Positions 1 through 64,000 of a stretch of 64,000 bases of DNA are shown here, in pieces. A program made the position numbers and the translations under genes. The notes below the pieces were generated by a model. That model was not told the DNA's origin and did no database searches. It was given only the letters and a program-made list of their open reading frames with translations. The stretch spans positions 1-64,000 of the forward strand of contig JAHEBH010000001.1 in NCBI GenBank assembly GCA_024642335.1. The letters run 5' to 3'. The stretch comes from Erythrobacter sp. Its GTDB lineage: Bacteria; Pseudomonadota; Alphaproteobacteria; Sphingomonadales; Sphingomonadaceae. The number at the start of each line of letters is the position of its first letter. Positions within the stretch are counted from its first letter, which is position 1.

Positions 1-1
1 G

Positions 2-535
2 GAACTGATCCGTCCCGGCACCGCGCATGACGAGTTGCCCAAGGACAGCGCCGATTTCGCGCTCGGCAGGCTCGACCATTTCCGCACCGCCAAGGGCGGC
101 TCGCCCACGGCCGAAGTCCGTGTGGAAATGCAGCGCACGATGCAGGCCCATGCCGCCGTTTTCCGCACCGACGATCTGATGGCCGAAGGCAAGGCCAAGC
201 TCGCCGAAACCTACAAGCGGATGCAGGACATCGACGTCAGTGACCGTTCGCTGATCTGGAATTCCGACCTCATTGAAACGCTTGAGCTCGACAATCTAAT
301 CAGCCAGGCCAGTGTCACGCTGCACGGTGCCCATGCGCGCAAGGAAAGCCGCGGCGCGCATGCGCATGAGGATTTCCCCGAGCGCGACGATGCCAACTGG
401 ATGAAGCACACGCTTGCCGGCTTTGCTGGCTGGGGCGGTCAGGGCGGCGAGGTCACCCTCGATTACCGCCCGGTGCACGAATACACGCTCACCGACGATA
501 TCGAATATATCAAGCCCAAGAAGCGGGTTTACTAA
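2..535 (+). CDS. sdhA: Succinate dehydrogenase flavoprotein subunit, C-terminal part (partial)
   Basis: Only the last 177 residues are present; the gene begins before the window. This is the C-terminal region of the FAD-binding subunit of succinate dehydrogenase (complex II), which oxidises succinate to fumarate on the cytoplasmic face of the inner membrane. The segment [15 protein letters not shown], about 60 residues before the end, is the conserved Arg/His substrate-site region of the SdhA/FrdA family. The closing [16 protein letters not shown] is also typical of alphaproteobacterial SdhA. The next gene downstream is a secreted C13 peptidase. No iron-sulfur subunit gene (sdhB) follows within the window, so sdhB must lie elsewhere. 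Confidence 0.95.
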
Positions 536-579
536 CGGTGGCTTGACTTGATCGCCCATCACATCGCAGTTTGCGACTG

Positions 580-1548
580 ATGGGACGGGGGCTTCACTTC
601 CTCATCGCACTGGCGGGCGCGGCGGCGCTCTATGCCTCAGCGCATGCGCAGGAGGCACCGCGTCCTGAACCAATCCATCCGCAGGCGCATGTTGCAGGCT
701 GGCCCGATGCCTTGCAATGGAACCCCATGCAGGGGCCGGAAATGCAGCGCGGGCGCTCTGCCGGGGCCATGCTGGAGGAAAGGCGCAGGCTCGATGCTGC
801 CCTGGGGGACTTGCAGCCACAACGTGCTGGGACGGTGGACGCCTATGTCATCGCCATCGCGCTCGACAGCGATCCGGTGTTCGCGCGCGAAGCGCGGGAG
901 GCGGGCAACGTCCTCGCTCGCCGTTATGATGCCGAAGGGCGTACTCTGGTGCTGGCGGGGCCCGACGGGCGCAGCGGTGGCTTGCCACAGGGGTCGATTT
1001 CCAGCCTGGCAGTGGCGCTGGCGCGCATCGCGGAGATAATCGATCCGGCAGAGGATGTGCTGGTGCTCTATTCCACCAGCCACGGCATTCCGCAGGGCCT
1101 TGCCTACCATGACGGGGATTCTGGCTACGGCGTGCTGTCGCCCGCCTATCTCGGCACCATGCTGGGCGAGCTGGGCATCGAGCGTCGGCTGCTGTTGCTG
1201 AGCGCGTGCTATTCGGGTGTTTTCGTACCCTACCTCGCAACGCACGACACTGCGATTGCCACCGCTTCTGCGGCGGACCGCACCTCCTTCGGATGCCGGG
1301 CGGACAATGACTGGACCTATTTTGGCGATGCGCTGGTCAACAATGCGCTGCGCAAGCCGCAGGGCCTCGCCGTTGCAGCGGAAGAGGCGCGTGCCTCGAT
1401 CTCCGAATGGGAGGCGCGGGCAGGGCTGATGCCGTCCTTGCCGCAGGTCCAGATTGGCGAGGGCGCTCGCCTGTGGCTCCGTTTTCTGGAATCGCGCATG
1501 CCCGCCACGGCGAGCGAACCGGTGGGACGGCCAGCCGCGGGCGGCTGA
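580..1548 (+). CDS. Secreted C13-family (legumain/caspase-like) cysteine peptidase
   Basis: A protein of about 322 residues with an N-terminal signal peptide (MGRGLHFLIALAGAAALYAS, likely cleaved after AHA near residue 23), so probably periplasmic or exported. The C13 clan CD catalytic pair is visible as His168 in YSTSHGI after a hydrophobic strand (VLVLYS), and Cys210 in LLLLSACYSG after another. The region between them and the C-terminal part match the small peptidase C13 proteins of alphaproteobacteria. ATG 580 was chosen because the signal sequence starts there; an in-frame TTG at 571 is possible. It lies 44 bases after sdhA on the same strand. The substrate is unknown. Confidence 0.8.
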   Translation: MGRGLHFLIALAGAAALYASAHAQEAPRPEPIHPQAHVAGWPDALQWNPMQGPEMQRGRSAGAMLEERRRLDAALGDLQPQRAGTVDAYVIAIALDSDPVFAREAREAGNVLARRYDAEGRTLVLAGPDGRSGGLPQGSISSLAVALARIAEIIDPAEDVLVLYSTSHGIPQGLAYHDGDSGYGVLSPAYLGTMLGELGIERRLLLLSACYSGVFVPYLATHDTAIATASAADRTSFGCRADNDWTYFGDALVNNALRKPQGLAVAAEEARASISEWEARAGLMPSLPQVQIGEGARLWLRFLESRMPATASEPVGRPAAGG

Positions 1549-1549
1549 A

Positions 1550-2200
1550 CTATTCCCCTTCCGCAGGGTCCACGCGCCGCACGTCCAGGATCGTCACCGG
1601 ATTGGCGAGCATCTGGCCCTTGAGCCAGCCTTCGCCCAGTTCCGGATCGACCGGCGCGCCGTGGATGGCATAGACGACCTCCATCCCGTCCACCACATGG
1701 CCGAACGCGGCATAGCCCAGCTGGCGGTCGGGGTCTTCCTCATCGGGATCGGCATCCTGCCCGTGCTGGTCCTGCAGCATGATGGAGAAGTCGCCCGTCG
1801 CCGTGCCGGGTCCGAACCGCGCCATCGATAGCGCGCCCCTGGTATGCGTTACTCCCGTCTCATTGGTCGGTTCATGCGCGATGGGGTCAAGTATTCGCTC
1901 AGGATTGTTCTGCGTTCCGCCCTGGATGAAGCCGTTGGGCTGGTCCCCCCAATCGACCGAGAGGGCGCGGTAGAACACAGTTCCGTCAAACCGGTCCTCG
2001 TCCGCATAGCGCAGGAAATTGGCCGCGGTGAGCGGCGCGCGTTCGGTTTCCAGCGCCACGGTGATTGCGCCCAGCGTGGTCTCGATAATGACGAGGGTGG
2101 TTTCAGGCTCCGCTGTCGCCGGCATTGCTTCTTCGGGCGCTTGTGCCCGGGCTGGCAAAGCGGTCAGGGCCAGAGTGAAAAGTGCGACCATTTTCAGCAT
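1550..2200 (-). CDS. Secreted cyclophilin-type peptidyl-prolyl cis-trans isomerase
   Basis: A protein of 216 residues with a signal peptide (MLKMVALFTLALTALPARAQ), so expected in the periplasm, where it would speed folding by isomerising X-Pro bonds. The cyclophilin core runs from about residue 35 to the end: ITTLGAITVALETERAP-type opening, FDGTVFYRA, GFIQGGTQNN, then GALSMARFGPGTATGDFSIML and FGHVVDGMEVV near the C-terminus. The usual cyclophilin FFI is replaced by FSI and GGT is kept. It converges with the C13 peptidase gene, with one base between the stop codons. Its start sits about 40 bases downstream of lldD, so the two may share a transcript. Confidence 0.9.
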   Translation of the reverse strand: MLKMVALFTLALTALPARAQAPEEAMPATAEPETTLVIIETTLGAITVALETERAPLTAANFLRYADEDRFDGTVFYRALSVDWGDQPNGFIQGGTQNNPERILDPIAHEPTNETGVTHTRGALSMARFGPGTATGDFSIMLQDQHGQDADPDEEDPDRQLGYAAFGHVVDGMEVVYAIHGAPVDPELGEGWLKGQMLANPVTILDVRRVDPAEGE

Positions 2201-2239
2201 GATGAGCCCATGTCCTCACATCATCTCAGTGTGTACAAG

Positions 2240-3415
2240 TCAGCGCTGTGCAAGCTTGTCGGGAGTGAGCTGGTCGATACTGCTCACCCCCATCAGCTTC
2301 ATCGCGCGGATGATTTCCTCTTCGAGCAGTGTAATGGCGCGTTCCACACCGGCTTCGCCCGCTGCCGCAAGGGCATAGAGATAGAGCCTGCCCCCGCTCA
2401 CCGCAGTCGCGCCTGTGGCGAGAGCCTTCAGTACATGAGTTCCGCGCCGCACCCCGCCATCGAGGATGACCTCGCAGCGCCCGCCCACAGCCTGCACGAT
2501 GGCATCGAGCTGGTCGAAGGGGCTGCGCGAACCGTCGAGCTGCCTGCCGCCGTGGTTGGAGACCATGATCGCATCGCAGCCCATATCCGCCGCGCGCTTT
2601 GCGTCTTCCACTGACATGATGCCCTTGAGGCAGAAGGTGCCGCCCCAGTCGTTGCGCAATTGTTCGGCATCCTTCCAGTCCATCGACGGATCTAGCCTGG
2701 TGTTGAAATAGTCCTGCACCGACAGCGAGATATTGTTGGCCACGTCCTCGGGAGTGGAAACATTGGGCAGCTCGAACTTCTCGCGGAACATGTAGTCAAG
2801 CGCCCAGCGCGGCTTGATGGCATAGGAAAGTGCGCTGGCGGGGGTAATCCGGGGCGGGGTGGTAAAACCGGTACGCTTGCAGCGTTCGCGATTGCCCGAA
2901 ACGATCGTGTCCACCGTCAGCGTCACCGCATCGAAACTGGCGGCGCGCGCCTTGTCCAGCAGCGCAGCGTTCAGCCCCTTGTCCTTGTGGTAGTAATACT
3001 GGAGCATCTTGGGGCCTTTGTAGCGCGCCCCGATCTCCTCGATACTCACACTGGCGAGACTGGATATGCCGAACCACAGGCCGAATTTTTCCGCCACTGC
3101 GGCAACCGCGCGTTCTCCCTGCCAGTGGAACAGGCGTTGCAGCGCGGTGGGGGAAAGCATCAGCGGCAGCGGCGTCTTGCGCCCCATGACGGTGGCCGAA
3201 GCATCGACATCCCGCGCGCCGGAAAGCACATTGGGCACAAGGTCCACATCGTCGAAGGCAGTGGTGTTGCGGTCCCTGGTCACCTCGTCATCCGCAGCGC
3301 CATCGATGTAGTGATAGACGGGGAATGGCAGGCGCCGCCGCGCCAGTTCGCGAAAGTCGTCGATGTTCTGGCAATCCGCAAGGCGGCGGATGCTGTAGTT
3401 GAATCGCTTGCTCAT
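2240..3415 (-). CDS. lldD: FMN-dependent L-lactate dehydrogenase / alpha-hydroxy-acid oxidase family
   Basis: A protein of 391 residues of the FMN-dependent alpha-hydroxy-acid dehydrogenase family, which oxidises L-lactate to pyruvate and passes electrons to the respiratory chain at the inner membrane. Visible hallmarks are PVYHYIDGAADDE near residue 35, SPTALQRLFHWQGE (FMN contacts), the catalytic His in SNHGGRQLDGSRSPFDQL, and VILDGGVRRGTHVLKALATGA (phosphate binding of FMN) near the C-terminus. ATG 3415 is preferred over the adjacent in-frame GTG 3418. Related enzymes oxidise glycolate or mandelate; overall similarity to LldD and length favour lactate, but specificity is an inference. Confidence 0.85.
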   Translation of the reverse strand: MSKRFNYSIRRLADCQNIDDFRELARRRLPFPVYHYIDGAADDEVTRDRNTTAFDDVDLVPNVLSGARDVDASATVMGRKTPLPLMLSPTALQRLFHWQGERAVAAVAEKFGLWFGISSLASVSIEEIGARYKGPKMLQYYYHKDKGLNAALLDKARAASFDAVTLTVDTIVSGNRERCKRTGFTTPPRITPASALSYAIKPRWALDYMFREKFELPNVSTPEDVANNISLSVQDYFNTRLDPSMDWKDAEQLRNDWGGTFCLKGIMSVEDAKRAADMGCDAIMVSNHGGRQLDGSRSPFDQLDAIVQAVGGRCEVILDGGVRRGTHVLKALATGATAVSGGRLYLYALAAAGEAGVERAITLLEEEIIRAMKLMGVSSIDQLTPDKLAQR

Positions 3416-3445
3416 CACGCGAATGTTAGCGCGGGTGGGGCGCTT

Positions 3446-4072
3446 CTACCAGCGCAGCAATTTGGGGCCAGCCAGCCAGCCAATCCCTGCCATTATGAGG
3501 ATGGGAAGGATGTAGAAGGTGGTCATGAAGGCCATGCCGAGTTCCGGGCAGAAGGGGGCATAGGCGCTCATCGCAACGCTGCCGCCGAAAATCCCCGCGA
3601 CCGCACCTGCCTTGCGCAGTTCGGTAGGCGCCAGCCAGCGTGTCGCCACGATCGCACCTGCAAAACAGAGCGGGCCGAACGTGCCCATCGCCAACAGGCA
3701 GCGGTCCCAGGTTTCGCCAGGGAACCCGCCTCCGCCATTGGACAGGTCAACAACCAGCAATGCAGCCGCTGCCGCGAAAGGAATTGCCAGAAAGAGCAAC
3801 CGGCCTTGCACGGCCTGGCCGGGCTTGCCCATGGCGAGCAAGGCGTAGGCGGAACCGAACACGAGCGGGAGGGAAAACCCCCATTTCGCGATCATGGGCA
3901 AGGGGCCATAGCGTTCCGCCGCGGTGAACGGTTCGCCAAGCAGGAGGAGCCAGAACGCTGCGCTGATCGCGGACACCGCGATGAGCGGCAACACAAAACG
4001 GCGCAGCACGTGTGGCGGCGGCTCTGCCCCTTGTGCTGCAAAATTGGCGATCAGGTCGTCTGTGTTGCTCAT
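3446..4072 (-). CDS. nrsF: NrsF-type (DUF1109) membrane anti-sigma factor
   Basis: A 208-residue membrane protein with about six hydrophobic segments following a short cytosolic N-terminus (MSNTDDLIANFAAQGAEP). The layout and the pairing match the NrsF/DUF1109 family, known in Caulobacter as the inner-membrane negative regulator of the ECF factor SigF, which holds the sigma factor at the membrane until stress releases it. Conserved Cys residues are present (DRCLLAMGTFGPLCF, AYAPFCPELGM); Cys pairs matter for sensing in the characterised homologue. The start codon overlaps the sigma gene stop by four bases (ATGA), indicating translational coupling and a fixed stoichiometry. Confidence 0.85.
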   Translation of the reverse strand: MSNTDDLIANFAAQGAEPPPHVLRRFVLPLIAVSAISAAFWLLLLGEPFTAAERYGPLPMIAKWGFSLPLVFGSAYALLAMGKPGQAVQGRLLFLAIPFAAAAALLVVDLSNGGGGFPGETWDRCLLAMGTFGPLCFAGAIVATRWLAPTELRKAGAVAGIFGGSVAMSAYAPFCPELGMAFMTTFYILPILIMAGIGWLAGPKLLRW

Positions 4073-4590
4073 TTCTCGTCCTCGGCCACAAGTTCCTTCA
4101 ATCGCAACATGCCGCGATGGACCCGCAATTTCATGGCAGACAAGCCAATGCCCACACGTTCGCTCGCCTCGCTACCCGTCAACCCCTCGATCTGGGTCAG
4201 GCGGATGGCCTCGGCCTGCGCCTGCGGTAATTCGGCCAGCAGTGCATCGATATCCAGAGTAGCAAATTCGTCCTCCGCGACGGCGAGGTCTGCGTCTTCA
4301 TGCAGCACGGGGCTGCGGCCACGTTTGCGCCAGTGGTCGATCAGTTTGTAACGCGCAATCGCATGGAGCCAGGGGGCGACGGGCCGTCCCGGATCGAGCG
4401 TGTGCCGCTTCTGGTGGATGGCAATCAAGGCTTCCTGCACCAGATCCTCCAATTCGCCGTCATTGCCGATCTTGCGCGCGAGGGCAGATCGCAGGCGCGT
4501 CGCGGCAAGCGACAGGAATTGCCTGTACGCCGCGGCATCGCCATTGCGCGCCCTTTGCATCAGCAGGTCGAGACGGTCGCCCTGTTCCAC
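4069..4590 (-). CDS. sigF: ECF RNA polymerase sigma factor, SigF type
   Basis: A protein of about 173 residues with the two ECF domains: region 2 (AARLRSALARKIGNDGELEDLVQE, then IHQKRHTLDPGRPVAPWLHAIARYKLIDHWRK) and region 4 (LLAELPQAQAEAIRLTQIEGLTGSEASERVGIGLSAMKLRVHRG). GTG 4590 is chosen because GAGG lies about seven bases upstream and the resulting N-terminus resembles SigF homologues; an ATG at 4560 (LLMQRARNG) is the alternative. Its stop overlaps the nrsF start. A perfect match to the published Caulobacter SigF promoter pattern lies immediately upstream, which predicts autoregulation. In Caulobacter this pair answers heavy-metal and oxidative stress; the inducer here is unknown. Confidence 0.85.
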   Translation of the reverse strand: MEQGDRLDLLMQRARNGDAAAYRQFLSLAATRLRSALARKIGNDGELEDLVQEALIAIHQKRHTLDPGRPVAPWLHAIARYKLIDHWRKRGRSPVLHEDADLAVAEDEFATLDIDALLAELPQAQAEAIRLTQIEGLTGSEASERVGIGLSAMKLRVHRGMLRLKELVAEDEK

Positions 4591-4603
4591 TTTATTCCTC
4601 TGG

Positions 4604-4629
4604 TTCGCCTGACTTTGATGCGCGGTTAC
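4604..4629 (-). promoter_or_regulatory. SigF-type ECF promoter (GTAACC-N16-CGAA)
   Basis: On the minus strand GTAACC (4629-4624) is followed by exactly 16 bases and CGAA (4607-4604). That is the -35/-10 pattern reported for Caulobacter SigF promoters. It sits just upstream of the sigF GTG, so the operon is probably autoregulated. Transcription would start near 4597, leaving almost no leader before GTG 4590; this either means a nearly leaderless mRNA or use of the later ATG 4560. Confidence 0.75.
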
Positions 4630-4720
4630 ATCATCGGCAGCCGGGCAAGTCAATTTTGCAACCGAGCTGATTTGAAGGGCCTGTGACCAACGGATATTGC
4701 CATTCATGGGCAGTTCAGAT

Positions 4721-4754
4721 TACAGATGTAGTCATAACGCTTACAGGCGTAGTC
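4721..4754. promoter_or_regulatory. Probable BlaI/MecI-type operator (two TACA-NN-TGTA-like repeats)
   Basis: TACAGATGTAGTC (4721-4733) and TACAGGCGTAGTC (4742-4754) are near-identical repeats whose starts are 21 bases apart, two helical turns. The first is a perfect TACA-GA-TGTA dyad. BlaI and MecI repressors are known to bind TACA/TGTA dyads in front of their own operons. The second repeat ends 17 bases before the blaI start, so a bound repressor would block the blaI promoter. The site lies between the divergent sigF and blaI genes. Confidence 0.7.
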
Positions 4755-4770
4755 GCAAGGGGAGGGTCGA

Positions 4771-5166
4771 GTGAACACGGCCAAGGGTAGCGAGGCGGGT
4801 TCCGAAAGGATCAGCGAGGCTGAATATGCGGTGATGGAGGCCCTGTGGCACCGGTCTCCGCAAACAGCCGCGGAGGTTTGCGACACGGTGCGCGAGGACC
4901 GGGGCTGGTCCATGCCCACTGTCAAAACCCTTCTGTCGCGCCTGGTTGCGAAAGGCGCCCTCGAAACCAGGCCAGACGGCCGCCGTTTTCTCTATTCGCC
5001 CCTGCTCGAACGCGACATTTATGTGGGCGGTGAATCCCGGCGCCTGGTACAGCGCCTGTTTGGCGGAAGGGCAGCCCCGCTGTTTGCACATCTGGCGGAA
5101 AACGAAGCGCTGACCCAAGACGATATCGCCGAAATCGAACGCCTGCTGCGGGAGATGAAGAAATGA
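4771..5166 (+). CDS. blaI: BlaI/MecI-family transcriptional repressor
   Basis: A protein of 131 residues. A winged helix-turn-helix fills the first 80 residues: RISEAEYAVMEALWHRSPQTAAEV, then GWSMPTVKTLLSRLVAKGALETRPDGRRFLYSPL, the typical BlaI recognition helix and wing. The C-terminal part is the dimerisation and cleavage region. GTG 4771 follows a strong GGGAGG ribosome site. The gene overlaps the M56 peptidase gene by four bases (ATGA), the standard BlaI-BlaR arrangement in which the membrane peptidase inactivates the repressor on signal. A repeated TACA/TGTA operator lies just upstream. No beta-lactamase gene is adjacent, so the controlled function is not evident. Confidence 0.88.
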   Translation: MNTAKGSEAGSERISEAEYAVMEALWHRSPQTAAEVCDTVREDRGWSMPTVKTLLSRLVAKGALETRPDGRRFLYSPLLERDIYVGGESRRLVQRLFGGRAAPLFAHLAENEALTQDDIAEIERLLREMKK

Positions 5167-7007
5167 CCGACTGGCTCGTCGATACTTTCATCTACACCGG
5201 CGTGCTGATTGCGCTGGTGCTGGTCATCCGCCGCCCTGTAGCGCGACACTTTGGCGCCCAGGTGGCCTATGCGCTGTGGGCATTGCCATTGTTGCGTTTC
5301 ATCCTTCCTCCAGTGGTGCTTCCGGCAAGCTTCGCACCTGCAGAGCCGCAGGATACGGGTGAACCGCTGGTGATCATTCTGTCCGAAGCGACCGCGAATG
5401 CCAGTGCCACCGCTGCGCCACTTCCCATCGCACCGGTTTCGATTGAACTGATCGACTCGCTGCTGCCTTTCTGGCTGGGTGGTGCCGCAATCTTCCTGGC
5501 TTTGCGTGCACGTGACTATGTGCGCATGCGGCGCGATCTGCTGGAAGACGCGCGCCCGGTGGGGGAGGCTGGCCCTGTCCGTCTGGTGGAAACGCCCGCG
5601 GTCGGCTCGCCCGTGGCCTTCGGCGTCAGCGACAAGGTTGTCGCCCTGCCGACGGGCTTCATGGCGCATCACGATATTGCCGCCCGCGACATGGCGATTG
5701 CCCATGAACTCGCGCACCATCGCGGTTACGATCTCGTTGCCAATATTGCGGCGCAGCCGCTGTTGGCCTTGCACTGGTTCAATCCGCTCGCCTGGTGGGG
5801 CTGGCGAGCAATGCGAAGGGACCAGGAAGCAGCATGTGACGCGCGCGTTGTCGCGGGTCGTGAGCAGTCCGAAAGAGCTGCCTATGCGCAGGTTATCGCC
5901 GGCTTTGCTGCCGGTCCGAACCTTGCCCTGGCGGCTCCCATGGCTTGTCCGATGCTGGGCGAGAAATCGATCATTCATCGTTTGAGGAGCCTCACCATGA
6001 CCGAAATTCCTTCGGGTCGAAAGAAATTGGGCATTGCCGCGATTGTCACCACGGCGCTGGTTGCGCTGCCCGTTACCGCCTCCATCAGCTATGCGCAGGA
6101 AGACGCGCCTTTGGCACCGGCAGCCCCGCTGGCACCCGCCGCGCCCGAAGCGCCGGCACCTCATGAAGCACCGGTGATCGAGTCCATCGATCCCGACGAT
6201 GCCCACCGCGTTGTGCGCTTTCAACTGGAACACGATGGTGAGGAGGGCGACGGGCCCAGGCGCATGATCGTCCGCCGTGTCGGTCCCGATGGCGAGGTCG
6301 ATGTCGATGAGCGGGAATTTCTCTCGAGAGAGGAAATGGACGGCATGCTGGCTGAAATGCGGCGCGAATTGGGAGAACTTGACCGTCTCGATGTGCAGGT
6401 CGAGATGGCGCTGAACGAGGCGCGAAGCGCGCTCGACAATGGACACCGCCGTGTATTCGTCCTGCAACGCGAGCACGAGGCTGCTGCCGAAGCGCAGGAA
6501 CGAAGTGCCGAAGCGCGCACCAGGGGCGAGAGCGCCCGGGCGATTGCAGTGGAACGTGCCGGGCGCGCCCATGAACTTGCTCTGCGCAATATGCCGGAGG
6601 TCGAGTTCAGCTGCGATGGCAGCAATGATGTGGTCGTGAATCGCGAACTCGATGATGGCCGGAGGGTCATGATGATCTGCCGCGGCGCAGGCCAGAATGT
6701 GGCGCTCAACGCGCTGCGTCAGGCCCAGCGCGCCATTCGCAGCAGCCCCGGGCTTGCCGAGGAAGAACGCGAACGGATCGTCGAGGAGTTGCAGGAAGAA
6801 ATCGAGCGCATGGAGGAGCGCGCAGAGGAGGAGGAAGTCTCCTTCGCCCCCATGATCGAATTCCGAGCAGTCAAGCCTGTGCAACCCGTCGCCCATGTCA
6901 CTCAGGTGATCCGCACATCCTCGGTCAGCTTCAACAGCCAGGAGGCGGCAGGCACGCCTGACAAAACGAATTGCGAAGAGGGGACAGACGGAACTCTCAT
7001 CGCCTGA
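5163..7007 (+). CDS. BlaR1-like M56-family membrane zinc metallopeptidase
   Basis: A 614-residue protein. The N-terminal third has BlaR1-type membrane segments (residues 8-22, about 38-53 and 98-115) and the M56 zinc motif HELAH at 181-185, followed by the second metal region (REQAACDARVVAG-like, seen as RDQEAACDARVVAG). A further membrane segment follows near residue 285 (LGIAAIVTTALVALPVTASI). The remaining 320 residues are Ala/Pro-rich and then strongly acidic and helical, and are not a penicillin-binding sensor domain like that of BlaR1. It would cut or inactivate its partner BlaI when a periplasmic signal arrives. The C-terminal domain may be the sensor; what it senses is unknown. Confidence 0.82.
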   Translation: MTDWLVDTFIYTGVLIALVLVIRRPVARHFGAQVAYALWALPLLRFILPPVVLPASFAPAEPQDTGEPLVIILSEATANASATAAPLPIAPVSIELIDSLLPFWLGGAAIFLALRARDYVRMRRDLLEDARPVGEAGPVRLVETPAVGSPVAFGVSDKVVALPTGFMAHHDIAARDMAIAHELAHHRGYDLVANIAAQPLLALHWFNPLAWWGWRAMRRDQEAACDARVVAGREQSERAAYAQVIAGFAAGPNLALAAPMACPMLGEKSIIHRLRSLTMTEIPSGRKKLGIAAIVTTALVALPVTASISYAQEDAPLAPAAPLAPAAPEAPAPHEAPVIESIDPDDAHRVVRFQLEHDGEEGDGPRRMIVRRVGPDGEVDVDEREFLSREEMDGMLAEMRRELGELDRLDVQVEMALNEARSALDNGHRRVFVLQREHEAAAEAQERSAEARTRGESARAIAVERAGRAHELALRNMPEVEFSCDGSNDVVVNRELDDGRRVMMICRGAGQNVALNALRQAQRAIRSSPGLAEEERERIVEELQEEIERMEERAEEEEVSFAPMIEFRAVKPVQPVAHVTQVIRTSSVSFNSQEAAGTPDKTNCEEGTDGTLIA

Positions 7008-7029
7008 GCCGTGAACCTACAAGCAAGGC

Positions 7030-7671
7030 TCAGTCGGTAGGCTGGATGACGGGCTGCGACACGAACGCGGTCCCGTCATCAGTCGTTGTAACATTTCCGT
7101 TTTCTTCCCCCTGGGTTTCTGCCGTCATGGCCTGTAGCCTTGCCACCAGTTCCGGCGGAGCGGGGCTGGCGGGATAGGGGCATCCCATCGCCTGTCCGCG
7201 GCCCTTCAGATAGGCGCGGCGCATCATCCCCGCCGCAATCGCCTCGCGGAAATCCCGTTCATATTCATTGGCACCTGAGATTTCGCGAATGATGCCGCGA
7301 AAGGGAATGAAACTGCCGACCACCCGCTGTGCGATATTGGCGGCAGATACATCCCGGTCCGTGGGCGCGAGCGTATCGTAATCGTCACCCAAGATGGCGT
7401 CCAGATCGCCGACGAGACGGCGGACGTCATTGCAATCGTCCCTGCCTGAATCGTCGTATGGCGCAGCGCGCGCATCGAGCAGTAGCTGCGGAACTTGATC
7501 GCGTTCGAGGTTGAGGTCACCAAGCGGCGTTAGGGCAATATCGCGGGCGCTCGGATCCGGGTCCAGCGGATCGTCTTGTGCCAACGCGGGAAATGCGCAC
7601 AAGCCCAGGGCAAGCGCGGCAAGAGCGCCGTTTCTAGCGCAGGTCAGCAAAGGTATCGCACTGGTCATCAT
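7030..7671 (-). CDS. Conserved secreted protein of unknown function
   Basis: A 213-residue protein that starts with a signal peptide (MMTSAIPLLTCARN, hydrophobic core, then AFPALAQ), so probably periplasmic. The mature part is acidic with LNLERDQVPQLLLDARAAPYDDSGRDDCNDVRRLVGDLDAILG-type helices, a glycine/hydrophobic stretch (GSFIPFRGIIREISGANEYERDFREAIAAGMMRRAYLKGRG) and a single late Cys. I do not recognise a domain; similar proteins occur in sphingomonads. Its start lies inside the last 38 bases of the upstream zinc peptidase gene in another frame, so translation is probably coupled. It converges with the M56 gene 22 bases away. Confidence 0.7.
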   Translation of the reverse strand: MMTSAIPLLTCARNGALAALALGLCAFPALAQDDPLDPDPSARDIALTPLGDLNLERDQVPQLLLDARAAPYDDSGRDDCNDVRRLVGDLDAILGDDYDTLAPTDRDVSAANIAQRVVGSFIPFRGIIREISGANEYERDFREAIAAGMMRRAYLKGRGQAMGCPYPASPAPPELVARLQAMTAETQGEENGNVTTTDDGTAFVSQPVIQPTD

Positions 7672-8503
7672 CGCCTGTCTGAATGCCTCGTCTCAACCAT
7701 TCCATACGCTGTTGGCTTGAACCGTGGGTGAAGCTCTCCTGGTTCACCTGCCGACCGGCGCTGCGCATCAGCGTATCGTCACCTATGGCATTGGCCGCGC
7801 GCATGCCTTCTTCCAGATCGCCCGGTTCGATCAAATTGCGGTTCCTGCCCGCCCACACGCCGGCATAGCAATCCGCCTGCAGCTCCATCCGCACCTGCAA
7901 CTGGTTGGCGCCGCCGGGATCCTGTTGCTGGGCGCTGCGGACCTGCTGCGCCAGGCCGGTGCGGGTCTGCACGTGATGGCCGTATTCGTGCGCCATCACA
8001 TAATAGCGCGCGAAATCGCCGCCAGCGCCCATCTGCTGTGCCATCTGGTCGTAGAAGGCGACGTCGATATTGATTGTCTCGTCTCCGGGGCAATAAAACG
8101 GCCCCATCGCGCTCGACGCAGGCCCGCAAGCGGTATTGATGCCGCCGCCCTGTATGAATTGCAGGAAGGGCGTATCGAACGGAACATTCGCCTCGCGAAA
8201 CAACGGTTCCCACGTCTCGTTCAGCGACGCGAGTGCGTTGCAGGATTCCAGTGAATAGGCATTGGCGGTGCAAACCTCTTCCGCGTTCTGCGGTTGGGAA
8301 GAAGGAATTTGCTGCTGCGGCGCAGCCTGCTGCACGCCTTCCACCACGCCTACCATCTGCGCCGGGTCCACGCCGAACACCAGCGCGCCGATCAGGACGA
8401 TAGCAATGCCGCCGCAACCGATACCGCCTGCGCGAACACCCGGACGGCCACCACCGCCGCGCCTTACCTTGATCGAACCCGGATTGAAGCGGTTTAGTCG
8501 CAT
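7634..8503 (-). CDS. YpfJ-type neutral zinc metallopeptidase
   Basis: A protein of 289 residues of the putative neutral zinc metallopeptidase (YpfJ) family. The order is typical: an Arg/Gly-rich cytosolic N-terminus (RFNPGSIKVRRGGGGRPG), one membrane anchor (GIAIVLIGALVFGV, about 32-45), a Gln/Pro linker, and a periplasmic catalytic domain with CGPASSAMGPFYCPGDETINID, HEYGH at 172-176 and the downstream ELQADCYAGVWAG with the third zinc ligand. ATG 8503 (MRLNRFNPGS) fits the family start. It is divergent from the 3-hydroxybutyrate dehydrogenase gene and its 3' end overlaps the next gene by 38 bases. Substrate unknown. Confidence 0.88.
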   Translation of the reverse strand: MRLNRFNPGSIKVRRGGGGRPGVRAGGIGCGGIAIVLIGALVFGVDPAQMVGVVEGVQQAAPQQQIPSSQPQNAEEVCTANAYSLESCNALASLNETWEPLFREANVPFDTPFLQFIQGGGINTACGPASSAMGPFYCPGDETINIDVAFYDQMAQQMGAGGDFARYYVMAHEYGHHVQTRTGLAQQVRSAQQQDPGGANQLQVRMELQADCYAGVWAGRNRNLIEPGDLEEGMRAANAIGDDTLMRSAGRQVNQESFTHGSSQQRMEWLRRGIQTGDDDQCDTFADLR

Positions 8504-8599
8504 AGATCCTCGTCTCTTTCTTGTGCACCTGCGAAAAGAAAGCTGGACCTCAGGTCCGTCCTCATGAAATCTAGGCCAATCTTTCACAAGGAGTCGAGT

Positions 8600-9355
8600 A
8601 TGTTCCTCCAAGGCAAGCGTGCCCTCGTCACCGGTTCGACCTCCGGGATCGGCCTGGGCATTGCGCGTGCACTCCATTCCGAGGGTGCGGAAGTGGTGCT
8701 CAACGGCTTTGGTGACGAGGCTGATATTGCGCAATTGTGCGAGGAACTGGGTGCAAGCCATGTCGGCGCGGACCTGACCAGCGTCACCGGTGTCGAGGAA
8801 CTGATGAAGAAGGCCGGCCGGGTCGATGTGCTCGTCAACAACGCCGGCATGCAACATGTCGCCCCGGTGGAGGAATTCCCGCCGGAAAAGTGGGAGGCGA
8901 TCATTGCGCTGAACCTCTCCTCTGCATTCCACACAGCGCGTCTTGCCGTGCCGCATATGAAGGAAGCGGGCTGGGGGCGCATCATCAACACCGCCAGCGC
9001 CCATTCGCTGACCGCCAGCCCGTTCAAGAGCGCCTATGTTGCAGCCAAGCACGGCATGGCCGGCCTGACCAAGACGCTGGCGCTGGAACTCGCCACCTTC
9101 AACATCACCGCCAATTGCATCAGCCCCGGCTATGTCTGGACCCCGCTGGTCGAAAACCAGATCCCCGATACGATGGTGGCCCGCAACATGACGCGCGAGC
9201 AGGTGATGAATGACGTGCTGCTCGCCAAGCAGCCGACCAAGAAGTTCGTCCAGGTAGAGGAAGTCGCTGCCATGGCTGTATTCCTCTGCCGTGACGAGGC
9301 GCAGAACATCAATGGCGCGAACATGTCCATCGATGGTGGCTGGACGGCCGAGTAA
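8600..9355 (+). CDS. bdhA: 3-hydroxybutyrate dehydrogenase (SDR)
   Basis: A 251-residue short-chain dehydrogenase. The NAD-binding TGSTSGIG is at residues 11-18, NNAG lies near 78, and the catalytic Ser/Tyr/Lys are visible in TASAHSLTASPFKSAYVAAKHG. The phrase NNAGMQHVAPVEEFPPEKW and the loop QIPDTMVARNMTREQVMNDVLL are characteristic of bacterial D-3-hydroxybutyrate dehydrogenases, which interconvert 3-hydroxybutyrate and acetoacetate in polyhydroxybutyrate and ketone-body use. ATG 8600 follows an AAGGAG site seven bases upstream. It is divergent from the zinc peptidase gene. Other SDR substrates cannot be excluded but the match is close. Confidence 0.88.
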   Translation: MFLQGKRALVTGSTSGIGLGIARALHSEGAEVVLNGFGDEADIAQLCEELGASHVGADLTSVTGVEELMKKAGRVDVLVNNAGMQHVAPVEEFPPEKWEAIIALNLSSAFHTARLAVPHMKEAGWGRIINTASAHSLTASPFKSAYVAAKHGMAGLTKTLALELATFNITANCISPGYVWTPLVENQIPDTMVARNMTREQVMNDVLLAKQPTKKFVQVEEVAAMAVFLCRDEAQNINGANMSIDGGWTAE

Positions 9356-9379
9356 TTGTGATTGCCTTTAATTGGTGGA

Positions 9380-10912
<1,533 letters not shown>

Positions 10913-10915
10913 GCC

Positions 10916-12094
10916 ATGACGCCGGCTGCGCGCGTCCAGGCCGCGATCGAGATACTCGATGTAATTATCGAGGCGGCGCTTGCGCGCGGCGCCCCGGCCG
11001 ATCGTCTGATTGCAGACTGGTTCCGCGGCCACCGTTTTGCAGGATCGAAGGACAAGCGCGCCATTCGCGAGCTTGTCTATCAGGCGATCCGTGCCTGCGG
11101 TCCGGTGCCGCAATCGGGCAGGGCGGCGATGCTGCGGCTTGTGCAGGTGAGCCCTACCCTGGCGGGCCTCTTCGATGGCTCACAATATGGTCCTCCCAAG
11201 ATCGGCGATGGCGAAATTCCCGCACAAGGCGGTGTCGCACCGCTTTGGCTTGCCGACCGGCTCTCCGCATCGGGGATTGCGGGAAAGGAAGCAGAGGCGC
11301 TGCTTGGGCGTGCCCCGCTGGACATCCGCGTCAACGCCTTGAAGGCCGACCCGGATGAGCTGGACTTGCCGGCACTCACGGAGAGGCTTCCGACTGCCCA
11401 CGGGCTGCGCCTGCCTTCGGGAACACAGATCGAGCGATGGGATGCTTACCAGAGCGGCCTGGTCGAAGTGCAGGATGCCGGAAGCCAGCTTGCTTGCGAG
11501 GCAGCCGGCGCTCGGCCCGGTGAGACGATTATCGATTTGTGTGCCGGGGCGGGCGGCAAGACGCTGGCACTCGCCGCTGCCATGCAGAACTCTGGCACGC
11601 TGGTCGCCTGCGACACCGATCGCCGCCGTCTGAGCCAGCTGCCGCCGCGCGCAGAAAGGGCAGGCGCGAAGATTGCCGAAACCATTCTGCTGGATCCGGG
11701 CAAGGAGATGGAAGCCCTGCACGACTGGCAAGGAAAGGCCGATGCCGTCCTGGTCGATGCGCCTTGCTCCGGCACCGGCACCTGGCGACGCAATCCCGAA
11801 AGCCGCTGGCGGCTGAGCGAACAGGAACTCGACCGGCTGACCCAGTTGCAACAGCATGTGCTTGGCGTGGCGGCAAGGCTGGTCAGGCCGGGCGGGCGGC
11901 TCATTTACGTGGTCTGTTCGCTGCTCGACGAGGAAGGCCCGCGCCAGGTCGTCCAATTCAGGGCGCAGCATGCCGATTTCAGGCCGGTGAAGCGGGCACT
12001 TCCCCTCGGGATGGAACATGGCACAGGCTGGCGTCTCACTCCGCACCGTGACGGGACGGACGGATTTTTCTTCTCCAGCCTCGTGCGCTCATGA
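10916..12094 (+). CDS. RsmB/NOP-family RNA (cytosine-C5) methyltransferase
   Basis: A 392-residue protein. The first 60 residues form a NusB-like helical start (AAIEILDVIIEAALARGAPADRLIADWFRG), followed by the pre-methyltransferase domain and an SAM-dependent domain from about residue 190. Visible motifs are DAGSQLACEA, IIDLCAGAGGKTLALAAAM (motif I), DAPCSGTGTWRRNPESRW (motif IV, Cys) and LIYVVCSLLDEEG (motif VI, the nucleophilic Cys). Both Cys residues required for m5C chemistry are present. Substrate is probably 16S rRNA, but whether it equals RsmB cannot be decided by eye. ATG follows the guaB stop by three bases. Confidence 0.88.
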   Translation: MTPAARVQAAIEILDVIIEAALARGAPADRLIADWFRGHRFAGSKDKRAIRELVYQAIRACGPVPQSGRAAMLRLVQVSPTLAGLFDGSQYGPPKIGDGEIPAQGGVAPLWLADRLSASGIAGKEAEALLGRAPLDIRVNALKADPDELDLPALTERLPTAHGLRLPSGTQIERWDAYQSGLVEVQDAGSQLACEAAGARPGETIIDLCAGAGGKTLALAAAMQNSGTLVACDTDRRRLSQLPPRAERAGAKIAETILLDPGKEMEALHDWQGKADAVLVDAPCSGTGTWRRNPESRWRLSEQELDRLTQLQQHVLGVAARLVRPGGRLIYVVCSLLDEEGPRQVVQFRAQHADFRPVKRALPLGMEHGTGWRLTPHRDGTDGFFFSSLVRS

Positions 12095-12157
12095 TAGCTT
12101 GAAAACATGACGCCGGACGCTAGCTTACCTGCCAGGCCCGCACTCAAGGAGGTCGTG

Positions 12158-12661
12158 ATGCGTTTTGCACCCTTTGCCATTGCCATATCGATGCTCGCTG
12201 CGGTGAGCGGCAGCGCAGGGCTTGCCAACGGGCAGCAGGTTGACGCCCGCGCGCAGGCGCTTGTTGCCGATGGTCAGGCGCAACTCGCTGCAGGTGACGT
12301 GCAGGCAGCAATCGATTCCTTCGAAGCCGCGCTGGTGATCGAACCGGGTTTTGGCAATATCTATGTCCACCTTGCCGAAGCCGCGCGGCAGGACGGGCTG
12401 CAGGGCAAGGCGATCCGCTATTACCGCGAGGCGCTGGAGCACGATCCGGAAAATGTCGCAGCCATATCGGGCGAGGGCGAAGCGCTGGCCGAAAAGGGCG
12501 CCATCGACAATGCACGCGAACTTCTTGTCCGTGTGCAGGACCTGTGTGGTGGCGAATGCATGGAAGCAACGGATTTGGCCGCCGCCATCGAACGCGGGCC
12601 GATCCTGCCGGTAGTTACGGCAGAGGCTTCCTCGGGCGATTCCGCCGTTACTGCAAATTGA
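12158..12661 (+). CDS. Secreted tetratricopeptide-repeat protein
   Basis: A protein of 167 residues with a signal peptide (MRFAPFAIAISMLAAVSGSA, cleavage near residue 25) and two to three TPR-like helical repeats: ALVADGQAQLAAGDVQAAIDSFEAAL, GNIYVHLAEAARQDGLQGKAIRYYREAL, and NVAAISGEGEALAEKGAIDNARELL. TPRs mediate protein contacts, here in the periplasm. Two Cys residues (DLCGGECME) could form a disulfide. ATG 12158 follows an excellent AAGGAGG site; an upstream in-frame ATG at 12107 lacks one. Its stop codon directly abuts the stop of convergent rppH, with no spacer. Function unknown. Confidence 0.75.
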   Translation: MRFAPFAIAISMLAAVSGSAGLANGQQVDARAQALVADGQAQLAAGDVQAAIDSFEAALVIEPGFGNIYVHLAEAARQDGLQGKAIRYYREALEHDPENVAAISGEGEALAEKGAIDNARELLVRVQDLCGGECMEATDLAAAIERGPILPVVTAEASSGDSAVTAN

Positions 12662-13144
12662 TCAGATCAGTTCCGCAAACCCGTCTACAATCGTCTGATA
12701 GACGGTCTTCTTGAAGGGCACGATAAGCTCGGGCAGCAGCATCGGCTCGACCCATTTCCATTCGCAGAATTCGGGATGCTTGTGGGCGTTGAGGTCGATG
12801 TCACGGTCTTCACCGGTAAAGCGGGTCAAGTACCAGGTCTGGCGCTGGCCGATGTACTTGCCGCCCCACAACTTGCCCTGCAATTCCGGCGGCAAGTCAT
12901 AGAAGAGTTCGCGGCCCAGCGTGCCGAGAATCTGCAGATGCGCGGCTTTGACGCCGGTTTCCTCATCCAGTTCGCGCAGCATGGCCTGGTCCATGTCCTC
13001 GCCCGGATCGACGCCTCCCTGCGGCATCTGCCACCAGTCGCCTTCCTTGTTGTCGATGCGCTTTCCGACAAAGGCATGGCCAGCGGCATTCACCATCATG
13101 GTGCCGACACAGGGGCGATAGAGGATGGGATCGGGATTGCTCAT
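12662..13144 (-). CDS. rppH: RNA pyrophosphohydrolase (Nudix)
   Basis: A 160-residue Nudix hydrolase. The Nudix box GGVDPGEDMDQAMLRELDEETG matches GX5EX7REUXEEXGU with all catalytic Glu residues. The N-terminus YRPCVGTMMVNAAGHAFVGKR and WQMPQGG, plus the C-terminal EFCEWKWVEPMLLPELIVPFKK, are specific to the RppH/NudH subgroup that removes pyrophosphate from 5'-triphosphate RNA and triggers RNase E decay. Length equals that of the family. It is convergent with the TPR gene and divergent from korA. Confidence 0.92.
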   Translation of the reverse strand: MSNPDPILYRPCVGTMMVNAAGHAFVGKRIDNKEGDWWQMPQGGVDPGEDMDQAMLRELDEETGVKAAHLQILGTLGRELFYDLPPELQGKLWGGKYIGQRQTWYLTRFTGEDRDIDLNAHKHPEFCEWKWVEPMLLPELIVPFKKTVYQTIVDGFAELI

Positions 13145-13297
13145 TGCTGACGCCGATAATCAAAGTGGTGGACCATTTCTATGCTGACATTGCGGCTTGA
13201 ACAGAAAAACTTGATTGCTGCATGAAGGGAGCGGGCCTAGGTGCCTCGTCCAGATTGGCTTTAGACAGGCGCAGATTGCGTGAAACAGGATCCGACG

Positions 13298-15190
13298 ATG
13301 GCAACCAAGGCGGCTGAAAACCCCGCTTCCATTTCCACCGAAAGCGCGCCCGATGCAGTGGTTGTCCGCTTTGCCGGTGACAGCGGCGACGGCATGCAGC
13401 TCACAGGCGGGCAGTTCACGCTGTCTACCGCGCTTGCGGGCAATGACCTGGCGACTTTCCCGGACTTCCCGGCAGAAATCCGTGCGCCGCAGGGCACGCT
13501 GTTCGGCGTCTCCGCTTTCCAGATCAATTTCGGTAGCCGGGAGATAAGTACCGCCGGTGACGAGCCCGATGTACTGGTGGCGATGAATCCCGCCGCGCTG
13601 AAGGTTAACCTCGACGCGCTGAAGCCCGGCGGGTTGATCATCGCCGACACGGGCGAGTTCACCAAGCGCAATCTCGACAAGGCCAAATACGATACCAACC
13701 CGCTGGAAGACGGCAGCCTGGCCAGGTGGGATGTGCTGGCCTTCGATATCTCCGCGCTGACGATCGAGGCGGTGAAACCCTTCGGTCTCGGCAACAAGGA
13801 CGCCTTGCGGTCCAAGAACATGTGGACGCTGGGCCTGGCGTTGTGGATGTTCGACCGTGATCGCCAGCCGATCGTCGACTGGCTCAAGGCCAAGTTCAAG
13901 ACCAAGCCCGAGATTGCGGATGCCAATATCGCCGCGCTCAACGCCGGGCACGCCTATGGCGAGACGGCAGAGCTTTCCGGCCCGCTGAAGAAGGTGCACA
14001 TCGATCCGGTTCCCGCCGAACCAGGTCTCTATCGCACCATCACCGGCGCGGAAGCCGTGTCTCTCGGACTTGTTGCGGGTGCGCAGCTCGCCGGCCTGCC
14101 GATGTTTTTCGGCGGCTATCCGATCACGCCGGCAAGTTCGATCCTGCATTATCTCGTGCGGCTGAAGGAATTCGGCATCACCACTTTCCAGGCGGAAGAC
14201 GAGATTGCCGCAATCTGCGCTGCGATTGGTGCAAGCTATGCGGGGCAGTTGGGCGTCACCAGTTCTTCCGGTCCCGGAATCGCGCTGAAGGGTGAGGCGA
14301 TGGGCCTTGCCATCATGACCGAACTGCCGCTGGTCATTGTGAACAGCCAGCGCGGCGGCCCTTCGACGGGTCTGCCGACGAAGACCGAGCAGAGCGATCT
14401 TTACCAGGCGGTCTATGGCCGCAATGGCGATGCGCCCCTGCCGGTGATCGCCGCCAGTTCGCCCGGTGACGTGTTCGAATGCGCGATCGAGGCCTGCCGC
14501 ATCGCGGTGGAGTACATGACGCCGGTGATGCTGCTGACAGATGGCTATATCGCCAATGCGGCGGAGCCGTGGAAGGTTCCCGATCCCGACACGTTCAAGC
14601 CCTTCACCGTGAAGTTCCTGCAGCAAAAGAACGCTACGGATGCGGAGGGCAATCCCAGGTTGCTGCCCTACAAGCGCGATGCCAAGGGCGCCCGTCCGTG
14701 GATCAAGCCGGGCACGCCGGGTCTGATGCATCGCATCGGCGGCATCGAAAAGCAGGTTGATACGGGCAATATCGACTATTCGCCGGATAACCACCAGGCG
14801 ATGACCGATGCCCGCAGGGACAAGATTGAAGGTATCGCCAGGGACATCCCGCTACAGGGCGTGACGCTGGGTGAAGAGGGCGGAAAGCTGGCGGTCGTCG
14901 GTTGGGGGTCCACCTTCGGGCCGATCCGCCGTGCGGTGGACAATTGCCGCAATCGCGGGCTCGATGTCAGCCACATCCATTTCCGTCATATCTGGCCGTT
15001 GCCCGCAAACTCGGGCGAGTTGCTGCGCAAGTATGACAAGATACTGGTGCCCGAGATGAACACCGGCCAGTTCAAGACCGTGCTGCGCGACCAGCTTCTG
15101 GTGGATGCGCGGCCCTATACCAAGACGAGTGGGCAGCCCTTCAAGATCGCTGAACTTGAAGCGGCTATCGAACTGGCGCTGGCGGAGTGA
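13298..15190 (+). CDS. korA: 2-oxoglutarate:ferredoxin oxidoreductase, fused gamma-alpha subunit
   Basis: A protein of 630 residues, a fusion of the gamma domain (first 190 residues, starting VVRFAGDSGDGMQLTGGQF) and the alpha domain (from about 230: ITGAEAVSLGLVAGAQLAGLPMFFGGYPITPASSILHYL, then TSSSGPGIALKGEAMGLA and NSQRGGPSTGLPTKTEQSDL). With KorB it would convert 2-oxoglutarate and CoA to succinyl-CoA and reduced ferredoxin. ATG 13298 has AGGA nine bases upstream; an in-frame GTG at 13280 is the alternative. Its stop overlaps korB (GTGA). No ferredoxin gene is adjacent. The oxygen-tolerant KorAB form is known in aerobes; specificity for 2-oxoglutarate over pyruvate is inferred from subunit layout. 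Confidence 0.9.
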   Translation: MATKAAENPASISTESAPDAVVVRFAGDSGDGMQLTGGQFTLSTALAGNDLATFPDFPAEIRAPQGTLFGVSAFQINFGSREISTAGDEPDVLVAMNPAALKVNLDALKPGGLIIADTGEFTKRNLDKAKYDTNPLEDGSLARWDVLAFDISALTIEAVKPFGLGNKDALRSKNMWTLGLALWMFDRDRQPIVDWLKAKFKTKPEIADANIAALNAGHAYGETAELSGPLKKVHIDPVPAEPGLYRTITGAEAVSLGLVAGAQLAGLPMFFGGYPITPASSILHYLVRLKEFGITTFQAEDEIAAICAAIGASYAGQLGVTSSSGPGIALKGEAMGLAIMTELPLVIVNSQRGGPSTGLPTKTEQSDLYQAVYGRNGDAPLPVIAASSPGDVFECAIEACRIAVEYMTPVMLLTDGYIANAAEPWKVPDPDTFKPFTVKFLQQKNATDAEGNPRLLPYKRDAKGARPWIKPGTPGLMHRIGGIEKQVDTGNIDYSPDNHQAMTDARRDKIEGIARDIPLQGVTLGEEGGKLAVVGWGSTFGPIRRAVDNCRNRGLDVSHIHFRHIWPLPANSGELLRKYDKILVPEMNTGQFKTVLRDQLLVDARPYTKTSGQPFKIAELEAAIELALAE

Positions 15191-16230
15191 GCGCGATGAC
15201 CGAAGTGACCAAAGTCGAAACCACGCTCAAGGACTGGGAAACCGATCAGGAAGTCCGCTGGTGCCCGGGTTGCGGTGACTATGCGATCCTCAAGGCTGTG
15301 CAGCGCACGCTGCCGCAGATTGGCGCCGATCCGGCCAACACGGTCTTTGTGTCGGGTATCGGCTGCTCCAGCCGTTTCCCCTATTACATGGAGACCTACG
15401 GCTTTCATACGATCCACGGACGCGCGCCAGCCTTTGCCACTGGCGTAAAGCTGGCCAATCCCGATCTCGATGTGTGGCTGGTGACGGGCGACGGCGATGG
15501 GCTGTCGATTGGCGGCAACCATCTGATGCATGTGCTGCGCCGCAATGTGAACATGCAGATCATGCTGTTCAACAACGAGATTTACGGCCTCACCAAGGGA
15601 CAATATTCTCCCACCAGCCGGGAAGGTACGAAGAGTCCGTCCACACCGATCGGTTCGGTCGACCACCCGGCCCGGCCTTGCGCCTTTGCGCTGGGCAGCG
15701 GTGCGCGTTTTGTCGCGCGCGGTTTCGACGTGTCGAAGAAGCTGCCCGAAGTGCTGATCGCCGCGCATGAGCACAAGGGCGCGGCCTTTATCGAAATCTT
15801 CCAGAACTGCATCGTTTACAACAAGGACGTGTTTGACGATTTCGCCGCGCCCAAGGGTGCGGAGGACCAGCAGCTGTGGGTCGAGCATGGCGAGCCGCTG
15901 CTCTATGCAGGCGGAACCAGGGGTCTGTCGCTTGATCGGGAAAACTGCTGCCTCAAGATTGTCGAAGTCGTCGATGGTGATTGGGAAGCTGCCGGCGTGG
16001 CCGTGCACGATGTGAAGAACCGTGCGCTGGCGCACATGCTGGTCGAACTGCGCTTCGGCGAATTCCCGATGGCGCTGGGCGTTCTCTACAACGATCCGCA
16101 CCCGACTTTAGAGGAAGGCGTTGCTGCCGAGCGCGCAGCGGCGACCAAGGGCAAGGACGCCAGTCTCGCCAAGCTGCTGGGCAAGGGCCAGACCTGGACC
16201 GTCGAGGCCGAAGGCGGCCCGCACCTGTAA
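15187..16230 (+). CDS. korB: 2-oxoglutarate:ferredoxin oxidoreductase, beta subunit
   Basis: A protein of 347 residues carrying thiamine diphosphate and one [4Fe-4S] cluster. Cluster ligands begin at VRWCPGCGDYAILK and continue with GIGCSSRFPYYM. The TPP/Mg site is TGDGDGLSIGGNHLMHVLRRN with LFNNEIYGLTKGQYSPTS. GTG 15187 overlaps the korA stop by four bases, giving strict coupling; ATG 15196 is an alternative that would shorten it by three residues. The complex is cytoplasmic and would feed reduced ferredoxin to biosynthesis while serving the TCA step between 2-oxoglutarate and succinyl-CoA. Confidence 0.92.
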   Translation: MSAMTEVTKVETTLKDWETDQEVRWCPGCGDYAILKAVQRTLPQIGADPANTVFVSGIGCSSRFPYYMETYGFHTIHGRAPAFATGVKLANPDLDVWLVTGDGDGLSIGGNHLMHVLRRNVNMQIMLFNNEIYGLTKGQYSPTSREGTKSPSTPIGSVDHPARPCAFALGSGARFVARGFDVSKKLPEVLIAAHEHKGAAFIEIFQNCIVYNKDVFDDFAAPKGAEDQQLWVEHGEPLLYAGGTRGLSLDRENCCLKIVEVVDGDWEAAGVAVHDVKNRALAHMLVELRFGEFPMALGVLYNDPHPTLEEGVAAERAAATKGKDASLAKLLGKGQTWTVEAEGGPHL

Positions 16231-16248
16231 GGCGGGATGGGGTGAGCG

Positions 16249-17166
16249 ATGGATAATCTCACCCACGGCCTTGTCGGTGCTCTGCTGGGCCAATGCGGCC
16301 TGAAGAGGAAGACCGGGCTCGTCATGCCCGCGCTGATTTTCGGCGCGAACCTGCCCGATGTGGATGCTGCCTGCTTCTTCTGGCTGGAGGGGCAGGGACA
16401 TCTGGGTTTCCGGCGCGGGATCACGCATGGGCCGATTGCCTGGGTCATCCTCCCGCTGGTGCTTGCCGGACTGTTATGGGGCTGGGATCGCTGGCAGATG
16501 AAGCGAGGGAAGCGGCCTGAAAAGCGCCTGCCGGTCGACTTCAAATGGCTCTATCTCCTGAGTTTCATTGCTTGTCTGTCGCACCCCGCACTCGACTGGA
16601 TGAATGTCTATGGCATCCGCCTGCTCGAACCGTTTTCGAGTCAGTGGTTCTATGGCGATATACTTTTCATCATCGATGTCTGGCTCTGGGCATTGCTGAT
16701 CGGATCAGTGTGGTTTTCCCTGCGGCGGGAGAAGCGGGGCGGGGAATGGATGAAGCCCGCGCGCACGGCGCTGGCGGTGATGCTGGCCTACATCGGCGTG
16801 AATGCATCGATAACATGGTACGCTGAAACCCGCGCTGCGGGTGATGCGCCATACCACCGTACCAACATCGCCAGCCCGCTACCCTTTGCCTTTTGGCAGC
16901 GTCAAATGATCACAGGTAATGGCGATGGCCATTGGTGGATCGATGGCAAGGAATTGGGCGATTTCGACCTGCTCGAAAAGGACAAGCCCGATATCATCGC
17001 TGCCGTACCCGAAGCCGCGCCGTTCCTCTTCTGGTCGCGCACGCCGTTGATCACTGTCACGCAGGACGGGCGCTATCTTTTGCGCGATGCGCGCTACCTG
17101 GGGCGCGGGGAGGGCGGGTTTACCATCGAATTGCCCGCCGAAGTGTGTGAACCACAAGACCTTTAG
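16249..17166 (+). CDS. YdjM/DUF457-type inner-membrane metal-dependent hydrolase
   Basis: A protein of 305 residues. It starts MDNLTHGLVGALLGQ and continues with GANLPDVDA and FRRGITHGPIAWVILPL, the His/Asp pattern of the LexA-regulated membrane-bound hydrolase family (DUF457, YdjM/YbcI). Further membrane segments are LYLLSFIACLSHPALDWMN, DILFIIDVWLWALLIGSVWF and TALAVMLAYIGVNASITWY, followed by a soluble C-terminal 110 residues. The family is proposed to bind metal and hydrolyse an unknown substrate at the inner membrane. It follows korB by 18 bases, so it may be co-transcribed, although no functional link is obvious. Confidence 0.75.
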   Translation: MDNLTHGLVGALLGQCGLKRKTGLVMPALIFGANLPDVDAACFFWLEGQGHLGFRRGITHGPIAWVILPLVLAGLLWGWDRWQMKRGKRPEKRLPVDFKWLYLLSFIACLSHPALDWMNVYGIRLLEPFSSQWFYGDILFIIDVWLWALLIGSVWFSLRREKRGGEWMKPARTALAVMLAYIGVNASITWYAETRAAGDAPYHRTNIASPLPFAFWQRQMITGNGDGHWWIDGKELGDFDLLEKDKPDIIAAVPEAAPFLFWSRTPLITVTQDGRYLLRDARYLGRGEGGFTIELPAEVCEPQDL

Positions 17167-17218
17167 TGTCTGACGTACCCCCTTGTGACACAGGCGCGCA
17201 CTCGCCATATCAACTGTC

Positions 17219-18454
17219 ATGTCGGGGAAAGCGCAGAGGGGTTCGGTGCTGCTCGATGCAGGGCAGCGGTTCGGGGCAAAGCCCGGGCTGGTCGCGCGCC
17301 TGCTTGCTCCCGGTTTCGACAAGCTTCTGAACAGGATCGACGGCGGGATAGAGAAAGGCTCCATCCAGCTGACATTGCCCGATGGCTCCAGCCGCAAGCT
17401 GGGCGGGCGCAATCCGGGCTTTGATGCGCAGGTCCATGTAAAGGACTGGCGAGCCTTGATACGGCTTGCGATCACGGGCTCGGTCGGTTGTTACCAGGGC
17501 TATGACGCGGGTGAATGGGACAGCCCCGATCCGGTCCCGCTGTTTGCGATCTTCATGGCCAATGGCGTTGCCCTTGGGGAAACGGGCCGGGCGAAGGGGC
17601 CATGGCGCTGGCTGGCGCAGCATTTTCACGCACTCAATCGCAATACCAGGACCCAGGCAGAGCGGAACATCCACGCGCATTACGACCTCGGCAATGATTT
17701 CTACGGTGCCTGGCTCGATCCCACGATGAGTTATTCGAGCGCCTACGATGTCTCGCGCGACGGATTGGAAGCAGCGCAGAAGCGCAAGTGGGAGCGCCTC
17801 TCCGAACGGCTCGGCAAACCGGAAAGCGTGCTGGAAATCGGCTGCGGTTGGGGTGCTCTGGCATCGCATTTCGCCTCGAGCGGGGCCGATGTCACGGCCA
17901 TCAGCCTGTCGGACGAGCAACTCGAATGGGCACGCAGCCATCACCCCGGCATCGATTTCCGCAAGCAGGACTATCGCGACACATCAGGCCAGTACGATGC
18001 CATCGTAAGCGTTGAAATGGTCGAGGCGCTGGGACGCGAATACTGGCCGACCTTTATGGATTGCATCGCCCGTAACCTGAAACCTGGCGGCAGGGCGGCG
18101 ATCCAGTTCATCGCCATGCAGGATGAGTTGTTCGAGGGTTATGCGCGCAATGCCGATTTCATCCAGGCCTATATTTTCCCCGGCGGCCTGCTGATCCGTA
18201 GCAGTGAATTCCGGCGCCTGGCCGAAGAACGCGGGCTGCGATGGACGGATGAGGAAGACTTCGGTCTCGACTATGCAGAGACGCTGAAAATCTGGCGCGA
18301 GCGATTCGATACAGCGGAACGCGAAGGACGCCTGCCGAAGGGTTTCGACAAGCGCTTCTGCAGGCTGTGGCGCTTCTACCTGCAATATTGCGAAGGCGGA
18401 TTTCGCGGAGGTGGTATCACCGTCAGCCAGGTGACCCTGGTCAAGGCCAGCTGA
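17219..18454 (+). CDS. cfa: Cyclopropane-fatty-acyl-phospholipid synthase family methyltransferase
   Basis: A protein of 411 residues. The N-terminal 120 residues form the lipid-binding region (ITGSVGCYQGYDAGEWDSPDPVPLF), and the SAM-dependent domain follows: NIHAHYDLGNDFYGAWLDPTMSYSSA, then motif I SVLEIGCGWGALASHFAS, and FKQDYRD-like and VSVEMVEALGREYWP. This is the canonical Cfa layout, transferring a methylene group to unsaturated acyl chains in membrane phospholipids. The C-terminal SQVTLVKAS matches family ends. ATG 17219 begins the conserved part. It is followed with no spacer by the serine hydrolase gene, suggesting one transcription unit. Confidence 0.9.
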   Translation: MSGKAQRGSVLLDAGQRFGAKPGLVARLLAPGFDKLLNRIDGGIEKGSIQLTLPDGSSRKLGGRNPGFDAQVHVKDWRALIRLAITGSVGCYQGYDAGEWDSPDPVPLFAIFMANGVALGETGRAKGPWRWLAQHFHALNRNTRTQAERNIHAHYDLGNDFYGAWLDPTMSYSSAYDVSRDGLEAAQKRKWERLSERLGKPESVLEIGCGWGALASHFASSGADVTAISLSDEQLEWARSHHPGIDFRKQDYRDTSGQYDAIVSVEMVEALGREYWPTFMDCIARNLKPGGRAAIQFIAMQDELFEGYARNADFIQAYIFPGGLLIRSSEFRRLAEERGLRWTDEEDFGLDYAETLKIWRERFDTAEREGRLPKGFDKRFCRLWRFYLQYCEGGFRGGGITVSQVTLVKAS

Positions 18455-19687
18455 ATGGCCGCGCCAAAATGGTCGTGGCGAATGGGACTCGGGCTCGGCT
18501 CGCTCGCCGTGGCCGGATTGGCCGTTGCGGGCTGGTACTCGCTGGACAAGGAAACGCGTGCGGTTGTCGCTAGCTTGCCGACCAATTCCGATGTGCTTTT
18601 CTGGTCCACCGAACAGCGGGACGCCGGGTTTCGGGCTCTGGACCGGTTTCCCTGGTTGGCGCAGGCGCGCACCATAAGCAAAGGCGACAAGGTTAGGGCA
18701 TTGCCGCAGGGTACGCCGCTCGAAATCGCCGCGGACGTCGATGCCTATATGACGCGCCAGCGTGCTTCGGCCATTGTGGTTCTGCTGGACGGGGAGCTTG
18801 TCTTTGAACGTTACGGCCTCGATTTTGGTCCGGATGGGAGGTGGACGAGCTTTTCCGTTGCCAAGAGCCTGACTTCCACACTGGTCGGAGCCGCCATCCA
18901 GGACGGCGCGATTGCCTCGCTGGATGACAAGGTCACTCGGTACATTCCCGGCCTTGCCGGTTCGGAATATGACGATGTTACCGTGCGCCAGCTGCTGACC
19001 ATGAGTTCCGGTGTGCGGTGGAATGAAGATTACACCGATCCTGCTTCCGATGTTGCGCGCTTCAATGCTCATCAGCCCGAGGATGGGCTGGATGTCACGG
19101 TCAGCTATATGCGAAGGCTTGAGCGGGAAGCTCCGCCGGGTGAAAAGTGGGTCTACAAGACGGGAGAGACGAACCTTATCGGCGTCCTCGTCAGCGAAGC
19201 GACCGGAAAACCACTGGCCGACTACCTTTCGGAAAAGATCTGGTCGCCTTTCGGCATGGAACAGGATGCCACATGGCTGCTGGGAACAACGGGCCATGAG
19301 ATCAGCGGTTGCTGCATCCAGGCCGCCACGCGCGACATGGCCCGTTTCGGGCAATTCATACTTGAAGGCGGTGTGATTGATGGCGCCCGCGTAGTGCCGG
19401 AGTGGTGGCTTCAGGAAGCCACATCGACACATTACGCAACCGATCGCCCCCGGCGAAGCTATGGCTATCAGTGGTGGACCTATGATGACGGCAGTTTTGC
19501 AGCCGGGGGCATCTTCGGGCAGGGGATATTCATCGATCCGGACCGCAGGCTGGTGATTGCGTCAAACGCGAACTGGCCGCTTGCAACCGATGATGATGGA
19601 ACGGACAAGGACCGGGACGCGTTTTACGATGCGGTCCAGGCAGCAGCAGACACCCGCAACACCGCGGGCGTCCATCTGCGAAATTGA
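18455..19687 (+). CDS. Membrane-anchored beta-lactamase-fold serine hydrolase
   Basis: A protein of 410 residues. A single N-terminal membrane anchor (GLGLGSLAVAGLAVAGWYSL, about 12-31) leads to a periplasmic beta-lactamase/esterase fold (class C-like). The active-site SxxK is SVAKSLTSTLVG; the second element is the Tyr in KWVYKTGETNLIGVLVSEATG; the third motif region is SFAAGGIFGQGIFID. Such enzymes include esterases, D-aminopeptidases and 6-aminohexanoate hydrolases; true beta-lactamase action is unlikely from the motif details. ATG follows the cfa stop directly. Substrate unknown. Confidence 0.82.
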   Translation: MAAPKWSWRMGLGLGSLAVAGLAVAGWYSLDKETRAVVASLPTNSDVLFWSTEQRDAGFRALDRFPWLAQARTISKGDKVRALPQGTPLEIAADVDAYMTRQRASAIVVLLDGELVFERYGLDFGPDGRWTSFSVAKSLTSTLVGAAIQDGAIASLDDKVTRYIPGLAGSEYDDVTVRQLLTMSSGVRWNEDYTDPASDVARFNAHQPEDGLDVTVSYMRRLEREAPPGEKWVYKTGETNLIGVLVSEATGKPLADYLSEKIWSPFGMEQDATWLLGTTGHEISGCCIQAATRDMARFGQFILEGGVIDGARVVPEWWLQEATSTHYATDRPRRSYGYQWWTYDDGSFAAGGIFGQGIFIDPDRRLVIASNANWPLATDDDGTDKDRDAFYDAVQAAADTRNTAGVHLRN

Positions 19688-19700
19688 CCAGACTTGCAGG

Positions 19701-20048
19701 TCAGCCGTGATAGCTGCCGTCGCCGCGATAACGGGCGAGGATATTGTCATGCACTATCGGGCTGAGCAGGTTGGAGAAGGCGCAGCCGCACTGCGAGTTT
19801 TCCCACCACACAACTTCGGCCTGCAGCGATTCAAGACCGGGCAGGCTGAGCCAGCAGATCGAGCCTGCGTGCATGCGCGTGACGGCCGTTGCCGAAAAGC
19901 CCGAAAGGGACAGATCGTTCACCACTGTCTGGAACGAACGCATGCCTGATGCGCGCAGGGTTGCAGGGATCAGGATCTTGGTGCGCGGAGCGCTCCGATC
20001 TTCCTGCGCTGCAACTTCGTAGCGACCTTCGATATTTTGCAGTGTCAT
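19701..20048 (-). CDS. Single-domain PilZ protein (putative c-di-GMP receptor)
   Basis: A protein of 115 residues consisting of one PilZ domain. The c-di-GMP-binding signature is present in two parts: RSAPR (RxxxR) near residue 18 followed by TKILIPATLR, and DLSLSGFSA (DxSxxG) near residue 47. The remainder alternates beta strands (SICWLSLPGLESLQAEVVWWENSQCGCAFSNLL). It should be cytoplasmic and relay c-di-GMP levels to a partner. ATG 20048 starts the conserved part; the reading frame stays open 48 codons further upstream but without family similarity. It lies 103 bases downstream of the SDR gene. Confidence 0.82.
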   Translation of the reverse strand: MTLQNIEGRYEVAAQEDRSAPRTKILIPATLRASGMRSFQTVVNDLSLSGFSATAVTRMHAGSICWLSLPGLESLQAEVVWWENSQCGCAFSNLLSPIVHDNILARYRGDGSYHG

Positions 20049-20151
20049 CGCGCAAAATCTTTCGACTGTTTTTCTGTGACTTACATGACCGCCATGGCCA
20101 TGCTTTGCACAGAATGTCGGATGCTGCTTACCGAAGGCTTGCGGTATTTGG

Positions 20152-20871
20152 TTAAGCGGAAATTTCCACTCTTTCGCGATGCAGGTTTTCAAATCCGTCC
20201 ACCAGCAGCGCAGTGATCCGGTCTGCTACCGCCTCGGGCGGTTTGACCGTTTGCGGGTCTTCGCCCGGATAGGCGCGGGCGCGCATGGCGGTACGGGTGG
20301 CACCGGGGTCGATCACCGCAACACGCGTCTCGGAAATGCGGCCGATTTCCTGGCCATGCGCCAGCAGCAGGTTGTCGAAGGCAGCTTTGGTCGCACCGTA
20401 AGCGCCCCAGAAGGCGCGCGGTTCGGCACCGACCGAGCTGGTCAGGCCGATGATCCGGCCATGCGGGCTGCGCTTGAGCAGCGGGTCGAAGGCTGCCAGC
20501 AGCGCCTGCGTCGCCAGCACATTGAGCGTGATCGCCTGGCTGAACTGCTTCTGGTCGATATGCGTGACCGGCGTCAGCGTCGGCAGCATGGCGGCGGAAA
20601 TGACAAGGATGTCGAGCCGGTCCCACCGTTCCGCCACGGCCTGGGCGAGACGTCCGATAGATTCGCTTTCCGCCAGGTCCAGAGGCGCGATGGTCGAGGT
20701 GCCGCCTGCATCATGGATGGCGTCCTCGACCGCTTCGAGTTCCTTCACCTTGCGCGCCGTGATCACGACATGTGCTCCGGCGGCCGCCAGTGCCTTGGCC
20801 GTGGCTGCACCAATACCCCTGCTTGCGCCGGTGACGACGGCAATCCGGCCTTCCAGCGGCTTGTCGGACAT
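20152..20871 (-). CDS. Short-chain dehydrogenase/reductase (SDR)
   Basis: A protein of 239 residues with the classical SDR layout: cofactor loop VVTGASRGIGAATAKAL (residues 12-28), DLAESESIGRLAQ, an NNAG variant ISAAM near residue 90, and the catalytic Ser/Tyr/Lys in GLTSSVGAEPRAFWGAYGATKAAFDNLL. The final region PGATRTAMRARAYPGEDP fits NAD(P)-dependent enzymes of the YciK-like group. The substrate cannot be read from the sequence. Its start overlaps the purF stop by one base (TGATG), so it is translationally coupled to purF, an arrangement common in sphingomonads. Confidence 0.82.
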   Translation of the reverse strand: MSDKPLEGRIAVVTGASRGIGAATAKALAAAGAHVVITARKVKELEAVEDAIHDAGGTSTIAPLDLAESESIGRLAQAVAERWDRLDILVISAAMLPTLTPVTHIDQKQFSQAITLNVLATQALLAAFDPLLKRSPHGRIIGLTSSVGAEPRAFWGAYGATKAAFDNLLLAHGQEIGRISETRVAVIDPGATRTAMRARAYPGEDPQTVKPPEAVADRITALLVDGFENLHRERVEISA

Positions 20872-22346
20872 CAGGCGACTTTTCCTACCGGAAGGTCCAG
20901 CTGCGCCTCACGCACGGTCTTGTCGGCAAGATCGGTCAGTGACGTGGGATATTCGCCGGTAAAGCAGGCGTCGCAATACTGCGGGCAGGCATCGTTGCGG
21001 CCTTCCAGCCCAACGGCGCGGTACAGGCCATCTATCGAAACGAAGGCAAGGCTGTCTGCCTGGATGAATTCGCGCATGGCGGCCAGATCCATCCGGCCAG
21101 CAAGGAGCTTCGAGCGCTCCGGAGTGTCGACGCCATAGTAACAGCCATGGCCGGTCGGCGGGCTGGCAACGCGGAAATGCACCTCGGCCGCCCCTGCATC
21201 GCGCATCATCTGCACGATCTTGAGGCTGGTGGTGCCGCGCACGATGGAATCGTCGATCAGGACGATGCGCTTGCCCTCCACCAGCAGGCGGTTGGCATTG
21301 TGCTTGCGCTTCACGCCTGCATGGCGCGCGCCATCGGAAGGCTGGATGAAGGTGCGCCCTACATAGTGGCTGCGGATGATGCCCAGTTCGAAGGGTATGC
21401 CAGATTGCTGGGAATATCCGATTGCGGCAGGAACGCCGCTGTCAGGCACGGGTACCACCAGATCCGCGTCGCACGGGTTTTCCTTGGCCAGCTCCATGCC
21501 GATGTTCTTGCGCGCTTCGTATACAGAGCGGTCGTTGAAGATCGAATCAGGGCGGCTGAAATAGACGTGCTCGAAGATGCAGGGGCGCGGGGCAGGATCG
21601 CCAAACGGGCGGTGGCAGCGGACATTGCCCTCGAAATCGACTTCCACGAACTCGCCCGGGTCGACCTGGCGGACAAATACTGCCCCCACCACGTCGAGCG
21701 CCACGGTTTCGCTGGCGAAGATGGTCGAATCGCCCAGTTTGCCCATGACCAGCGGGCGGATGCCCAGCGGATCGCGGCAGGCGATCATGCCGCGCGGGGT
21801 CATCACGATCAGCGCATAGGCGCCTTCCACCAGCCGCAATGCATCTACCAGCCTGTCCAGCGTGGTAGGATAACGGCTTGTCGCGACCAGGTGGATGATT
21901 ACCTCGGTATCAGAGGTTGATTGGAAGATTGCTCCCTTTTCAACCAGTTCCTGACGCAACTTGCGAGCGTTTGAGATATTGCCGTTATGCGCCACTGCAA
22001 AGCCGCCGCTGGCAAGATCGGCGTAGAGCGGCTGCACATTGCGCATACCGGCACCGCCGGTGGTCGAATAGCGCACGTGACCAGCAGCCATTGCGCCCGG
22101 CAGTTCGGCCAGCGCTTCCTCGGTAGAGAAATTATCGGCCACATGGCCAAGCCCGCGGCGGGTGAAGAATTCGGCGCCATCGAAACTGGTAATGCCGACA
22201 GCTTCCTGTCCGCGATGTTGCAGGGCGTGCAGGCCCAGCGCGCAGATCGCGGATGCATCTGCACCCCTGATAACGCCAAAGATGCCGCACTCTTCGCGCA
22301 GCTTGTCTCCATCGAGATCAAGGAAGGGATGGGTAAAATTGGTCAT
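20871..22346 (-). CDS. purF: Amidophosphoribosyltransferase
   Basis: A protein of 491 residues catalysing the first committed step of purine synthesis, PRPP plus glutamine to 5-phosphoribosylamine. A propeptide of 19 residues precedes the N-terminal nucleophile Cys20 (REECGIFGV). The glutaminase domain shows HVRYSTTGG and NAQP-like NVQPLYAD, and the PRPP loop is IVLIDDSIVRGTTSLKI. Cys residues near the end (CPQYCDACFTGEYPTS) indicate the Fe-S containing Bacillus type. ATG 22346 (MTNFTHPFLD) places the propeptide correctly; the frame is open further upstream but has no conserved residues. It heads a two-gene unit with an SDR. Confidence 0.95.
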   Translation of the reverse strand: MTNFTHPFLDLDGDKLREECGIFGVIRGADASAICALGLHALQHRGQEAVGITSFDGAEFFTRRGLGHVADNFSTEEALAELPGAMAAGHVRYSTTGGAGMRNVQPLYADLASGGFAVAHNGNISNARKLRQELVEKGAIFQSTSDTEVIIHLVATSRYPTTLDRLVDALRLVEGAYALIVMTPRGMIACRDPLGIRPLVMGKLGDSTIFASETVALDVVGAVFVRQVDPGEFVEVDFEGNVRCHRPFGDPAPRPCIFEHVYFSRPDSIFNDRSVYEARKNIGMELAKENPCDADLVVPVPDSGVPAAIGYSQQSGIPFELGIIRSHYVGRTFIQPSDGARHAGVKRKHNANRLLVEGKRIVLIDDSIVRGTTSLKIVQMMRDAGAAEVHFRVASPPTGHGCYYGVDTPERSKLLAGRMDLAAMREFIQADSLAFVSIDGLYRAVGLEGRNDACPQYCDACFTGEYPTSLTDLADKTVREAQLDLPVGKVA

Positions 22347-22504
22347 GCGACGGTTGCAGCAACTCACGAGGTGGTCCGGCGCTGCCCCAATGGCAATCGC
22401 GGCCTCTAATAGCAAGGAGGCAATCGGCTTTTGCGACGGAATTGTTACGATTCCCACCGCATTTGCCAGGAAACGCGACCGATCTGTCCAAATGCAATGA
22501 AAAT

Positions 22505-22581
22505 TGGTCGGGGAGAGAGGATTCGAACCTCCGGCCCCTGCCTCCCGAAGACAGTGCTCTACCAGGCTGAGCTACTCCCCG
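22505..22581 (-). tRNA. tRNA-Pro (anticodon CGG)
   Basis: A 77-base cloverleaf on the minus strand. The acceptor is CGGGGAG/CTCCCCG, the D arm contains AGCTCAGCCTGGTAGAGC, the anticodon stem CTGTC/GGCAG holds the loop TTCGGGA with anticodon CGG, and the T arm is GGAGGTTCGAATCCTC. The 3' CCA is encoded. It lies between purF and thyA. Confidence 0.97.
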
Positions 22582-22590
22582 ACCGATCGC

Positions 22591-22609
22591 CCTTGCAGAT
22601 GCTGCAAGG
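22591..22609. repeat. Perfect 8-bp inverted repeat in the tRNA-Pro leader
   Basis: CCTTGCAG and CTGCAAGG flank a three-base loop, ten bases upstream of the mature tRNA-Pro 5' end on the minus strand. It could be a processing hairpin in the tRNA precursor. Read on the plus strand it is not followed by a T run, so it is not an obvious terminator. Confidence 0.5.
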
Positions 22610-22624
22610 CGAGGCAGAGGCGGC

Positions 22625-22653
22625 CCAATAGCTGCGACTTGGTGGGCTTGCAA
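22625..22653 (-). promoter_or_regulatory. Candidate promoter for tRNA-Pro
   Basis: On the minus strand TTGCAA (22653-22648) is followed by 17 bases and TATTGG (22630-22625), 43 bases before the tRNA. The same spacing is seen at the other tRNA loci in this window, but the hexamers here are weaker. Confidence 0.4.
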
Positions 22654-22784
22654 GCATAGAGATGGGCGGGTTTCGCAAATGACCAGCGCGGCGGGTGGAA
22701 AGCGGTGAATAAGCGCTATGGATCGGTCAAATTCGTATGGCCGGGCGGTTGCTGCATTGCCGCCTGAAGTGATAGCCCGAGGTC

Positions 22785-23741
22785 ATGGCAAACCAGTCAC
22801 GCAGCAATTCCGACCATCCCGAATGGCAATATCTCGACCTGATGCGCCACATCTGGGCGCATGGGGACCGGCGGATGGATCGCACCGGCGTGGGCACGCG
22901 TTCGATCTTCGGGGCACAATTGCGTTTTGATCTGTCCGATGATCGCATCCCTCTGCTCACGACCAAGCGCGTGTTCTGGAAGGCAGCGGCCAAGGAAATG
23001 CTGTGGTTTCTCACCGGTAATACCAACATCCGCCCCTTGCTGCAGGAGAAGGTGACGATCTGGAGCGACTGGCCGCTCGCCAAGTATCGCCAGGCGACAG
23101 GCGAGGATATTGCGCAGGAGGAGTTCGAGGCGCGGATCGTTGCGGATGAGGGATTTGCAGCCAAATGGGGCGATCTCGGCCCTGTTTACGGCAAGCAATG
23201 GGTCAACTGGGCGACATATGAACGGCAGGCAGACGGTTCCTTTGCACCCGGGCGCGGTATCAACCAGGTGGCGCAGGTGGTGGAAAGCCTGAAGAACAAT
23301 CCCGGCAGCCGCCGCCATATCATCGAAGGCTGGAACGTGGCCGAACTGGACGGCATGGCCTTGCCGCCGTGCCACAAGACCTACCAGTTTCACGTCGCGG
23401 GCGAGGGTGATGCGGCGCGGCTCAATTGCCTGCTCTACCAGCGCAGCTGCGACGTGGCGCTGGGCCTGCCGTTCAACCTGTTCGGCGCAAGCATGCTGGC
23501 CCGGATGATGGCGCAGCAGGCGGGATATTTGCCCGGAGAACTGGTCTGGTCGGGCGGCGACACGCATCTCTACCTCAATCACGAGCATCTGGTCGAAGAA
23601 CAGCTCTCACGTGTGCCGGAAGGGCAGGCGCGTCTTGCGATCAGGCGCAAACCGGACGACATTTTTTCCTATCGCTTCGAGGATTTCGAGGTGCGTGACT
23701 ATGAGCCGCAAGGTGTGATCAGGGCACCGGTTGCGGTCTAG
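22785..23741 (+). CDS. thyA: Thymidylate synthase (folate-dependent, ThyA)
   Basis: A protein of 318 residues that methylates dUMP to dTMP using 5,10-methylene-tetrahydrofolate. Visible motifs are DRTGVGTRSIFGAQLRFDL (phosphate-binding Arg), LLTTKRVFWKAAAKEMLWFL, GPVYGKQW, SRRHIIEGWN, the catalytic Cys196 in ALPPCHKTYQFHV, and QRSCDVALGLPFN with GDTHLYLNH near the C-terminus. It carries the 50-residue insert of the longer Lactobacillus-type enzymes between residues 88 and 133. ATG 22785 has GAGG upstream. It is divergent from tRNA-Pro. The one-carbon gene for 5-formyl-THF cyclo-ligase lies 0.5 kb away on the other strand. Confidence 0.96.
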   Translation: MANQSRSNSDHPEWQYLDLMRHIWAHGDRRMDRTGVGTRSIFGAQLRFDLSDDRIPLLTTKRVFWKAAAKEMLWFLTGNTNIRPLLQEKVTIWSDWPLAKYRQATGEDIAQEEFEARIVADEGFAAKWGDLGPVYGKQWVNWATYERQADGSFAPGRGINQVAQVVESLKNNPGSRRHIIEGWNVAELDGMALPPCHKTYQFHVAGEGDAARLNCLLYQRSCDVALGLPFNLFGASMLARMMAQQAGYLPGELVWSGGDTHLYLNHEHLVEEQLSRVPEGQARLAIRRKPDDIFSYRFEDFEVRDYEPQGVIRAPVAV

Positions 23742-23809
23742 GCCGCACCTGAAAATGCGGTGATTCCAGCAGCAAACAGGGCGGTTCAAGAATCCTTGCG
23801 CGAGGCCTG

Positions 23810-23838
23810 TTGACAGGCTTTAGCACCTGCCCTAGAGG
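23810..23838 (+). promoter_or_regulatory. Promoter of tRNA-Asp (TTGACA-N17-TAGAGG)
   Basis: A consensus -35 TTGACA at 23810 and TAGAGG at 23833 are separated by 17 bases, ending 32 bases before the tRNA-Asp gene. The spacing equals that seen before tRNA-Leu and tRNA-Glu in this window, which supports the call. Confidence 0.7.
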
Positions 23839-23870
23839 CGCGGCTCCCAAGCGGTGCTTACGCATAATAT

Positions 23871-23947
23871 GCGGGTGTAGCTCAGTTGGTTAGAGTATCG
23901 GCCTGTCACGCCGAGGGTCGCGGGTTCAAGTCCCGTCACTCGCGCCA
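23871..23947 (+). tRNA. tRNA-Asp (anticodon GTC)
   Basis: A 77-base cloverleaf: acceptor GCGGGTG/CACTCGC with one G-U pair, D arm TAGCTCAGTTGGTTAGA, anticodon loop CTGTCAC giving GTC, T arm CGGGTTCAAGTCCCG, discriminator G and encoded CCA. It stands alone between thyA and the DUF2842 gene. Confidence 0.97.
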
Positions 23948-23987
23948 CTTGGGACAATTCTTCCAGAATTTGAGCTGATCGAACTGG

Positions 23988-24203
23988 CTAGCGCCAGCGG
24001 CCTGTTTCCATCCAGATCAGGAACCGCTTGAGCGGCAACAGCCACACCAGCCCCAGAACTATGTAGATCACGGTCTGCACCAGCGTCGGCCAGTTGCCGA
24101 TGATATCCGGGGCATAACGGGCGATCACCAGGCCATAGACCAGCAGGCCAAGGCACAGGCCCAATATGCCCACGGGGATGCGCCAGGTAGGTTCGGTGCG
24201 CAT
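23988..24203 (-). CDS. DUF2842 small membrane protein
   Basis: A protein of 71 residues with two membrane segments, IPVGILGLCLGLLVYGLVIA (about 9-28) and WPTLVQTVIYIVLGLVWLLPL (about 38-58), ending RFLIWMETGRWR. This pattern, including the PLKRFLIWMETGRW tail, is that of the DUF2842 family found in alphaproteobacteria next to the 5-formyl-THF cyclo-ligase or zapA genes. Its start overlaps the cyclo-ligase stop by one base, so the two are coupled. Function unknown; it is an inner-membrane protein. Confidence 0.85.
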   Translation of the reverse strand: MRTEPTWRIPVGILGLCLGLLVYGLVIARYAPDIIGNWPTLVQTVIYIVLGLVWLLPLKRFLIWMETGRWR

Positions 24204-24790
24204 CAGAACGGACCCAATATCCGCGTTGGCGTGACAATGGCGGCAAGCGGCATGTCGTGGTCCTCCACCGGAAGGTCATCCACCTGCTGCATGTCCCAGG
24301 CCATGCCGATGGCAAGGGTTTCAGGGTGAGCCTCCAGCCAGCGGTCGTAGAACCCGCCACCTTGGCCGAGACGTTCTCCGGTCACCGTAAATCCCACCAA
24401 TGGCATGAACAGCACATCTGGAACCACTTCGGGCAATTCGCCAGAGGGCTGGCGCAGGCCCAGTGGGCCGTCCTCGAGATCGCTTTCCTCGTAAGGGTCC
24501 GAGTGCGCATGGAAGACCATCGGCGCTTTCAACGTGGTGATGCGGGGTAGGGCGATGGCGTGCCCGCGCTCGTGGAAGAATTTGGTGTAAGAGAAAGCGG
24601 GAGCCTCGCCAGGATCGGCGCGATACAGACCGATCGTGGCACCTTCGGGAACTAGGTCCAGCAAGGGGACGGGCGGACGGTTGAACACCAGCGCGCTCAC
24701 CTCCTTCGGAAGATTCGCAGCATGTTCGCGCCGGGCCTTGCGCAATTGATCGCGTAGCGCGGCCTTGCGGGCGCTGATCGTCTCACTCAA
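24203..24790 (-). CDS. 5-formyltetrahydrofolate cyclo-ligase
   Basis: A protein of 195 residues that converts 5-formyl-THF to 5,10-methenyl-THF with ATP. N-terminal ARKAALRDQLRKARR is the family opening; GATIGLYRADPGEAP and ALPRITT form the substrate region; and the ATP/Mg-binding C-terminal motif appears as MPLVGFTVTGERLGQGGGFYDRWL, where GxGGGxYDR is diagnostic. It lies directly downstream of a probable 6S RNA, reproducing the classic zapA - ssrS - ygfA order, and upstream of DUF2842. Confidence 0.92.
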   Translation of the reverse strand: MSETISARKAALRDQLRKARREHAANLPKEVSALVFNRPPVPLLDLVPEGATIGLYRADPGEAPAFSYTKFFHERGHAIALPRITTLKAPMVFHAHSDPYEESDLEDGPLGLRQPSGELPEVVPDVLFMPLVGFTVTGERLGQGGGFYDRWLEAHPETLAIGMAWDMQQVDDLPVEDHDMPLAAIVTPTRILGPF

Positions 24791-24822
24791 CTTGGTATTC
24801 CTCCCGATGGTGTGGCGGAACC

Positions 24823-24932
24823 ACCATGGGTCGTTACCGGGAAATCCTCTGACGCCTCAACGTCAGGTGGGCGCCGTATATCCAGAGCCGCCAGGACGAA
24901 CCCGTGACCCCGGTAGGGACAGCTCCCTTGGT
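24823..24932 (-). ncRNA. ssrS: Probable 6S RNA (ssrS) locus; ends uncertain
   Basis: The 205-base gap between zapA and the 5-FCL gene is where 6S RNA lies in very many proteobacteria. On the minus strand the core folds as a rod: ACCAAGGG (24932-24925) pairs with CCCATGGT (24830-24823) with one mismatch, then TACCGGG pairs with CCCGGTA, enclosing a large asymmetric central region that contains the hairpin CTGACG/CGTCAG. A TATAAG box lies just upstream of the 5' arm. 6S RNA binds housekeeping RNA polymerase in stationary phase. The core is about 110 bases, shorter than typical 6S, so the mature ends probably extend further. Confidence 0.55.
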
Positions 24933-24995
24933 ATGCTTATAGCCTCAGGGATATTCTCTAACGGCTCGTGCCGGGCAGTCCCGCCGTTTTAGTAT

Positions 24996-25319
24996 TTAGG
25001 CGCTTGCACCCGCACTCTCAAGACGTGATGCGAGGCTTTCGAGCCGATCAGCCATCATTTCCAGCGGTTCCGCGAATTTTGACGGAGCCTGAGCCACATT
25101 TTGCGGTGCTGGCTTGCCCTTGCGCGCCTCGTCCAGTTCGTCGGCCATGAGCAGGGCCGCATAGAGCAAGCTATGCGCTTCGGACTGGCCCGCCATGCCC
25201 GGCATCGCGGCCAGTTTTGCATCGATCGTGTCGCCCAGCTTGGCGATATGTTGTTCCTCGCCTGCCGCGCAACCGATGCGATAGGTGCGTCCCGCAATCT
25301 TGAGCGTGACGTTGCTCAT
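24996..25319 (-). CDS. zapA: Cell division protein ZapA
   Basis: A protein of 107 residues. The N-terminal domain MSNVTLKIAGRTYRIGCAAGEEQHIAKLGDTIDAKL is the ZapA fold, followed by a long amphipathic helix (SEAHSLLYAALLMADELDEARKG) that forms the dimeric coiled coil. ZapA bundles FtsZ filaments at the division site. It overlaps the upstream 63-residue gene by four bases, and a probable 6S RNA follows. Length and gene order agree with alphaproteobacterial ZapA. Confidence 0.88.
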   Translation of the reverse strand: MSNVTLKIAGRTYRIGCAAGEEQHIAKLGDTIDAKLAAMPGMAGQSEAHSLLYAALLMADELDEARKGKPAPQNVAQAPSKFAEPLEMMADRLESLASRLESAGASA

Positions 25320-25507
25320 GCCTCGAGCACTCCTATCAGGTCGTCGATCTCGGCGAGCGCAGCCCAGGCTTCCTTGCTCAGCCTCTCGTGGCGTTGTGCA
25401 AGTCCGGGGTCTGATGAAGGGTAAGGCGGTGTTGTCGCAGCGCTTTCTATGCGGCGTGCAGCCGCCTCAATCCTGGCCAAGGCCTTCGCGATGCGTTCCT
25501 CCTCCAT
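25316..25507 (-). CDS. Small coiled-coil protein coupled to ZapA
   Basis: A protein of 63 residues, mostly one amphipathic helix pair: EERIAKALARIEAAARRIESAA, a Pro-rich turn (TTPPYPSSDP), then HERLSKEAWAALAEIDDLIGVLEA. There is no signal or membrane segment. It overlaps the zapA start by four bases (ATGA), so it is almost certainly expressed with ZapA and may act with it at the Z ring; that role is an inference. Comparable short genes precede zapA in other sphingomonads. Confidence 0.7.
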   Translation of the reverse strand: MEEERIAKALARIEAAARRIESAATTPPYPSSDPGLAQRHERLSKEAWAALAEIDDLIGVLEA

Positions 25508-25699
25508 GGCATGTCATTTACCGGAAACATGCAATGACGGCAAAGCCTTGAAGGGCGAAGCTGTGAATAAGCCTAGCTGCAGTGCAGCATAGCTCACTCC
25601 GCGCGGGGCGTGCGTGCTTGACGTAGGGGGCGAGGCTCCCCCAATGAGCGCGCATCCGAATCGCGACGAGACCAGCCTATTACACCGGTGGAGAATTCC

Positions 25700-27697
25700 A
25701 TGAGCAATGACACGGCCCGCTTCCAGTCGATGGCCAACACGATCAGGGCGCTGAGCATGGATGCGGTGCAGGCAGCCAATATCGGCCACCCCGGAATGCC
25801 GATGGGCATGGCAGATGTCGCGACGGTGCTCTATTCCGATTACCTGAAGTTCGATCCCGCCGACCCTCAGTGGCCGGATCGTGACCGCTTCATCCTGTCG
25901 GCCGGTCACGGCTCCATGCTCATCTACGCGCTGCTGCACCTTACCGGCTACGCGCAGCCGACGATGGATGACATCCGCAACTTCCGCCAGCTGGGCAGCC
26001 CCTGTGCGGGCCATCCCGAAAACTTCCTCATCGACGGGGTGGAATGCACCACCGGCCCGCTGGGGCAGGGCCTGGCGATGGGCGTGGGCATGGCGATTGC
26101 AGAACGTCATCTCAATGCCAGGTTCGGCGATGATGTGATCAACCACCGCACCTGGGTGATGGCGGGTGACGGCTGCCTGATGGAAGGCATCAACCACGAA
26201 GCCATCGGCTTGGCGGGACACCTCAAGCTCGGCAATCTGATCGTGCTGTGGGACGATAACAACGTCACGATCGATGGCTCGGTCGAGCTGTCCTCCAGCG
26301 AGGATGTGCGCGCCCGTTACCGCGCCACAGGTTGGCACGTTGTCGATTGCGACGGTCATGATGCGGCGAGCATCCGTGCAGCAATTGATGCGGCGCTGGC
26401 TGATGCACGTCCGTCCATCATCGCCTGCAAGACCATCATCGGCAAGGGCGCGCCCAACAAGCAGGGGACTTCGGGCGTACATGGTGCGCCGCTGGGCGAG
26501 GATGAGATTGCCGCCGCACGCGTGGAATTGAACTGGCCGCATGCACCATTTGTGGTGCCTGACGAGATCCTGGCCGACTGGCGCGCGCTTGGTGCTCGCG
26601 GCACCCGGGCCAATGCTGCATGGAAGGCCGCGCTGGCAGCCAGCGGCAAGAAGGCCGCGCTGGAAAACCAGCTGATGGGCGTCGCAGATCTCGCCGCGCC
26701 CGCGCTTGAGGATTACATCAGCGGCATTGCCAAGGATCCGCCCAAGATCGCCAGCCGCGTTGCCTCGCAAAAGGCGCTGGAGCCGCTGACCGCGAAGCTG
26801 CCCCAACTGATCGGCGGTTCTGCTGACCTGACCGGTTCCAACAACACCAAGACGCCATCAACCGATGCGCTGACTGCCGGCAATTACGGTGGGCGCTATC
26901 TCTATTACGGCATCCGCGAATTCGGCATGGCCGCGGCGATGAACGGCATGATGCTGCATGGCGGCGTGGTGCCTTATGGCGGCACCTTCCTGATCTTCAG
27001 CGATTATTGCCGCAATGCCATCCGCCTTTCCGCGCTGCAGAAGGCTGGCGTTGTCTATGTCATGACGCATGATTCCATCGGCCTTGGCGAGGATGGCCCG
27101 ACCCACCAGCCGGTGGAGCAGGTCATGTCGCTGCGCCTTATCCCCAATCTCAATGTCTATCGCCCGTCGGACGCGATCGAGACGGCGGAGTGCTGGGCAC
27201 TGGCGCTGCAGACGCCGAACACGCCTTCGGTCCTGTGCCTTTCGCGCCAGAACCTGCCGCCGGTTCGCGGCGAGGGTGACGAGAACTGGAGCGCTCTCTC
27301 GAACCGCTGCGCCAAGGGTGCCTATCGCGTGAAGTCAGCCAGTGCCGCCCGCAAGGTCGTGCTGCTGGCGACTGGCTCGGAAGTGGCCGTGGCGCTGGAT
27401 ACGGCCGCAGCGCTCGAAGCACAGGGTATCGGTGCCGATGTGGTTTCCGTGCCCTGCCAGGAACTCTTCAACCAGCAGGATGCTGCCTACAAGGCTGACA
27501 TCCTTCCTGCCGATGCACTGAAGGTCTCGGTAGAGGCCGGCGTTACGCAGGGCTGGGAACGCTATACCGGCATCGATGGCCTCAATATCGGCCTCGACCG
27601 TTTCGGAGCATCAGCTCCAGCAGCAGTGCTGTTCGAGCACTTCGGCTTCTCGGCCGGAAAGATCGTTCCGCAAGTCATTGAAAAATTGAGCAGGTAA
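25700..27697 (+). CDS. tkt: Transketolase
   Basis: A protein of 665 residues, the usual length. It transfers two-carbon ketol units in the pentose phosphate pathway using thiamine diphosphate. Visible motifs: NIGHPGMPMGMAD, SAGHGSMLIYALLHLTGY, TTGPLGQGLAMGVGMA, the TPP motif MAGDGCLMEGINHEA to LWDDNN, GTSGVHGAPLG, the transketolase active-site MTHDSIGLGEDGPTHQPVEQ, and the closing FGASAPAAVLFEHFG. ATG 25700 has GGTGGAG upstream; an earlier in-frame ATG at 25688 would overlap this ribosome site. It heads the cluster tkt-gap-pgk-thiE on the same strand with short gaps. Confidence 0.96.
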   Translation: MSNDTARFQSMANTIRALSMDAVQAANIGHPGMPMGMADVATVLYSDYLKFDPADPQWPDRDRFILSAGHGSMLIYALLHLTGYAQPTMDDIRNFRQLGSPCAGHPENFLIDGVECTTGPLGQGLAMGVGMAIAERHLNARFGDDVINHRTWVMAGDGCLMEGINHEAIGLAGHLKLGNLIVLWDDNNVTIDGSVELSSSEDVRARYRATGWHVVDCDGHDAASIRAAIDAALADARPSIIACKTIIGKGAPNKQGTSGVHGAPLGEDEIAAARVELNWPHAPFVVPDEILADWRALGARGTRANAAWKAALAASGKKAALENQLMGVADLAAPALEDYISGIAKDPPKIASRVASQKALEPLTAKLPQLIGGSADLTGSNNTKTPSTDALTAGNYGGRYLYYGIREFGMAAAMNGMMLHGGVVPYGGTFLIFSDYCRNAIRLSALQKAGVVYVMTHDSIGLGEDGPTHQPVEQVMSLRLIPNLNVYRPSDAIETAECWALALQTPNTPSVLCLSRQNLPPVRGEGDENWSALSNRCAKGAYRVKSASAARKVVLLATGSEVAVALDTAAALEAQGIGADVVSVPCQELFNQQDAAYKADILPADALKVSVEAGVTQGWERYTGIDGLNIGLDRFGASAPAAVLFEHFGFSAGKIVPQVIEKLSR

Positions 27698-27712
27698 TCA
27701 GGAGAAAGGTCC

Positions 27713-28720
27713 ATGGCGACGAAGGTAGCGATCAACGGTTTCGGGCGTATTGGCCGTCTGGTGGCGCGCGCCATCCTGGAGCGTGACGATCACGATCTGG
27801 AACTGGTGGCGATCAATGACCTCGCTGACACCAATGCCAATGCGCTGCTCTTCGCTTTCGACAGCACGCATGGCCGCTTTCCCGGCACTGTCGAAGTCAA
27901 CGGCAGCGATATCGTCGTCAATGGCAAGCCGATTGCGGTAACCAGCGAGCGCGATCCGGCCAATTTGCCGCATGGCAAGATGGGCGTGGACATCGTGCTG
28001 GAATGCACCGGCTTCTTCCAGTCGCATGACGCGTCGAAGCCGCATCTCGATGCAGGGGCCAAGCGCGTGCTGATCTCGGCACCTGCCAACGGTGTTTCGG
28101 CAACGATCGTCTATGGCGTGAACCATTCCATCCTCACATCCGCTGACGTGATCGTTTCCAACGCCAGCTGCACCACCAACTGCCTCTCGCCGGTGGCCAA
28201 GGTCTTGAATGACCTGGTTGGGATCGAGCGCGGTTTCATGACCACGGTCCATTCCTATACCAATGACCAGCGGATGCTGGACCAGATGCATTCGGACATG
28301 CGCCGTGCCCGCGGCGGCGCGCAGAACATGATCCCGACGACTACTGGTGCGGCCCGTGCGGTTGGCCTGGTGCTGCCCGAACTGAAGGGCAAGCTGGACG
28401 GCTCTTCTATCCGTGTCCCGACGCCGAACGTTTCGCTGGTCGACCTGGTGTTTGTGCCGGGCCGGGATACTTCGGCGGAGGAACTCAACGCCGCGCTCAA
28501 GGCCGCATCGGAAGGTGCGATGAAGGGCGTGCTCGATTACACGGACAAGCCGCTGGTGTCCTCGGACTTCAACCACCATCCGGCCAGCTCGACCATCGAC
28601 AGCCTGGAAACCTCGGTCATGGAAGGCAAGCTCGCCCGCGTCGTATCCTGGTATGACAATGAATGGGGCTTTTCCAACCGCATGATCGACACCGCCGGAG
28701 TGATGGCCGGCCTGCTGTAA
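27713..28720 (+). CDS. gap: Glyceraldehyde-3-phosphate dehydrogenase, type I
   Basis: A protein of 335 residues that oxidises glyceraldehyde 3-phosphate to 1,3-bisphosphoglycerate. The cofactor loop [16 protein letters not shown] opens it, and the active-site ASCTTNC carries Cys153. [39 protein letters not shown] and [12 protein letters not shown] are the standard family blocks. AGGAGAAAGGTCC upstream supplies a strong ribosome site. It lies 16 bases after tkt and 11 before pgk, a glycolysis/Calvin-like cluster typical of alphaproteobacteria. Confidence 0.97.
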
Positions 28721-28730
28721 GGAAGCGCAA

Positions 28731-29930
28731 ATGGGCAAGTTCAAGACGCTCGATGACCTGGGCGATGTGACCGGCAAGGTCGCATTGTTGCGGGTGGACC
28801 TGAACCTGCCCATGGCCGATGGCCGGGCGACCGATCTGACGCGCGCGCTTGCGGTCAAACCAACCATTCTGGAACTGGCGGAAAAGGGCGCGAAAGTCGT
28901 CCTGCTCGCCCATTTCGGGCGGCCCAAGGGAGAACGGCATTCGACCTTGTCGCTCAGCCTGGTGCAGGGCGAGATCGAGCGCGTCCTTTCCAAGGAAGTG
29001 ATGTTCATCCCCGAGGTGCAGGGGCCGGTAGCGAAGCAGGCAATCGGTATCCTGCGCGCGGGAGACATCGGCCTGATGGAGAACACGCGCTTCTGGCCGG
29101 GCGAGGAGGGCAATAACCCCGAATTTGCCAAGGGCATTGCCGCCAATGGCGATTTCTACGTCAACGATGCCTTCTCAGCCGCGCACCGCGCCCATGCGAC
29201 GACCGAGGGGCTGGCGCATCTGCTGCCCGCCTATGCCGGACGTGCAATGCAGAAGGAGCTGGAGGCGCTCGACGCCGCGCTCGGCAATCCGGAAATGCCG
29301 GTTGCTGCCGTTGTTGGTGGAGCGAAAGTTTCTACCAAGCTGGTCGTGCTCGAGAACCTCGTCGGCAAGGTGCAGCATCTCATCATCGGCGGAGGCATGG
29401 CCAACACCTTCCTTGCCGCAAAAGGTGTCGATGTGGGCAAGAGCCTGTGCGAGCATGACCTGACCGACAAGGCGATTGCCATCATGGAGGCAGCGGATGC
29501 TTCGGGTTGCACCGTGCACCTGCCCTACGATGTGGTTGTTGCGAAGGAATTCGCCGCCAATCCGCCCAGCATGCGGGTGTGCAATGTGCATGAAGTCGCA
29601 GCGGACGAGATGATCCTCGATGTCGGCCCGCTGGCGGTCGAAGCATTGGGCGATGTGCTCAAGACCTGCCGAACGCTGGTGTGGAACGGCCCGATGGGAG
29701 CATTCGAGACAGCGCCCTTCGATGCTGCCACGGTCGCATTGGCGCGCATGGCTGCTGCGCTGACGGCGGAAGGTTCGCTGAAGTCAGTCGCGGGTGGTGG
29801 CGATACGGTGGCTGCGCTCAACCATGCAGGCGTGGCCGAAGACTTTTCCTATGTCTCCACTGCCGGCGGTGCATTTCTCGAATGGATGGAAGGCAAGACC
29901 CTGCCGGGCGTTGCGGCGCTCGAAAGGTAA
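28731..29930 (+). CDS. pgk: Phosphoglycerate kinase
   Basis: A protein of 399 residues that moves phosphate from 1,3-bisphosphoglycerate to ADP. The signature [18 protein letters not shown] and [13 protein letters not shown] occupy the N-terminal lobe, [20 protein letters not shown] follows, and the nucleotide-binding C-terminal lobe shows [29 protein letters not shown] and [11 protein letters not shown]. Length and order of blocks are normal. It is separated from gap by 11 bases and from thiE by 10. Confidence 0.97.
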
Positions 29931-29939
29931 ATCCTGCCC

Positions 29940-30554
29940 ATGTCCAGTTGCCAACTCTATCTGGTCTCACCGCTCGATGTCGGTGGCGATTTTCCCAAGC
30001 GGCTTGAACGTGCGCTGGATGCCGGACCTGTCGCCGCGTTCCAGTTCCGCGTGAAGGACATGGACCAGCATGAAGCGGCACGTCTGGCCGAGCCACTGCA
30101 AGCCATCTGTGCCGCACGGGACGTGGCCTTCATCGTCAACGATTCCATTGCCCTCGCCAAACGCCTGAAGGCCGATGGCGTGCATCTGGGCCAGAAGGAT
30201 GGCGATCCGCGCGAGGCACGCGAGGAATTGGGGCGCGAGGCGCAGATCGGCGTCACCTGCCATGCCAGCCGCCACCTGGCCATGGAAGCAGGTGATGCGG
30301 GTGCCGATTACGTTGCCTTCGGTGCGTTCTTTCCCTCCGATACCAAGGATACGGAACACAGCGCCGGGCCAGAGCTGCTCACATGGTGGCAGAGCCTGTT
30401 CGAGGTTCCCTGTGTCGCCATCGGGGGCATCACGCCGGACAATTGCGGTCCGCTTGTCGCGGCGGGTGCAGATTTCCTCGCCGTTTCAGGCGCGGTGTGG
30501 AACGGCGATGAGGTCGAAGCGGTGAACGCCTTCACCAGGATACTGCAGGGCTGA
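29940..30554 (+). CDS. thiE: Thiamine-phosphate synthase
   Basis: A protein of 204 residues, TIM-barrel, joining HMP pyrophosphate and the thiazole phosphate to thiamine phosphate. Key blocks are FQFRVKDMDQHEA (QxR(x)K region), FIVNDSIALAKRLKADGVHLGQKDGD with the Mg/pyrophosphate Asp, GVTCHASRHLAMEAGDAGADYVAFGAFFPSDTKD, and VAIGGITPDN. All catalytic elements seem present. It closes the tkt-gap-pgk unit; its product supplies the cofactor of transketolase and KorB. It meets the convergent secreted-protein gene with no spacer. Confidence 0.88.
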   Translation: MSSCQLYLVSPLDVGGDFPKRLERALDAGPVAAFQFRVKDMDQHEAARLAEPLQAICAARDVAFIVNDSIALAKRLKADGVHLGQKDGDPREAREELGREAQIGVTCHASRHLAMEAGDAGADYVAFGAFFPSDTKDTEHSAGPELLTWWQSLFEVPCVAIGGITPDNCGPLVAAGADFLAVSGAVWNGDEVEAVNAFTRILQG

Positions 30555-30914
30555 TCACCGACCGCGCAGGAAACACCTTAGCCTGCCGGGTTCGCCATTT
30601 TCCATCTTGCGCAGGAATGATGGGCTGATCACCAGGTACTGGTCGCCATTGCGCGGACCGCTGGACATCGTCACCACATCGCCGCGCCGCAGATAGGTGC
30701 CGCTGCCTTGCGGTGAGCGATAGCGCGAGGCGCTGGTAATGCGGAAATTCTCTTCGGGCTGTTCTATTCCTGCCTGCCCGGCTGCATCGTCAGGCAGCTC
30801 GCAGATATATTGGCCGCGTTCGATCGTCCCGATCTTGCCTTGCGCAGCCGCGGGCGGTGCGAACGCAAGTGACAACACGAAAAGCAGGGCCAGCGGTCTC
30901 ATGCTCACGCCCAT
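30555..30914 (-). CDS. Small secreted protein of unknown function
   Basis: A protein of about 119 residues with a signal peptide (MRPLALLFVLSLAFAPPAAAQ). The mature part has two Cys residues (YICELPDD near its start and RLRCFLRGR at the end) that could pair, and beta-rich stretches such as RITSASRYRSPQGSGTYLRRGDVVTM and QYLVISPSFLRKM. No known domain is recognised. ATG 30914 is chosen because GAGG lies about seven bases upstream; ATG 30902 is the alternative. It is divergent from efp and converges with thiE with zero bases between the stop codons. Confidence 0.65.
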   Translation of the reverse strand: MGVSMRPLALLFVLSLAFAPPAAAQGKIGTIERGQYICELPDDAAGQAGIEQPEENFRITSASRYRSPQGSGTYLRRGDVVTMSSGPRNGDQYLVISPSFLRKMENGEPGRLRCFLRGR

Positions 30915-31039
30915 AGCATTCCTCGCTTGCAACGCCATGAATGATTGCCGCCATCTGCTGCCGACTTGCCCAAAGCCTCGCTTGGGGCTAGGGCGCGCGC
31001 TATTCTGAATTCCGAGCATTGTAGAAGGCGGCAAGCCCC

Positions 31040-31603
31040 ATGAAGATCAGCGGCGTGGACATTCGTCCCGGCAACATCATCGAGTATGAAGGCGGTATCT
31101 GGAAAGTCGCCAAGATCCAGCACACGCAGCCAGGCAAGGGCGGCGCCTATATGCAGGTCGAAATGAAGAACCTGCAGGATGGCCGCAAGACCAACGTCCG
31201 CTTCCGCAGCGCCGACACGGTCGAGAAAGTGCGCCTCGATACGAAGGAGTTCCAGTTCCTTTACGAAGATGGCGATATGCTGGTGTTCATGGACCAGGAT
31301 ACGTTCGAGCAGATCAGCCTTCCCGGCGACTTGCTGGGCGACGCGCGCGCCTTCCTGCAGGATGGCATGCAGGTCCAGCTGGAATTGTGGGAAGAGAAGC
31401 CAATCAGTGTCGAATTGCCGTCGCAGATCGAAGCGGTGATCGTTGAGGCTGACGCGGTGGTAAAGGGCCAGACGGCGTCTTCCAGCTACAAGCCTGCCAT
31501 TCTCGACAATGGCGTGCGCATCATGGTTCCGCCGCATATCGGAAGCGGCACGCGTATTGTGGTAGACGTTTACGAACAAAGCTATGTCGGAAAGGCCGGC
31601 TGA
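31040..31603 (+). CDS. efp: Translation elongation factor P
   Basis: A protein of 187 residues with the three beta-barrel domains of EF-P, which relieves ribosome stalling at consecutive prolines. The tip loop [10 protein letters not shown] carries Lys33, equivalent to the lysine that EpmA beta-lysylates in other bacteria, so a Lys-type rather than Arg-type [23 protein letters not shown] and the C-terminal [20 protein letters not shown] agree with the family. It is followed after 11 bases by a small conserved gene and then suhB. No modification gene lies in the window. Confidence 0.95.
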
Positions 31604-31614
31604 CGGAGGTTCTT

Positions 31615-31965
31615 ATGGCGGGTGGCGGACATCCCAAGCTTGAGGCGATCGACCTCGAAAAGAGCTACATTCTCGGTGTCATCTATGATGATGAATCGCT
31701 GACACTTGAGCTGGAATTCAACCTGCTTGAAGGGCATCCCCGCTACGAGCAGCCGGTCAATGACGATGGCTGCTATCGCAAGGGCTTCATTCGTTTTGCC
31801 GATTTCGATGACCTGCGCCTGCGCAAGGCCAAGCATGAAGAAGGCAAGGAAGTGAATTACAGCGATATCTACTCTGCCACGATTGAAGACGATTACGCTT
31901 TCTTGTCGAGTGGTTGGGGCGAGATTGAACTGACCGCGCGATCGATCCAGATCGCCGTAGACTGA
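31615..31965 (+). CDS. Conserved cytoplasmic protein of unknown function
   Basis: A protein of 116 residues with no signal or membrane segment. It is acidic, with alternating strands (SYILGVIYDDESLTLELEFNLLEG and YAFLSSGWGEIELTARSIQI) and a charged centre (DFDDLRLRKAKHEEGKEVNY). GGAGG lies nine bases before ATG 31615. I do not recognise a family. It sits between efp (11-base gap) and suhB (17-base gap) in the same direction, so it is probably co-transcribed with them. Confidence 0.65.
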   Translation: MAGGGHPKLEAIDLEKSYILGVIYDDESLTLELEFNLLEGHPRYEQPVNDDGCYRKGFIRFADFDDLRLRKAKHEEGKEVNYSDIYSATIEDDYAFLSSGWGEIELTARSIQIAVD

Positions 31966-31982
31966 CAGGATTACAAACAAAG

Positions 31983-32804
31983 ATGGCAGCCATTCCCGGC
32001 CTGATTCGCGTCATGGAAGGCGCTGCGCGCAAAGCTGGCAACCGCCTGCGCCGTGATTTCGGCGAGGTCGAGCATCTCCAGGTCAGCCGCAAGGGCCCTT
32101 CGGACTTCGTGTCCAAGGCCGATATGCGCGCCGAGCGGACCTTGTACGATGAATTGCTGAAAGCACGCCCGGATTGGGGCTTCCTGCTCGAGGAAGCAGG
32201 CGAGATCCACGGCGATCCGGACAAGCCGCGCTGGATTGTCGATCCGCTCGATGGCACCAGCAACTTCCTCCACGGGTTGCCGCATTTCGCCATTTCCATC
32301 GCTGTCCAGGAACCAAAGCTTGGCGGCGGTGGCTGGGGCGAAGTGACCGCCGGCGTGATCTATCAGCCGATTACCGACGAGACATATTGGGCAGAGAAAA
32401 CGCGCGGTGCCTGGTTGCATGACGGCCGCCTGCGGGTATCGGGCCGGCGCCAGCTGTCCGAAGCGCTGATTGCCACCGGGACGCCCTATCAGGCGCATGG
32501 CGATTTCGCTGAATGGACGAAGATCTTCGCGGCCGTGGGGCCGCAGGTGGCAGGGATCCGGCGCTTTGGCTCGGCTGCGCTTGACCTCGCCTGGGTGGCA
32601 GCTGGACGGTATGACGGGTTTTGGGAAAGCGATCTTTCACCTTGGGATACAGCTGCAGGCTGCCTGCTGGTCCGTGAAGCGGGCGGTTTCGTAACCGATT
32701 ACCGTGGTCGTTCAGAGGTGATCTGCGACACGCAGATCATTGCCGGCAACGATCCGCTGCATTCCCGCTTGCACAAGATCATCGCTGGAGCTTTGAAAGG
32801 CTAA
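31983..32804 (+). CDS. suhB: Inositol monophosphatase family protein (SuhB type)
   Basis: A protein of 273 residues of the Mg-dependent, Li-sensitive phosphatase family. Metal ligands are visible in LLEEAGEIHGDPDKPRWIVDPLDGTSNFLHGLPHFAISIAV and in the late motif LSPWDTAAGCLLVREAGGFVTDYRG. FGSAALDLAWVAAGRYDGFWE matches SuhB. It dephosphorylates inositol 1-phosphate and related sugar phosphates; the E. coli homologue also assists rRNA transcription, which may or may not apply here. It is the third gene after efp. Confidence 0.9.
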   Translation: MAAIPGLIRVMEGAARKAGNRLRRDFGEVEHLQVSRKGPSDFVSKADMRAERTLYDELLKARPDWGFLLEEAGEIHGDPDKPRWIVDPLDGTSNFLHGLPHFAISIAVQEPKLGGGGWGEVTAGVIYQPITDETYWAEKTRGAWLHDGRLRVSGRRQLSEALIATGTPYQAHGDFAEWTKIFAAVGPQVAGIRRFGSAALDLAWVAAGRYDGFWESDLSPWDTAAGCLLVREAGGFVTDYRGRSEVICDTQIIAGNDPLHSRLHKIIAGALKG

Positions 32805-32824
32805 GGAATTTGTGCGCATGTTCC

Positions 32825-32853
32825 TTGAACCTGCGCGCCATGCCCGCTAACTG
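32825..32853 (+). promoter_or_regulatory. Promoter of tRNA-Leu (TTGAAC-N17-TAACTG)
   Basis: TTGAAC at 32825 and TAACTG at 32848 are 17 bases apart, 15 bases before the tRNA-Leu gene. The spacing and position mirror the tRNA-Asp and tRNA-Glu promoters in this window. Confidence 0.6.
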
Positions 32854-32868
32854 CGGAGCATGACGGGA

Positions 32869-32953
32869 GCCTCCGTGGCGGAATTGGTAGACGCGCTCGA
32901 CTCAAAATCGAGTTTCTTCGGAAGTGCCGGTTCGAGTCCGGCCGGAGGTACCA
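32869..32953 (+). tRNA. tRNA-Leu (anticodon CAA)
   Basis: An 85-base tRNA with a long variable arm: acceptor GCCTCCG/CGGAGGT, D arm GGCGGAATTGGTAGACGC, anticodon stem CTCGA/TCGAG with loop CTCAAAA (anticodon CAA), variable arm TTTCTTCGGAAGT, T arm CCGGTTCGAGTCCGG and encoded CCA. Confidence 0.96.
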
Positions 32954-32984
32954 CACTGTTTCCCGTAGATCGGCGAGGGGTGCG

Positions 32985-34817
32985 ATGATCGAAGTGCCCT
33001 CATTCCATGCCATCGCCGCCATGACCGGGACGGTGATGGTGTTCATCGCCTTCGCGCGCGGACGAATCTCGACCGAAATTGTCTCGTTGATGACCATCGC
33101 GGTAATTGCGGTGGGTCTCTATTTCTATCCCCTGCCGCATACGCAGCCGACCGACGGGCTGGCGCTCGCATTCGGAGGGTTCGGGCACTACGCCCTGATC
33201 ACCATCTGCTCGCTGATGATCATGGGGCGCGGGCTTGTGGTGACAGGTGCGCTGGAGCCTGCTGCGCGCGCACTCGAGAAAGTCTGGAAGATCAACCTGC
33301 AGCTTGGCATGCTGGTTTCGCTGGTGCTGGCCGCCTGTCTTTCCATGCTTGTCAACGACACGCCGGTGCTGGTGTTGCTCCTGCCGATCTTTGTGGCCCT
33401 GGCGCAGCGCGGGGCGATGCCGGCATCCAAGACGCTGATCCCGCTCAACGCGGCGGTTCTGATCGGCGGCATGGCAACCACGATCGGCACCTCGACCAAC
33501 CTGCTGGTCGTTGGCATTGCGACCGATCTTGGAATGCCCCCTATGCCGGTGTTCCATTTCACGCCGATCGTGCTGATGGCCGCGCTGGTGGCCTTGCCCT
33601 ATCTCTGGCTGGTGATGCCGCGCCTCCTGCCGGACAACAGCCCCGATGCTCTGCTGGCTGAACGCCGCTTCTACACTCGCATGCGGATTCCTCCCGATAG
33701 CGAGCTGGTGGGCAAACACTTCGATGAAGTGATGGAGCGTCTGCCAAAGGATTTCCGTTTCGAAGAGAGGCCGGAGGGACCCTTCGAGGAAGGTCAACTT
33801 CTGCTGATCTCCGGCACGCATGAAGCTCTGGAAGACGCAAACCGCATCCTGAAAGGGCGGATTGCCCCGGGCTGGGTGATGGACCGCATCCGCCGCAAGT
33901 CTTCCACTCATGGCGAGGACATCCAGGTCGTCGAAATGGTGGTGACGGCGGATTCGCGCATTATCAACCGCACGCTGGCAACGTCGGGGATCGCGGACAA
34001 TTATGGCGTTGCGGTACTGGGCATCCATCGCCCCGAACGCATGATCAGCAATCAACCCATTTCCGTGAACGAGGAAATCCGCCTGGCGGAAGGTGACGTC
34101 CTGCTCGTGATGGGCCTGCCCGAGGGTAACCTCGATTTTGCGACGGGTGACAGCCTGCTGCAGCTCGAAGGTGCCAAGGATATGCCGCGCCGCTCAAAGG
34201 CGGTGCTGGCGGCGGGTATCATGTTCGGAGCTATCGCCCTTGCATCCGTTGGCCTGCCCTTTGTTGGCAGCCAGGGCTTCTACCTGTTGAAAGTTCCCAT
34301 TGCGATCTCGTCACTGGCAGGCGCGATCCTGATGTTCCTGACCGGCTGCGTAAAGTTCGATCGTGTGGGCAGGGCGCTCTCGGGCAAGGTTATCGTCCTG
34401 GTGGCAGCCAGCATCGCCATCGGGCGTATCATCCTGGATAGCGGTGCCGCTGAATGGTTGGGAGTGGTCATGTCGCTTGGCTTGCAGTTCCTGCCTGCTG
34501 CGGGCGTGCTTGCCGCAATCATGCTGTTCGTGACTGTGCTGACGAATTTTGCCTCCAATGCCACGGCCGCCACGGTGGGAACTCCGATTGCCTTCAGCAT
34601 TGCCAGCCAGTTGGGCATGCCGCAGGAGCCGCTGATCCTTGCCGTGCTGTTCGGCTGCAACCTGTGCTATGCCACCCCGATTGCCTATCAGACCAACATG
34701 CTGATCATGTCCGAAGGCAATTACAAATTTGCCGATTATCTTCGCACCGGCGTGCCGCTGGTCTTGCTGATGGTGGCGACGCTGAGCTTCCTGTTGGTAA
34801 TGACCTACGATATGTAG
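32985..34817 (+). CDS. SLC13/DASS-type anion permease with two TrkA-C domains
   Basis: A protein of 610 residues. About 11-12 membrane helices are split into two halves by a soluble block (about 225-390) that contains two TrkA-C/RCK_C-like units (SELVGKHFDEVMERLPKDF to LLISGTHEALEDANRIL, and SRIINRTLATSGIADNYGVAVLGIHRP to GDVLLVMGLPEGNL). The transport signatures are ACLSMLVNDTPVLVLLLPI with GMATTIGTSTNLLVVGIA, and TNFASNATAATVGTPIAFSIA with ATPIAYQTNMLIM. This is the sodium- or proton-coupled sulfate/dicarboxylate transporter family at the inner membrane. The substrate (sulfate or organic acid) cannot be read. It follows tRNA-Leu by 31 bases. Confidence 0.85.
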   Translation: MIEVPSFHAIAAMTGTVMVFIAFARGRISTEIVSLMTIAVIAVGLYFYPLPHTQPTDGLALAFGGFGHYALITICSLMIMGRGLVVTGALEPAARALEKVWKINLQLGMLVSLVLAACLSMLVNDTPVLVLLLPIFVALAQRGAMPASKTLIPLNAAVLIGGMATTIGTSTNLLVVGIATDLGMPPMPVFHFTPIVLMAALVALPYLWLVMPRLLPDNSPDALLAERRFYTRMRIPPDSELVGKHFDEVMERLPKDFRFEERPEGPFEEGQLLLISGTHEALEDANRILKGRIAPGWVMDRIRRKSSTHGEDIQVVEMVVTADSRIINRTLATSGIADNYGVAVLGIHRPERMISNQPISVNEEIRLAEGDVLLVMGLPEGNLDFATGDSLLQLEGAKDMPRRSKAVLAAGIMFGAIALASVGLPFVGSQGFYLLKVPIAISSLAGAILMFLTGCVKFDRVGRALSGKVIVLVAASIAIGRIILDSGAAEWLGVVMSLGLQFLPAAGVLAAIMLFVTVLTNFASNATAATVGTPIAFSIASQLGMPQEPLILAVLFGCNLCYATPIAYQTNMLIMSEGNYKFADYLRTGVPLVLLMVATLSFLLVMTYDM

Positions 34818-34902
34818 GAATTGCCGTGGAAGCGGGGCCGTTAACCGTATCATCCACAAAGTGTAAAATTTACCGACATTTCACACCTCGCCGTTAGGCT
34901 GC

Positions 34903-37026
34903 GTGGGAATGACTGGCTTCTTTCCTCTCCTTGTTTTCGGCCTGCACGCGCTTGCCGCATGCGGAGCGATCCTGCTTGCCGTTTGGCAGACATCGCTGCG
35001 CCCGAAGGCGAGCAAGTTTGTTGTTCGCGCCAACATTGCCCTGGCCTTGAGCGCGGCCTGGGCCATAGCGACCATTGCCCTGGGCGCGGGGAGCGCAATC
35101 ACGCTCTCCGTTCTGAGTGCGAGCTATCTGGCCTGGCTGTGGTTGCTGCACCGCCTGTTCACCTATGACAATCGCGACAAGAGCGTGGGACCGGTTCGAC
35201 CGGTTATCTATGCGCTCGCTTTTGTCGAGTTGGTGCAGCTCGCGCTGGTGGGGATTGGCACCCAGTTGCATCTCGGCTCGGATATGAGCCTGCAGCTCGC
35301 TTCTTTCGCCGTTCTCCTGCGGCTGCTGTTCTGCGTGGGCGCACTGGTGCTGCTGCACAATCTCTATGTCGGCGCTTCGCAGCCCGCGCGCCAGACGCTG
35401 ATCTGGCCGGCATCGGGCCTGGCCGTGATCTGGGTTTATGACCTCAACCTCTACACGATTGCTTATCTCGGCGATGCAGTGCCCAGGATGCTGCTGGACC
35501 TGAGGGCATTGGCGGTGTTGGTCAGCCTGATCCTGTTCGGGCTCAGTGCCCTTCGCAAGACGAGCGACCTTCGTCTGAAGCCATCACGCAGCTTTGCCTT
35601 CCGCTCGCTGTCACTGGCCGTGATCGGGGCCTACCTTGCGGTCATGGTGGTGATCGCGCAGGGCATCTCTTATGCTGGCAGCGATTTTGCCCGCTTTGTG
35701 CAGATCGGTTTCGTGCTGCTGGCAAGTGCTTTGGCGCTGGCTTTCCTCCCTTCGCGCAAGATGCGTGGCTGGCTGCGCGTGACCATTTCCAAGCACCTGT
35801 TCCAGCACCGCTATGATTACCGTGCGGAATGGCTTCGTTTCACAAATACCATCGGCCGGGCGGGTCCCGATGCAGATCCCCTGCACGAGAGGGCGGTGCA
35901 GGCGGTTGCCGACATCACCGACAGCGCATCCGGACTGCTGCTGACCCCGCGTGAGGACGGAGCATTGGCTCTCGATGCGCGGTGGGAATGGCCGAATATC
36001 GAAGTTCCTGCGATTGCCATGAAGCTTGAAGGCGCGCGCTTCTTCGAGGACAGTCAGTTCATCCTCGACCTGGATGACCTGCGCAAGGGCCGCGCGGAAG
36101 GCATTCCCGCCACCGCCTGCCCTTCGTGGCTTCTCGATGATCCGGACGCGTGGGCGATGATCCCGCTGCTCCATTACGAGCGCCTCGTTGCGGTTGTGGT
36201 GCTCTCTCGCCCTCCTGCCGCGCGCATGCTCGACTGGGAGGATTTCGACCTGCTGCGCGTGGTCGGTCGGCAGCTGGCGAGTTATCTGGCCGAACAGTCG
36301 AGCCAGGATGCACTGGGCGAGGCACAGCGCTTTGACGAGTTCAATCGGCGCATCGCTTTCGTCATGCACGATATCAAGAACCTGGCCAGCCAGCTTTCGC
36401 TGCTCGCGCGCAACGCGGAAAAGCACGCGGACAAGGCCGAGTTTAGGGCGGACATGATCCTGACGCTGCGCAATTCAACCGACAAATTGCAGGCACTGCT
36501 CGACAGGCTTGGCCGCTATGGTGCGCAAGCACAGGGAAGCCGCCAGCCGATTGCCCTGGACGAGGTGATCGCCCGTGTGGCCCGGCAATACCAGGGCAAG
36601 CATGAGGTGATCGCCTTCAATTCCGATCCTTGCGAAGTGAAAGGCGATGCCGAGGCTTTGGAACAGGCTTTGGTCCACCTTGTGCAGAACGCCATCGAGG
36701 CGAGCCCGGAATTCGAGCCCGTATTCCTCGATCTGCGCCTGGATGCGACAAATGCAGTGCTTGAAGTGGTCGATTCCGGCTGCGGAATGAGCCCCGAATT
36801 CGTCCGCACGCGCCTGTTCAAGCCTTTCCAGTCTTCCAAGCAGGGCGGCTTCGGTATCGGCGCCTATGAGGCGCGCGAACTGGTCCGTGCAATGGGCGGA
36901 AGGCTCGATGTCGAATCCCGCGAAGGGATCGGCACACGCTTCATCATCCGCCTGCCGCTTTCGAGCACGGCTGCGCTGATGAAAGATCTCAACCAACATC
37001 CTGATACCAAGGCGGAGGTGGCCTGA
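34903..37026 (+). CDS. prsK: PrsK-type (PEP-CTERM/exosortase-associated) membrane histidine kinase
   Basis: A protein of about 707 residues. Eight or so membrane helices fill residues 1-290, then a GAF-like sensor domain (about 310-460, ending VVGRQLASYLAEQSS). The phospho-acceptor region is FVMHDIKNLASQLSLLARNAEKH with the His near residue 489, where HDxKN is typical of the PrsK/NtrB-like group. The ATPase domain shows LVHLVQNAIEASPEF, LEVVDSGCGMSPEFV and FGIGAYEARELVRAMGGRL. Start is GTG 34903 or ATG 34909. It overlaps the regulator gene by one base. PrsK-PrsR is linked to exopolysaccharide and PEP-CTERM protein sorting; no exosortase gene is in this window. Confidence 0.85.
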   Translation: MGMTGFFPLLVFGLHALAACGAILLAVWQTSLRPKASKFVVRANIALALSAAWAIATIALGAGSAITLSVLSASYLAWLWLLHRLFTYDNRDKSVGPVRPVIYALAFVELVQLALVGIGTQLHLGSDMSLQLASFAVLLRLLFCVGALVLLHNLYVGASQPARQTLIWPASGLAVIWVYDLNLYTIAYLGDAVPRMLLDLRALAVLVSLILFGLSALRKTSDLRLKPSRSFAFRSLSLAVIGAYLAVMVVIAQGISYAGSDFARFVQIGFVLLASALALAFLPSRKMRGWLRVTISKHLFQHRYDYRAEWLRFTNTIGRAGPDADPLHERAVQAVADITDSASGLLLTPREDGALALDARWEWPNIEVPAIAMKLEGARFFEDSQFILDLDDLRKGRAEGIPATACPSWLLDDPDAWAMIPLLHYERLVAVVVLSRPPAARMLDWEDFDLLRVVGRQLASYLAEQSSQDALGEAQRFDEFNRRIAFVMHDIKNLASQLSLLARNAEKHADKAEFRADMILTLRNSTDKLQALLDRLGRYGAQAQGSRQPIALDEVIARVARQYQGKHEVIAFNSDPCEVKGDAEALEQALVHLVQNAIEASPEFEPVFLDLRLDATNAVLEVVDSGCGMSPEFVRTRLFKPFQSSKQGGFGIGAYEARELVRAMGGRLDVESREGIGTRFIIRLPLSSTAALMKDLNQHPDTKAEVA

Positions 37027-38390
37027 TGGCCGACAGCAAACCCAAACTCCTGATCGTCGAAGATGACGAGGGGCTGCAGGCGCAGCTCAAATGGGCTTAT
37101 GAGGATTTTGACGTGGTGATCGCGGGCGACCGCGAGAGCGCGATTGCTGCCTTGCGCTCCGAGGAACCGAGCGTCGTGACGCTTGACCTTGGCCTGCCGC
37201 CGGATCCGGATGGCACCACCGAGGGCTTTGCCGTGCTTGACGCGATCATGGAACTCAAGCCCGACACGAAAGTCATCGTGGCATCGGGCCATGGCGCGCG
37301 CGAGAGTGCGCTTCAGGCGATCGAGCACGGTGCCTATGACTTCTACCAGAAGCCTGTCGATATCGACCAATTGGGCCTGATCGTGCGCCGTGCCTTCAAC
37401 CTTCACAGGATCGAGGCTGAAAACCGGGCGCTCGCGGCCAGGGCGGGTGAAGGCAATCGGGTGCTCGGCCGCATGATCACTTCCGCACCTGAAATGGTGA
37501 AGGTGGCGCGCACGATCGAGCGCGTGGCCAATACAAATGTCTCGGTCATGCTGCTTGGCGCGAGCGGGACGGGCAAGGAATTGCTGGCCCGCGGGCTTCA
37601 TGATGCCAGCGATCGGCGTGATGGTGCTTTCGTCGCCATCAATTGTGCGGCGATCCCCGAGAACCTGCTCGAAAGCGAGCTGTTCGGTCATGAAAAGGGC
37701 GCGTTCACCGGTGCGGTCAAGACGACCGAAGGCAAGATCGAGCAGGCAGACGGCGGTACGCTCTTCCTCGACGAGGTGGGCGATATTCCGCTGCCGTTGC
37801 AGGTAAAGCTGTTGCGCTTCATCCAGGAACGCACGATCGAACGCATCGGCGGACGGCAGCAGATTTCCGTGGACACACGCATCGTTTGCGCCACGCACCA
37901 GGACCTTGAGAGGATGATCGGCACGGGCGGTTTCCGCGAGGATTTGTTCTATCGCCTGGCAGAAGTGGTCGTGAAGATTCCTTCGTTGGCCGAAAGGCCG
38001 GGCGATGCAACGCTGCTCGCCAAAGCCTTCCTCAAGCGCTTTTCCGACGAAATGAACCCGCAGGTCACCGGATTTGCGCCCGATGCGCTGGCGGCAATCG
38101 ATGGCTGGCCCTGGCCGGGCAATGTGCGCGAGCTGGAAAACCGCGTGAAGCGTGCGGTGATCATGGCCGAGGGCAAGCTCGTGCATGCCGAAGACCTTGA
38201 TCTGAGGGATGACAAGGAAGAGAATGCAAACGCGCTCAACCTGAAGAGCGCGCGCGAGCAATCCGACCGCAAGATCATCCGGCACGCCCTGGCACGCACG
38301 GAAGGCAATATCTCCAGCACGGCCAAGATGCTCGGGATCAGCCGGCCCACGCTTTACGACCTGCTCAAGCAGTACGATTTGCAGACCTGA
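37026..38390 (+). CDS. prsR: PrsR-type sigma-54-dependent response regulator
   Basis: A protein of 454 residues in three domains. The receiver domain (5-120) has phospho-acceptor Asp54 (VVTLDLGLPPDPDGTTEG, with the insert typical of PrsR). The AAA+ domain shows Walker A GASGTGKE (178-185), the sigma-54 contact loop GAFTGA (225-230), and Walker B GTLFLDEVGD (244-253). The C-terminus is a Fis-type helix-turn-helix (EGNISSTAKMLGISRPTLYDLL). It would activate sigma-54 promoters when phosphorylated by the overlapping prsK product; targets are not visible here. Confidence 0.9.
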   Translation: MADSKPKLLIVEDDEGLQAQLKWAYEDFDVVIAGDRESAIAALRSEEPSVVTLDLGLPPDPDGTTEGFAVLDAIMELKPDTKVIVASGHGARESALQAIEHGAYDFYQKPVDIDQLGLIVRRAFNLHRIEAENRALAARAGEGNRVLGRMITSAPEMVKVARTIERVANTNVSVMLLGASGTGKELLARGLHDASDRRDGAFVAINCAAIPENLLESELFGHEKGAFTGAVKTTEGKIEQADGGTLFLDEVGDIPLPLQVKLLRFIQERTIERIGGRQQISVDTRIVCATHQDLERMIGTGGFREDLFYRLAEVVVKIPSLAERPGDATLLAKAFLKRFSDEMNPQVTGFAPDALAAIDGWPWPGNVRELENRVKRAVIMAEGKLVHAEDLDLRDDKEENANALNLKSAREQSDRKIIRHALARTEGNISSTAKMLGISRPTLYDLLKQYDLQT

Positions 38391-38467
38391 ACTTGCCAGA
38401 AATTGTCTGGTGACGGGCGCGCGCGCCCATCTGGACAGCATGCCGCGCGCGGGGCACTGCGATTGAT

Positions 38468-39436
38468 GTGCCTGTCGCCCGCATCATGTCCGGATTCGAT
38501 CCGCTGGTCCGCTTGCTGCTGTTCGTCATCCTGCTGGCTTCCTTCCTTCCCGTAACGGGGGAAGGGCGGGAGATTGCCCGGACCATCTCCAATGGCGGTA
38601 TCTTCCTGCTGTTCCTGCTCAACGGTCTGCGCCTTCCACGCAAGGATGTGCTGGCCGGGATGCGCAATGTACGCTTCCTCTTGCCACTGTCATTGTGGTG
38701 TTTCGCGGGAATGGGCGCGGCAGGCTGGGCCTTGTGGCAAATAGGTGCGCACCTGTTGCCTGGGCAAGTGGCATTGGGCCTGCTTTTCCTCGGCATCCTT
38801 CCTTCCACAGTGCAGTCGGCAACCGCATATTCCTCTCTTGCAGGAGGGAATGTGGCCGTATCGGTGGTGGCTGCCGCGGTACTCAATGTCATGGGCGTAT
38901 TTGTCACAGCCCCGCTTCTTGCCCTCCTCGCGGGAACGCAGGCAGTCGAATTGGACACCGGCGGCCTGGAGCGGATCGCAACGATCCTGCTGCTGCCATT
39001 CCTGCTGGGCCAGGTCGCGCAGGGCTGGCTGGGGGACTGGGTCCGCCAGCAGCGCCGCGTGACGAGCTGGGCGGACCGGTTGTGCATTGCCCTTGCCGTC
39101 TATGTCGCCTTCTCGGGCGCGGTAGAGCAGGGATTGTGGACGCTTGTGGACCTGCAGGCATGGGCGGCTTTGCTGGCGCTGGTGGCCATATTCCTGCTGA
39201 TTGGATTTGGCGGCTCCTGGATATTCGCCGGGGCCTTGGGGCTGGCGCGGCCCGAGAGGATATCGTTCCTTTTCGCCGGTGCGCAGAAAAGCATTGCCAT
39301 CGGTGCGCCGCTGGCCGCAGTGCTGTTTCCGCCAGCCATAGCCGGATTGTTGCTATTGCCGGTGCTGGCCTATCACCTGCTGCAACTGATGCTGTCTGCG
39401 CCGATTGCAAACAGGCTCAATCGCCAGTCTGCGTAG
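38468..39436 (+). CDS. SBF-like (bile acid:sodium symporter family) membrane transporter
   Basis: A protein of about 322 residues with nine or ten membrane helices. LLFLGILPSTVQSATAYSSLAGGNVAVSVVAAAVLNVMGVFVTAPLLALL and FLFAGAQKSIAIGAPLAAVLFPP are the two conserved crossover motifs of the SBF-like group (YfeH/P7 type), whose members move organic anions with sodium. GTG 38468 or ATG 38486 may be the start. Its 3' end overlaps the convergent DUF475 gene by 20 bases. Substrate unknown. Confidence 0.8.
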   Translation: MPVARIMSGFDPLVRLLLFVILLASFLPVTGEGREIARTISNGGIFLLFLLNGLRLPRKDVLAGMRNVRFLLPLSLWCFAGMGAAGWALWQIGAHLLPGQVALGLLFLGILPSTVQSATAYSSLAGGNVAVSVVAAAVLNVMGVFVTAPLLALLAGTQAVELDTGGLERIATILLLPFLLGQVAQGWLGDWVRQQRRVTSWADRLCIALAVYVAFSGAVEQGLWTLVDLQAWAALLALVAIFLLIGFGGSWIFAGALGLARPERISFLFAGAQKSIAIGAPLAAVLFPPAIAGLLLLPVLAYHLLQLMLSAPIANRLNRQSA

Positions 39437-40484
39437 TATCAGAAGCCTGTTGTTTCTGGTGACGGATGGACCACCACAAGGACAAACCGATCAGCGCTGC
39501 CCCGATCAGGCCGGTAATCGTTTCGGGAATGTGAAACTTTGCCGAAAGCAGCATTATCGCGCCCAGCACGATAATGGCCCAAAAAGCGCCATGTTCGAGA
39601 AAGCGATATTGCGCCAGCGTGCCTTTCTTGACGAGGTGAATCGTCATGGAACGAACGAACATCGCACCGATCGACAGACCAAGCACGATCACCACCATGT
39701 TATTGGAAAGAGCGAACGCACCAATGACACCGTCAAAGCTGAAGCTGGCATCCAGGATATTGAGGTAGAGGAAACCGCCCAAACCACTGCGCACAACGGC
39801 CCCCCGCACACGAGCGGCTTCTTCCCTCATTTCCAAAATGGTGCTGATGCCTTCGACCGCGATGAAGGTCACAAGGCCCAGCATACCCGAAACAAGAAAT
39901 GTCAGTGCATCTTCAGGTGGCAGCATTGTTGAAATGCCCCACATGGCGAGAAGGAGTAGTGCAATCTCTGCCGCAGGAAGGGCAGAAAACCGCGCGAGAT
40001 AGCTTTCAACGGCGCTGATCCAGTGGATGTCTTTCTCACCATCGAAGAAGAATTTTAGACCCACCATGGCTAGGAATGCGCCGCCAAAACCGGCTATCCC
40101 GACATGAGCGCTGGAGACCAGGCGCTCGTATTCCAATGGGTCATTGAGCGATAGATCAATGGCCTGAATGGGGCCGATGCCAGCAGCAATGGCCACAATT
40201 GCCAGTGGGAACACCACCCGCATGCCAAAGACTGCAAAGGCGATGCCCCAGGTCAGGAAGCGGCGTTGCCAGATTTCGTCCATGTCCTTGAGGACAGAAG
40301 CATTAACAACGGCGTTGTCGAAGCTGAGCGAGATTTCGAGGATGGAAAGGACAAAGATGATCCACAGCATCTGTGCCATACCGGCAATGCTGCCTGTGCT
40401 TGACCAACCGTACCAAGCACCCAGGCCCAGACACAGGAACGTAAAGATGAAGGAAAATGTATAGAAGCGCAGCAGAGTGGCCAT
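39417..40484 (-). CDS. DUF475 (TerC-like) integral membrane protein
   Basis: A protein of 355 residues with about nine membrane segments. ILEISLSFDNAVVNASVLKDM and FLYLNILDASFSFDGVIGAFALSNNMVVI are the paired Asp-containing motifs of the TerC/DUF475 superfamily, linked to metal or tellurite tolerance. The C-terminus is soluble and polar (WWSIRHQKQQASDTTQTGD). Counting two sample lines gives about 47-52% GC, clearly below neighbouring genes (above 60%), which hints at horizontal acquisition. The exported ion is unknown. Confidence 0.85.
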   Translation of the reverse strand: MATLLRFYTFSFIFTFLCLGLGAWYGWSSTGSIAGMAQMLWIIFVLSILEISLSFDNAVVNASVLKDMDEIWQRRFLTWGIAFAVFGMRVVFPLAIVAIAAGIGPIQAIDLSLNDPLEYERLVSSAHVGIAGFGGAFLAMVGLKFFFDGEKDIHWISAVESYLARFSALPAAEIALLLLAMWGISTMLPPEDALTFLVSGMLGLVTFIAVEGISTILEMREEAARVRGAVVRSGLGGFLYLNILDASFSFDGVIGAFALSNNMVVIVLGLSIGAMFVRSMTIHLVKKGTLAQYRFLEHGAFWAIIVLGAIMLLSAKFHIPETITGLIGAALIGLSLWWSIRHQKQQASDTTQTGD

Positions 40485-40551
40485 GCGGGGTCTATGTCCT
40501 GATCAGTTTGACGGCGCGGCTAGGGCAGTTCAGACCGCAGCTCAAGAGCTG

Positions 40552-41421
40552 CTATTTGGACTGGTATGTCTGCTCTTTACCCGGAAAGCTACGTGCGCGC
40601 ACTTCCTGTGCATAGGTTTCCGCAGCTTTCGCGATGGTTGAGGCAATATCCTCGTAACGTTTCACGAAACGTGGAACGCGTTCGAACATGCCCAGCATGT
40701 CTTCGGTCACCAGCACCTGCCCGTCGCATTGGGCGGAGGCACCGATGCCAATGGTCGGAATGTCAACCGAACGGGTCAGGGCAATGGCAATCGGTTCCAC
40801 TACACCTTCGACAACAACCGCGAATGACCCGGCATCGGCAACAGCTTTCCCGTCGGAAATGATCTTTTCGTGCTCTTCCTGGCTGTGGCCGCGGGCTGCA
40901 TAGCCGCCCAGTGCGTTGACCGCCTGCGGGGTCAGGCCAACATGTGCCATCACCGGAATGCCGCGCCTGGTCAGGAAGTAAATGGTTTCCGCCATCACGC
41001 TGCCGCCTTCCAGCTTCACGGCTGCGCACCCCGTCTCCGCCATGATCCGCGATGCGCTGTCAAAGGCCTGCTGCGGGCTCTGTTCGTAGGTGCCGAAGGG
41101 CATGTCGACCACGACCAGCGAGTGATAGGAACCGCGCACCACTGCAGCCCCATGCGCGCACATCATGTCGAGCGTCACGGAAAGGGTGGAGGGAAGCCCA
41201 TAAATCACCTGGCCGAGCGAATCTCCCACCAGCAAGATATCGCAATGGGCATCCAGCAATTGCGCCTGCCGCGCCGTATAGGCGGTGAGCATGACGAGGG
41301 GCTCCTCGGTCTCGCCCTCGAATTTGCGGCGCTGGATCGCGGGGACGGTCAGCCTTTTCATCGGGCTGGGCGTCGGGTTGGCCCGACTGGTCGATGTGTC
41401 GAGATTGAATGTCGTGGACAT
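40552..41421 (-). CDS. panB: 3-methyl-2-oxobutanoate hydroxymethyltransferase
   Basis: A protein of about 289 residues, first enzyme of pantothenate synthesis, making ketopantoate from 2-oxoisovalerate and methylene-THF. Family blocks: [81 protein letters not shown] and [24 protein letters not shown] with catalytic Glu. ATG 41421 is the most probable start; an internal ATG at 41361 ([10 protein letters not shown]) fits shorter homologues. No panC or panD lies nearby. It is divergent from the NSS transporter. Confidence 0.93.
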
Positions 41422-41533
41422 AGCGGTCTTGTAGCGATTGGTGGACTGCGAGCAAAGCCGTCTCGACGCGCGCCGAATTTCCATGCAGGAATGTGTCTTT
41501 CGCGCCTTTGAGGGCGCCAGGAGGGCGAGCGAT

Positions 41534-42967
41534 ATGGCAGCAGGCAGCCAGGATGTAGGCGAGCACTGGTCGTCGGGTACAGCATTCTTGCTGGCGGCGA
41601 TCGGTTCGGCTGTCGGGCTCGGGAATATCTGGCGCTTCCCGACTTTGGCTGGTGAGAACGGCGGCGGCGCTTTCGTGCTGGTCTATATCCTTTGCGTTGC
41701 GCTGATTGGTTTGCCCATCGTGCTTTCGGAAGTGCTGATCGGGCGTGCCGGCGGGCATAATGCCGATTCGCCCGGTTCGATTGCCGAAGTGGCAGAACGT
41801 TCGGGGCGCAGCCGCAAATGGGGCCTGTTCGGTACTGTGGGCACGCTCACCGCTTTCCTCATCCTCTCCTTCTATTCACTCGTTGCTGGCTGGGTGCTCT
41901 ATTACGTGTGGGTCAGCGGTGCGGACTTCCTCGAGGCGCTGTTTTCCGCGCAGCCCTTTGCACCCGCATTCGATCATATGACCCGCGACGAGGTGACGGG
42001 CATGATGGGCGGGCTGTTTGCCAATCCCGCTATGCTCATCGGGCAGCATGCGCTTTTCATGATTGTCACTTTGGCGATTGTTGCCGTTGGTGTGACCGGG
42101 GGGATCGAGAAGGCTGCCAAGTGGCTGATGCCTTCCTTCTTCGTGTTGCTGGTGCTGCTGACCATCTATGCCGGATTGACCGGTGACATGGGCGCGGCGC
42201 TTGCCTTCATGTTCACGCCCGATTTTTCCAAACTAACGCCCGCCATCCTCAATGATGCGCTGGGGCAGGCGTGTTTTTCGCTGAGCGTCGGCGGGGCGTT
42301 GTTGATTACATACGGTTCCTATGTGCCAAGTGAGGTGCGCCTGGCACCGACTGCTGCGGTGATTGCTTCGGTTGATACCGGTGTAGCGATTTTGGCCGGT
42401 CTGATGATCTTCCCGATCGTCTTTGCTGCCGGGCTTGACCCTGCCGGCGGTCCGGGCCTTATCTTCCAGACCCTGCCTATCGCCTTTCACCAGATGCCCG
42501 GCGGGGCGCTGGTGGGGTTGCTGTTCTTTACCCTGATCTTCTTTGCAGCTTTGACCAGCTCGATCGCCTTGCTCGAGGCGCCTACGGCATGGGTCATGCG
42601 GCGTTTCGGCCTTGGCCGGAAGCAGGCTGCTGCTTCAGTTGCCGTGCCAGCCTTTCTGATCGGCGTTGCTTGTGCGCTGGGGTATAATCTGTGGTCGGAG
42701 GTGCGCCCGCTGTTCTTCTGGCCGATCTTCGCCGATTCCGACATTCTTGATTCGCTGGACGGGATTACCGGCAAGATCGGTCTGCCTGTTGGCGGACTGG
42801 GTGCTGCGCTGCTCGCGGGCTGGGTTGCGGACAGGGCGATCGTCGATGCCGAGACCGGCCTGTCCGGCGGGATGCTGGCCTTGTGGCGGTTCCTCATCGC
42901 CTGGTTGGCACCACTCGCTGTCGGACTGATCCTGCTGTTCGGCCTCTGGCCCTCTTTGCTGGGCTGA
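41534..42967 (+). CDS. Sodium-dependent transporter, NSS (SNF) family
   Basis: A protein of 477 residues with about 11-12 membrane helices. The N-terminal signature [42 protein letters not shown] is the sodium- and substrate-binding helix 1 of the neurotransmitter:sodium symporter family, LeuT-like. [46 protein letters not shown] marks helices 6-7. ATG 41534 has AGGAGG at optimal distance; the frame is open upstream but without conserved residues. It probably imports an amino acid with Na+. Confidence 0.9.
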
Positions 42968-43055
42968 TTTTCCCTTTCCCGGCAATGCTGGCGGAGGTTT
43001 CCTCCGGCGATTTCCCATGCCTGTAATCCATCTTCCATTGCGTCTACGAGGATAA

Positions 43056-43070
43056 GAACATAAGAAGAAC
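43056..43070 (+). promoter_or_regulatory. LexA-binding SOS box (GAAC-N7-GAAC)
   Basis: GAAC at 43056 and GAAC at 43067 are separated by exactly seven bases. This direct repeat is the published alphaproteobacterial LexA box (the reverse form is GTTC-N7-GTTC). It ends 15 bases before imuA, in the position for repression of the imuA-imuB-dnaE2 operon until DNA damage. Confidence 0.8.
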
Positions 43071-43085
43071 ATCGGAGTTGATTCG

Positions 43086-43841
43086 ATGGATATGTCCCGC
43101 CTTCCCAAAGCTGCCCAGCTTGCCTCGCTGGGGGAGCATGCACCGCGCTGGCGACCCGGCCTGCCGCGCGCAAGGCAAGGCGTGCAGCATAGCGAGATAT
43201 TTGCCTCGATCGACGATGCAGGCGGTGCGGGATGTGCCTTGGCGTTCGCGCTCGATGAGATGCGGCACATGGAAACAGGCAGGCTGGAGGAAAAGCCGCT
43301 GCTGTGGGTGCAGGATGAACTCTCGTGCAAGCGCAGCGGGCGGCCTTATCGCCCCGGCCTGCCACGGGAACTGCGCCACCGGCTGATCCACGTCGCGGCC
43401 CGCAAGCCGGAGGATGCGCTCTTCGCGCTGGAAGAGGGGATGCGCTGCCGCGACCTTGCCTGCGTGATCGGGGAGATTGCCGGCAATCCGCGCGCGCTGG
43501 ACCTCACCGCCACGCGGCGGCTCAGCCTGGCGGCGGAAAGGCATGGCGTGCCGCTGTTCCTTATCCGCCACGATGCGCGGCCCGATGTCAGCTCGGCCCG
43601 CATGCGCTGGAATGTGCGCTCGGCTCCATCCCCGCAGCCGCGCTGGAACCTGGCGGCGCCCGGTCAACCGACCTGGCATGCCGAACTGTTCCGCGCCCGT
43701 GCCCATGCCCCAGGAGAATGGATCTTGCGCGATGACGGACAGGCCCTCCTCGCCGAGCGTCCGGCAGCCAATCGCGCCACCGCGCCGGATCATGGCGATC
43801 TGGCTGGCGCTGCTGGCGCTGGATCGCTGGCGGCACTCTGA
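43086..43841 (+). CDS. imuA: ImuA, SOS mutagenesis cassette protein
   Basis: A protein of 251 residues related to RecA/SulA in fold but lacking an obvious Walker A motif here. Characteristic parts are HAPRWRPGLPRARQGVQHSEIF, the central PEDALFALEEGMRCRDLACVIGEIAGNPRALDLTATRRLSLAAERHGVPLFLIR, and the RWRVxxxPS-like RWNVRSAPSPQPRWNLA. ImuA acts with ImuB and DnaE2 in damage-induced mutagenic translesion synthesis. An SOS box lies 15 bases upstream. Its 3' end is overlapped by the imuB start region in another frame. Confidence 0.88.
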   Translation: MDMSRLPKAAQLASLGEHAPRWRPGLPRARQGVQHSEIFASIDDAGGAGCALAFALDEMRHMETGRLEEKPLLWVQDELSCKRSGRPYRPGLPRELRHRLIHVAARKPEDALFALEEGMRCRDLACVIGEIAGNPRALDLTATRRLSLAAERHGVPLFLIRHDARPDVSSARMRWNVRSAPSPQPRWNLAAPGQPTWHAELFRARAHAPGEWILRDDGQALLAERPAANRATAPDHGDLAGAAGAGSLAAL

Positions 43842-45327
43842 AAATTGCAGGCGGGGAGAGGGGGCGGATGTCGATCCGCTCGTCCTGATCAGCGAAACCG
43901 CACACGGCCCGCGCGTGGAGGCGGCCAATGATGCCGGACTGCAGGCAGGTGCCGCGCCCGGCATGATGCTGGCCGATGCGCGCACGCTGTGTCCGCAATT
44001 GAAGGTCGCGCCCAGCGATCCTGCGGGCGATCTCGCATTCCTCGAAAGGCTGGCGGTCTGGGCGCAGCGCTGGGGGCCGTGGTCGGCAATGGATGCACCC
44101 GATGGCCTGCTGGTTGATGTCACGGCGGTGGCCCACCTTTTTGGCGGTGAGGAACGCCTGCTGGAGGATGTTCATGCCCGTTTTGCGGCGCAGGGCCTGA
44201 CTGCGCGTGCCGCAATTGCACCCACGGCAGGTGCTGCATGGGCCTTGGCGCATTACGGGCCGAAGGGGGCGATCCTTGCGCCCGATGACGATGGCATGGC
44301 GCGGCTTTCCGGCCTGCCGGTGGCGTCACTGCGCCTCGACGGTGACGTCTTGCTGGTGCTGCGTCGCCTTGGCCTCAAGCGTCTGGGCGACCTGGCGGAA
44401 CTGGGGCGTGACGCCGTGCAGCGCCGTTTCCGCAACCGCCGATCGCCTTCTGCCAACCCGCTGGTGCGGATGGACCAGTTGCTGGGCCGCGTGCCGGAGC
44501 CGCTTCTGCCCGTCGTGGCGATAGAAGCCCCGCTGGTGCAGCGCCGCCTGATGGAGCCGATCCGCCATCGCGCGCTGCTGGACCAGGTGCTCGCTGACCT
44601 GGCCGATGACATGGTGCGCGAACTGGAAGCGCGGGGGGAAGGGGCGAGGCGGCTCGAACTGGGCCTCTGGCGCGTCGATGGCGAGGTTGTGCTGCGCAAG
44701 CTGGAAATGGCGGCTGCGACGCGCGAGGCAAAGCATATCTGCCGCCTCTTTGCCGCGCGCCTCGACGATGTGGACGCCGGTTTCGGGATCGAGATGGTGC
44801 GCCTGCGTGCCGCATGGTCCGAACCGCTCGCGCTGGCGCAGAAGGATCTGGAGGCGGCGGCGGAAGAACATGGCACTTCGCTGGCCGCCTGTATCGATCG
44901 CCTGACCGTTCGCCTGGGGGAAAGGGCCGTGCGCAAGCCGGTGCTGCGCGGTAGCCATCTGCCTGAACGCGCACAAGGCTGGCAGGCTCCGCTGGAGCCG
45001 GAACAGGCTTCACAGGAAATGCTCGATTTTCATTCCAGGCCACTGAAAATGCTCGACAGGCCGGAACAGATTGCCGTGCTTTATGCCAGCCCTGACGGCT
45101 ATCCGCGGCGCTTTCGCTGGCGCGGCGGCGTGCATGAGGTGGTGCGGGTGGAAGGCCCGGAACGTATCGCCCCCGAATGGTGGCGGGAGAAGGGTTCGGC
45201 ACGCCTGCGCGACTATTACCGGATCGAGGATGGCGAGGGGCGGCGCTACTGGATTTACCGCGCAGGCCTCGCCAGTGACGGGCGCGGCGGCATGCCCGAC
45301 TGGTTCCTGCAGGGGCTGTTCGCCTGA
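43732..45327 (+). CDS. imuB: ImuB, Y-family DNA polymerase-like protein
   Basis: A protein of up to 531 residues. The N-terminal part (RRIMAIWLALLALDRWRH) begins the Y-family palm; LLVDVTAVAHLFGGEERLLEDVHARF and ARAAIAPTAGAAWALAHYGP follow. The acidic triad of active Y-family polymerases is not visible at the expected places, as usual for ImuB, which is thought to be an adaptor bringing DnaE2 to the beta clamp. The C-terminal 130 residues (RRFRWRGGVHEVVRVEGPERIAPEWW) are the ImuB tail. The start is uncertain: ATG 43732 or ATG 43792, both inside imuA. It overlaps dnaE2 by one base. Confidence 0.88.
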   Translation: MTDRPSSPSVRQPIAPPRRIMAIWLALLALDRWRHSENCRRGEGADVDPLVLISETAHGPRVEAANDAGLQAGAAPGMMLADARTLCPQLKVAPSDPAGDLAFLERLAVWAQRWGPWSAMDAPDGLLVDVTAVAHLFGGEERLLEDVHARFAAQGLTARAAIAPTAGAAWALAHYGPKGAILAPDDDGMARLSGLPVASLRLDGDVLLVLRRLGLKRLGDLAELGRDAVQRRFRNRRSPSANPLVRMDQLLGRVPEPLLPVVAIEAPLVQRRLMEPIRHRALLDQVLADLADDMVRELEARGEGARRLELGLWRVDGEVVLRKLEMAAATREAKHICRLFAARLDDVDAGFGIEMVRLRAAWSEPLALAQKDLEAAAEEHGTSLAACIDRLTVRLGERAVRKPVLRGSHLPERAQGWQAPLEPEQASQEMLDFHSRPLKMLDRPEQIAVLYASPDGYPRRFRWRGGVHEVVRVEGPERIAPEWWREKGSARLRDYYRIEDGEGRRYWIYRAGLASDGRGGMPDWFLQGLFA

Positions 45328-48300
45328 TGCCCGACAAGCCGCTCACCCCGCCAAGGCCGCATGTCGATAGCGATCCCTCGCTGATCGCACCGCCCGAACG
45401 CGCGCCTTTCGTCGAACTGGGGGTGATGAGCTGTTTCAGCTTCCTGCGCGGGGCTTCGGATGCGGTGGCGCTGGTCACGCAGGCGCGGACGCTGGGTTAC
45501 GATGCGCTGGGCATCGCCGATGCCAATAGCATGGCAGGCGTGGTGCGGCTGCATATGGAGGCAAAGGCCCTCAGGATCAGGCCGCTGATCGGCTGCCGTA
45601 TCGAGGTGGTGGAGGGACTCTCCTTCCTGGCCTATCCGCGTGATCGCGCTGCTTACGGGCGGCTGACGCGGCTGATTTCGGCAGGCCGGATGGCGACGCT
45701 GGATGGCGAATGGCAGGAGAAGGGCGTGTGCGAGATCTCGCTGCCCATGCTGGCGGATCATGCGGAGAATGTGCAGCTTATCCTGCTCCCTCCGCGCGAC
45801 CTGACCAAGCGTTTCACCGTTCCCGCCTGGGCCAGCAACGTGGTGACGCTGGATGGCGATGCCTTCGAGGAGAAAATTGCAGGTCCCTTCGTAGATATCT
45901 TGCCGCATCTCGCCGCTGGCCTGCCCACCATGCGCCATATCGCTGCCAGTTACCTCTATCGCGGGGATGATATCGCCCGGATAGAGCGCCTGGACGCGCT
46001 GGCACGGGCCAATGGGTTGTCGATCCTTGCCACCAACGATGTGCATTACCACGCGCCCGAACGGCGGCCCCTGCAAGACGTGATGACGGCTATCCGGCAC
46101 AAGACCACGGTTGCCGCTGCCGGGCACCTGCTCCACGCCAATGCCGAGAGGCACCTGAAAAGCCCCGAGGAGATGCTCAGGCTGTTCGCACAATGGCCGC
46201 ACGCCATCACGGCGGCGCGTGCGGTGGCGGATGGCTGCAATTTCAGCCTGGATGAGCTCAGATACGAATATCCGGAGGAGGTCTACCCTGACGGGATGGG
46301 ACCGCAAGATTACCTCATCCAGCAGACATGGGAAGGCGCAAAAAGGTTTTATCCCAATGGCTTGCCTGAATCAGTTAAGGAAACACTCGAACGCGAACTT
46401 GTGCTGATCGGCAGGCTGGAACTGGCGCGCTACTTCCTCACCATCAAGGATATCGTCGATTTCGCACGCGGGCAGCACCCGCCAATCCTGTGCCAGGGGC
46501 GCGGGTCTGCAGCCAATTCCGCCGTCTGCTATGTGCTCGGCATCACCAGCGTCGATCCGGCCAAGCACGCGCTGCTGTTCGACCGCTTCATTTCCGAGGA
46601 TCGCAACGAGCCGCCCGATATCGATGTCGATTTCGAGCACGAGCGGCGCGAGGAGGTGATCCAGTATCTCTATGCCAGATACGGACGCCACCGTGCAGGC
46701 CTGTGCGCCACGGTGATCCATTACCGCCCGCGCATGGCCATCCGCGAGGTGGGCAAGGTGATGGGCCTGTCAGAGGATGTGACCAGTGCGCTCGCCCGCA
46801 CCGTGTGGGGTAGTTACGGGCGCGAAGTGGCGGAGAAGCACGCAGCTGAGATCGGCATGGACCTGTCCGACCCGCATCTGCGCCGCGTGCTCAAACTGAC
46901 CGAGCAGATGATCGGCATGCCGCGCCACCTGTCCCAGCATGTCGGCGGCTTCATCCTCACCGAAGGCCCGCTGATCGAGACCGTACCTATCGGCAATGGT
47001 GCCATGCCCGATCGCAGCTTCATCGAATGGGACAAGGACGATATCGACGCGCTGGGCATCCTCAAGGTCGATGTGCTGGCGTTGGGCATGCTCACCTGCA
47101 TCCGCAAATGTCTCGACCTGCTGGAGGAGCATCACGGCCGGAGCCTGACGCTGGCCACGGTCCCGCGCGAGGACCCCGAAACCTATGCCATGTTGCGCAA
47201 GGGGGATTCGCTCGGCGTGTTCCAGGTGGAAAGCCGCGCGCAGATGAACATGCTGCCCCGCCTGCGCCCGCGCGAATTCTATGACCTGGTGATCCAGGTG
47301 GCGATCGTGCGGCCCGGTCCGATCCAGGGCGACATGGTCCACCCCTATCTCAAGCGCCGCCGGGGGGAAGAGATGGTGGTGATACCCGCGCCGGGGCCGC
47401 AGCACGGCCCACCGGACGAGTTGACCAGCATCCTCGCCCGCACGCTGGGTGTGCCGATCTTCCAGGAACAGGCGATGAAGATCGCGCTCGACGCCGCCAA
47501 ATTCTCTGGCGCGGAGGCCAACCGGCTGCGGCGGGCGATGGCGACCTTCCGTTCGCGCGGGAACCTCGAGGAACTGGAGGGCATGATGGTCGGCCGCATG
47601 GTCGAACGCGGCTACGATCCCGATTTTGCCGAGCGTTGTTTCAACCAGATCAAGGGGTTTGGCGAATATGGTTTTCCGGAAAGCCATGCGGCGAGCTTTG
47701 CGCATCTTGTCTATGTCTCAAGCTGGCTAAAATGCCATTTCCCCGCCGCCTTCGCCTGTGCCCTGCTCAATTCGCAGCCGATGGGCTTCTACGCCCCCGC
47801 ACAGATCGTGCGCGATGCGCGCGAGCATGGCGTGGAGGTGCTGCCAGCGGATGTGAACCATTCGGAGTGGGATTGCATGCTGGAGGTTATGGAGAATGGG
47901 CCAGACTCGCCCTTCCTCTTTAGGGGAGGGGCAGCGAGACTTGCTGAGCCGCAGGCGAAGTTAGTCGCAGCGGGGTGGGGCGATGCCGATAGCCCCCACC
48001 CCCCGACCCCCTCCCCTGAAGGGGAGGGAGAGAAACGCATCGCCCTGCGCCTGGGCCTGCGCCAGGTGGATGGCCTGCCCGAACATGTCGCCGCGCAACT
48101 CGTGGCCGCGCGTGAAGAGGGCGGTGCCTATGGCGATGTCGGCGCATTGCGCGAGAGGGCACGTCTGTCGCCTGCGCATATCGAGAGGCTCGCCAGCGCC
48201 GATTGCTTCGCATCTATGGGATTGTCGCGCAGGCAGGCGCTGTGGGATGCGCGCAGCCTGGTTTCAGGGCCAGACCTGCCGCTTTTCGCCCACGCCCATG

Positions 48301-48857
48301 CACGCGACGAGGGGGCAGAAAGGGGCAGGGCTGTCCTGCCGCTGATGCCCTTGTCGGAAGAGGTGGTGGCCGATTACCAGACCACGCGCCTGTCGCTGAA
48401 GGCGCATCCGCTGGCCTTCCTGCGCGCCTCGCTGGCGGAACGCGGCTTCGTGCGCGCCTGTGACCTCAGGGATCGCAAGACGCGCAGCATGGTGCAGGTG
48501 GCGGGCGTGGTGCTGATCCGCCAGCGGCCGGGCAGCGCCAAGGGCGTCTGCTTCATCACGCTGGAGGATGAGACAGGGGTGGCCAATCTGGTAATCTGGC
48601 CCGATCTGATGGAAAGGCAGCGCCGCGTGGTGATGGGGGCAAGGCTGATGGAAGTGCGCGGGCGTGTGGAATATGACGATGAGGTGATCCATGTGATTGG
48701 CCATCATCTGCGCGATGCGACGGCGGAACTGCACCGCCTGTCGGATGACCTGCTACAATCCCCCACGGCCCGCGCGGATCACGTCAGCAACCCTTCCGGC
48801 ATGCGCTGCCACCCGCGCAATGCCCGCGTCATCCCCAGGTCCCGCGATTTTCACTAG
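45327..48857 (+). CDS. dnaE2: Error-prone DNA polymerase DnaE2
   Basis: A protein of 1176 residues, a C-family polymerase for damage-induced mutagenesis. It starts with a PHP domain (FVELGVMSCFSFLRGASDAVALV), then the catalytic palm with PPDIDVDFEHERREEV near residue 430 and VDVLALGMLTCIRKCLDLL, fingers with EYGFPESHAASFAHLVYVSSWLKCHFPAAFACALLNSQPMGFY, and an OB fold (MVQVAGVVLIRQRPGSAKGVCFITLEDETG). Residues about 858-903 are not polymerase sequence but a translated palindromic repeat (see the repeat entry), which makes the protein longer than usual. It ends nine bases before convergent phoB. Confidence 0.92.
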   Translation: MPDKPLTPPRPHVDSDPSLIAPPERAPFVELGVMSCFSFLRGASDAVALVTQARTLGYDALGIADANSMAGVVRLHMEAKALRIRPLIGCRIEVVEGLSFLAYPRDRAAYGRLTRLISAGRMATLDGEWQEKGVCEISLPMLADHAENVQLILLPPRDLTKRFTVPAWASNVVTLDGDAFEEKIAGPFVDILPHLAAGLPTMRHIAASYLYRGDDIARIERLDALARANGLSILATNDVHYHAPERRPLQDVMTAIRHKTTVAAAGHLLHANAERHLKSPEEMLRLFAQWPHAITAARAVADGCNFSLDELRYEYPEEVYPDGMGPQDYLIQQTWEGAKRFYPNGLPESVKETLERELVLIGRLELARYFLTIKDIVDFARGQHPPILCQGRGSAANSAVCYVLGITSVDPAKHALLFDRFISEDRNEPPDIDVDFEHERREEVIQYLYARYGRHRAGLCATVIHYRPRMAIREVGKVMGLSEDVTSALARTVWGSYGREVAEKHAAEIGMDLSDPHLRRVLKLTEQMIGMPRHLSQHVGGFILTEGPLIETVPIGNGAMPDRSFIEWDKDDIDALGILKVDVLALGMLTCIRKCLDLLEEHHGRSLTLATVPREDPETYAMLRKGDSLGVFQVESRAQMNMLPRLRPREFYDLVIQVAIVRPGPIQGDMVHPYLKRRRGEEMVVIPAPGPQHGPPDELTSILARTLGVPIFQEQAMKIALDAAKFSGAEANRLRRAMATFRSRGNLEELEGMMVGRMVERGYDPDFAERCFNQIKGFGEYGFPESHAASFAHLVYVSSWLKCHFPAAFACALLNSQPMGFYAPAQIVRDAREHGVEVLPADVNHSEWDCMLEVMENGPDSPFLFRGGAARLAEPQAKLVAAGWGDADSPHPPTPSPEGEGEKRIALRLGLRQVDGLPEHVAAQLVAAREEGGAYGDVGALRERARLSPAHIERLASADCFASMGLSRRQALWDARSLVSGPDLPLFAHAHARDEGAERGRAVLPLMPLSEEVVADYQTTRLSLKAHPLAFLRASLAERGFVRACDLRDRKTRSMVQVAGVVLIRQRPGSAKGVCFITLEDETGVANLVIWPDLMERQRRVVMGARLMEVRGRVEYDDEVIHVIGHHLRDATAELHRLSDDLLQSPTARADHVSNPSGMRCHPRNARVIPRSRDFH
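47899..48036. repeat. Palindromic REP-like repeat inserted in frame in dnaE2
   Basis: About 138 bases interrupt dnaE2 between the motifs HSEWDCMLEV and RLGLRQVDGLPEH, which are normally close together. It holds nested hairpins: CCTC/GAGG around 47905-47930, GGGGTGGGG (47972-47980) pairing with CCCCACCCC (47994-48002), and CTCCCC (48011-48016) pairing with GGGGAG (48021-48026). This G/C-box hairpin layout is that of intergenic palindromic elements of sphingomonads. The reading frame stays open and encodes Pro/Gly/Ala-rich sequence such as DSPHPPTPSPEGEGEK. No other copy was noticed in the window. Confidence 0.75.
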
Positions 48858-48866
48858 GCTTTGTGA

Positions 48867-49556
48867 TCAACCCGGATCGAGCGAATAGCCAGCCGAACGC
48901 ACCGTGCGGATCGGATCGCGGGAATTCTCGACCGTGATCACCTTGCGCAGGCGGCGAATATGGACGTCGACTGTCCGCTCCTCGATCTCGCTGCCCGTTC
49001 CCCACACCGCATCGAGCAACTGCCCGCGCGTGAACACCCTGCGCGGGTGTTCCATGAAGAACTTGATCAGGCGGTATTCGGTGGGGCCGATCTGCAATTG
49101 GCGCCCGCGCCGCTCCACCCGGTGGGCGACCGGATCGAGCTTGAGATCGCCCACTTCGATCGTTTCCCCGGCCAAAGCGGGACGCACGCGGCGAAGCACG
49201 GCAGCCACGCGCGCCAGAAGCTCGCGCGGAGAGAAGGGCTTGGTCAGATAATCGTCGGCACCGGTTTCGAGGCCGCGCACACGGTCATCCTCGGCCTCGC
49301 GCGCAGTCAGCATGATGATCGGCACATGGGCGGTCGCCTTGTCGCGGCGCAAACGGCGGCAGACCTCGATGCCGCTGATGCCTTCGATCATCCAGTCGAG
49401 GATCACCAGGTCCGGCACATCCTCGGCTGCAAGGATCATCGCTTCTTCGCCATCTCCGCAAACGCGGACATCATAGCCCTCGTTCTCGAAACGGTATTCG
49501 AGCAGTTCGGCAAGCGCCGTATCGTCTTCTACCAGCAGGAGCTTGGGAGCGGACAT
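48867..49556 (-). CDS. phoB: Phosphate regulon response regulator PhoB
   Basis: A protein of 229 residues. The receiver domain has Asp54 (VILDWMIEGISG) and the conserved Lys in DYLTKPFSPRELLARV. The OmpR-type winged helix shows IGPTEYRLIKFFMEHPRRVFTRGQLLDAVWG and RTVDVHIRRLRKVI. PhoB, phosphorylated by PhoR at low phosphate, activates genes with Pho boxes, two of which lie upstream in this cluster. It is the last gene of the pst unit, 80 bases after phoU, and converges with dnaE2. Confidence 0.95.
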   Translation of the reverse strand: MSAPKLLLVEDDTALAELLEYRFENEGYDVRVCGDGEEAMILAAEDVPDLVILDWMIEGISGIEVCRRLRRDKATAHVPIIMLTAREAEDDRVRGLETGADDYLTKPFSPRELLARVAAVLRRVRPALAGETIEVGDLKLDPVAHRVERRGRQLQIGPTEYRLIKFFMEHPRRVFTRGQLLDAVWGTGSEIEERTVDVHIRRLRKVITVENSRDPIRTVRSAGYSLDPG

Positions 49557-49636
49557 GGATCAATTCCTAAGGGCGCCAGACCGTCCGGCGTCATCGATTC
49601 GACCCTGTAATATGTCAGCAATGCGACAGAATTGTT

Positions 49637-50305
49637 TCAACGCTCCACATCGGTCGGATATGAACCGAGCGCGGCGAAATGGACCATCTCCGCGACATTG
49701 GTGGCATGATCGCCGATCCGTTCGATATTCCGCGCGACGAAGAGCAATTGCGCAGCACTGCTGATGGTGGCGGGATTTTCCACCATGTAGCTGACAAGAT
49801 TGCGGAAAATGCTGTCATAGAAGGCATCCACCTTCTCGTCCCGCTTGATCACTTCGCGTGCCACAATCGGGTCGCGCGCGGCATAGGCGGTGAGCACGTC
49901 ATGCACCATTTCCGCTGCCACTTCGCCCATCGCGGGAAGCAGGGTAAGTGGTTCGAAACGGCTGCGCCCCTCGATCCTGCCGGTGCGCTTGGCGATATTC
50001 TTGGAATAATCGCCAATCCGTTCCACCACGCCTGCAATCTTGAGCGCAGCGATGATCTCGCGAAGGTCATCGGCCATGGGTGCCCGCAACGCAAGAACAC
50101 GCACGGCCAGTGCGTCTACCTCCGCTTCCAGCGCATCGAGCTTCACATCACGCTCCACCACCTCGCGGGCGAGTTCCTCATCGCCGGTGACGATGGCCTC
50201 GAGCGATTGCTGGATGGCGAGTTCTGCCAGACCGCCCATTTCTGCGATCAGGCCCCGTAAACGGGTGATGTCTTCATCGAATGCTTTGACTGTATGTTCT
50301 GCCAT
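49637..50305 (-). CDS. phoU: Phosphate signalling protein PhoU
   Basis: A protein of 222 residues made of two PhoU three-helix units: ITRLRGLIAEMGGLAELAIQQSLEAIV with EREVVERDVKLDALEAEVDALAVRVLALRAP-type sequence, and EMVHDVLTAYAARDPIVAREVIKRDEKVDAFYDSIF. The repeated metal-binding E/DxxxD motif is seen in each half. The C-terminal FVARNIERIGDHATNVAEMVHF is diagnostic. PhoU conveys the state of the Pst transporter to PhoR and restrains phosphate uptake. Its start overlaps the pstB stop by one base. Confidence 0.95.
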   Translation of the reverse strand: MAEHTVKAFDEDITRLRGLIAEMGGLAELAIQQSLEAIVTGDEELAREVVERDVKLDALEAEVDALAVRVLALRAPMADDLREIIAALKIAGVVERIGDYSKNIAKRTGRIEGRSRFEPLTLLPAMGEVAAEMVHDVLTAYAARDPIVAREVIKRDEKVDAFYDSIFRNLVSYMVENPATISSAAQLLFVARNIERIGDHATNVAEMVHFAALGSYPTDVER

Positions 50306-51114
50306 TAGCCGTACCGCCCGGTGATATAGTCTTGGGTGCGTCGTTGCCTGGGATTAGTGAAGATGTCCGAGGTATGTCCATATTCCACCAGATGTCCGAG
50401 GTGGAAAAACGCCGTGCGCTGGGAAACGCGCGCGGCCTGTTGCATCGAATGGGTGACGATGACGATGGCATAGCGTCCGCGCAATTCGTCTATCAGTTCC
50501 TCGATCTTGGCTGTCGCGATCGGGTCCAGCGCCGAACAGGGTTCGTCCATCAGGATGACTTCGGGATCGACCGCGATCGCGCGTGCAATGCACAGGCGTT
50601 GTTGCTGGCCGCCCGAAAGGGCCGTGCCCGAATCCTCGATCCGGTCCTTCACCTCTTCCCACAGGCCAGCGCGCTGCAGGCTGCGTTCGACAATTGTATC
50701 CAGTTCGCCCTTGGTCTCGGCAAGGCCGTGGATCCGCGGGCCATAGGCGATGTTCTCGTAGATCGACTTGGGGAAGGGGTTGGGCTTCTGGAAGACCATG
50801 CCCACGCGGGCGCGCAGCTGCACCACGTCCATGCCCGAATGGTAGATATCCTCACCGTCCAGCTCGATCGTACCTTCCATCCTTGCAGACGGAATCGTGT
50901 CATTCATGCGGTTGAGGGAGCGCAGAAAAGTGGACTTGCCGCAGCCCGACGGACCGATGAATGCGGTGACATGTTCCGTGTGTATGTCGATGGAAACCTG
51001 ATCAATCGCCTTCTTGTCTCCGTAATAGACAGAAACGTCTGTGGCGCGAATCTTGGGTTCGCCCTTCGGTTCGGCCTCGGCCGGCGTCGTCATGGGAGTC
51101 TGCTCGGTCACCAT
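50305..51114 (-). CDS. pstB: Phosphate ABC transporter ATP-binding protein PstB
   Basis: A protein of 269 residues. Walker [10 protein letters not shown], the ABC signature [16 protein letters not shown], and Walker [14 protein letters not shown] are complete, with the PstB-type [18 protein letters not shown] opening and a switch His in [17 protein letters not shown]. It drives phosphate import through PstC/PstA. The first 20 residues are a polar extension. The start overlaps the pstA stop by seven bases and the stop overlaps phoU by one base. Confidence 0.97.
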
Positions 51115-52355
51115 CTCTTCTCGAACTTGTTACGCAGATAAATGGCCAGGCCGTTCATCAGCAGGAGGAATATCAATAGCACAATAATCGCCGCGCTGGT
51201 GCGTTCCACAAAACCGCGGTCGATCTGGTCGGACCACAGGAAGATCTGCATCGGCAGAACTGTGGCATTGTCGGTAAAGCCCGTGGGCGGGGTGGCGACA
51301 AAGGCGCGCATGCCGATCAGCAGCAGTGGCGCCGTTTCGCCCAAAGCGCGGGCCATGCCGATGATCGTACCCGTCAGTATGCCGGGCAGGGCCAGCGGCA
51401 GGACATGGTGGAACACCACCTGTACGGGCGATGCTCCGATAGCCAGGGCACCGTCGCGGATCGAAGGGGGCACGGCCTTGATGGCGTTGCGGCCGGAAAT
51501 CACGATAACAGGCATGGTCATCAGTGCGAGCGTCATACCGCCGATCAGCGGCGCGGAACGGAACGACGGGAACAGCGCCAGGAACACGGCCAGGCCAAGC
51601 AGGCCGAAGATGATCGAAGGCACCGCGGCAAGATTGTTGATCGATACTTCGATAATGTCGGTCCAGCGGTTTCGCGGCGCATATTCTTCCAGGTAGAGCG
51701 CCGCCAACACGCCCACCGGGAAAGCCAGCAAGAGGGTTACGATCATGGTGAGGATCGATCCCTTGAGAGCGCCCCAAATTCCTGCAAGCTGGGGATCAGT
51801 CGCGTCGGATCGGGTCATAAAATCGGGATCGAATGCGTCGCGCAACAGGCCTTTTTCCGTCAACTCGTTGACCAGCGGTTGCAGTTCCAGCTTGCCGTCT
51901 CCCGCGTAGGCAGAGGCGATAGCCTCATTGGTTGGCAGGGAGTAGCTGTGCTCGCCGCGCAGGAGATTTGGGTTGGCGATCACTTCTTCAGCCACGATGC
52001 GCCATGCCTGGGAATTGATCTGGGCAGCGCCTTCTGCTCCCAAGGTCTCTTCGGCAGCAAATTGTACGATTTCGGGCAGGCCTTGCGATTGTAACGAGCG
52101 AATTGCCGATGATTCGTTATCCGTGGCCGGAACCGAAATAGCCAAGCGCGACATGTCGATCGAAACTTCGAATACGGTCCGCTGGAAGCCGCCGATCCCG
52201 TTTGACAGCATGCTTCCCAGGAGGAAGACCAGCACGGCCACCGAGAAGACGACGGCGCCAAGCCCGGCCAGCTTGAACCGGCGCTCGGCAGCGTAGCGCT
52301 TCTTCAGGCGCGCTTCGTATACCGGTGTGCGGGTGGGGGCGCGCATCTCACTCAT
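51108..52355 (-). CDS. pstA: Phosphate ABC transporter permease PstA
   Basis: A protein of 415 residues, longer than the E. coli protein (about 296) because of an N-terminal extension: a cytosolic start, a membrane helix ([22 protein letters not shown]) and a periplasmic region of about 150 residues, as in the DUF3333-containing alphaproteobacterial PstA. The permease core holds the EAA-like loop [49 protein letters not shown]. It overlaps pstC by eight bases and pstB by seven. Confidence 0.93.
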
Positions 52356-53733
52356 AGGCTTCGCGGAACCTCTTCACGACACGCAGCGCAATCACATTCA
52401 GGATCAGCGTGATGATGAACAGCACAAAGCCCAGTGCAAATGCGCTGAGTGTTGCCGGGTGATCCATGCTCGCTTCGCCGGTCAGCATGGCGACGATCTG
52501 GACCGTCACCGTGGTCATGGCCTCGAGCGGGTTGGCAGAGAGGTTGGCGGCATATCCCGCCGCCATCACCACGATCATGGTCTCGCCGATCGCACGGCTG
52601 ACGGCCAGCATGATCCCGGCAACGATACCGGGAAGGGCAGCGGGGATCAGAACGCGGCGGATCGTCTCATTGGTGGTGGCACCCATCGCCAGCGAGCCAT
52701 CGCGCATCGCCTGCGGGACAGCGGCAATCGAATCGTCCGCCATCGAGGAGACAAAGGGAATGATCATCACCCCCATCACCAGGCCTGCTGCCAGCGCGCT
52801 CTCGCTCGAGGCGTTGGTGATACCGACCGATGTGGCGATTTCGCGGATCGCGGGCGCGATGGTGAGTGCAGCGAAATAGCCATAGACCACCGTCGGAACG
52901 CCGGCCAGGATCTCCAGCGCGGGCTTGATCCACTTGCGCAAGTTGGGATTGGCATACTGGGTGAGGTAAATCGCGCTCATCAGGCCGAGCGGGATAGCCA
53001 CGATCATGGCGATGATCGCGCCGATGAATATGGTTCCCCAGAACAAGGGGATGGCACCGTACCGGCTGCCATCGGTGCTGCTGACGGCTGCCATCGGATC
53101 GGGCCCCCAATGGGTACCGAAGAGGAAATCGATCGGCGAAACCATGCCGAAAAACCGGATTGTCTCGAACACCAGCGTTATAAAGATGCCGAAAGTTGTG
53201 AGAATCGCGACCAGCGAGGCAAGGAAGAGCACGCTGAGCACGCCGCGCTCCACCTTGGTGCGCGCCGCAAAGCCTGGCTTGAGGCGCATGAACACCCAGA
53301 CGGCACCGATGAGGGCCAGCACCAGCGCCACGGCGATACCAATCCCGTCATAGAGCATTGCGGCTTCCCGGAAGGGTTCCACCAGCCCTTCGGCTTCTGG
53401 AATGATAACCCGGTCGGAGACGCCACTGGCAACGTTCTGCGCTTCACGAAGAATGGCATCGCGCCGCATGCCAAAAGCAGGAAGGCCGGCCGCATCGGGG
53501 CTGGCCAGTGCGTGCTGCAGGATCAGATTGCCGCGAATGGCGTTCCAGATCACACCGAAAATCAGGACCGGTCCACCGATCCACAATGCCGCGTACCAGG
53601 CGTGGTACACAGGAAGTGAAGCGAGGCGACCGCCGGCCGCCTCGCTCCTGAATTTCCAGGCACGCCCGCGGGCCACCAGCCAACCGGCGAGTCCCAAGCC
53701 TATGGCGAGGAGAAGCGGTATGGCTGATGACAT
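52348..53733 (-). CDS. pstC: Phosphate ABC transporter permease PstC
   Basis: A protein of 461 residues, extended at the N-terminus relative to the usual 310-320. Two membrane helices (SAIPLLLAIGLGLAGWLVA and AWYAALWIGGPVLIFGVIW) and a periplasmic segment precede the core. The core includes FGTHWGPDP, YGAIPLFWGTIFIGAIIAMIVAIPLGLMSAIYLTQYA and the EAA-like loop PQAMRDGSLAMGATTNETIRRVLIPAALPGIVAGIMLAVSRAIGET. It forms the inner-membrane channel with PstA and starts 18 bases after pstS. Confidence 0.93.
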   Translation of the reverse strand: MSSAIPLLLAIGLGLAGWLVARGRAWKFRSEAAGGRLASLPVYHAWYAALWIGGPVLIFGVIWNAIRGNLILQHALASPDAAGLPAFGMRRDAILREAQNVASGVSDRVIIPEAEGLVEPFREAAMLYDGIGIAVALVLALIGAVWVFMRLKPGFAARTKVERGVLSVLFLASLVAILTTFGIFITLVFETIRFFGMVSPIDFLFGTHWGPDPMAAVSSTDGSRYGAIPLFWGTIFIGAIIAMIVAIPLGLMSAIYLTQYANPNLRKWIKPALEILAGVPTVVYGYFAALTIAPAIREIATSVGITNASSESALAAGLVMGVMIIPFVSSMADDSIAAVPQAMRDGSLAMGATTNETIRRVLIPAALPGIVAGIMLAVSRAIGETMIVVMAAGYAANLSANPLEAMTTVTVQIVAMLTGEASMDHPATLSAFALGFVLFIITLILNVIALRVVKRFREAYE

Positions 53734-53751
53734 TACGCGGGTTTCACTTAC

Positions 53752-54795
53752 CTATTCAAAATCAGCTGCCGTCAGCGCGGGAAGCTCTGTCACGGCGGCG
53801 TTGTTGCGCGCCATAACGTCCGCAGGGCTGGCGACAAGTCCGATCTGCGCGAGCGGACCGTCTACTCCCCAGCTTTCCGCCCAGGTGGCAAGGAATTCAC
53901 GCAGGCCGCCAATCGCATCGACGTGATCGTTCTTCACATAGACGAACAGGGGACGCGCTCCGGGGTAGGCGAAGCTGGAGATGTTTTCATAGGTCGGCTC
54001 AACGCCATTGACCTTCAGGCCGTGAACGCGGTCGGAGTTCTCTTCCAGATAGGAGAAGCCGAAAACGCCGATTGCGTTCTGATTGCCTTCGATCTTCTGG
54101 ACGATCAGATTGTCCTGCTCGCCCTGATCGACGTAGCCACCGTCACCGCGCACTTCGGTGCAGACCTGGTCGTAACGGTCTTCGTCCGCTTCCTTCAGGG
54201 CAGCCATGTCCGGGTTGGCCTTGCAGCCGACTTCCAGAACCAGTTCCTTCAGCGCATCGCGCGTGCCGGAGGTTGACGGCGGGCCATAGACCAGGATCGG
54301 CAGGTTCGGCAGGGAGGGGTCAATGTCGCTCCAGTTTTTCGCAGTCTGCTCCTCACCATAGGGAGTGGCTGCCAGAGCGCGATAAACAATCTCTGACGTC
54401 AAATTCATGTCGATACCACCCTGCGCAGAGGCAAAGGCGATACCGTCCAGGCCAACCTGCAATTCGGTGATCGCGGCCACGCCGTTGGCCTGACACGTCT
54501 CGAACTCGCTCTTCTTCATGCGCCGCGAGGCATTGGCCATGCTAGGCGTATCGGCGCCGGCGCCTCCGCAGAACAGCGCGATGCCGCCACCCGTGCCGGT
54601 CGATTCGATCAGCGCGGCGGGGAAATCGGGATAGTTGCGCGCAAAGGTTTCGGACACGACGGTCGCGAATGGATAAACCGTAGAGGAGCCGACAGCGCGG
54701 ATTGCCTGGTTTGCACCGCCGGAGGAGCCGTCGCCGCAGGCGGCGAGAGTCAGGGCGCCCATGGCGATGGCGGCGATTTTGAATTTGTTCGTCAT
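53752..54795 (-). CDS. pstS: Periplasmic phosphate-binding protein PstS
   Basis: A protein of 347 residues. The start MTNKFKIAAIAMGALTLAACGDGSSGG contains a lipobox-like LAAC, so it may be a lipoprotein anchored in the inner membrane rather than free periplasmic. Phosphate-contact motifs are IRAVGSSTVYPFATVVSE, ESTGTGGGIALFCGG, and ANASRRMKKSEFE, followed by GPPSTSGTRDALKELVLE. It is the first gene of pstSCAB-phoU-phoB. A phased Pho-box array lies 46-74 bases upstream. Confidence 0.95.
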   Translation of the reverse strand: MTNKFKIAAIAMGALTLAACGDGSSGGANQAIRAVGSSTVYPFATVVSETFARNYPDFPAALIESTGTGGGIALFCGGAGADTPSMANASRRMKKSEFETCQANGVAAITELQVGLDGIAFASAQGGIDMNLTSEIVYRALAATPYGEEQTAKNWSDIDPSLPNLPILVYGPPSTSGTRDALKELVLEVGCKANPDMAALKEADEDRYDQVCTEVRGDGGYVDQGEQDNLIVQKIEGNQNAIGVFGFSYLEENSDRVHGLKVNGVEPTYENISSFAYPGARPLFVYVKNDHVDAIGGLREFLATWAESWGVDGPLAQIGLVASPADVMARNNAAVTELPALTAADFE

Positions 54796-54840
54796 TTCAC
54801 TTCTTCCACTTCAAATCTTGGGTGGCGTTAGAACCCGTGT

Positions 54841-54869
54841 GTTACGGAAAGACGACAGAATCCTGACAT
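54841..54869 (-). promoter_or_regulatory. Pho box upstream of pstS
   Basis: Read on the minus strand, ATGTCAG, CTGTCGT and CCGTAAC begin at exact 11-base intervals (plus coordinates 54863-54869, 54852-54858 and 54841-54847). PhoB is known to bind 11-base direct repeats with the core CTGTCAT. The site precedes pstS and follows oprP, so the pst unit can be induced separately from the porin. Confidence 0.65.
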
Positions 54870-54918
54870 GCCATTGTCACAAGCGTAACGGAAGACGTGC
54901 CAGTTTCTGTCCACATGC

Positions 54919-56289
54919 TTAGAAGTCGATCTGTCCGCGAAGGCCGAAGACGTCGGCGCTGTAGGACCGATCGCCGCCGGGCAGGGCATAGACGGCATCA
55001 TCATATTGCAGATGGCCGTAGTTCAGCATCAGGCGAGTGTAGTCTGTCGGAACCCACACGAGCGAGGCATAATAGGAGTTCTGCTGACCGCCAATAATCG
55101 TACCGCTGTTGAGGTCCAGGTAATCGTAGCGCAGGTTGAACTGCCATGCGCCCATGCCGCCTTCGTCGACCGGATTGGCCGGACGGGTACGATCGAACTT
55201 GCCGCCCTTGTACCCGCGCTTGTCACCACGGGTCAGGAAGTAGCCGACTTCGACGTAACCACCGAAGAAGTCCGGGTCTTCGCCGGCACCCGGCGTGTTC
55301 ACGCTCTGCCAGAAGGCCTCACCGACCGCATGCAACGGGCCAGCGACTACACCGGCTTCAAGCCCGGCGCCAAATTCACTGTCAGCATCGATGTTGCCGG
55401 TGTTGATCAGGCGTTCGGAGGTGAAATGCACCAGCGGACGTTGACGATAACGGACGGTGTCATCCGCTTCGAGCTGCGTCAGATGAACCGAGCCGCCAAA
55501 GTGCAATTGCGTGTCGCCTACCTTGGGAGAAACGACAGCGCGGCCATCAAGGCTCCAGCTCTTGCCCGGAAGGTCACCGATATTGTCGGTAAAGGCGCCG
55601 ATCTGAAGCAGCACGTCACCGGTCGTCACCTGGGTTGAAAGGCCCAGGCGGCGCTCGAAACCGAAGGCATCGGTAAAGGCGGCGCGTTCGATGAAGGAGG
55701 AGAAACGGCTGCTGGTCAGTTCTTCCAGCGACTGGAAATTGTTGTGCTGACCTGCAGTGACTTCCAGGTCACCATCTCCATAGGTGATGATGGCGTCTGT
55801 CACTTCGGCAGAATTGCCGGCGAAATCGATTTCGAACTTGTAGCCAAAGCCGCCCGGGATATCGCCGGACAGGCCGATACGCGCACGGCGGATTTCGCTG
55901 CCGAATCCATCTTCGCGGCCGATACCGTCAGGCAGGCTGATCGAGCCGGCGTCCACCTGGATACGGCCGAAGGGTTTGAACGACCAACCGCCGGGTGCTT
56001 CGATCTCGGGGGCACCAGCAAAGCTGATTTCCGCGCCGTTACCTGCTGCAGTATTTGTGGCGATTGCGGCTGACGTCGCTTCGACGGCCCGGGTATTGGC
56101 TGCTGTTGCTGCCTGAGTTTCCTGAGCCTCGACCTCCATCGAATCGAGGCGGCCCGAAAGTGTTTCGATCTGCGCCTGCAGCGCTTCGATCTGATTACGC
56201 AGCGCAGTTACCTCATCGTCCTGGGCATGGGCGGCAGGTGCGACAAGAGCAGTGCTGGCAATGAGCGAACTGATGATTAGTTTTTTCAA
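54919..56289 (-). CDS. Phosphate-selective porin, OprO/OprP family
   Basis: A protein of 456 residues for outer-membrane phosphate uptake. The signal peptide is MKKLIISSLIASTALVAPAAHAQ, followed by a coiled coil (VTALRNQIEALQAQIETLSGRLDSMEVEAQ) of the trimerising type, then an OprP beta-barrel (FGSEIRRARIGLSGDIPGGFGYKFEIDFAG, ending VFGLRGQIDF). The start is TTG 56289: GGAG lies seven bases upstream and the perfect Lys-Lys signal peptide begins there. A phased Pho box at 56315-56365 precedes it. It lies between phoR and pstS on the same strand. Confidence 0.88.
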   Translation of the reverse strand: MKKLIISSLIASTALVAPAAHAQDDEVTALRNQIEALQAQIETLSGRLDSMEVEAQETQAATAANTRAVEATSAAIATNTAAGNGAEISFAGAPEIEAPGGWSFKPFGRIQVDAGSISLPDGIGREDGFGSEIRRARIGLSGDIPGGFGYKFEIDFAGNSAEVTDAIITYGDGDLEVTAGQHNNFQSLEELTSSRFSSFIERAAFTDAFGFERRLGLSTQVTTGDVLLQIGAFTDNIGDLPGKSWSLDGRAVVSPKVGDTQLHFGGSVHLTQLEADDTVRYRQRPLVHFTSERLINTGNIDADSEFGAGLEAGVVAGPLHAVGEAFWQSVNTPGAGEDPDFFGGYVEVGYFLTRGDKRGYKGGKFDRTRPANPVDEGGMGAWQFNLRYDYLDLNSGTIIGGQQNSYYASLVWVPTDYTRLMLNYGHLQYDDAVYALPGGDRSYSADVFGLRGQIDF

Positions 56290-56314
56290 GTTTGACTCCA
56301 ATTCTGTCTCTAAT

Positions 56315-56365
56315 GTGACAAGAATGGGTCGCCCCTATGACAGCTACTTTACACTTTTGTGACGG
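56315..56365 (-). promoter_or_regulatory. Pho box array upstream of the phosphate porin
   Basis: On the minus strand CCGTCAC, CTGTCAT and TTGTCAC lie at exact 22-base intervals (plus 56359-56365, 56337-56343 and 56315-56321), with weaker units GTGTAAA and GCGACCC filling the 11-base steps between them. This is the expected geometry for PhoB dimers side by side. It is 26-76 bases upstream of the porin TTG start. Confidence 0.7.
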
Positions 56366-56432
56366 TATCCCCAGTTGTGTCATCCATCTGCAAGATTTCC
56401 GTATCTTGCGCGTGACGTGTTGCAGAGGTTCG

Positions 56433-57626
56433 CTACTCGGAAACCAGCGGAATACGGATACTGACCGTGGTGCCAACGCCCTGCTTGCTGGAAATATCCA
56501 TGCGGCCGCGATGGCGTTCGACAATGTGCTTCACGATGGCGAGGCCAAGTCCGGTCCCCCCTGCAGCACGGCTCCGACTCGGATCGGTGCGGTAAAAGCG
56601 ACGCGTCAGATGCGGGAGATGCTCCGCCGCGATGCCTTCGCCGCGATCGGTGACAGTAAGCTCCGCCATGTTCCGTTCGCCAAGCCGAAGCGCAATGGTC
56701 ACCTGTTCTTCCGGCCTGCCGTACTTGAGCGCATTGTCGACCAGGTTGCGCACCAGCTGCTCGAGCTGCCCGTGATCACCCCGGATCATGGTGGGATTTG
56801 AAGGGAGTTCAAATTTCAGCCTGTCGAGAAGGTCCGGGCCCGCACCGTCACGTGCTGCCTGTTGCACCAGGCGCGTGAAATCTACCTTGTCCTGTGGTTG
56901 TTCGTGCTTTTCCGCCTCGACCCGGCTCAGTGACATGAGATCCTCTACAAGACTTTGCAGCCTTCGCGCCTCGCGAAGCACGGTGTCGTAGAACCTGGCG
57001 GCCTGCTTCGGAGGCATTTCAGCGCCCTCGTCGGCAAGCGTTTCCATATATCCGATTATCGAGGCCAGCGGAGTGCGCAGTTCGTGGCTGGCGTTGGCCA
57101 CAAAGTCGGTATGCGCGCGGCTGACATCTGCTTCCGATGTGCGGTTGATCAGTTCGATCATCCGGTATCGTTCGTCGATTGGCTGGACCGACATTTGCCA
57201 GCTGCTTCGCGGACCTGTCAGTCCCTGGATGGTGACAATGCCGCCCTGGTTACGCGAAAGAAGATCGACCGCCACAGGATGGCGCAGGGCAACACGGGCA
57301 TCCTGCCCGACGATATGGTCGCCGAATGCCTCACGCGCGGCCTTGTTGGAAACGATGATCCTGTTGGCATCGAGCAGCAGGATGGGCAGGCCGGAATGTT
57401 CGATCAGGTCGCGCATGCCCGAATGGGAAATCTGCAGTCCTTCCGCGGGGGGCTTTAGCGGCTCCTGCGGGGGAGGGGCGGCGAGCCAGAACGTGCCCGC
57501 CCAGACCAGCAGGACAACGATGACGACAAGTATGTCGATCCCGGCCAATGCCAGGATAACTCCGGTCACCAGCGCAATGGAAAGTCCAGCAATCGGGATC
57601 GACTTCGCACCCATGGCAGCTGCCAT
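56433..57626 (-). CDS. phoR: Phosphate regulon sensor histidine kinase PhoR
   Basis: A protein of 397 residues. Two N-terminal membrane segments (PIAGLSIALVTGVILALAG and ILVVIVVLLVWAGTFWLA) are followed by a PAS-like domain (about 65-165), the dimerisation box with His181 (FVANASHELRTPLASIIGYMETL), and the ATPase domain with LVRNLVDNALKYG, DRGEGIAAEHL and GGTGLGLAIVKHIVERH. It responds to Pst/PhoU status and phosphorylates PhoB. It heads the cluster phoR-porin-pstSCAB-phoU-phoB on one strand, with phoB at the far end. Confidence 0.93.
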   Translation of the reverse strand: MAAAMGAKSIPIAGLSIALVTGVILALAGIDILVVIVVLLVWAGTFWLAAPPPQEPLKPPAEGLQISHSGMRDLIEHSGLPILLLDANRIIVSNKAAREAFGDHIVGQDARVALRHPVAVDLLSRNQGGIVTIQGLTGPRSSWQMSVQPIDERYRMIELINRTSEADVSRAHTDFVANASHELRTPLASIIGYMETLADEGAEMPPKQAARFYDTVLREARRLQSLVEDLMSLSRVEAEKHEQPQDKVDFTRLVQQAARDGAGPDLLDRLKFELPSNPTMIRGDHGQLEQLVRNLVDNALKYGRPEEQVTIALRLGERNMAELTVTDRGEGIAAEHLPHLTRRFYRTDPSRSRAAGGTGLGLAIVKHIVERHRGRMDISSKQGVGTTVSIRIPLVSE

Positions 57627-57714
57627 AACCGCAAGCTCTGCGGCGTGCTACAGCCAATGCGGCCGTGTCACGAACTCGGCTGCACCAGCCCGGCGCTTGC
57701 CAGGGAGGAACCGA

Positions 57715-57900
57715 TCAGAATATCCAGCTGGGCCTTGGCTGCATCCGTCCCGGTGCCGTGACCATTTCGATCTCGGCAGCCAGTTGTTCCCAACGTTCGG
57801 CCGCAGCAAGTCGTGTCTCACGCACATGCACCAAAGTAGCCGTCATCGCCTGTTGGCGAAGCGTTTCGGCCAGGGTCCTGTATTCGAATGCGGTTTCCAT
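57715..57900 (-). CDS. Small helical protein of unknown function
   Basis: A protein of 61 residues that begins METAFEYRTLAETLRQQAMTA and continues TLVHVRETRLAAAERWEQLAAEIEMV, an almost continuous amphipathic helix without signal or membrane segment. GGAGGT lies just before ATG 57900, which decides the start over two upstream in-frame ATGs. I do not recognise a family, although near-identical short frames are familiar from sphingomonad genomes. It lies 88 bases upstream of phoR on the same strand, downstream of an inverted repeat. Confidence 0.65.
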   Translation of the reverse strand: METAFEYRTLAETLRQQAMTATLVHVRETRLAAAERWEQLAAEIEMVTAPGRMQPRPSWIF

Positions 57901-57981
57901 TCCCACCTCCATCAAGTGATGAGTGCAGAAAGAAGAAATCCAAAGAATTGGAAAGCCAGTACTTGGGGGTGTCCCAAATCG

Positions 57982-58008
57982 TGGTTACTACTTCATTAAT
58001 AGTAACCA
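57982..58008. repeat. Perfect 9-bp inverted repeat with AT-rich loop
   Basis: TGGTTACTA and TAGTAACCA flank the nine bases CTTCATTAA. It sits in an AT-rich gap between tRNA-Glu and the 61-residue gene. Without a T run in either direction it is a poor terminator, and may be an operator. Each arm contains GTAACC, the -35 element of SigF promoters; on the minus strand it is followed after 16 bases by CCAA, one base from the SigF -10 element. Confidence 0.55.
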
Positions 58009-58052
58009 GGCAGAACATGGGTGCTCATGGCAGTGATGATCGGGAATGTTTC

Positions 58053-58127
58053 TGGTGACCCCTACGGGAATCGAACCCGTGTTTCAGCCGTGAGAGGGCC
58101 GCGTCCTTACCGCTAGACGAAGGGGCC
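58053..58127 (-). tRNA. tRNA-Glu (anticodon CTC)
   Basis: A 75-base cloverleaf on the minus strand: acceptor GGCCCCT, D arm TCTAGCGGTAAGGA, anticodon loop CTCTCAC giving CTC, T arm ACGGGTTCGATTCCCGT, and encoded CCA. It follows the other tRNA-Glu on the same strand by 40 bases. Confidence 0.96.
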
Positions 58128-58167
58128 TGAGCCTTGGTGTATCAGTCATCAGGCAAATCCGCACCGC

Positions 58168-58242
58168 TGGTGACCCCTACGGGAATCGAACCCGTGTTTC
58201 AGCCGTGAAAGGGCCGCGTCCTAACCGCTAGACGAAGGGGCC
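58168..58242 (-). tRNA. tRNA-Glu (anticodon TTC)
   Basis: A 75-base cloverleaf almost identical to the neighbouring tRNA-Glu except in the D loop and the anticodon (loop CTTTCAC gives TTC). It encodes CCA. It is the first of the tandem pair and has a promoter 19-47 bases upstream. Confidence 0.97.
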
Positions 58243-58260
58243 ATTGCGGTGCGAGCGGCG

Positions 58261-58289
58261 CACTTAGGGGGGCTTTGGCGCAGGGTCAA
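58261..58289 (-). promoter_or_regulatory. Promoter of the tRNA-Glu pair (TTGACC-N17-TAAGTG)
   Basis: On the minus strand TTGACC (58289-58284) and TAAGTG (58266-58261) are 17 bases apart, 18 bases before the first tRNA-Glu. The pattern mirrors the tRNA-Leu (TTGAAC-N17-TAACTG) and tRNA-Asp promoters. Confidence 0.6.
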
Positions 58290-58321
58290 GCCCTGCATTT
58301 CGCTTCTCTGCCTTTAGGCGG

Positions 58322-60097
58322 TCAATCCGCCCATGCAGCATCTTCCAGATGCAGTTCTGCTGCTGGCCTTGCGCCCCAGTCATCGATCTTTGCGCGCCCT
58401 GCCAGCCACAGCTTGCGACCGCGCGCGCCGTGCAGGATTGTCTGCCCCATGGCGCTTTCGGCGGCACGAAAGGCGATAGCCTTGAAAGAGGCGCCGTCAT
58501 CCCCCGCGGCAATAACACGCAGGTGATCGGTGCCGACGATATCGGCCTTGACCAGTCGAACGGGGCCAACCGCGATTCTGGGTGCAGGCCAGCCCACTCC
58601 GAACGGGCCAGCGCGCTCAAGTTCCTCCACCAGACCCGGTGTCAGCCCGCGCGGTGCCAGAGCGAGGTCAAGCTTGAGCGACTGGTTTGCCGAAGCTCGC
58701 GCGACCGCATCGGCCAGATGGTCATTCAGCCATTCTGCAAAGGCATCAATCTGGCCTGCCTCAATGGTGAGGCCTGCTGCCATCGCATGACCACCACCCG
58801 CCACGAGCATGCCGTTTTCTCTTGCTGCAATGATGGCCGCGCCAAGGTCCACGCCCGAGATCGAGCGACCGGAACCCTTTCCCTGGCCGTCTTTGCTGTC
58901 CAGCGCGATGACGATGGAGGGTTTGCCGGTCTTCTCCTTGATCCGCCCGGCGACGATACCGATCACGCCCGGATGCCAGCCATGTCCGGCCAGGAGGTGG
59001 ACTGCGCGGTTGTGCTGCGCTGCCAGTTGCTCTTCTGCAGCTTGCTGCACGGCGGCCTCTATCCCGCGCCGCTCCTCGTTCAGCTGCGAGAGCTGTTCCG
59101 CAATTGCCCGCGCCTCATCGGGGTCTTCGGTTGTCAGCAGGCGCACACCCAGCGTCGATTCTCCCACGCGCCCGCCGGCATTGATCCTTGGTCCCAGGGC
59201 AAAACCGCAATCGCTGCATTGGGGCGCGCGCTTGAGGCGCGAGACGTCGATGAGCGCGGACATGCCGGTGTTGGCACGGCGCGCCATCACCTTCAGCCCT
59301 TGCGCCACGAACGCGCGATTCAGCCCCTTGATGGCAGCAACGTCCGCCACGGTGCCGAGCGCCACCAGATCGAGAAGCGCGAACAGGTCTGGTTCCGTGC
59401 GGCTCTCGAAAAATCCGCGCTGGCGCAAAGTTCGCACCACGGCGATCGCCAGCAGGAATGCCACGCCAACGGCCGCCAGGTGGCCGTGCGATGCCGCAAT
59501 GTCATTCTCGTCGAGCCGGTTCGGGTTCACCAGGGCATAGCTTCGCGGCAGTTCCGCTGCGCATTTGTGGTGGTCGACCACGATCACGTCGATCCCGGCA
59601 TCATGCGCGGCGCCGAGTGCCTCATAGGCCATGGCCCCGCAATCGACCGTGACGACGAGGCTCGAACCCGCCTTGCCCAATGCGACCAATGCTTCGGCAG
59701 AAGGGCCGTATCCTTCCAGCAGGCGATCGGGGATGTAATAGCCCGCCTCATGCCCCAACATGCGCATTAGTCGCAGCAGCAAGGCGGCACTGGTTGCGCC
59801 ATCGACATCGTAATCGCCGTAGATGGTCACCCGCTCGTTGGCGATGACCGCTTCGGCAATCCGTTCTGCAGCGCGGTCCATGTCGGAAAACTGGGAAGGA
59901 TCGGGCAGGAAGGCGCGGAGGCTAGGGTCACGCTGGCGGGTCAGGTCTTCTCGCGCCACACCTCTGGCAAGCAGGAGCTGGTCGACCAGTCCGTCTCCAG
60001 ACACGGAGTCTGCGAGATGCATGTTGCCGCCAAGCCATTGCCAATGCCTTCCCGAAAGGGAATTCTCGACTCCCAGAATGGCATTTGCCGGATTCAT
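58322..60097 (-). CDS. recJ: Single-stranded-DNA-specific exonuclease RecJ
   Basis: A protein of 591 residues, a 5'-3' exonuclease of the DHH family acting in recombination and mismatch repair. Motifs run in order: VTIYGDYDVDGATSAALLLRL (motif I), VVTVDCGAMAYEA, VIVVDHHKCAAELP (the DHH motif), ALGTVADVAAIKGLNRAFV, the CGFALGPRINAGGRVGE block and the late GSGRSISGVDLGAAI with GGHAMAAGLTIE (DHHA1 RNA/DNA-binding). The OB-like C-terminus follows. Length is normal. The start could be ATG 60097 or the later in-frame ATG near residue 26. Confidence 0.95.
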   Translation of the reverse strand: MNPANAILGVENSLSGRHWQWLGGNMHLADSVSGDGLVDQLLLARGVAREDLTRQRDPSLRAFLPDPSQFSDMDRAAERIAEAVIANERVTIYGDYDVDGATSAALLLRLMRMLGHEAGYYIPDRLLEGYGPSAEALVALGKAGSSLVVTVDCGAMAYEALGAAHDAGIDVIVVDHHKCAAELPRSYALVNPNRLDENDIAASHGHLAAVGVAFLLAIAVVRTLRQRGFFESRTEPDLFALLDLVALGTVADVAAIKGLNRAFVAQGLKVMARRANTGMSALIDVSRLKRAPQCSDCGFALGPRINAGGRVGESTLGVRLLTTEDPDEARAIAEQLSQLNEERRGIEAAVQQAAEEQLAAQHNRAVHLLAGHGWHPGVIGIVAGRIKEKTGKPSIVIALDSKDGQGKGSGRSISGVDLGAAIIAARENGMLVAGGGHAMAAGLTIEAGQIDAFAEWLNDHLADAVARASANQSLKLDLALAPRGLTPGLVEELERAGPFGVGWPAPRIAVGPVRLVKADIVGTDHLRVIAAGDDGASFKAIAFRAAESAMGQTILHGARGRKLWLAGRAKIDDWGARPAAELHLEDAAWAD

Positions 60098-60259
60098 GGG
60101 GCAGGGGTTAGAGCAGGAACCTCGGAGGTGGAAGTGTTCGGGAAGATATTCCTGAATTTCAAACCGTAATGGATCAATTTATGTATCGATCTGGTGCGAA
60201 AGCTTTGTCATGCTCGCAATCGATCAAGAAATGGTATTAAGGGTAACTGCTTTTCTGTC

Positions 60260-61054
60260 ATGTCCGGGATGAGGGGTTTGGATACTATAGCGCTAGAGCA
60301 TCGCCCTGCCGAAAGCCGGATTGATCACGCGGTCCTGCTCCTCTTTGCGCCGGGTCATCGGCCCGATGTGCAAGCATTGCGCGACCTTTCGCGTGCAGAG
60401 GGTCAGTTTGCGATAACACTTGATGGTGTTGAAAGCGAAGATCAGCGTGTCTGGCTGGAGCTTCTGGCGAACGGACTTGCCTTCGATATGTCGGGGCTTG
60501 CGCCGGGAAAGCCGTTCAGTCAGCTTTCCGAGGGGCATTTGTTCGGTCTGGACAAGGGATTCGATCCGGCTGCCTGCGAAGCCGTGGTCCTCAGACCTGG
60601 CCCCCATTTGACGAGCGGCGGGATGATGGTGCCGATTTTGCGCTGCCTGGCCTGGGTTGCGGCGCAATTGTCCGTTTTGCCGCAATTGAGGGCAATCTGC
60701 TGGCAGGCGGCGAGGACCATTTGCGCGCCCGATTATTTTCACGGCGGAGTGATGCGGTGGATTGAAGGCGGGGCATTTCCGGGTCTTGGTCTGACAGCTC
60801 TGGTCCCCCAGCCCGATGGCTCGATCGTGAGCGAGGGCCTCGCCCTGTTTACCGGCCAGGAACTGCGTCTCGAACTCGCCGCGGGCGAAGACCCTTCGGA
60901 TGGAGCAAAGCTTGCGCTGCGCCTTGTTCACTGGCTTGTCGAGAACGGGCGGATCGCTTCCACTCAATCGCTTACAGGTCCCAGTGGAGAAGCTTTGCTG
61001 CTTGAACCTGACATCCCGCGTGGCATTGTGCGCGTGAGGAGAGGGTTCCGATAG
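60260..61054 (+). CDS. Unrecognised cytoplasmic protein, partner gene of an AHH nuclease
   Basis: A protein of 264 residues without signal peptide or clear membrane helix. The first third resembles a small alpha/beta domain (HAVLLLFAPGHRPDVQALRDLSRAEGQFAITLDGVESEDQRVWLELL). The middle holds GPHLTSGGMMVPILRCLAWVAAQLSVLPQLRAICWQAARTICAPDYF, and the end has SEGLALFTGQELRLELAAGEDP. That later half faintly recalls DUF4261-type proteins, but this is only an impression. ATG 60260 is the chosen start; ATG 60269 is possible. It is divergent from recJ after a 162-base AT-richer gap and precedes the AHH nuclease gene by 44 bases. Function unknown. Confidence 0.6.
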   Translation: MSGMRGLDTIALEHRPAESRIDHAVLLLFAPGHRPDVQALRDLSRAEGQFAITLDGVESEDQRVWLELLANGLAFDMSGLAPGKPFSQLSEGHLFGLDKGFDPAACEAVVLRPGPHLTSGGMMVPILRCLAWVAAQLSVLPQLRAICWQAARTICAPDYFHGGVMRWIEGGAFPGLGLTALVPQPDGSIVSEGLALFTGQELRLELAAGEDPSDGAKLALRLVHWLVENGRIASTQSLTGPSGEALLLEPDIPRGIVRVRRGFR

Positions 61055-61098
61055 GAAGACTTGCGACGCACGATAATGGTGCGCAGCCTTATGGTTGC

Positions 61099-61629
61099 GT
61101 GCGCGCGAAACTGCCCTTCCGGTCAGTCAACAGGAAGGGCATTGCCGGTTACTGTCCGGGGATGCAGCGCCACCACATCCTGCCGCGCCAGCTCCTGTTG
61201 AACCAGAAACTGCGCAAAATGTTCAATTCGGTCGGTTGCGACCGCATCGGCTTTGACGATTTTCGTCTGAACGGACTTCTGCTGCCCGCCCTGGAGCAGG
61301 CATCCATGGTCCTCGGCCTGCCGCTGCACAGGGGGCCTCATCGCATCTATAACGAAGTGGTGTTGGAGAGAGTGGGCCTGATCGAGGCGAGCTGGTCAAG
61401 CGTCCGCGGAAGAAATGAAGAACGCGCGCGGGACGAGGTGCTGATGCGCATGCGTCTGCTGCAACGCGCGCTGAGGCGACGGTTGCTTGAACCCGGATGG
61501 CGGCGCTTGAAGCTCAATAGACGGGACCCGCTGGGGCAGGGAGTGGACTTCAGCATGCTGGATGCGATGGCGGACGCATTGTGGTCCGCCACCGATTCAG
61601 TGAAGCACGGCCCTCAGGCGCTGGCCTGA
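61099..61629 (+). CDS. AHH-type HNH/ENDO VII superfamily nuclease
   Basis: A protein of 176 residues. The motif [13 protein letters not shown] (His25-His26) and the later [16 protein letters not shown] carry the His residues expected of the AHH branch of the HNH/Endonuclease VII fold, often found as toxin or processing nucleases. The rest is helical and very Arg-rich ([40 protein letters not shown]), suiting nucleic acid binding. There is no export signal or toxin-delivery domain. GTG 61099 is the start. It follows the unknown gene at 60260 and its end overlaps the convergent leuA end by 16 bases. Confidence 0.7.
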
Positions 61630-63302
61630 ACGGAGGCACCATTGGCAGCGCTGAGGATCGCGCGCACGCTGGCGGTTGCAACGTCCTCGTCGATCCCGAC
61701 CCCCCAGCAGCTCCCGCCATCGGGAAGTCTGCATTCGATATAGGCTGCCGCATTGGCATCGACGCCAGACCCAAGCGCATGTTCGACATAGTCGACCACT
61801 TCGAAGTCGAGACCGTAGCTCTCTCTCATCGTTGCCAGGATGGTCGAAAGAAGGCCTTTGCCGCGACCGGCAATCCGCTGCTCCTCGCCATCGACCTTGA
61901 TCGTACCGGTGAAGATGCTGGTGCCGTCCCCGGCCTTGCTTTCCTCATAATCCACCAAACGGTAGCGCTTGGCCACGTTGCCCACGAAATAGGCCTCCTG
62001 GAAACATTGCCAGATGTCGGCGGCATTGAGCTCGCGTCCCAGATCATCGGCCATGGATTGCACGTGGCGCGAAAAGTCCGCCTGCAGCTTCTTGGGCAGT
62101 TTCAGGCCCTGGTCCTGCTCGAGAACCCAGGCAAAGCCGCCTTTTCCGCTCTGCGAATTGACGCGGATCACCGCCTCGTAACTGCGGCCCAGATCGGCGG
62201 GGTCGATCGGCAAGTAAGGCACGCGCCACAGCTCGTCATTGCGCTGTTCCTGCGCTTCGAAGCCCTTCTTGATCGCATCCTGGTGGCTGCCCGAAAAAGC
62301 GGTGAACACCAGTTCGCCGCCATAGGGATGGCGCGGATGGACGGGCAGCTGGTTGCAATATTCGACGGTTTCAATGACCTTGTCGATATCGCTGAAATCA
62401 AGGCCCGGATCGACGCCCTGCGTGTACATGTTCATGGCCACGGTCACGAGGCAGCAATTGCCGGTGCGCTCGCCATTGCCGAACAGGCAGCCTTCCACGC
62501 GGTCTGCTCCTGCCATCATGCCCAGTTCGGCCGCCGCGACACCCGTACCCCGGTCGTTGTGCGTGTGCAGGCTGATCGCGGCCTTCTCGCGGCCAGGCAG
62601 ATTGCGACAGAAATACTCGATCTGGTCGGCATAGATATTGGGCGTTGCCGCCTCCACCGTTGCCGGCAGGTTGAGGATGATAGGGTTCTCGACGCTAGGC
62701 TGGAGAACCTCCATCACCGCCTCGCAAACCTCCAGGCTGAAATCGAGCTCGGCGGTGGAGAAAGTCTCAGGCGAATATTCGAACTGCCATCTGGTGTTCG
62801 GACGCTTTGCCGCCTCGTCACGCAGCAGCTTGGCGCCATTCACGGCAATCTGCTTCACATCCGCCTTGTCCATGCGGAACACGATCTCGCGCCATGCGGG
62901 GCTGACAGCATTGTAGAGGTGGACGATCGCGGAATGCGCACCTTCGAGGCTTTCGAAACTGCGCTTGATCAGGTCTTCGCGCGATTGGGTCAGGACCTGC
63001 ACTACAACATCCCCGGGGATGCGCCCGGACCGGACGAGGTTGCTGATGAAGTCGAATTCGGTCTGCCCCGCGCTGGGAAAGCCGACTTCGATCTCCTTCA
63101 CGCCCACTTCCACCAGCAGGTCGAAGAAACGGGTCTTCTTTACACCGTCCATTGGATCGATGATCGACTGGTTGCCATCGCGCAAATCGGTGGAGAGCCA
63201 GCGGGGCGGGGCGGTAATGGTGCGCGTCGGCCATTGCCGGTCGGGCAAATCGACCTGCGGGAATGGCTGGTATTTTCGGCTCGGTTCTTTGAGCATTGGC
63301 AT
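61614..63302 (-). CDS. leuA: 2-isopropylmalate synthase
   Basis: A protein of 562 residues, the long (LeuA2, fungal/actinobacterial-like) form, committing acetyl-CoA and 2-oxoisovalerate to leucine. N-terminal [21 protein letters not shown] carries the catalytic DxxxR and metal residues; [37 protein letters not shown] supplies the His pair. The C-terminal 150 residues ([21 protein letters not shown]) are the leucine-binding LeuA dimer domain, so feedback inhibition is expected. A Leu-rich leader peptide and a hairpin lie 74-174 bases upstream, predicting attenuation. It converges with the AHH nuclease gene and overlaps it by 16 bases. Confidence 0.95.
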
Positions 63303-63375
63303 GGCTATAAGCCCTTATCGCTTGTGCGCGGCGCGGCAAGAGGCGCGCTGCATTTTCTTCTGAGGTCTTGAAGTT

Positions 63376-63429
63376 CCCTTAGGCGGGATGCCCATGCGTC
63401 ACGCGCAGGGCGGGGTGCACGCCTAAGGG
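63376..63429 (-). promoter_or_regulatory. Attenuator-like hairpin in the leuA leader
   Basis: Arms CCCTTAGGCG and CGCCTAAGGG (plus 63420-63429 and 63376-63385) are perfectly complementary over ten bases, and an inner stem pairs GCCC-TGCG with CGCA-GGGC (63390-63411). The leader-peptide stop codon lies inside the outer arm, so a ribosome reaching the stop would break the outer stem, whereas one stalled at the Leu codons would leave it free. No T run follows, so the terminator part, if any, is not obvious. Confidence 0.6.
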
Positions 63430-63476
63430 CGTGTAAGTCGAAGCAGCGATAGGAGCTCACGACGGTTCATGGTCAT
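63423..63476 (-). CDS. Leucine-rich leader peptide of leuA
   Basis: A 17-residue open frame, MTMNRRELLSLLRLTRP, on the minus strand. Five of seven residues from positions 8 to 14 are Leu (codons CTC CTA TCG CTG CTT CGA CTT), including the rare CTA and CTT codons. The stop TAG lies 120 bases before leuA. Leader peptides rich in the pathway amino acid and followed by alternative hairpins are the established sign of ribosome-mediated attenuation. An earlier in-frame ATG would extend it by two residues. Confidence 0.7.
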   Translation of the reverse strand: MTMNRRELLSLLRLTRP

Positions 63477-63522
63477 CAGCATATGCGCATAAGCTTACCA
63501 AATGTCTAGGCCCACAAACGCA

Positions 63523-63554
63523 GGAAGCGCGCGACCGCACGGCCGCGCGCTTCC
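63523..63554. terminator. Stem-loop at the 3' end of the YceI gene
   Basis: GGAAGCGCGCG (63523-63533) pairs perfectly with CGCGCGCTTCC (63544-63554) around a ten-base loop, 25 bases beyond the YceI stop codon in its direction of transcription. On the minus strand a short T-containing tail (TGCGTTTGTG) follows, so it is probably a weak intrinsic terminator separating YceI from the leuA leader. Confidence 0.6.
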
Positions 63555-63578
63555 AGAGCGAGTAAGGATTCGGGGATC

Positions 63579-64000
63579 CTATTGCTTTTCGAATGCCACG
63601 GTAATGTAGAGGTCTACATTATCGGCAATGCCGAACGGCACGCCAAAGCCCATGTTCCATTCGGAGCGGGTGATGGTGGTGGTTCCGTGGAAACCCAGCG
63701 TTTCCTTCCGGCTCATCATGTTGGTGCCCATGCCGGCCAGTTCGGCCTGGATGATCACTTCCTTGGTCACGCCGTTGAAGGTCAGGTCACCCGTTATATG
63801 GGCGGTCCTTTCTCCGGTTGAGTGGATCGAGGTGGACACGAAATGCGCAGCGGCCGGATTGGGGCCGAAGAAGTCGGGTGCGCCGCCGTCCTGGCCCGGG
63901 CGCAGCAAATGGTCACGCAGGCCAGCACTGGGGACCATCACCGATGCCAGCGGAATGGTTGCTTCCAGCGACGAGTTGGGAAGGTTGTCCTTATCGAGGT
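63579..64000 (-). CDS. YceI-family periplasmic lipid-binding protein (partial)
   Basis: The last 140 residues of a YceI-like lipocalin-fold protein; the start is beyond the window. Reading continues past the end through DKDNLPNSSLEATIPLASV. Family features are the DFFGPNPAAAHFVSTSI strand, GERTAHITGDLTFNGVTKEVIIQAEL and the closing ETLGFHGTTTITRSEWNMGFGVPFGIADNVDLYITVAFEKQ. These small proteins bind polyisoprenoid or other lipids in the periplasm. A strong hairpin follows the stop codon. Confidence 0.88.
   Translation of the reverse strand, partial: LDKDNLPNSSLEATIPLASVMVPSAGLRDHLLRPGQDGGAPDFFGPNPAAAHFVSTSIHSTGERTAHITGDLTFNGVTKEVIIQAELAGMGTNMMSRKETLGFHGTTTITRSEWNMGFGVPFGIADNVDLYITVAFEKQ

Follow-up and report, generated by a model that had tools for sequence, protein, structure and literature searches.

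The window, by which is meant the whole 64,000-nt stretch of Erythrobacter sp. DNA analyzed here, contains a dnaE2 gene for an error-prone DNA polymerase whose identity is indicated by a full-length match to the curated family profile NF004225 (1379.5 bits; cut-off 939). An ImuB-like ORF that carries IMS and DUF6504 is located upstream of dnaE2, and a candidate ImuA-like ORF has a profile score below the cut-off (28.8 bits; cut-off 150). On the opposite strand, phoB, phoU and pstB (NCBIfam; 48867-51114, minus strand) are arranged end to end with dnaE2, and an adjacent pair of tRNA-Glu genes (58053-58127 and 58168-58242, minus strand; 97% identity) possesses the anticodons CTC and TTC. The features in and around dnaE2 are as follows.

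45327-48857, plus strand: dnaE2, error-prone DNA polymerase, 1176 amino acids, ORF open across the repeat
45867-45869, plus strand: codon 181 in the PHP-domain loop, putative second repeat site, with in-frame repeats in relatives and none in the window
47892-48038, plus strand: variable linker of 49 amino acids (residues 856-904) at the beta-hairpin tip, flanked by two conserved motifs
47908-48031, plus strand: multi-hairpin palindromic G/C-box repeat element of ~124 bp, ends approximate
47910-47931, plus strand: left terminal hairpin of the palindromic element
47924-47979, plus strand: conserved core, also present in copies elsewhere in the genome (93% to the two best)
~48007-48028, plus strand: right terminal hairpin of the palindromic element

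Comparison with relatives delimits the linker in the window as 147 nt bounded by ...NHSEWDCMLEVM and IALRLGLRQV, most of which consists of the G/C-box palindromic element. The original prediction, that a palindromic repeat is carried in frame within dnaE2, is borne out by the ORF and the NF004225 match, and the block that it delineated (138 nt or 46 residues at 47899-48036) is nearly the same as the linker of 147 nt or 49 residues. In addition to the two terminal hairpins and the core, the element includes an inner hairpin, and the end hairpins can pair mutually (arms 47911-47931 and 48008-48028, 86%). Four occurrences of CCCCTNNNGGGGAGGG (≤1 mismatch) were counted in the window compared to 0.19 expected, three of them within the dnaE2 element. 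RNA of the interval 47895-48040 has a predicted folding energy of -82.9 kcal/mol (z -5.5) that was equaled by none of 200 shuffled sequences, and folding of the element as single-stranded DNA (z -4.0) also was far beyond the shuffles. Just two of the six reading frames of the element are free of stop codons. When read on the minus strand, the right end comprises a hairpin (48007-48028) and then a G-run (47995-48006), which lends it a likeness to the intrastrand triplex motif. A search of Rfam with 47600-48300 returned two matches, both well under the gathering scores.

The element is not solitary. Eleven further core-bearing copies (L002-L012) were found in the window's genome (2.66 Mb in 105 contigs), and many copies are present among the matches listed for genomes of the genus. 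Two additional candidates in the same genome (L013 and L014) match over 16 nt only and were taken as chance. The other copies in this genome mostly finish in CCTCCCGC..GCGGGAGGGG. Alignment of the 50 copies that could be placed in register, the window's included, revealed two kinds of terminal hairpin. By eye the window copy is closer to the rarer kind, which is consistent with the finding of its terminal hairpin word CCCCTNNNGGGGAGG just once elsewhere in the genome. A codon test classified as coding-through none of the 11 copies in the window's genome and none of the 40 genus copies, the latter being the best 40 element-only matches listed with that genome excluded. The same test called all 24 dnaE2 linkers of ≥66 nt coding-through, which served as positive control; the rule that was used calls neither of the genus copies L145 and L147 coding-through. 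Thus, 0/51 other sampled copies of this family lie in coding frames, in agreement with the original designation of the element as intergenic in type, and in-frame copies in several unrelated genes were not found in this sample. Long stop-free ORFs that cross several copies in the window's genome are unsupported as genes by the codon test. Judged from sequence, the element belongs to a gene-less family of palindromic repeats whose other sampled copies are intergenic.

The window's genome contains one Y1_Tnp (RAYT-like) gene with an ORF of 240 amino acids (L129; G000:C39:1-4000) that is adjoined by a short tandem repeat, GGGGAACTTCCGGGGACAG. Within the surrounding 4 kb there is no inverted repeat of ≥14 nt within 120 nt, and the contig bears no core-bearing copy of the element. 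A RAYT gene as neighbor of the element was rejected, as none was seen beside it, and mobilization of the element from a distance is possible.

The linker between the motifs ...WDCMLEVM and IALRLGLRQ was compared across 107 distinct DnaE2 loci, 79 from a GTDB scan and 28 from a scan of the genus that included the window. Its length ranges from 0 to 303 nt, and in all 107 cases it is a multiple of three and stop-free; 24 linkers are ≥66 nt. Within the genus, long linkers are present in 10/30 loci. Every linker in the Rhodobacterales and kin (an 18-row clade) is 9-12 nt. Alignment with other DnaE2 proteins revealed no conservation of the inserted residues. Neither condition named beforehand as refuting the original reading, namely conservation of these residues across DnaE2 proteins or absence of further copies of the element, therefore holds. 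The notion that the insert is a single case fared less well: many relatives have other repeats at the same point, and uniqueness to this strain is rejected by their linkers. A 350-nt stretch of dnaE2 is identical between L114, from the genus of the window, and A. odishensis L020, from which the window's genome probably belongs to the genus Aurantiacibacter. A DnaE2 match in another genome (L125; G038:C234:1951-3987) has an internal TGA that reflects either a broken gene or a draft error.

An order-wide sample, which partly overlaps the 107 loci, produced a DnaE2 match in 68/109 genomes, and 70 of the 72 matches were examined (those from G073 and G085 were left out). Among these 70 loci, 54 had a linker measurable by motif, 14 were judged visually from the frame, one (L280) is out of frame, and one (L261) is cut by a contig edge in the linker. 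Thus, 68 of the 69 readable linkers are in frame; seven of the 54 that were measured by motif encode ≥24 amino acids. The exception (L280; G145:C113:6927-8604), in a draft of 130 contigs, is a linker with a repeat-like stretch that includes the peptide HAELVEAR, a common repeat; either this dnaE2 is inactivated or the draft is in error. Insertions that break the frame thus occur, but are rare.

The long linkers hold assorted repeats. G/C-box hairpins, of the window's family or of other kinds, occur in L028, L034, L056, L099 and L101, and the window's family is present in the opposite orientation in L100, L122 and L119. Units of 8 nt such as GCAGAGGC or CGCGGAGA, arranged in inverted runs, are present in the linkers of L035, L041, L043, L045, L052, L064, L104, L106 and L127, six of which (L041, L045, L052, L064, L106 and L127) contain inverted pairs nested one within another. 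The L018 linker holds a long palindrome, that of L090 a TTCGTCCTGAGC palindrome, and that of L102 a short palindrome. An inverted repeat that exceeded those in all 100 shuffles was detected in 17/24 long linkers compared to 0/24 coding controls of equal length from the same genes. Seven of the 24 failed the palindrome test at 0.01, and in L057, L063 and L092 this test found no palindrome at all. Among the matches listed for their own genomes, at least seven of 12 inserts (L018, L034, L041, L056, L064, L090 and L106) are clearly multicopy, those of L028 and L052 are multicopy over a short stretch only, and those of L035, L063 and L102 gained no multicopy support. At least four types of linker insert are thus genomic repeats. 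The L122 insert is that of L100 minus 48 nt, and L117 by reading seems to retain a remnant of the insert that its relatives L104 and L106 carry; inserts thus appear to shrink after gain.

The distribution of inserts was mapped on a tree that was built from 105 DnaE2 proteins by a quick method with the linker left out, with L073, L094, L125 and the duplicates L114 and L121 excluded. Gains and losses are not separated in this analysis. Seven linker states require 24 changes on the tree compared to a mean of 24.5 when states are shuffled, and 85 of the 200 shuffles needed no more changes than the tree itself; as the number of changes is close to the shuffled number, kinship hardly predicts the insert. 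The starred branches alone entail at least 18 changes between no insert and the remaining states. The sister of the window's gene (L102) bears another insert, and a sister with a clean empty site was not found for the window copy; in two near relatives, L109 and L111, the linker is 12 and 3 nt long, respectively.

Inserts of >9 residues arise at just three places in an alignment of 78 DnaE2 proteins (L064, L073, L094 and the genus loci excluded), namely at residue 857, at residue 181 in the PHP domain, and in the C-terminal tail, where the maximum lengths are 77, 36 and 44 amino acids, respectively. Significant palindromes were found in inserts of ≥22 amino acids in 7/8 cases at residue 181 and 8/12 at residue 857, but in 0/23 in the C-terminal tail, which rules out that every variable region of DnaE2 gathers repeats. 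The PHP-domain loop near residue 181 is, on this evidence from alignment, a second repeat-receiving site. In the DnaE2 gene of G037, nested repeats occupy the two internal sites, with a nested inverted array of 225 nt in the PHP-domain loop (L198; G037:C133:2708-2932) and 303 nt of nested repeats in the hairpin linker. The equivalent hairpin of DnaE1 harbors an insert in 0/25 genus genomes (25 of 26 sampled; L219, represented by an antisense ORF, excluded). The sole sizeable insert in DnaE1, of 27-28 amino acids with four more nearby, is near residue 328 in three related genomes (L232, L233 and L235 in G036, G037 and G014, respectively) and is not repeat-like by eye. Beyond DnaE2, the genome of the window has two full-length DnaE1-like matches (G000:C103:478-3522, L215; G000:C52:7708-10752), which reflect either a duplication or contamination of the draft. 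When two sets of 20 copies of other families, chosen among the own-genome insert matches listed, also were tested for coding, 4/91 sampled copies of all families outside the linker were coding-through. One is at site 181 of DnaE2 and the others are in single flavoprotein, acyltransferase E2 and UvrA ORFs, which were named by reading; in unrelated genes, families other than that of the window were thus in frame once each (L182, L204 and L205).

The residues that flank the linker correspond to positions 819 and 834 of E. coli DnaE, which accords with the predicted location between the fingers and helix-hairpin-helix regions and implies that the insert takes the place of a short hairpin turn. An AlphaFold2 model of DnaE2 based on a 44-row alignment was of moderate quality (mean pLDDT 68, pTM 0.48), and its best structural matches are solved DnaE chains, with no solved DnaE2 among the matches. 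Residues 857-901 have pLDDT values <50, mostly ~27-32, between flanking strands at 851-855 and 904-908. This pattern is the one expected for a disordered hairpin tip, in keeping with the suggestion that the insert might be tolerated as a loop. The insert is predicted to be an added disordered loop of ~45 residues that probably is exposed on the protein surface.

The best explanation of these observations, to which we assign a probability of roughly 0.8, is a selective filter that keeps in-frame copies of repeats in two tolerant loops of DnaE2. Repeats would strike many genes and most insertions would be lost, but two turns of a polymerase that reportedly is non-essential (PMC3919608) may accept inserts that preserve the frame. 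By sequence, the palindromic repeat in the window has settled in a beta-hairpin turn, with a length and frame that leave the protein readable. The turn at 857 and the loop near 181 have received several unrelated repeat families many times in the Sphingomonadales, sometimes nested, and tolerated inserts may shrink later through in-frame deletion. As different repeats were gained many times in one loop, the loop marks where the protein tolerates mobile DNA. Neither site-specific targeting nor a new function need be assumed.

The data are compatible with a selective filter and with preferential insertion alike. Preferential targeting, in which local DNA features draw palindromic elements and selection only removes out-of-frame products, would account for the convergence of many families at one place with ~24 state changes, for insertions nested in older repeats as if repeats attract repeats, and for the two loops of one gene that were hit in G037. 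However, insert starts and ends vary in the linker with no common target word seen by reading, unrelated families would have to share one preference, and one out-of-frame case among 69 readable linkers is too few to demonstrate raw targeting, so that we consider this scenario unlikely. It is improbable too that the inserts are retained for an effect on the amount of DnaE2, on its binding of partners or on mutagenesis. Such tuning is favored by the stable mRNA hairpin of the window copy, by the sparing of DnaE1 at the equivalent hairpin in 25 genomes, and by the over-representation of repair genes among those with intragenic REPs (PMC3733652), whereas the variation of inserts in sequence, length and orientation, their turnover between sister species, and their shrinkage have the look of near-neutral filler. 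A dying or split dnaE2 in carriers, or a frame that is open by chance, might be entertained since dnaE2 is dispensable (PMC3919608) and a repeat breaks the frame in one relative. This artefact is very hard to reconcile with 107/107 linkers in frame, conserved motifs on both flanks, the full-length NF004225 match, and only two of six element frames without stops. Finally, a single old insertion may have diverged into the present linkers, as was preferred for some Rickettsia palindromic elements in PMC3767692. Certain inserts are indeed inherited, e.g., those of L100 and L122. Nevertheless, the families are unrelated and each has copies in its own genome among the matches listed, one family occurs in opposite orientations, and linkers of 0-12 nt are found among near relatives, which together make common ancestry exceedingly improbable.

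Filtering of in-frame copies at tolerant loops is retained as the preferred reading. Unrelated families, nesting, both orientations, shortening, and one frame break at one turn mean that tolerance, targeting and selection are separable by experiment. A more speculative proposal, which we regard as doubtful, is that the two loops of DnaE2 form a useful fast-changing region in which repeat-derived loops alter protein level or partner binding and so tune the induced mutation rate. If this were true, gain and loss of disordered repeat loops would shift the induced mutation rate among close relatives. Repeat loops also may explain some of the variation in DnaE2 length: core length reportedly correlates with genomic GC content and varies mainly in the PHP and thumb regions, a placement that fits site 181 but not 857. 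Genetic studies cited in the same source found dnaE2 to be non-essential (PMC3919608).

REPs within DnaE2 genes are known in print. REPs with GTAG or CGTC tags sit within DnaE2 and further repair genes, and the species in which genes contain REPs include E. lithoralis and S. alaskensis. Repair genes are over-represented among the carriers, and a mutator role was speculated for these repeats (PMC3733652). According to the same source, intragenic REPs of one functional category are at differing sites except in recB of two Xanthomonas species, whereas here the same DnaE2 turn has been struck repeatedly. The window element differs further from GTAG/CGTC REPs in that it is longer, multi-hairpin, and without either tag. 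Allowing either strand and ≤6 nt from the ends, a tag is present at the 5′ end in 1/50 copies and in 2/27 copies with the 3′ hairpin, and a RAYT gene flanked by the repeat was not found in the window's genome. The G/C-rich intrastrand triplex motif (TM, earlier PIT) is reportedly always intergenic in E. coli MG1655 (PMC4666352). The window element shares with it a terminal hairpin and then a G-run, a potential third strand, but is part of a larger element and does not match the E. coli arms, as CCCTCNCCC N3-6 GGGNGAGGG has no match in the window. A relaxed triplex pattern that was fitted to the element has a single match in the window, at the element itself.

One turn of DnaE2 as a landing site for repeats of multiple families was not found in the open-licence papers searched. 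Rickettsia provides the best-known cases of mobile repeats carried in frame by bacterial proteins, and in that genus both a hotspot and common ancestry have been considered (PMC3767692). The RPE and WPE families are multicopy palindromic repeats of ~100-150 bp, some of which lie in frame at exposed sites of conserved proteins such as the alpha chain of DNA polymerase III (PMC3767692, PMC10969869, PMC2229807). RPE-4 is found in the DNA polymerase III alpha gene of R. japonica and RPE-6 is found there in R. felis; in PMC3767692, a common origin of RPE-4, RPE-6 and RPE-7 is preferred with hotspots not excluded. The window element shares with RPE and WPE its palindromic nature, its length of ~124 bp, its 11 other copies, and its in-frame position in a conserved polymerase gene, but belongs to another lineage and to a family that, among the copies sampled, was found in a coding frame only in DnaE2. 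The likeness to the Rickettsia repeats is one of description, and in contrast to those elements a single turn here receives unrelated families.
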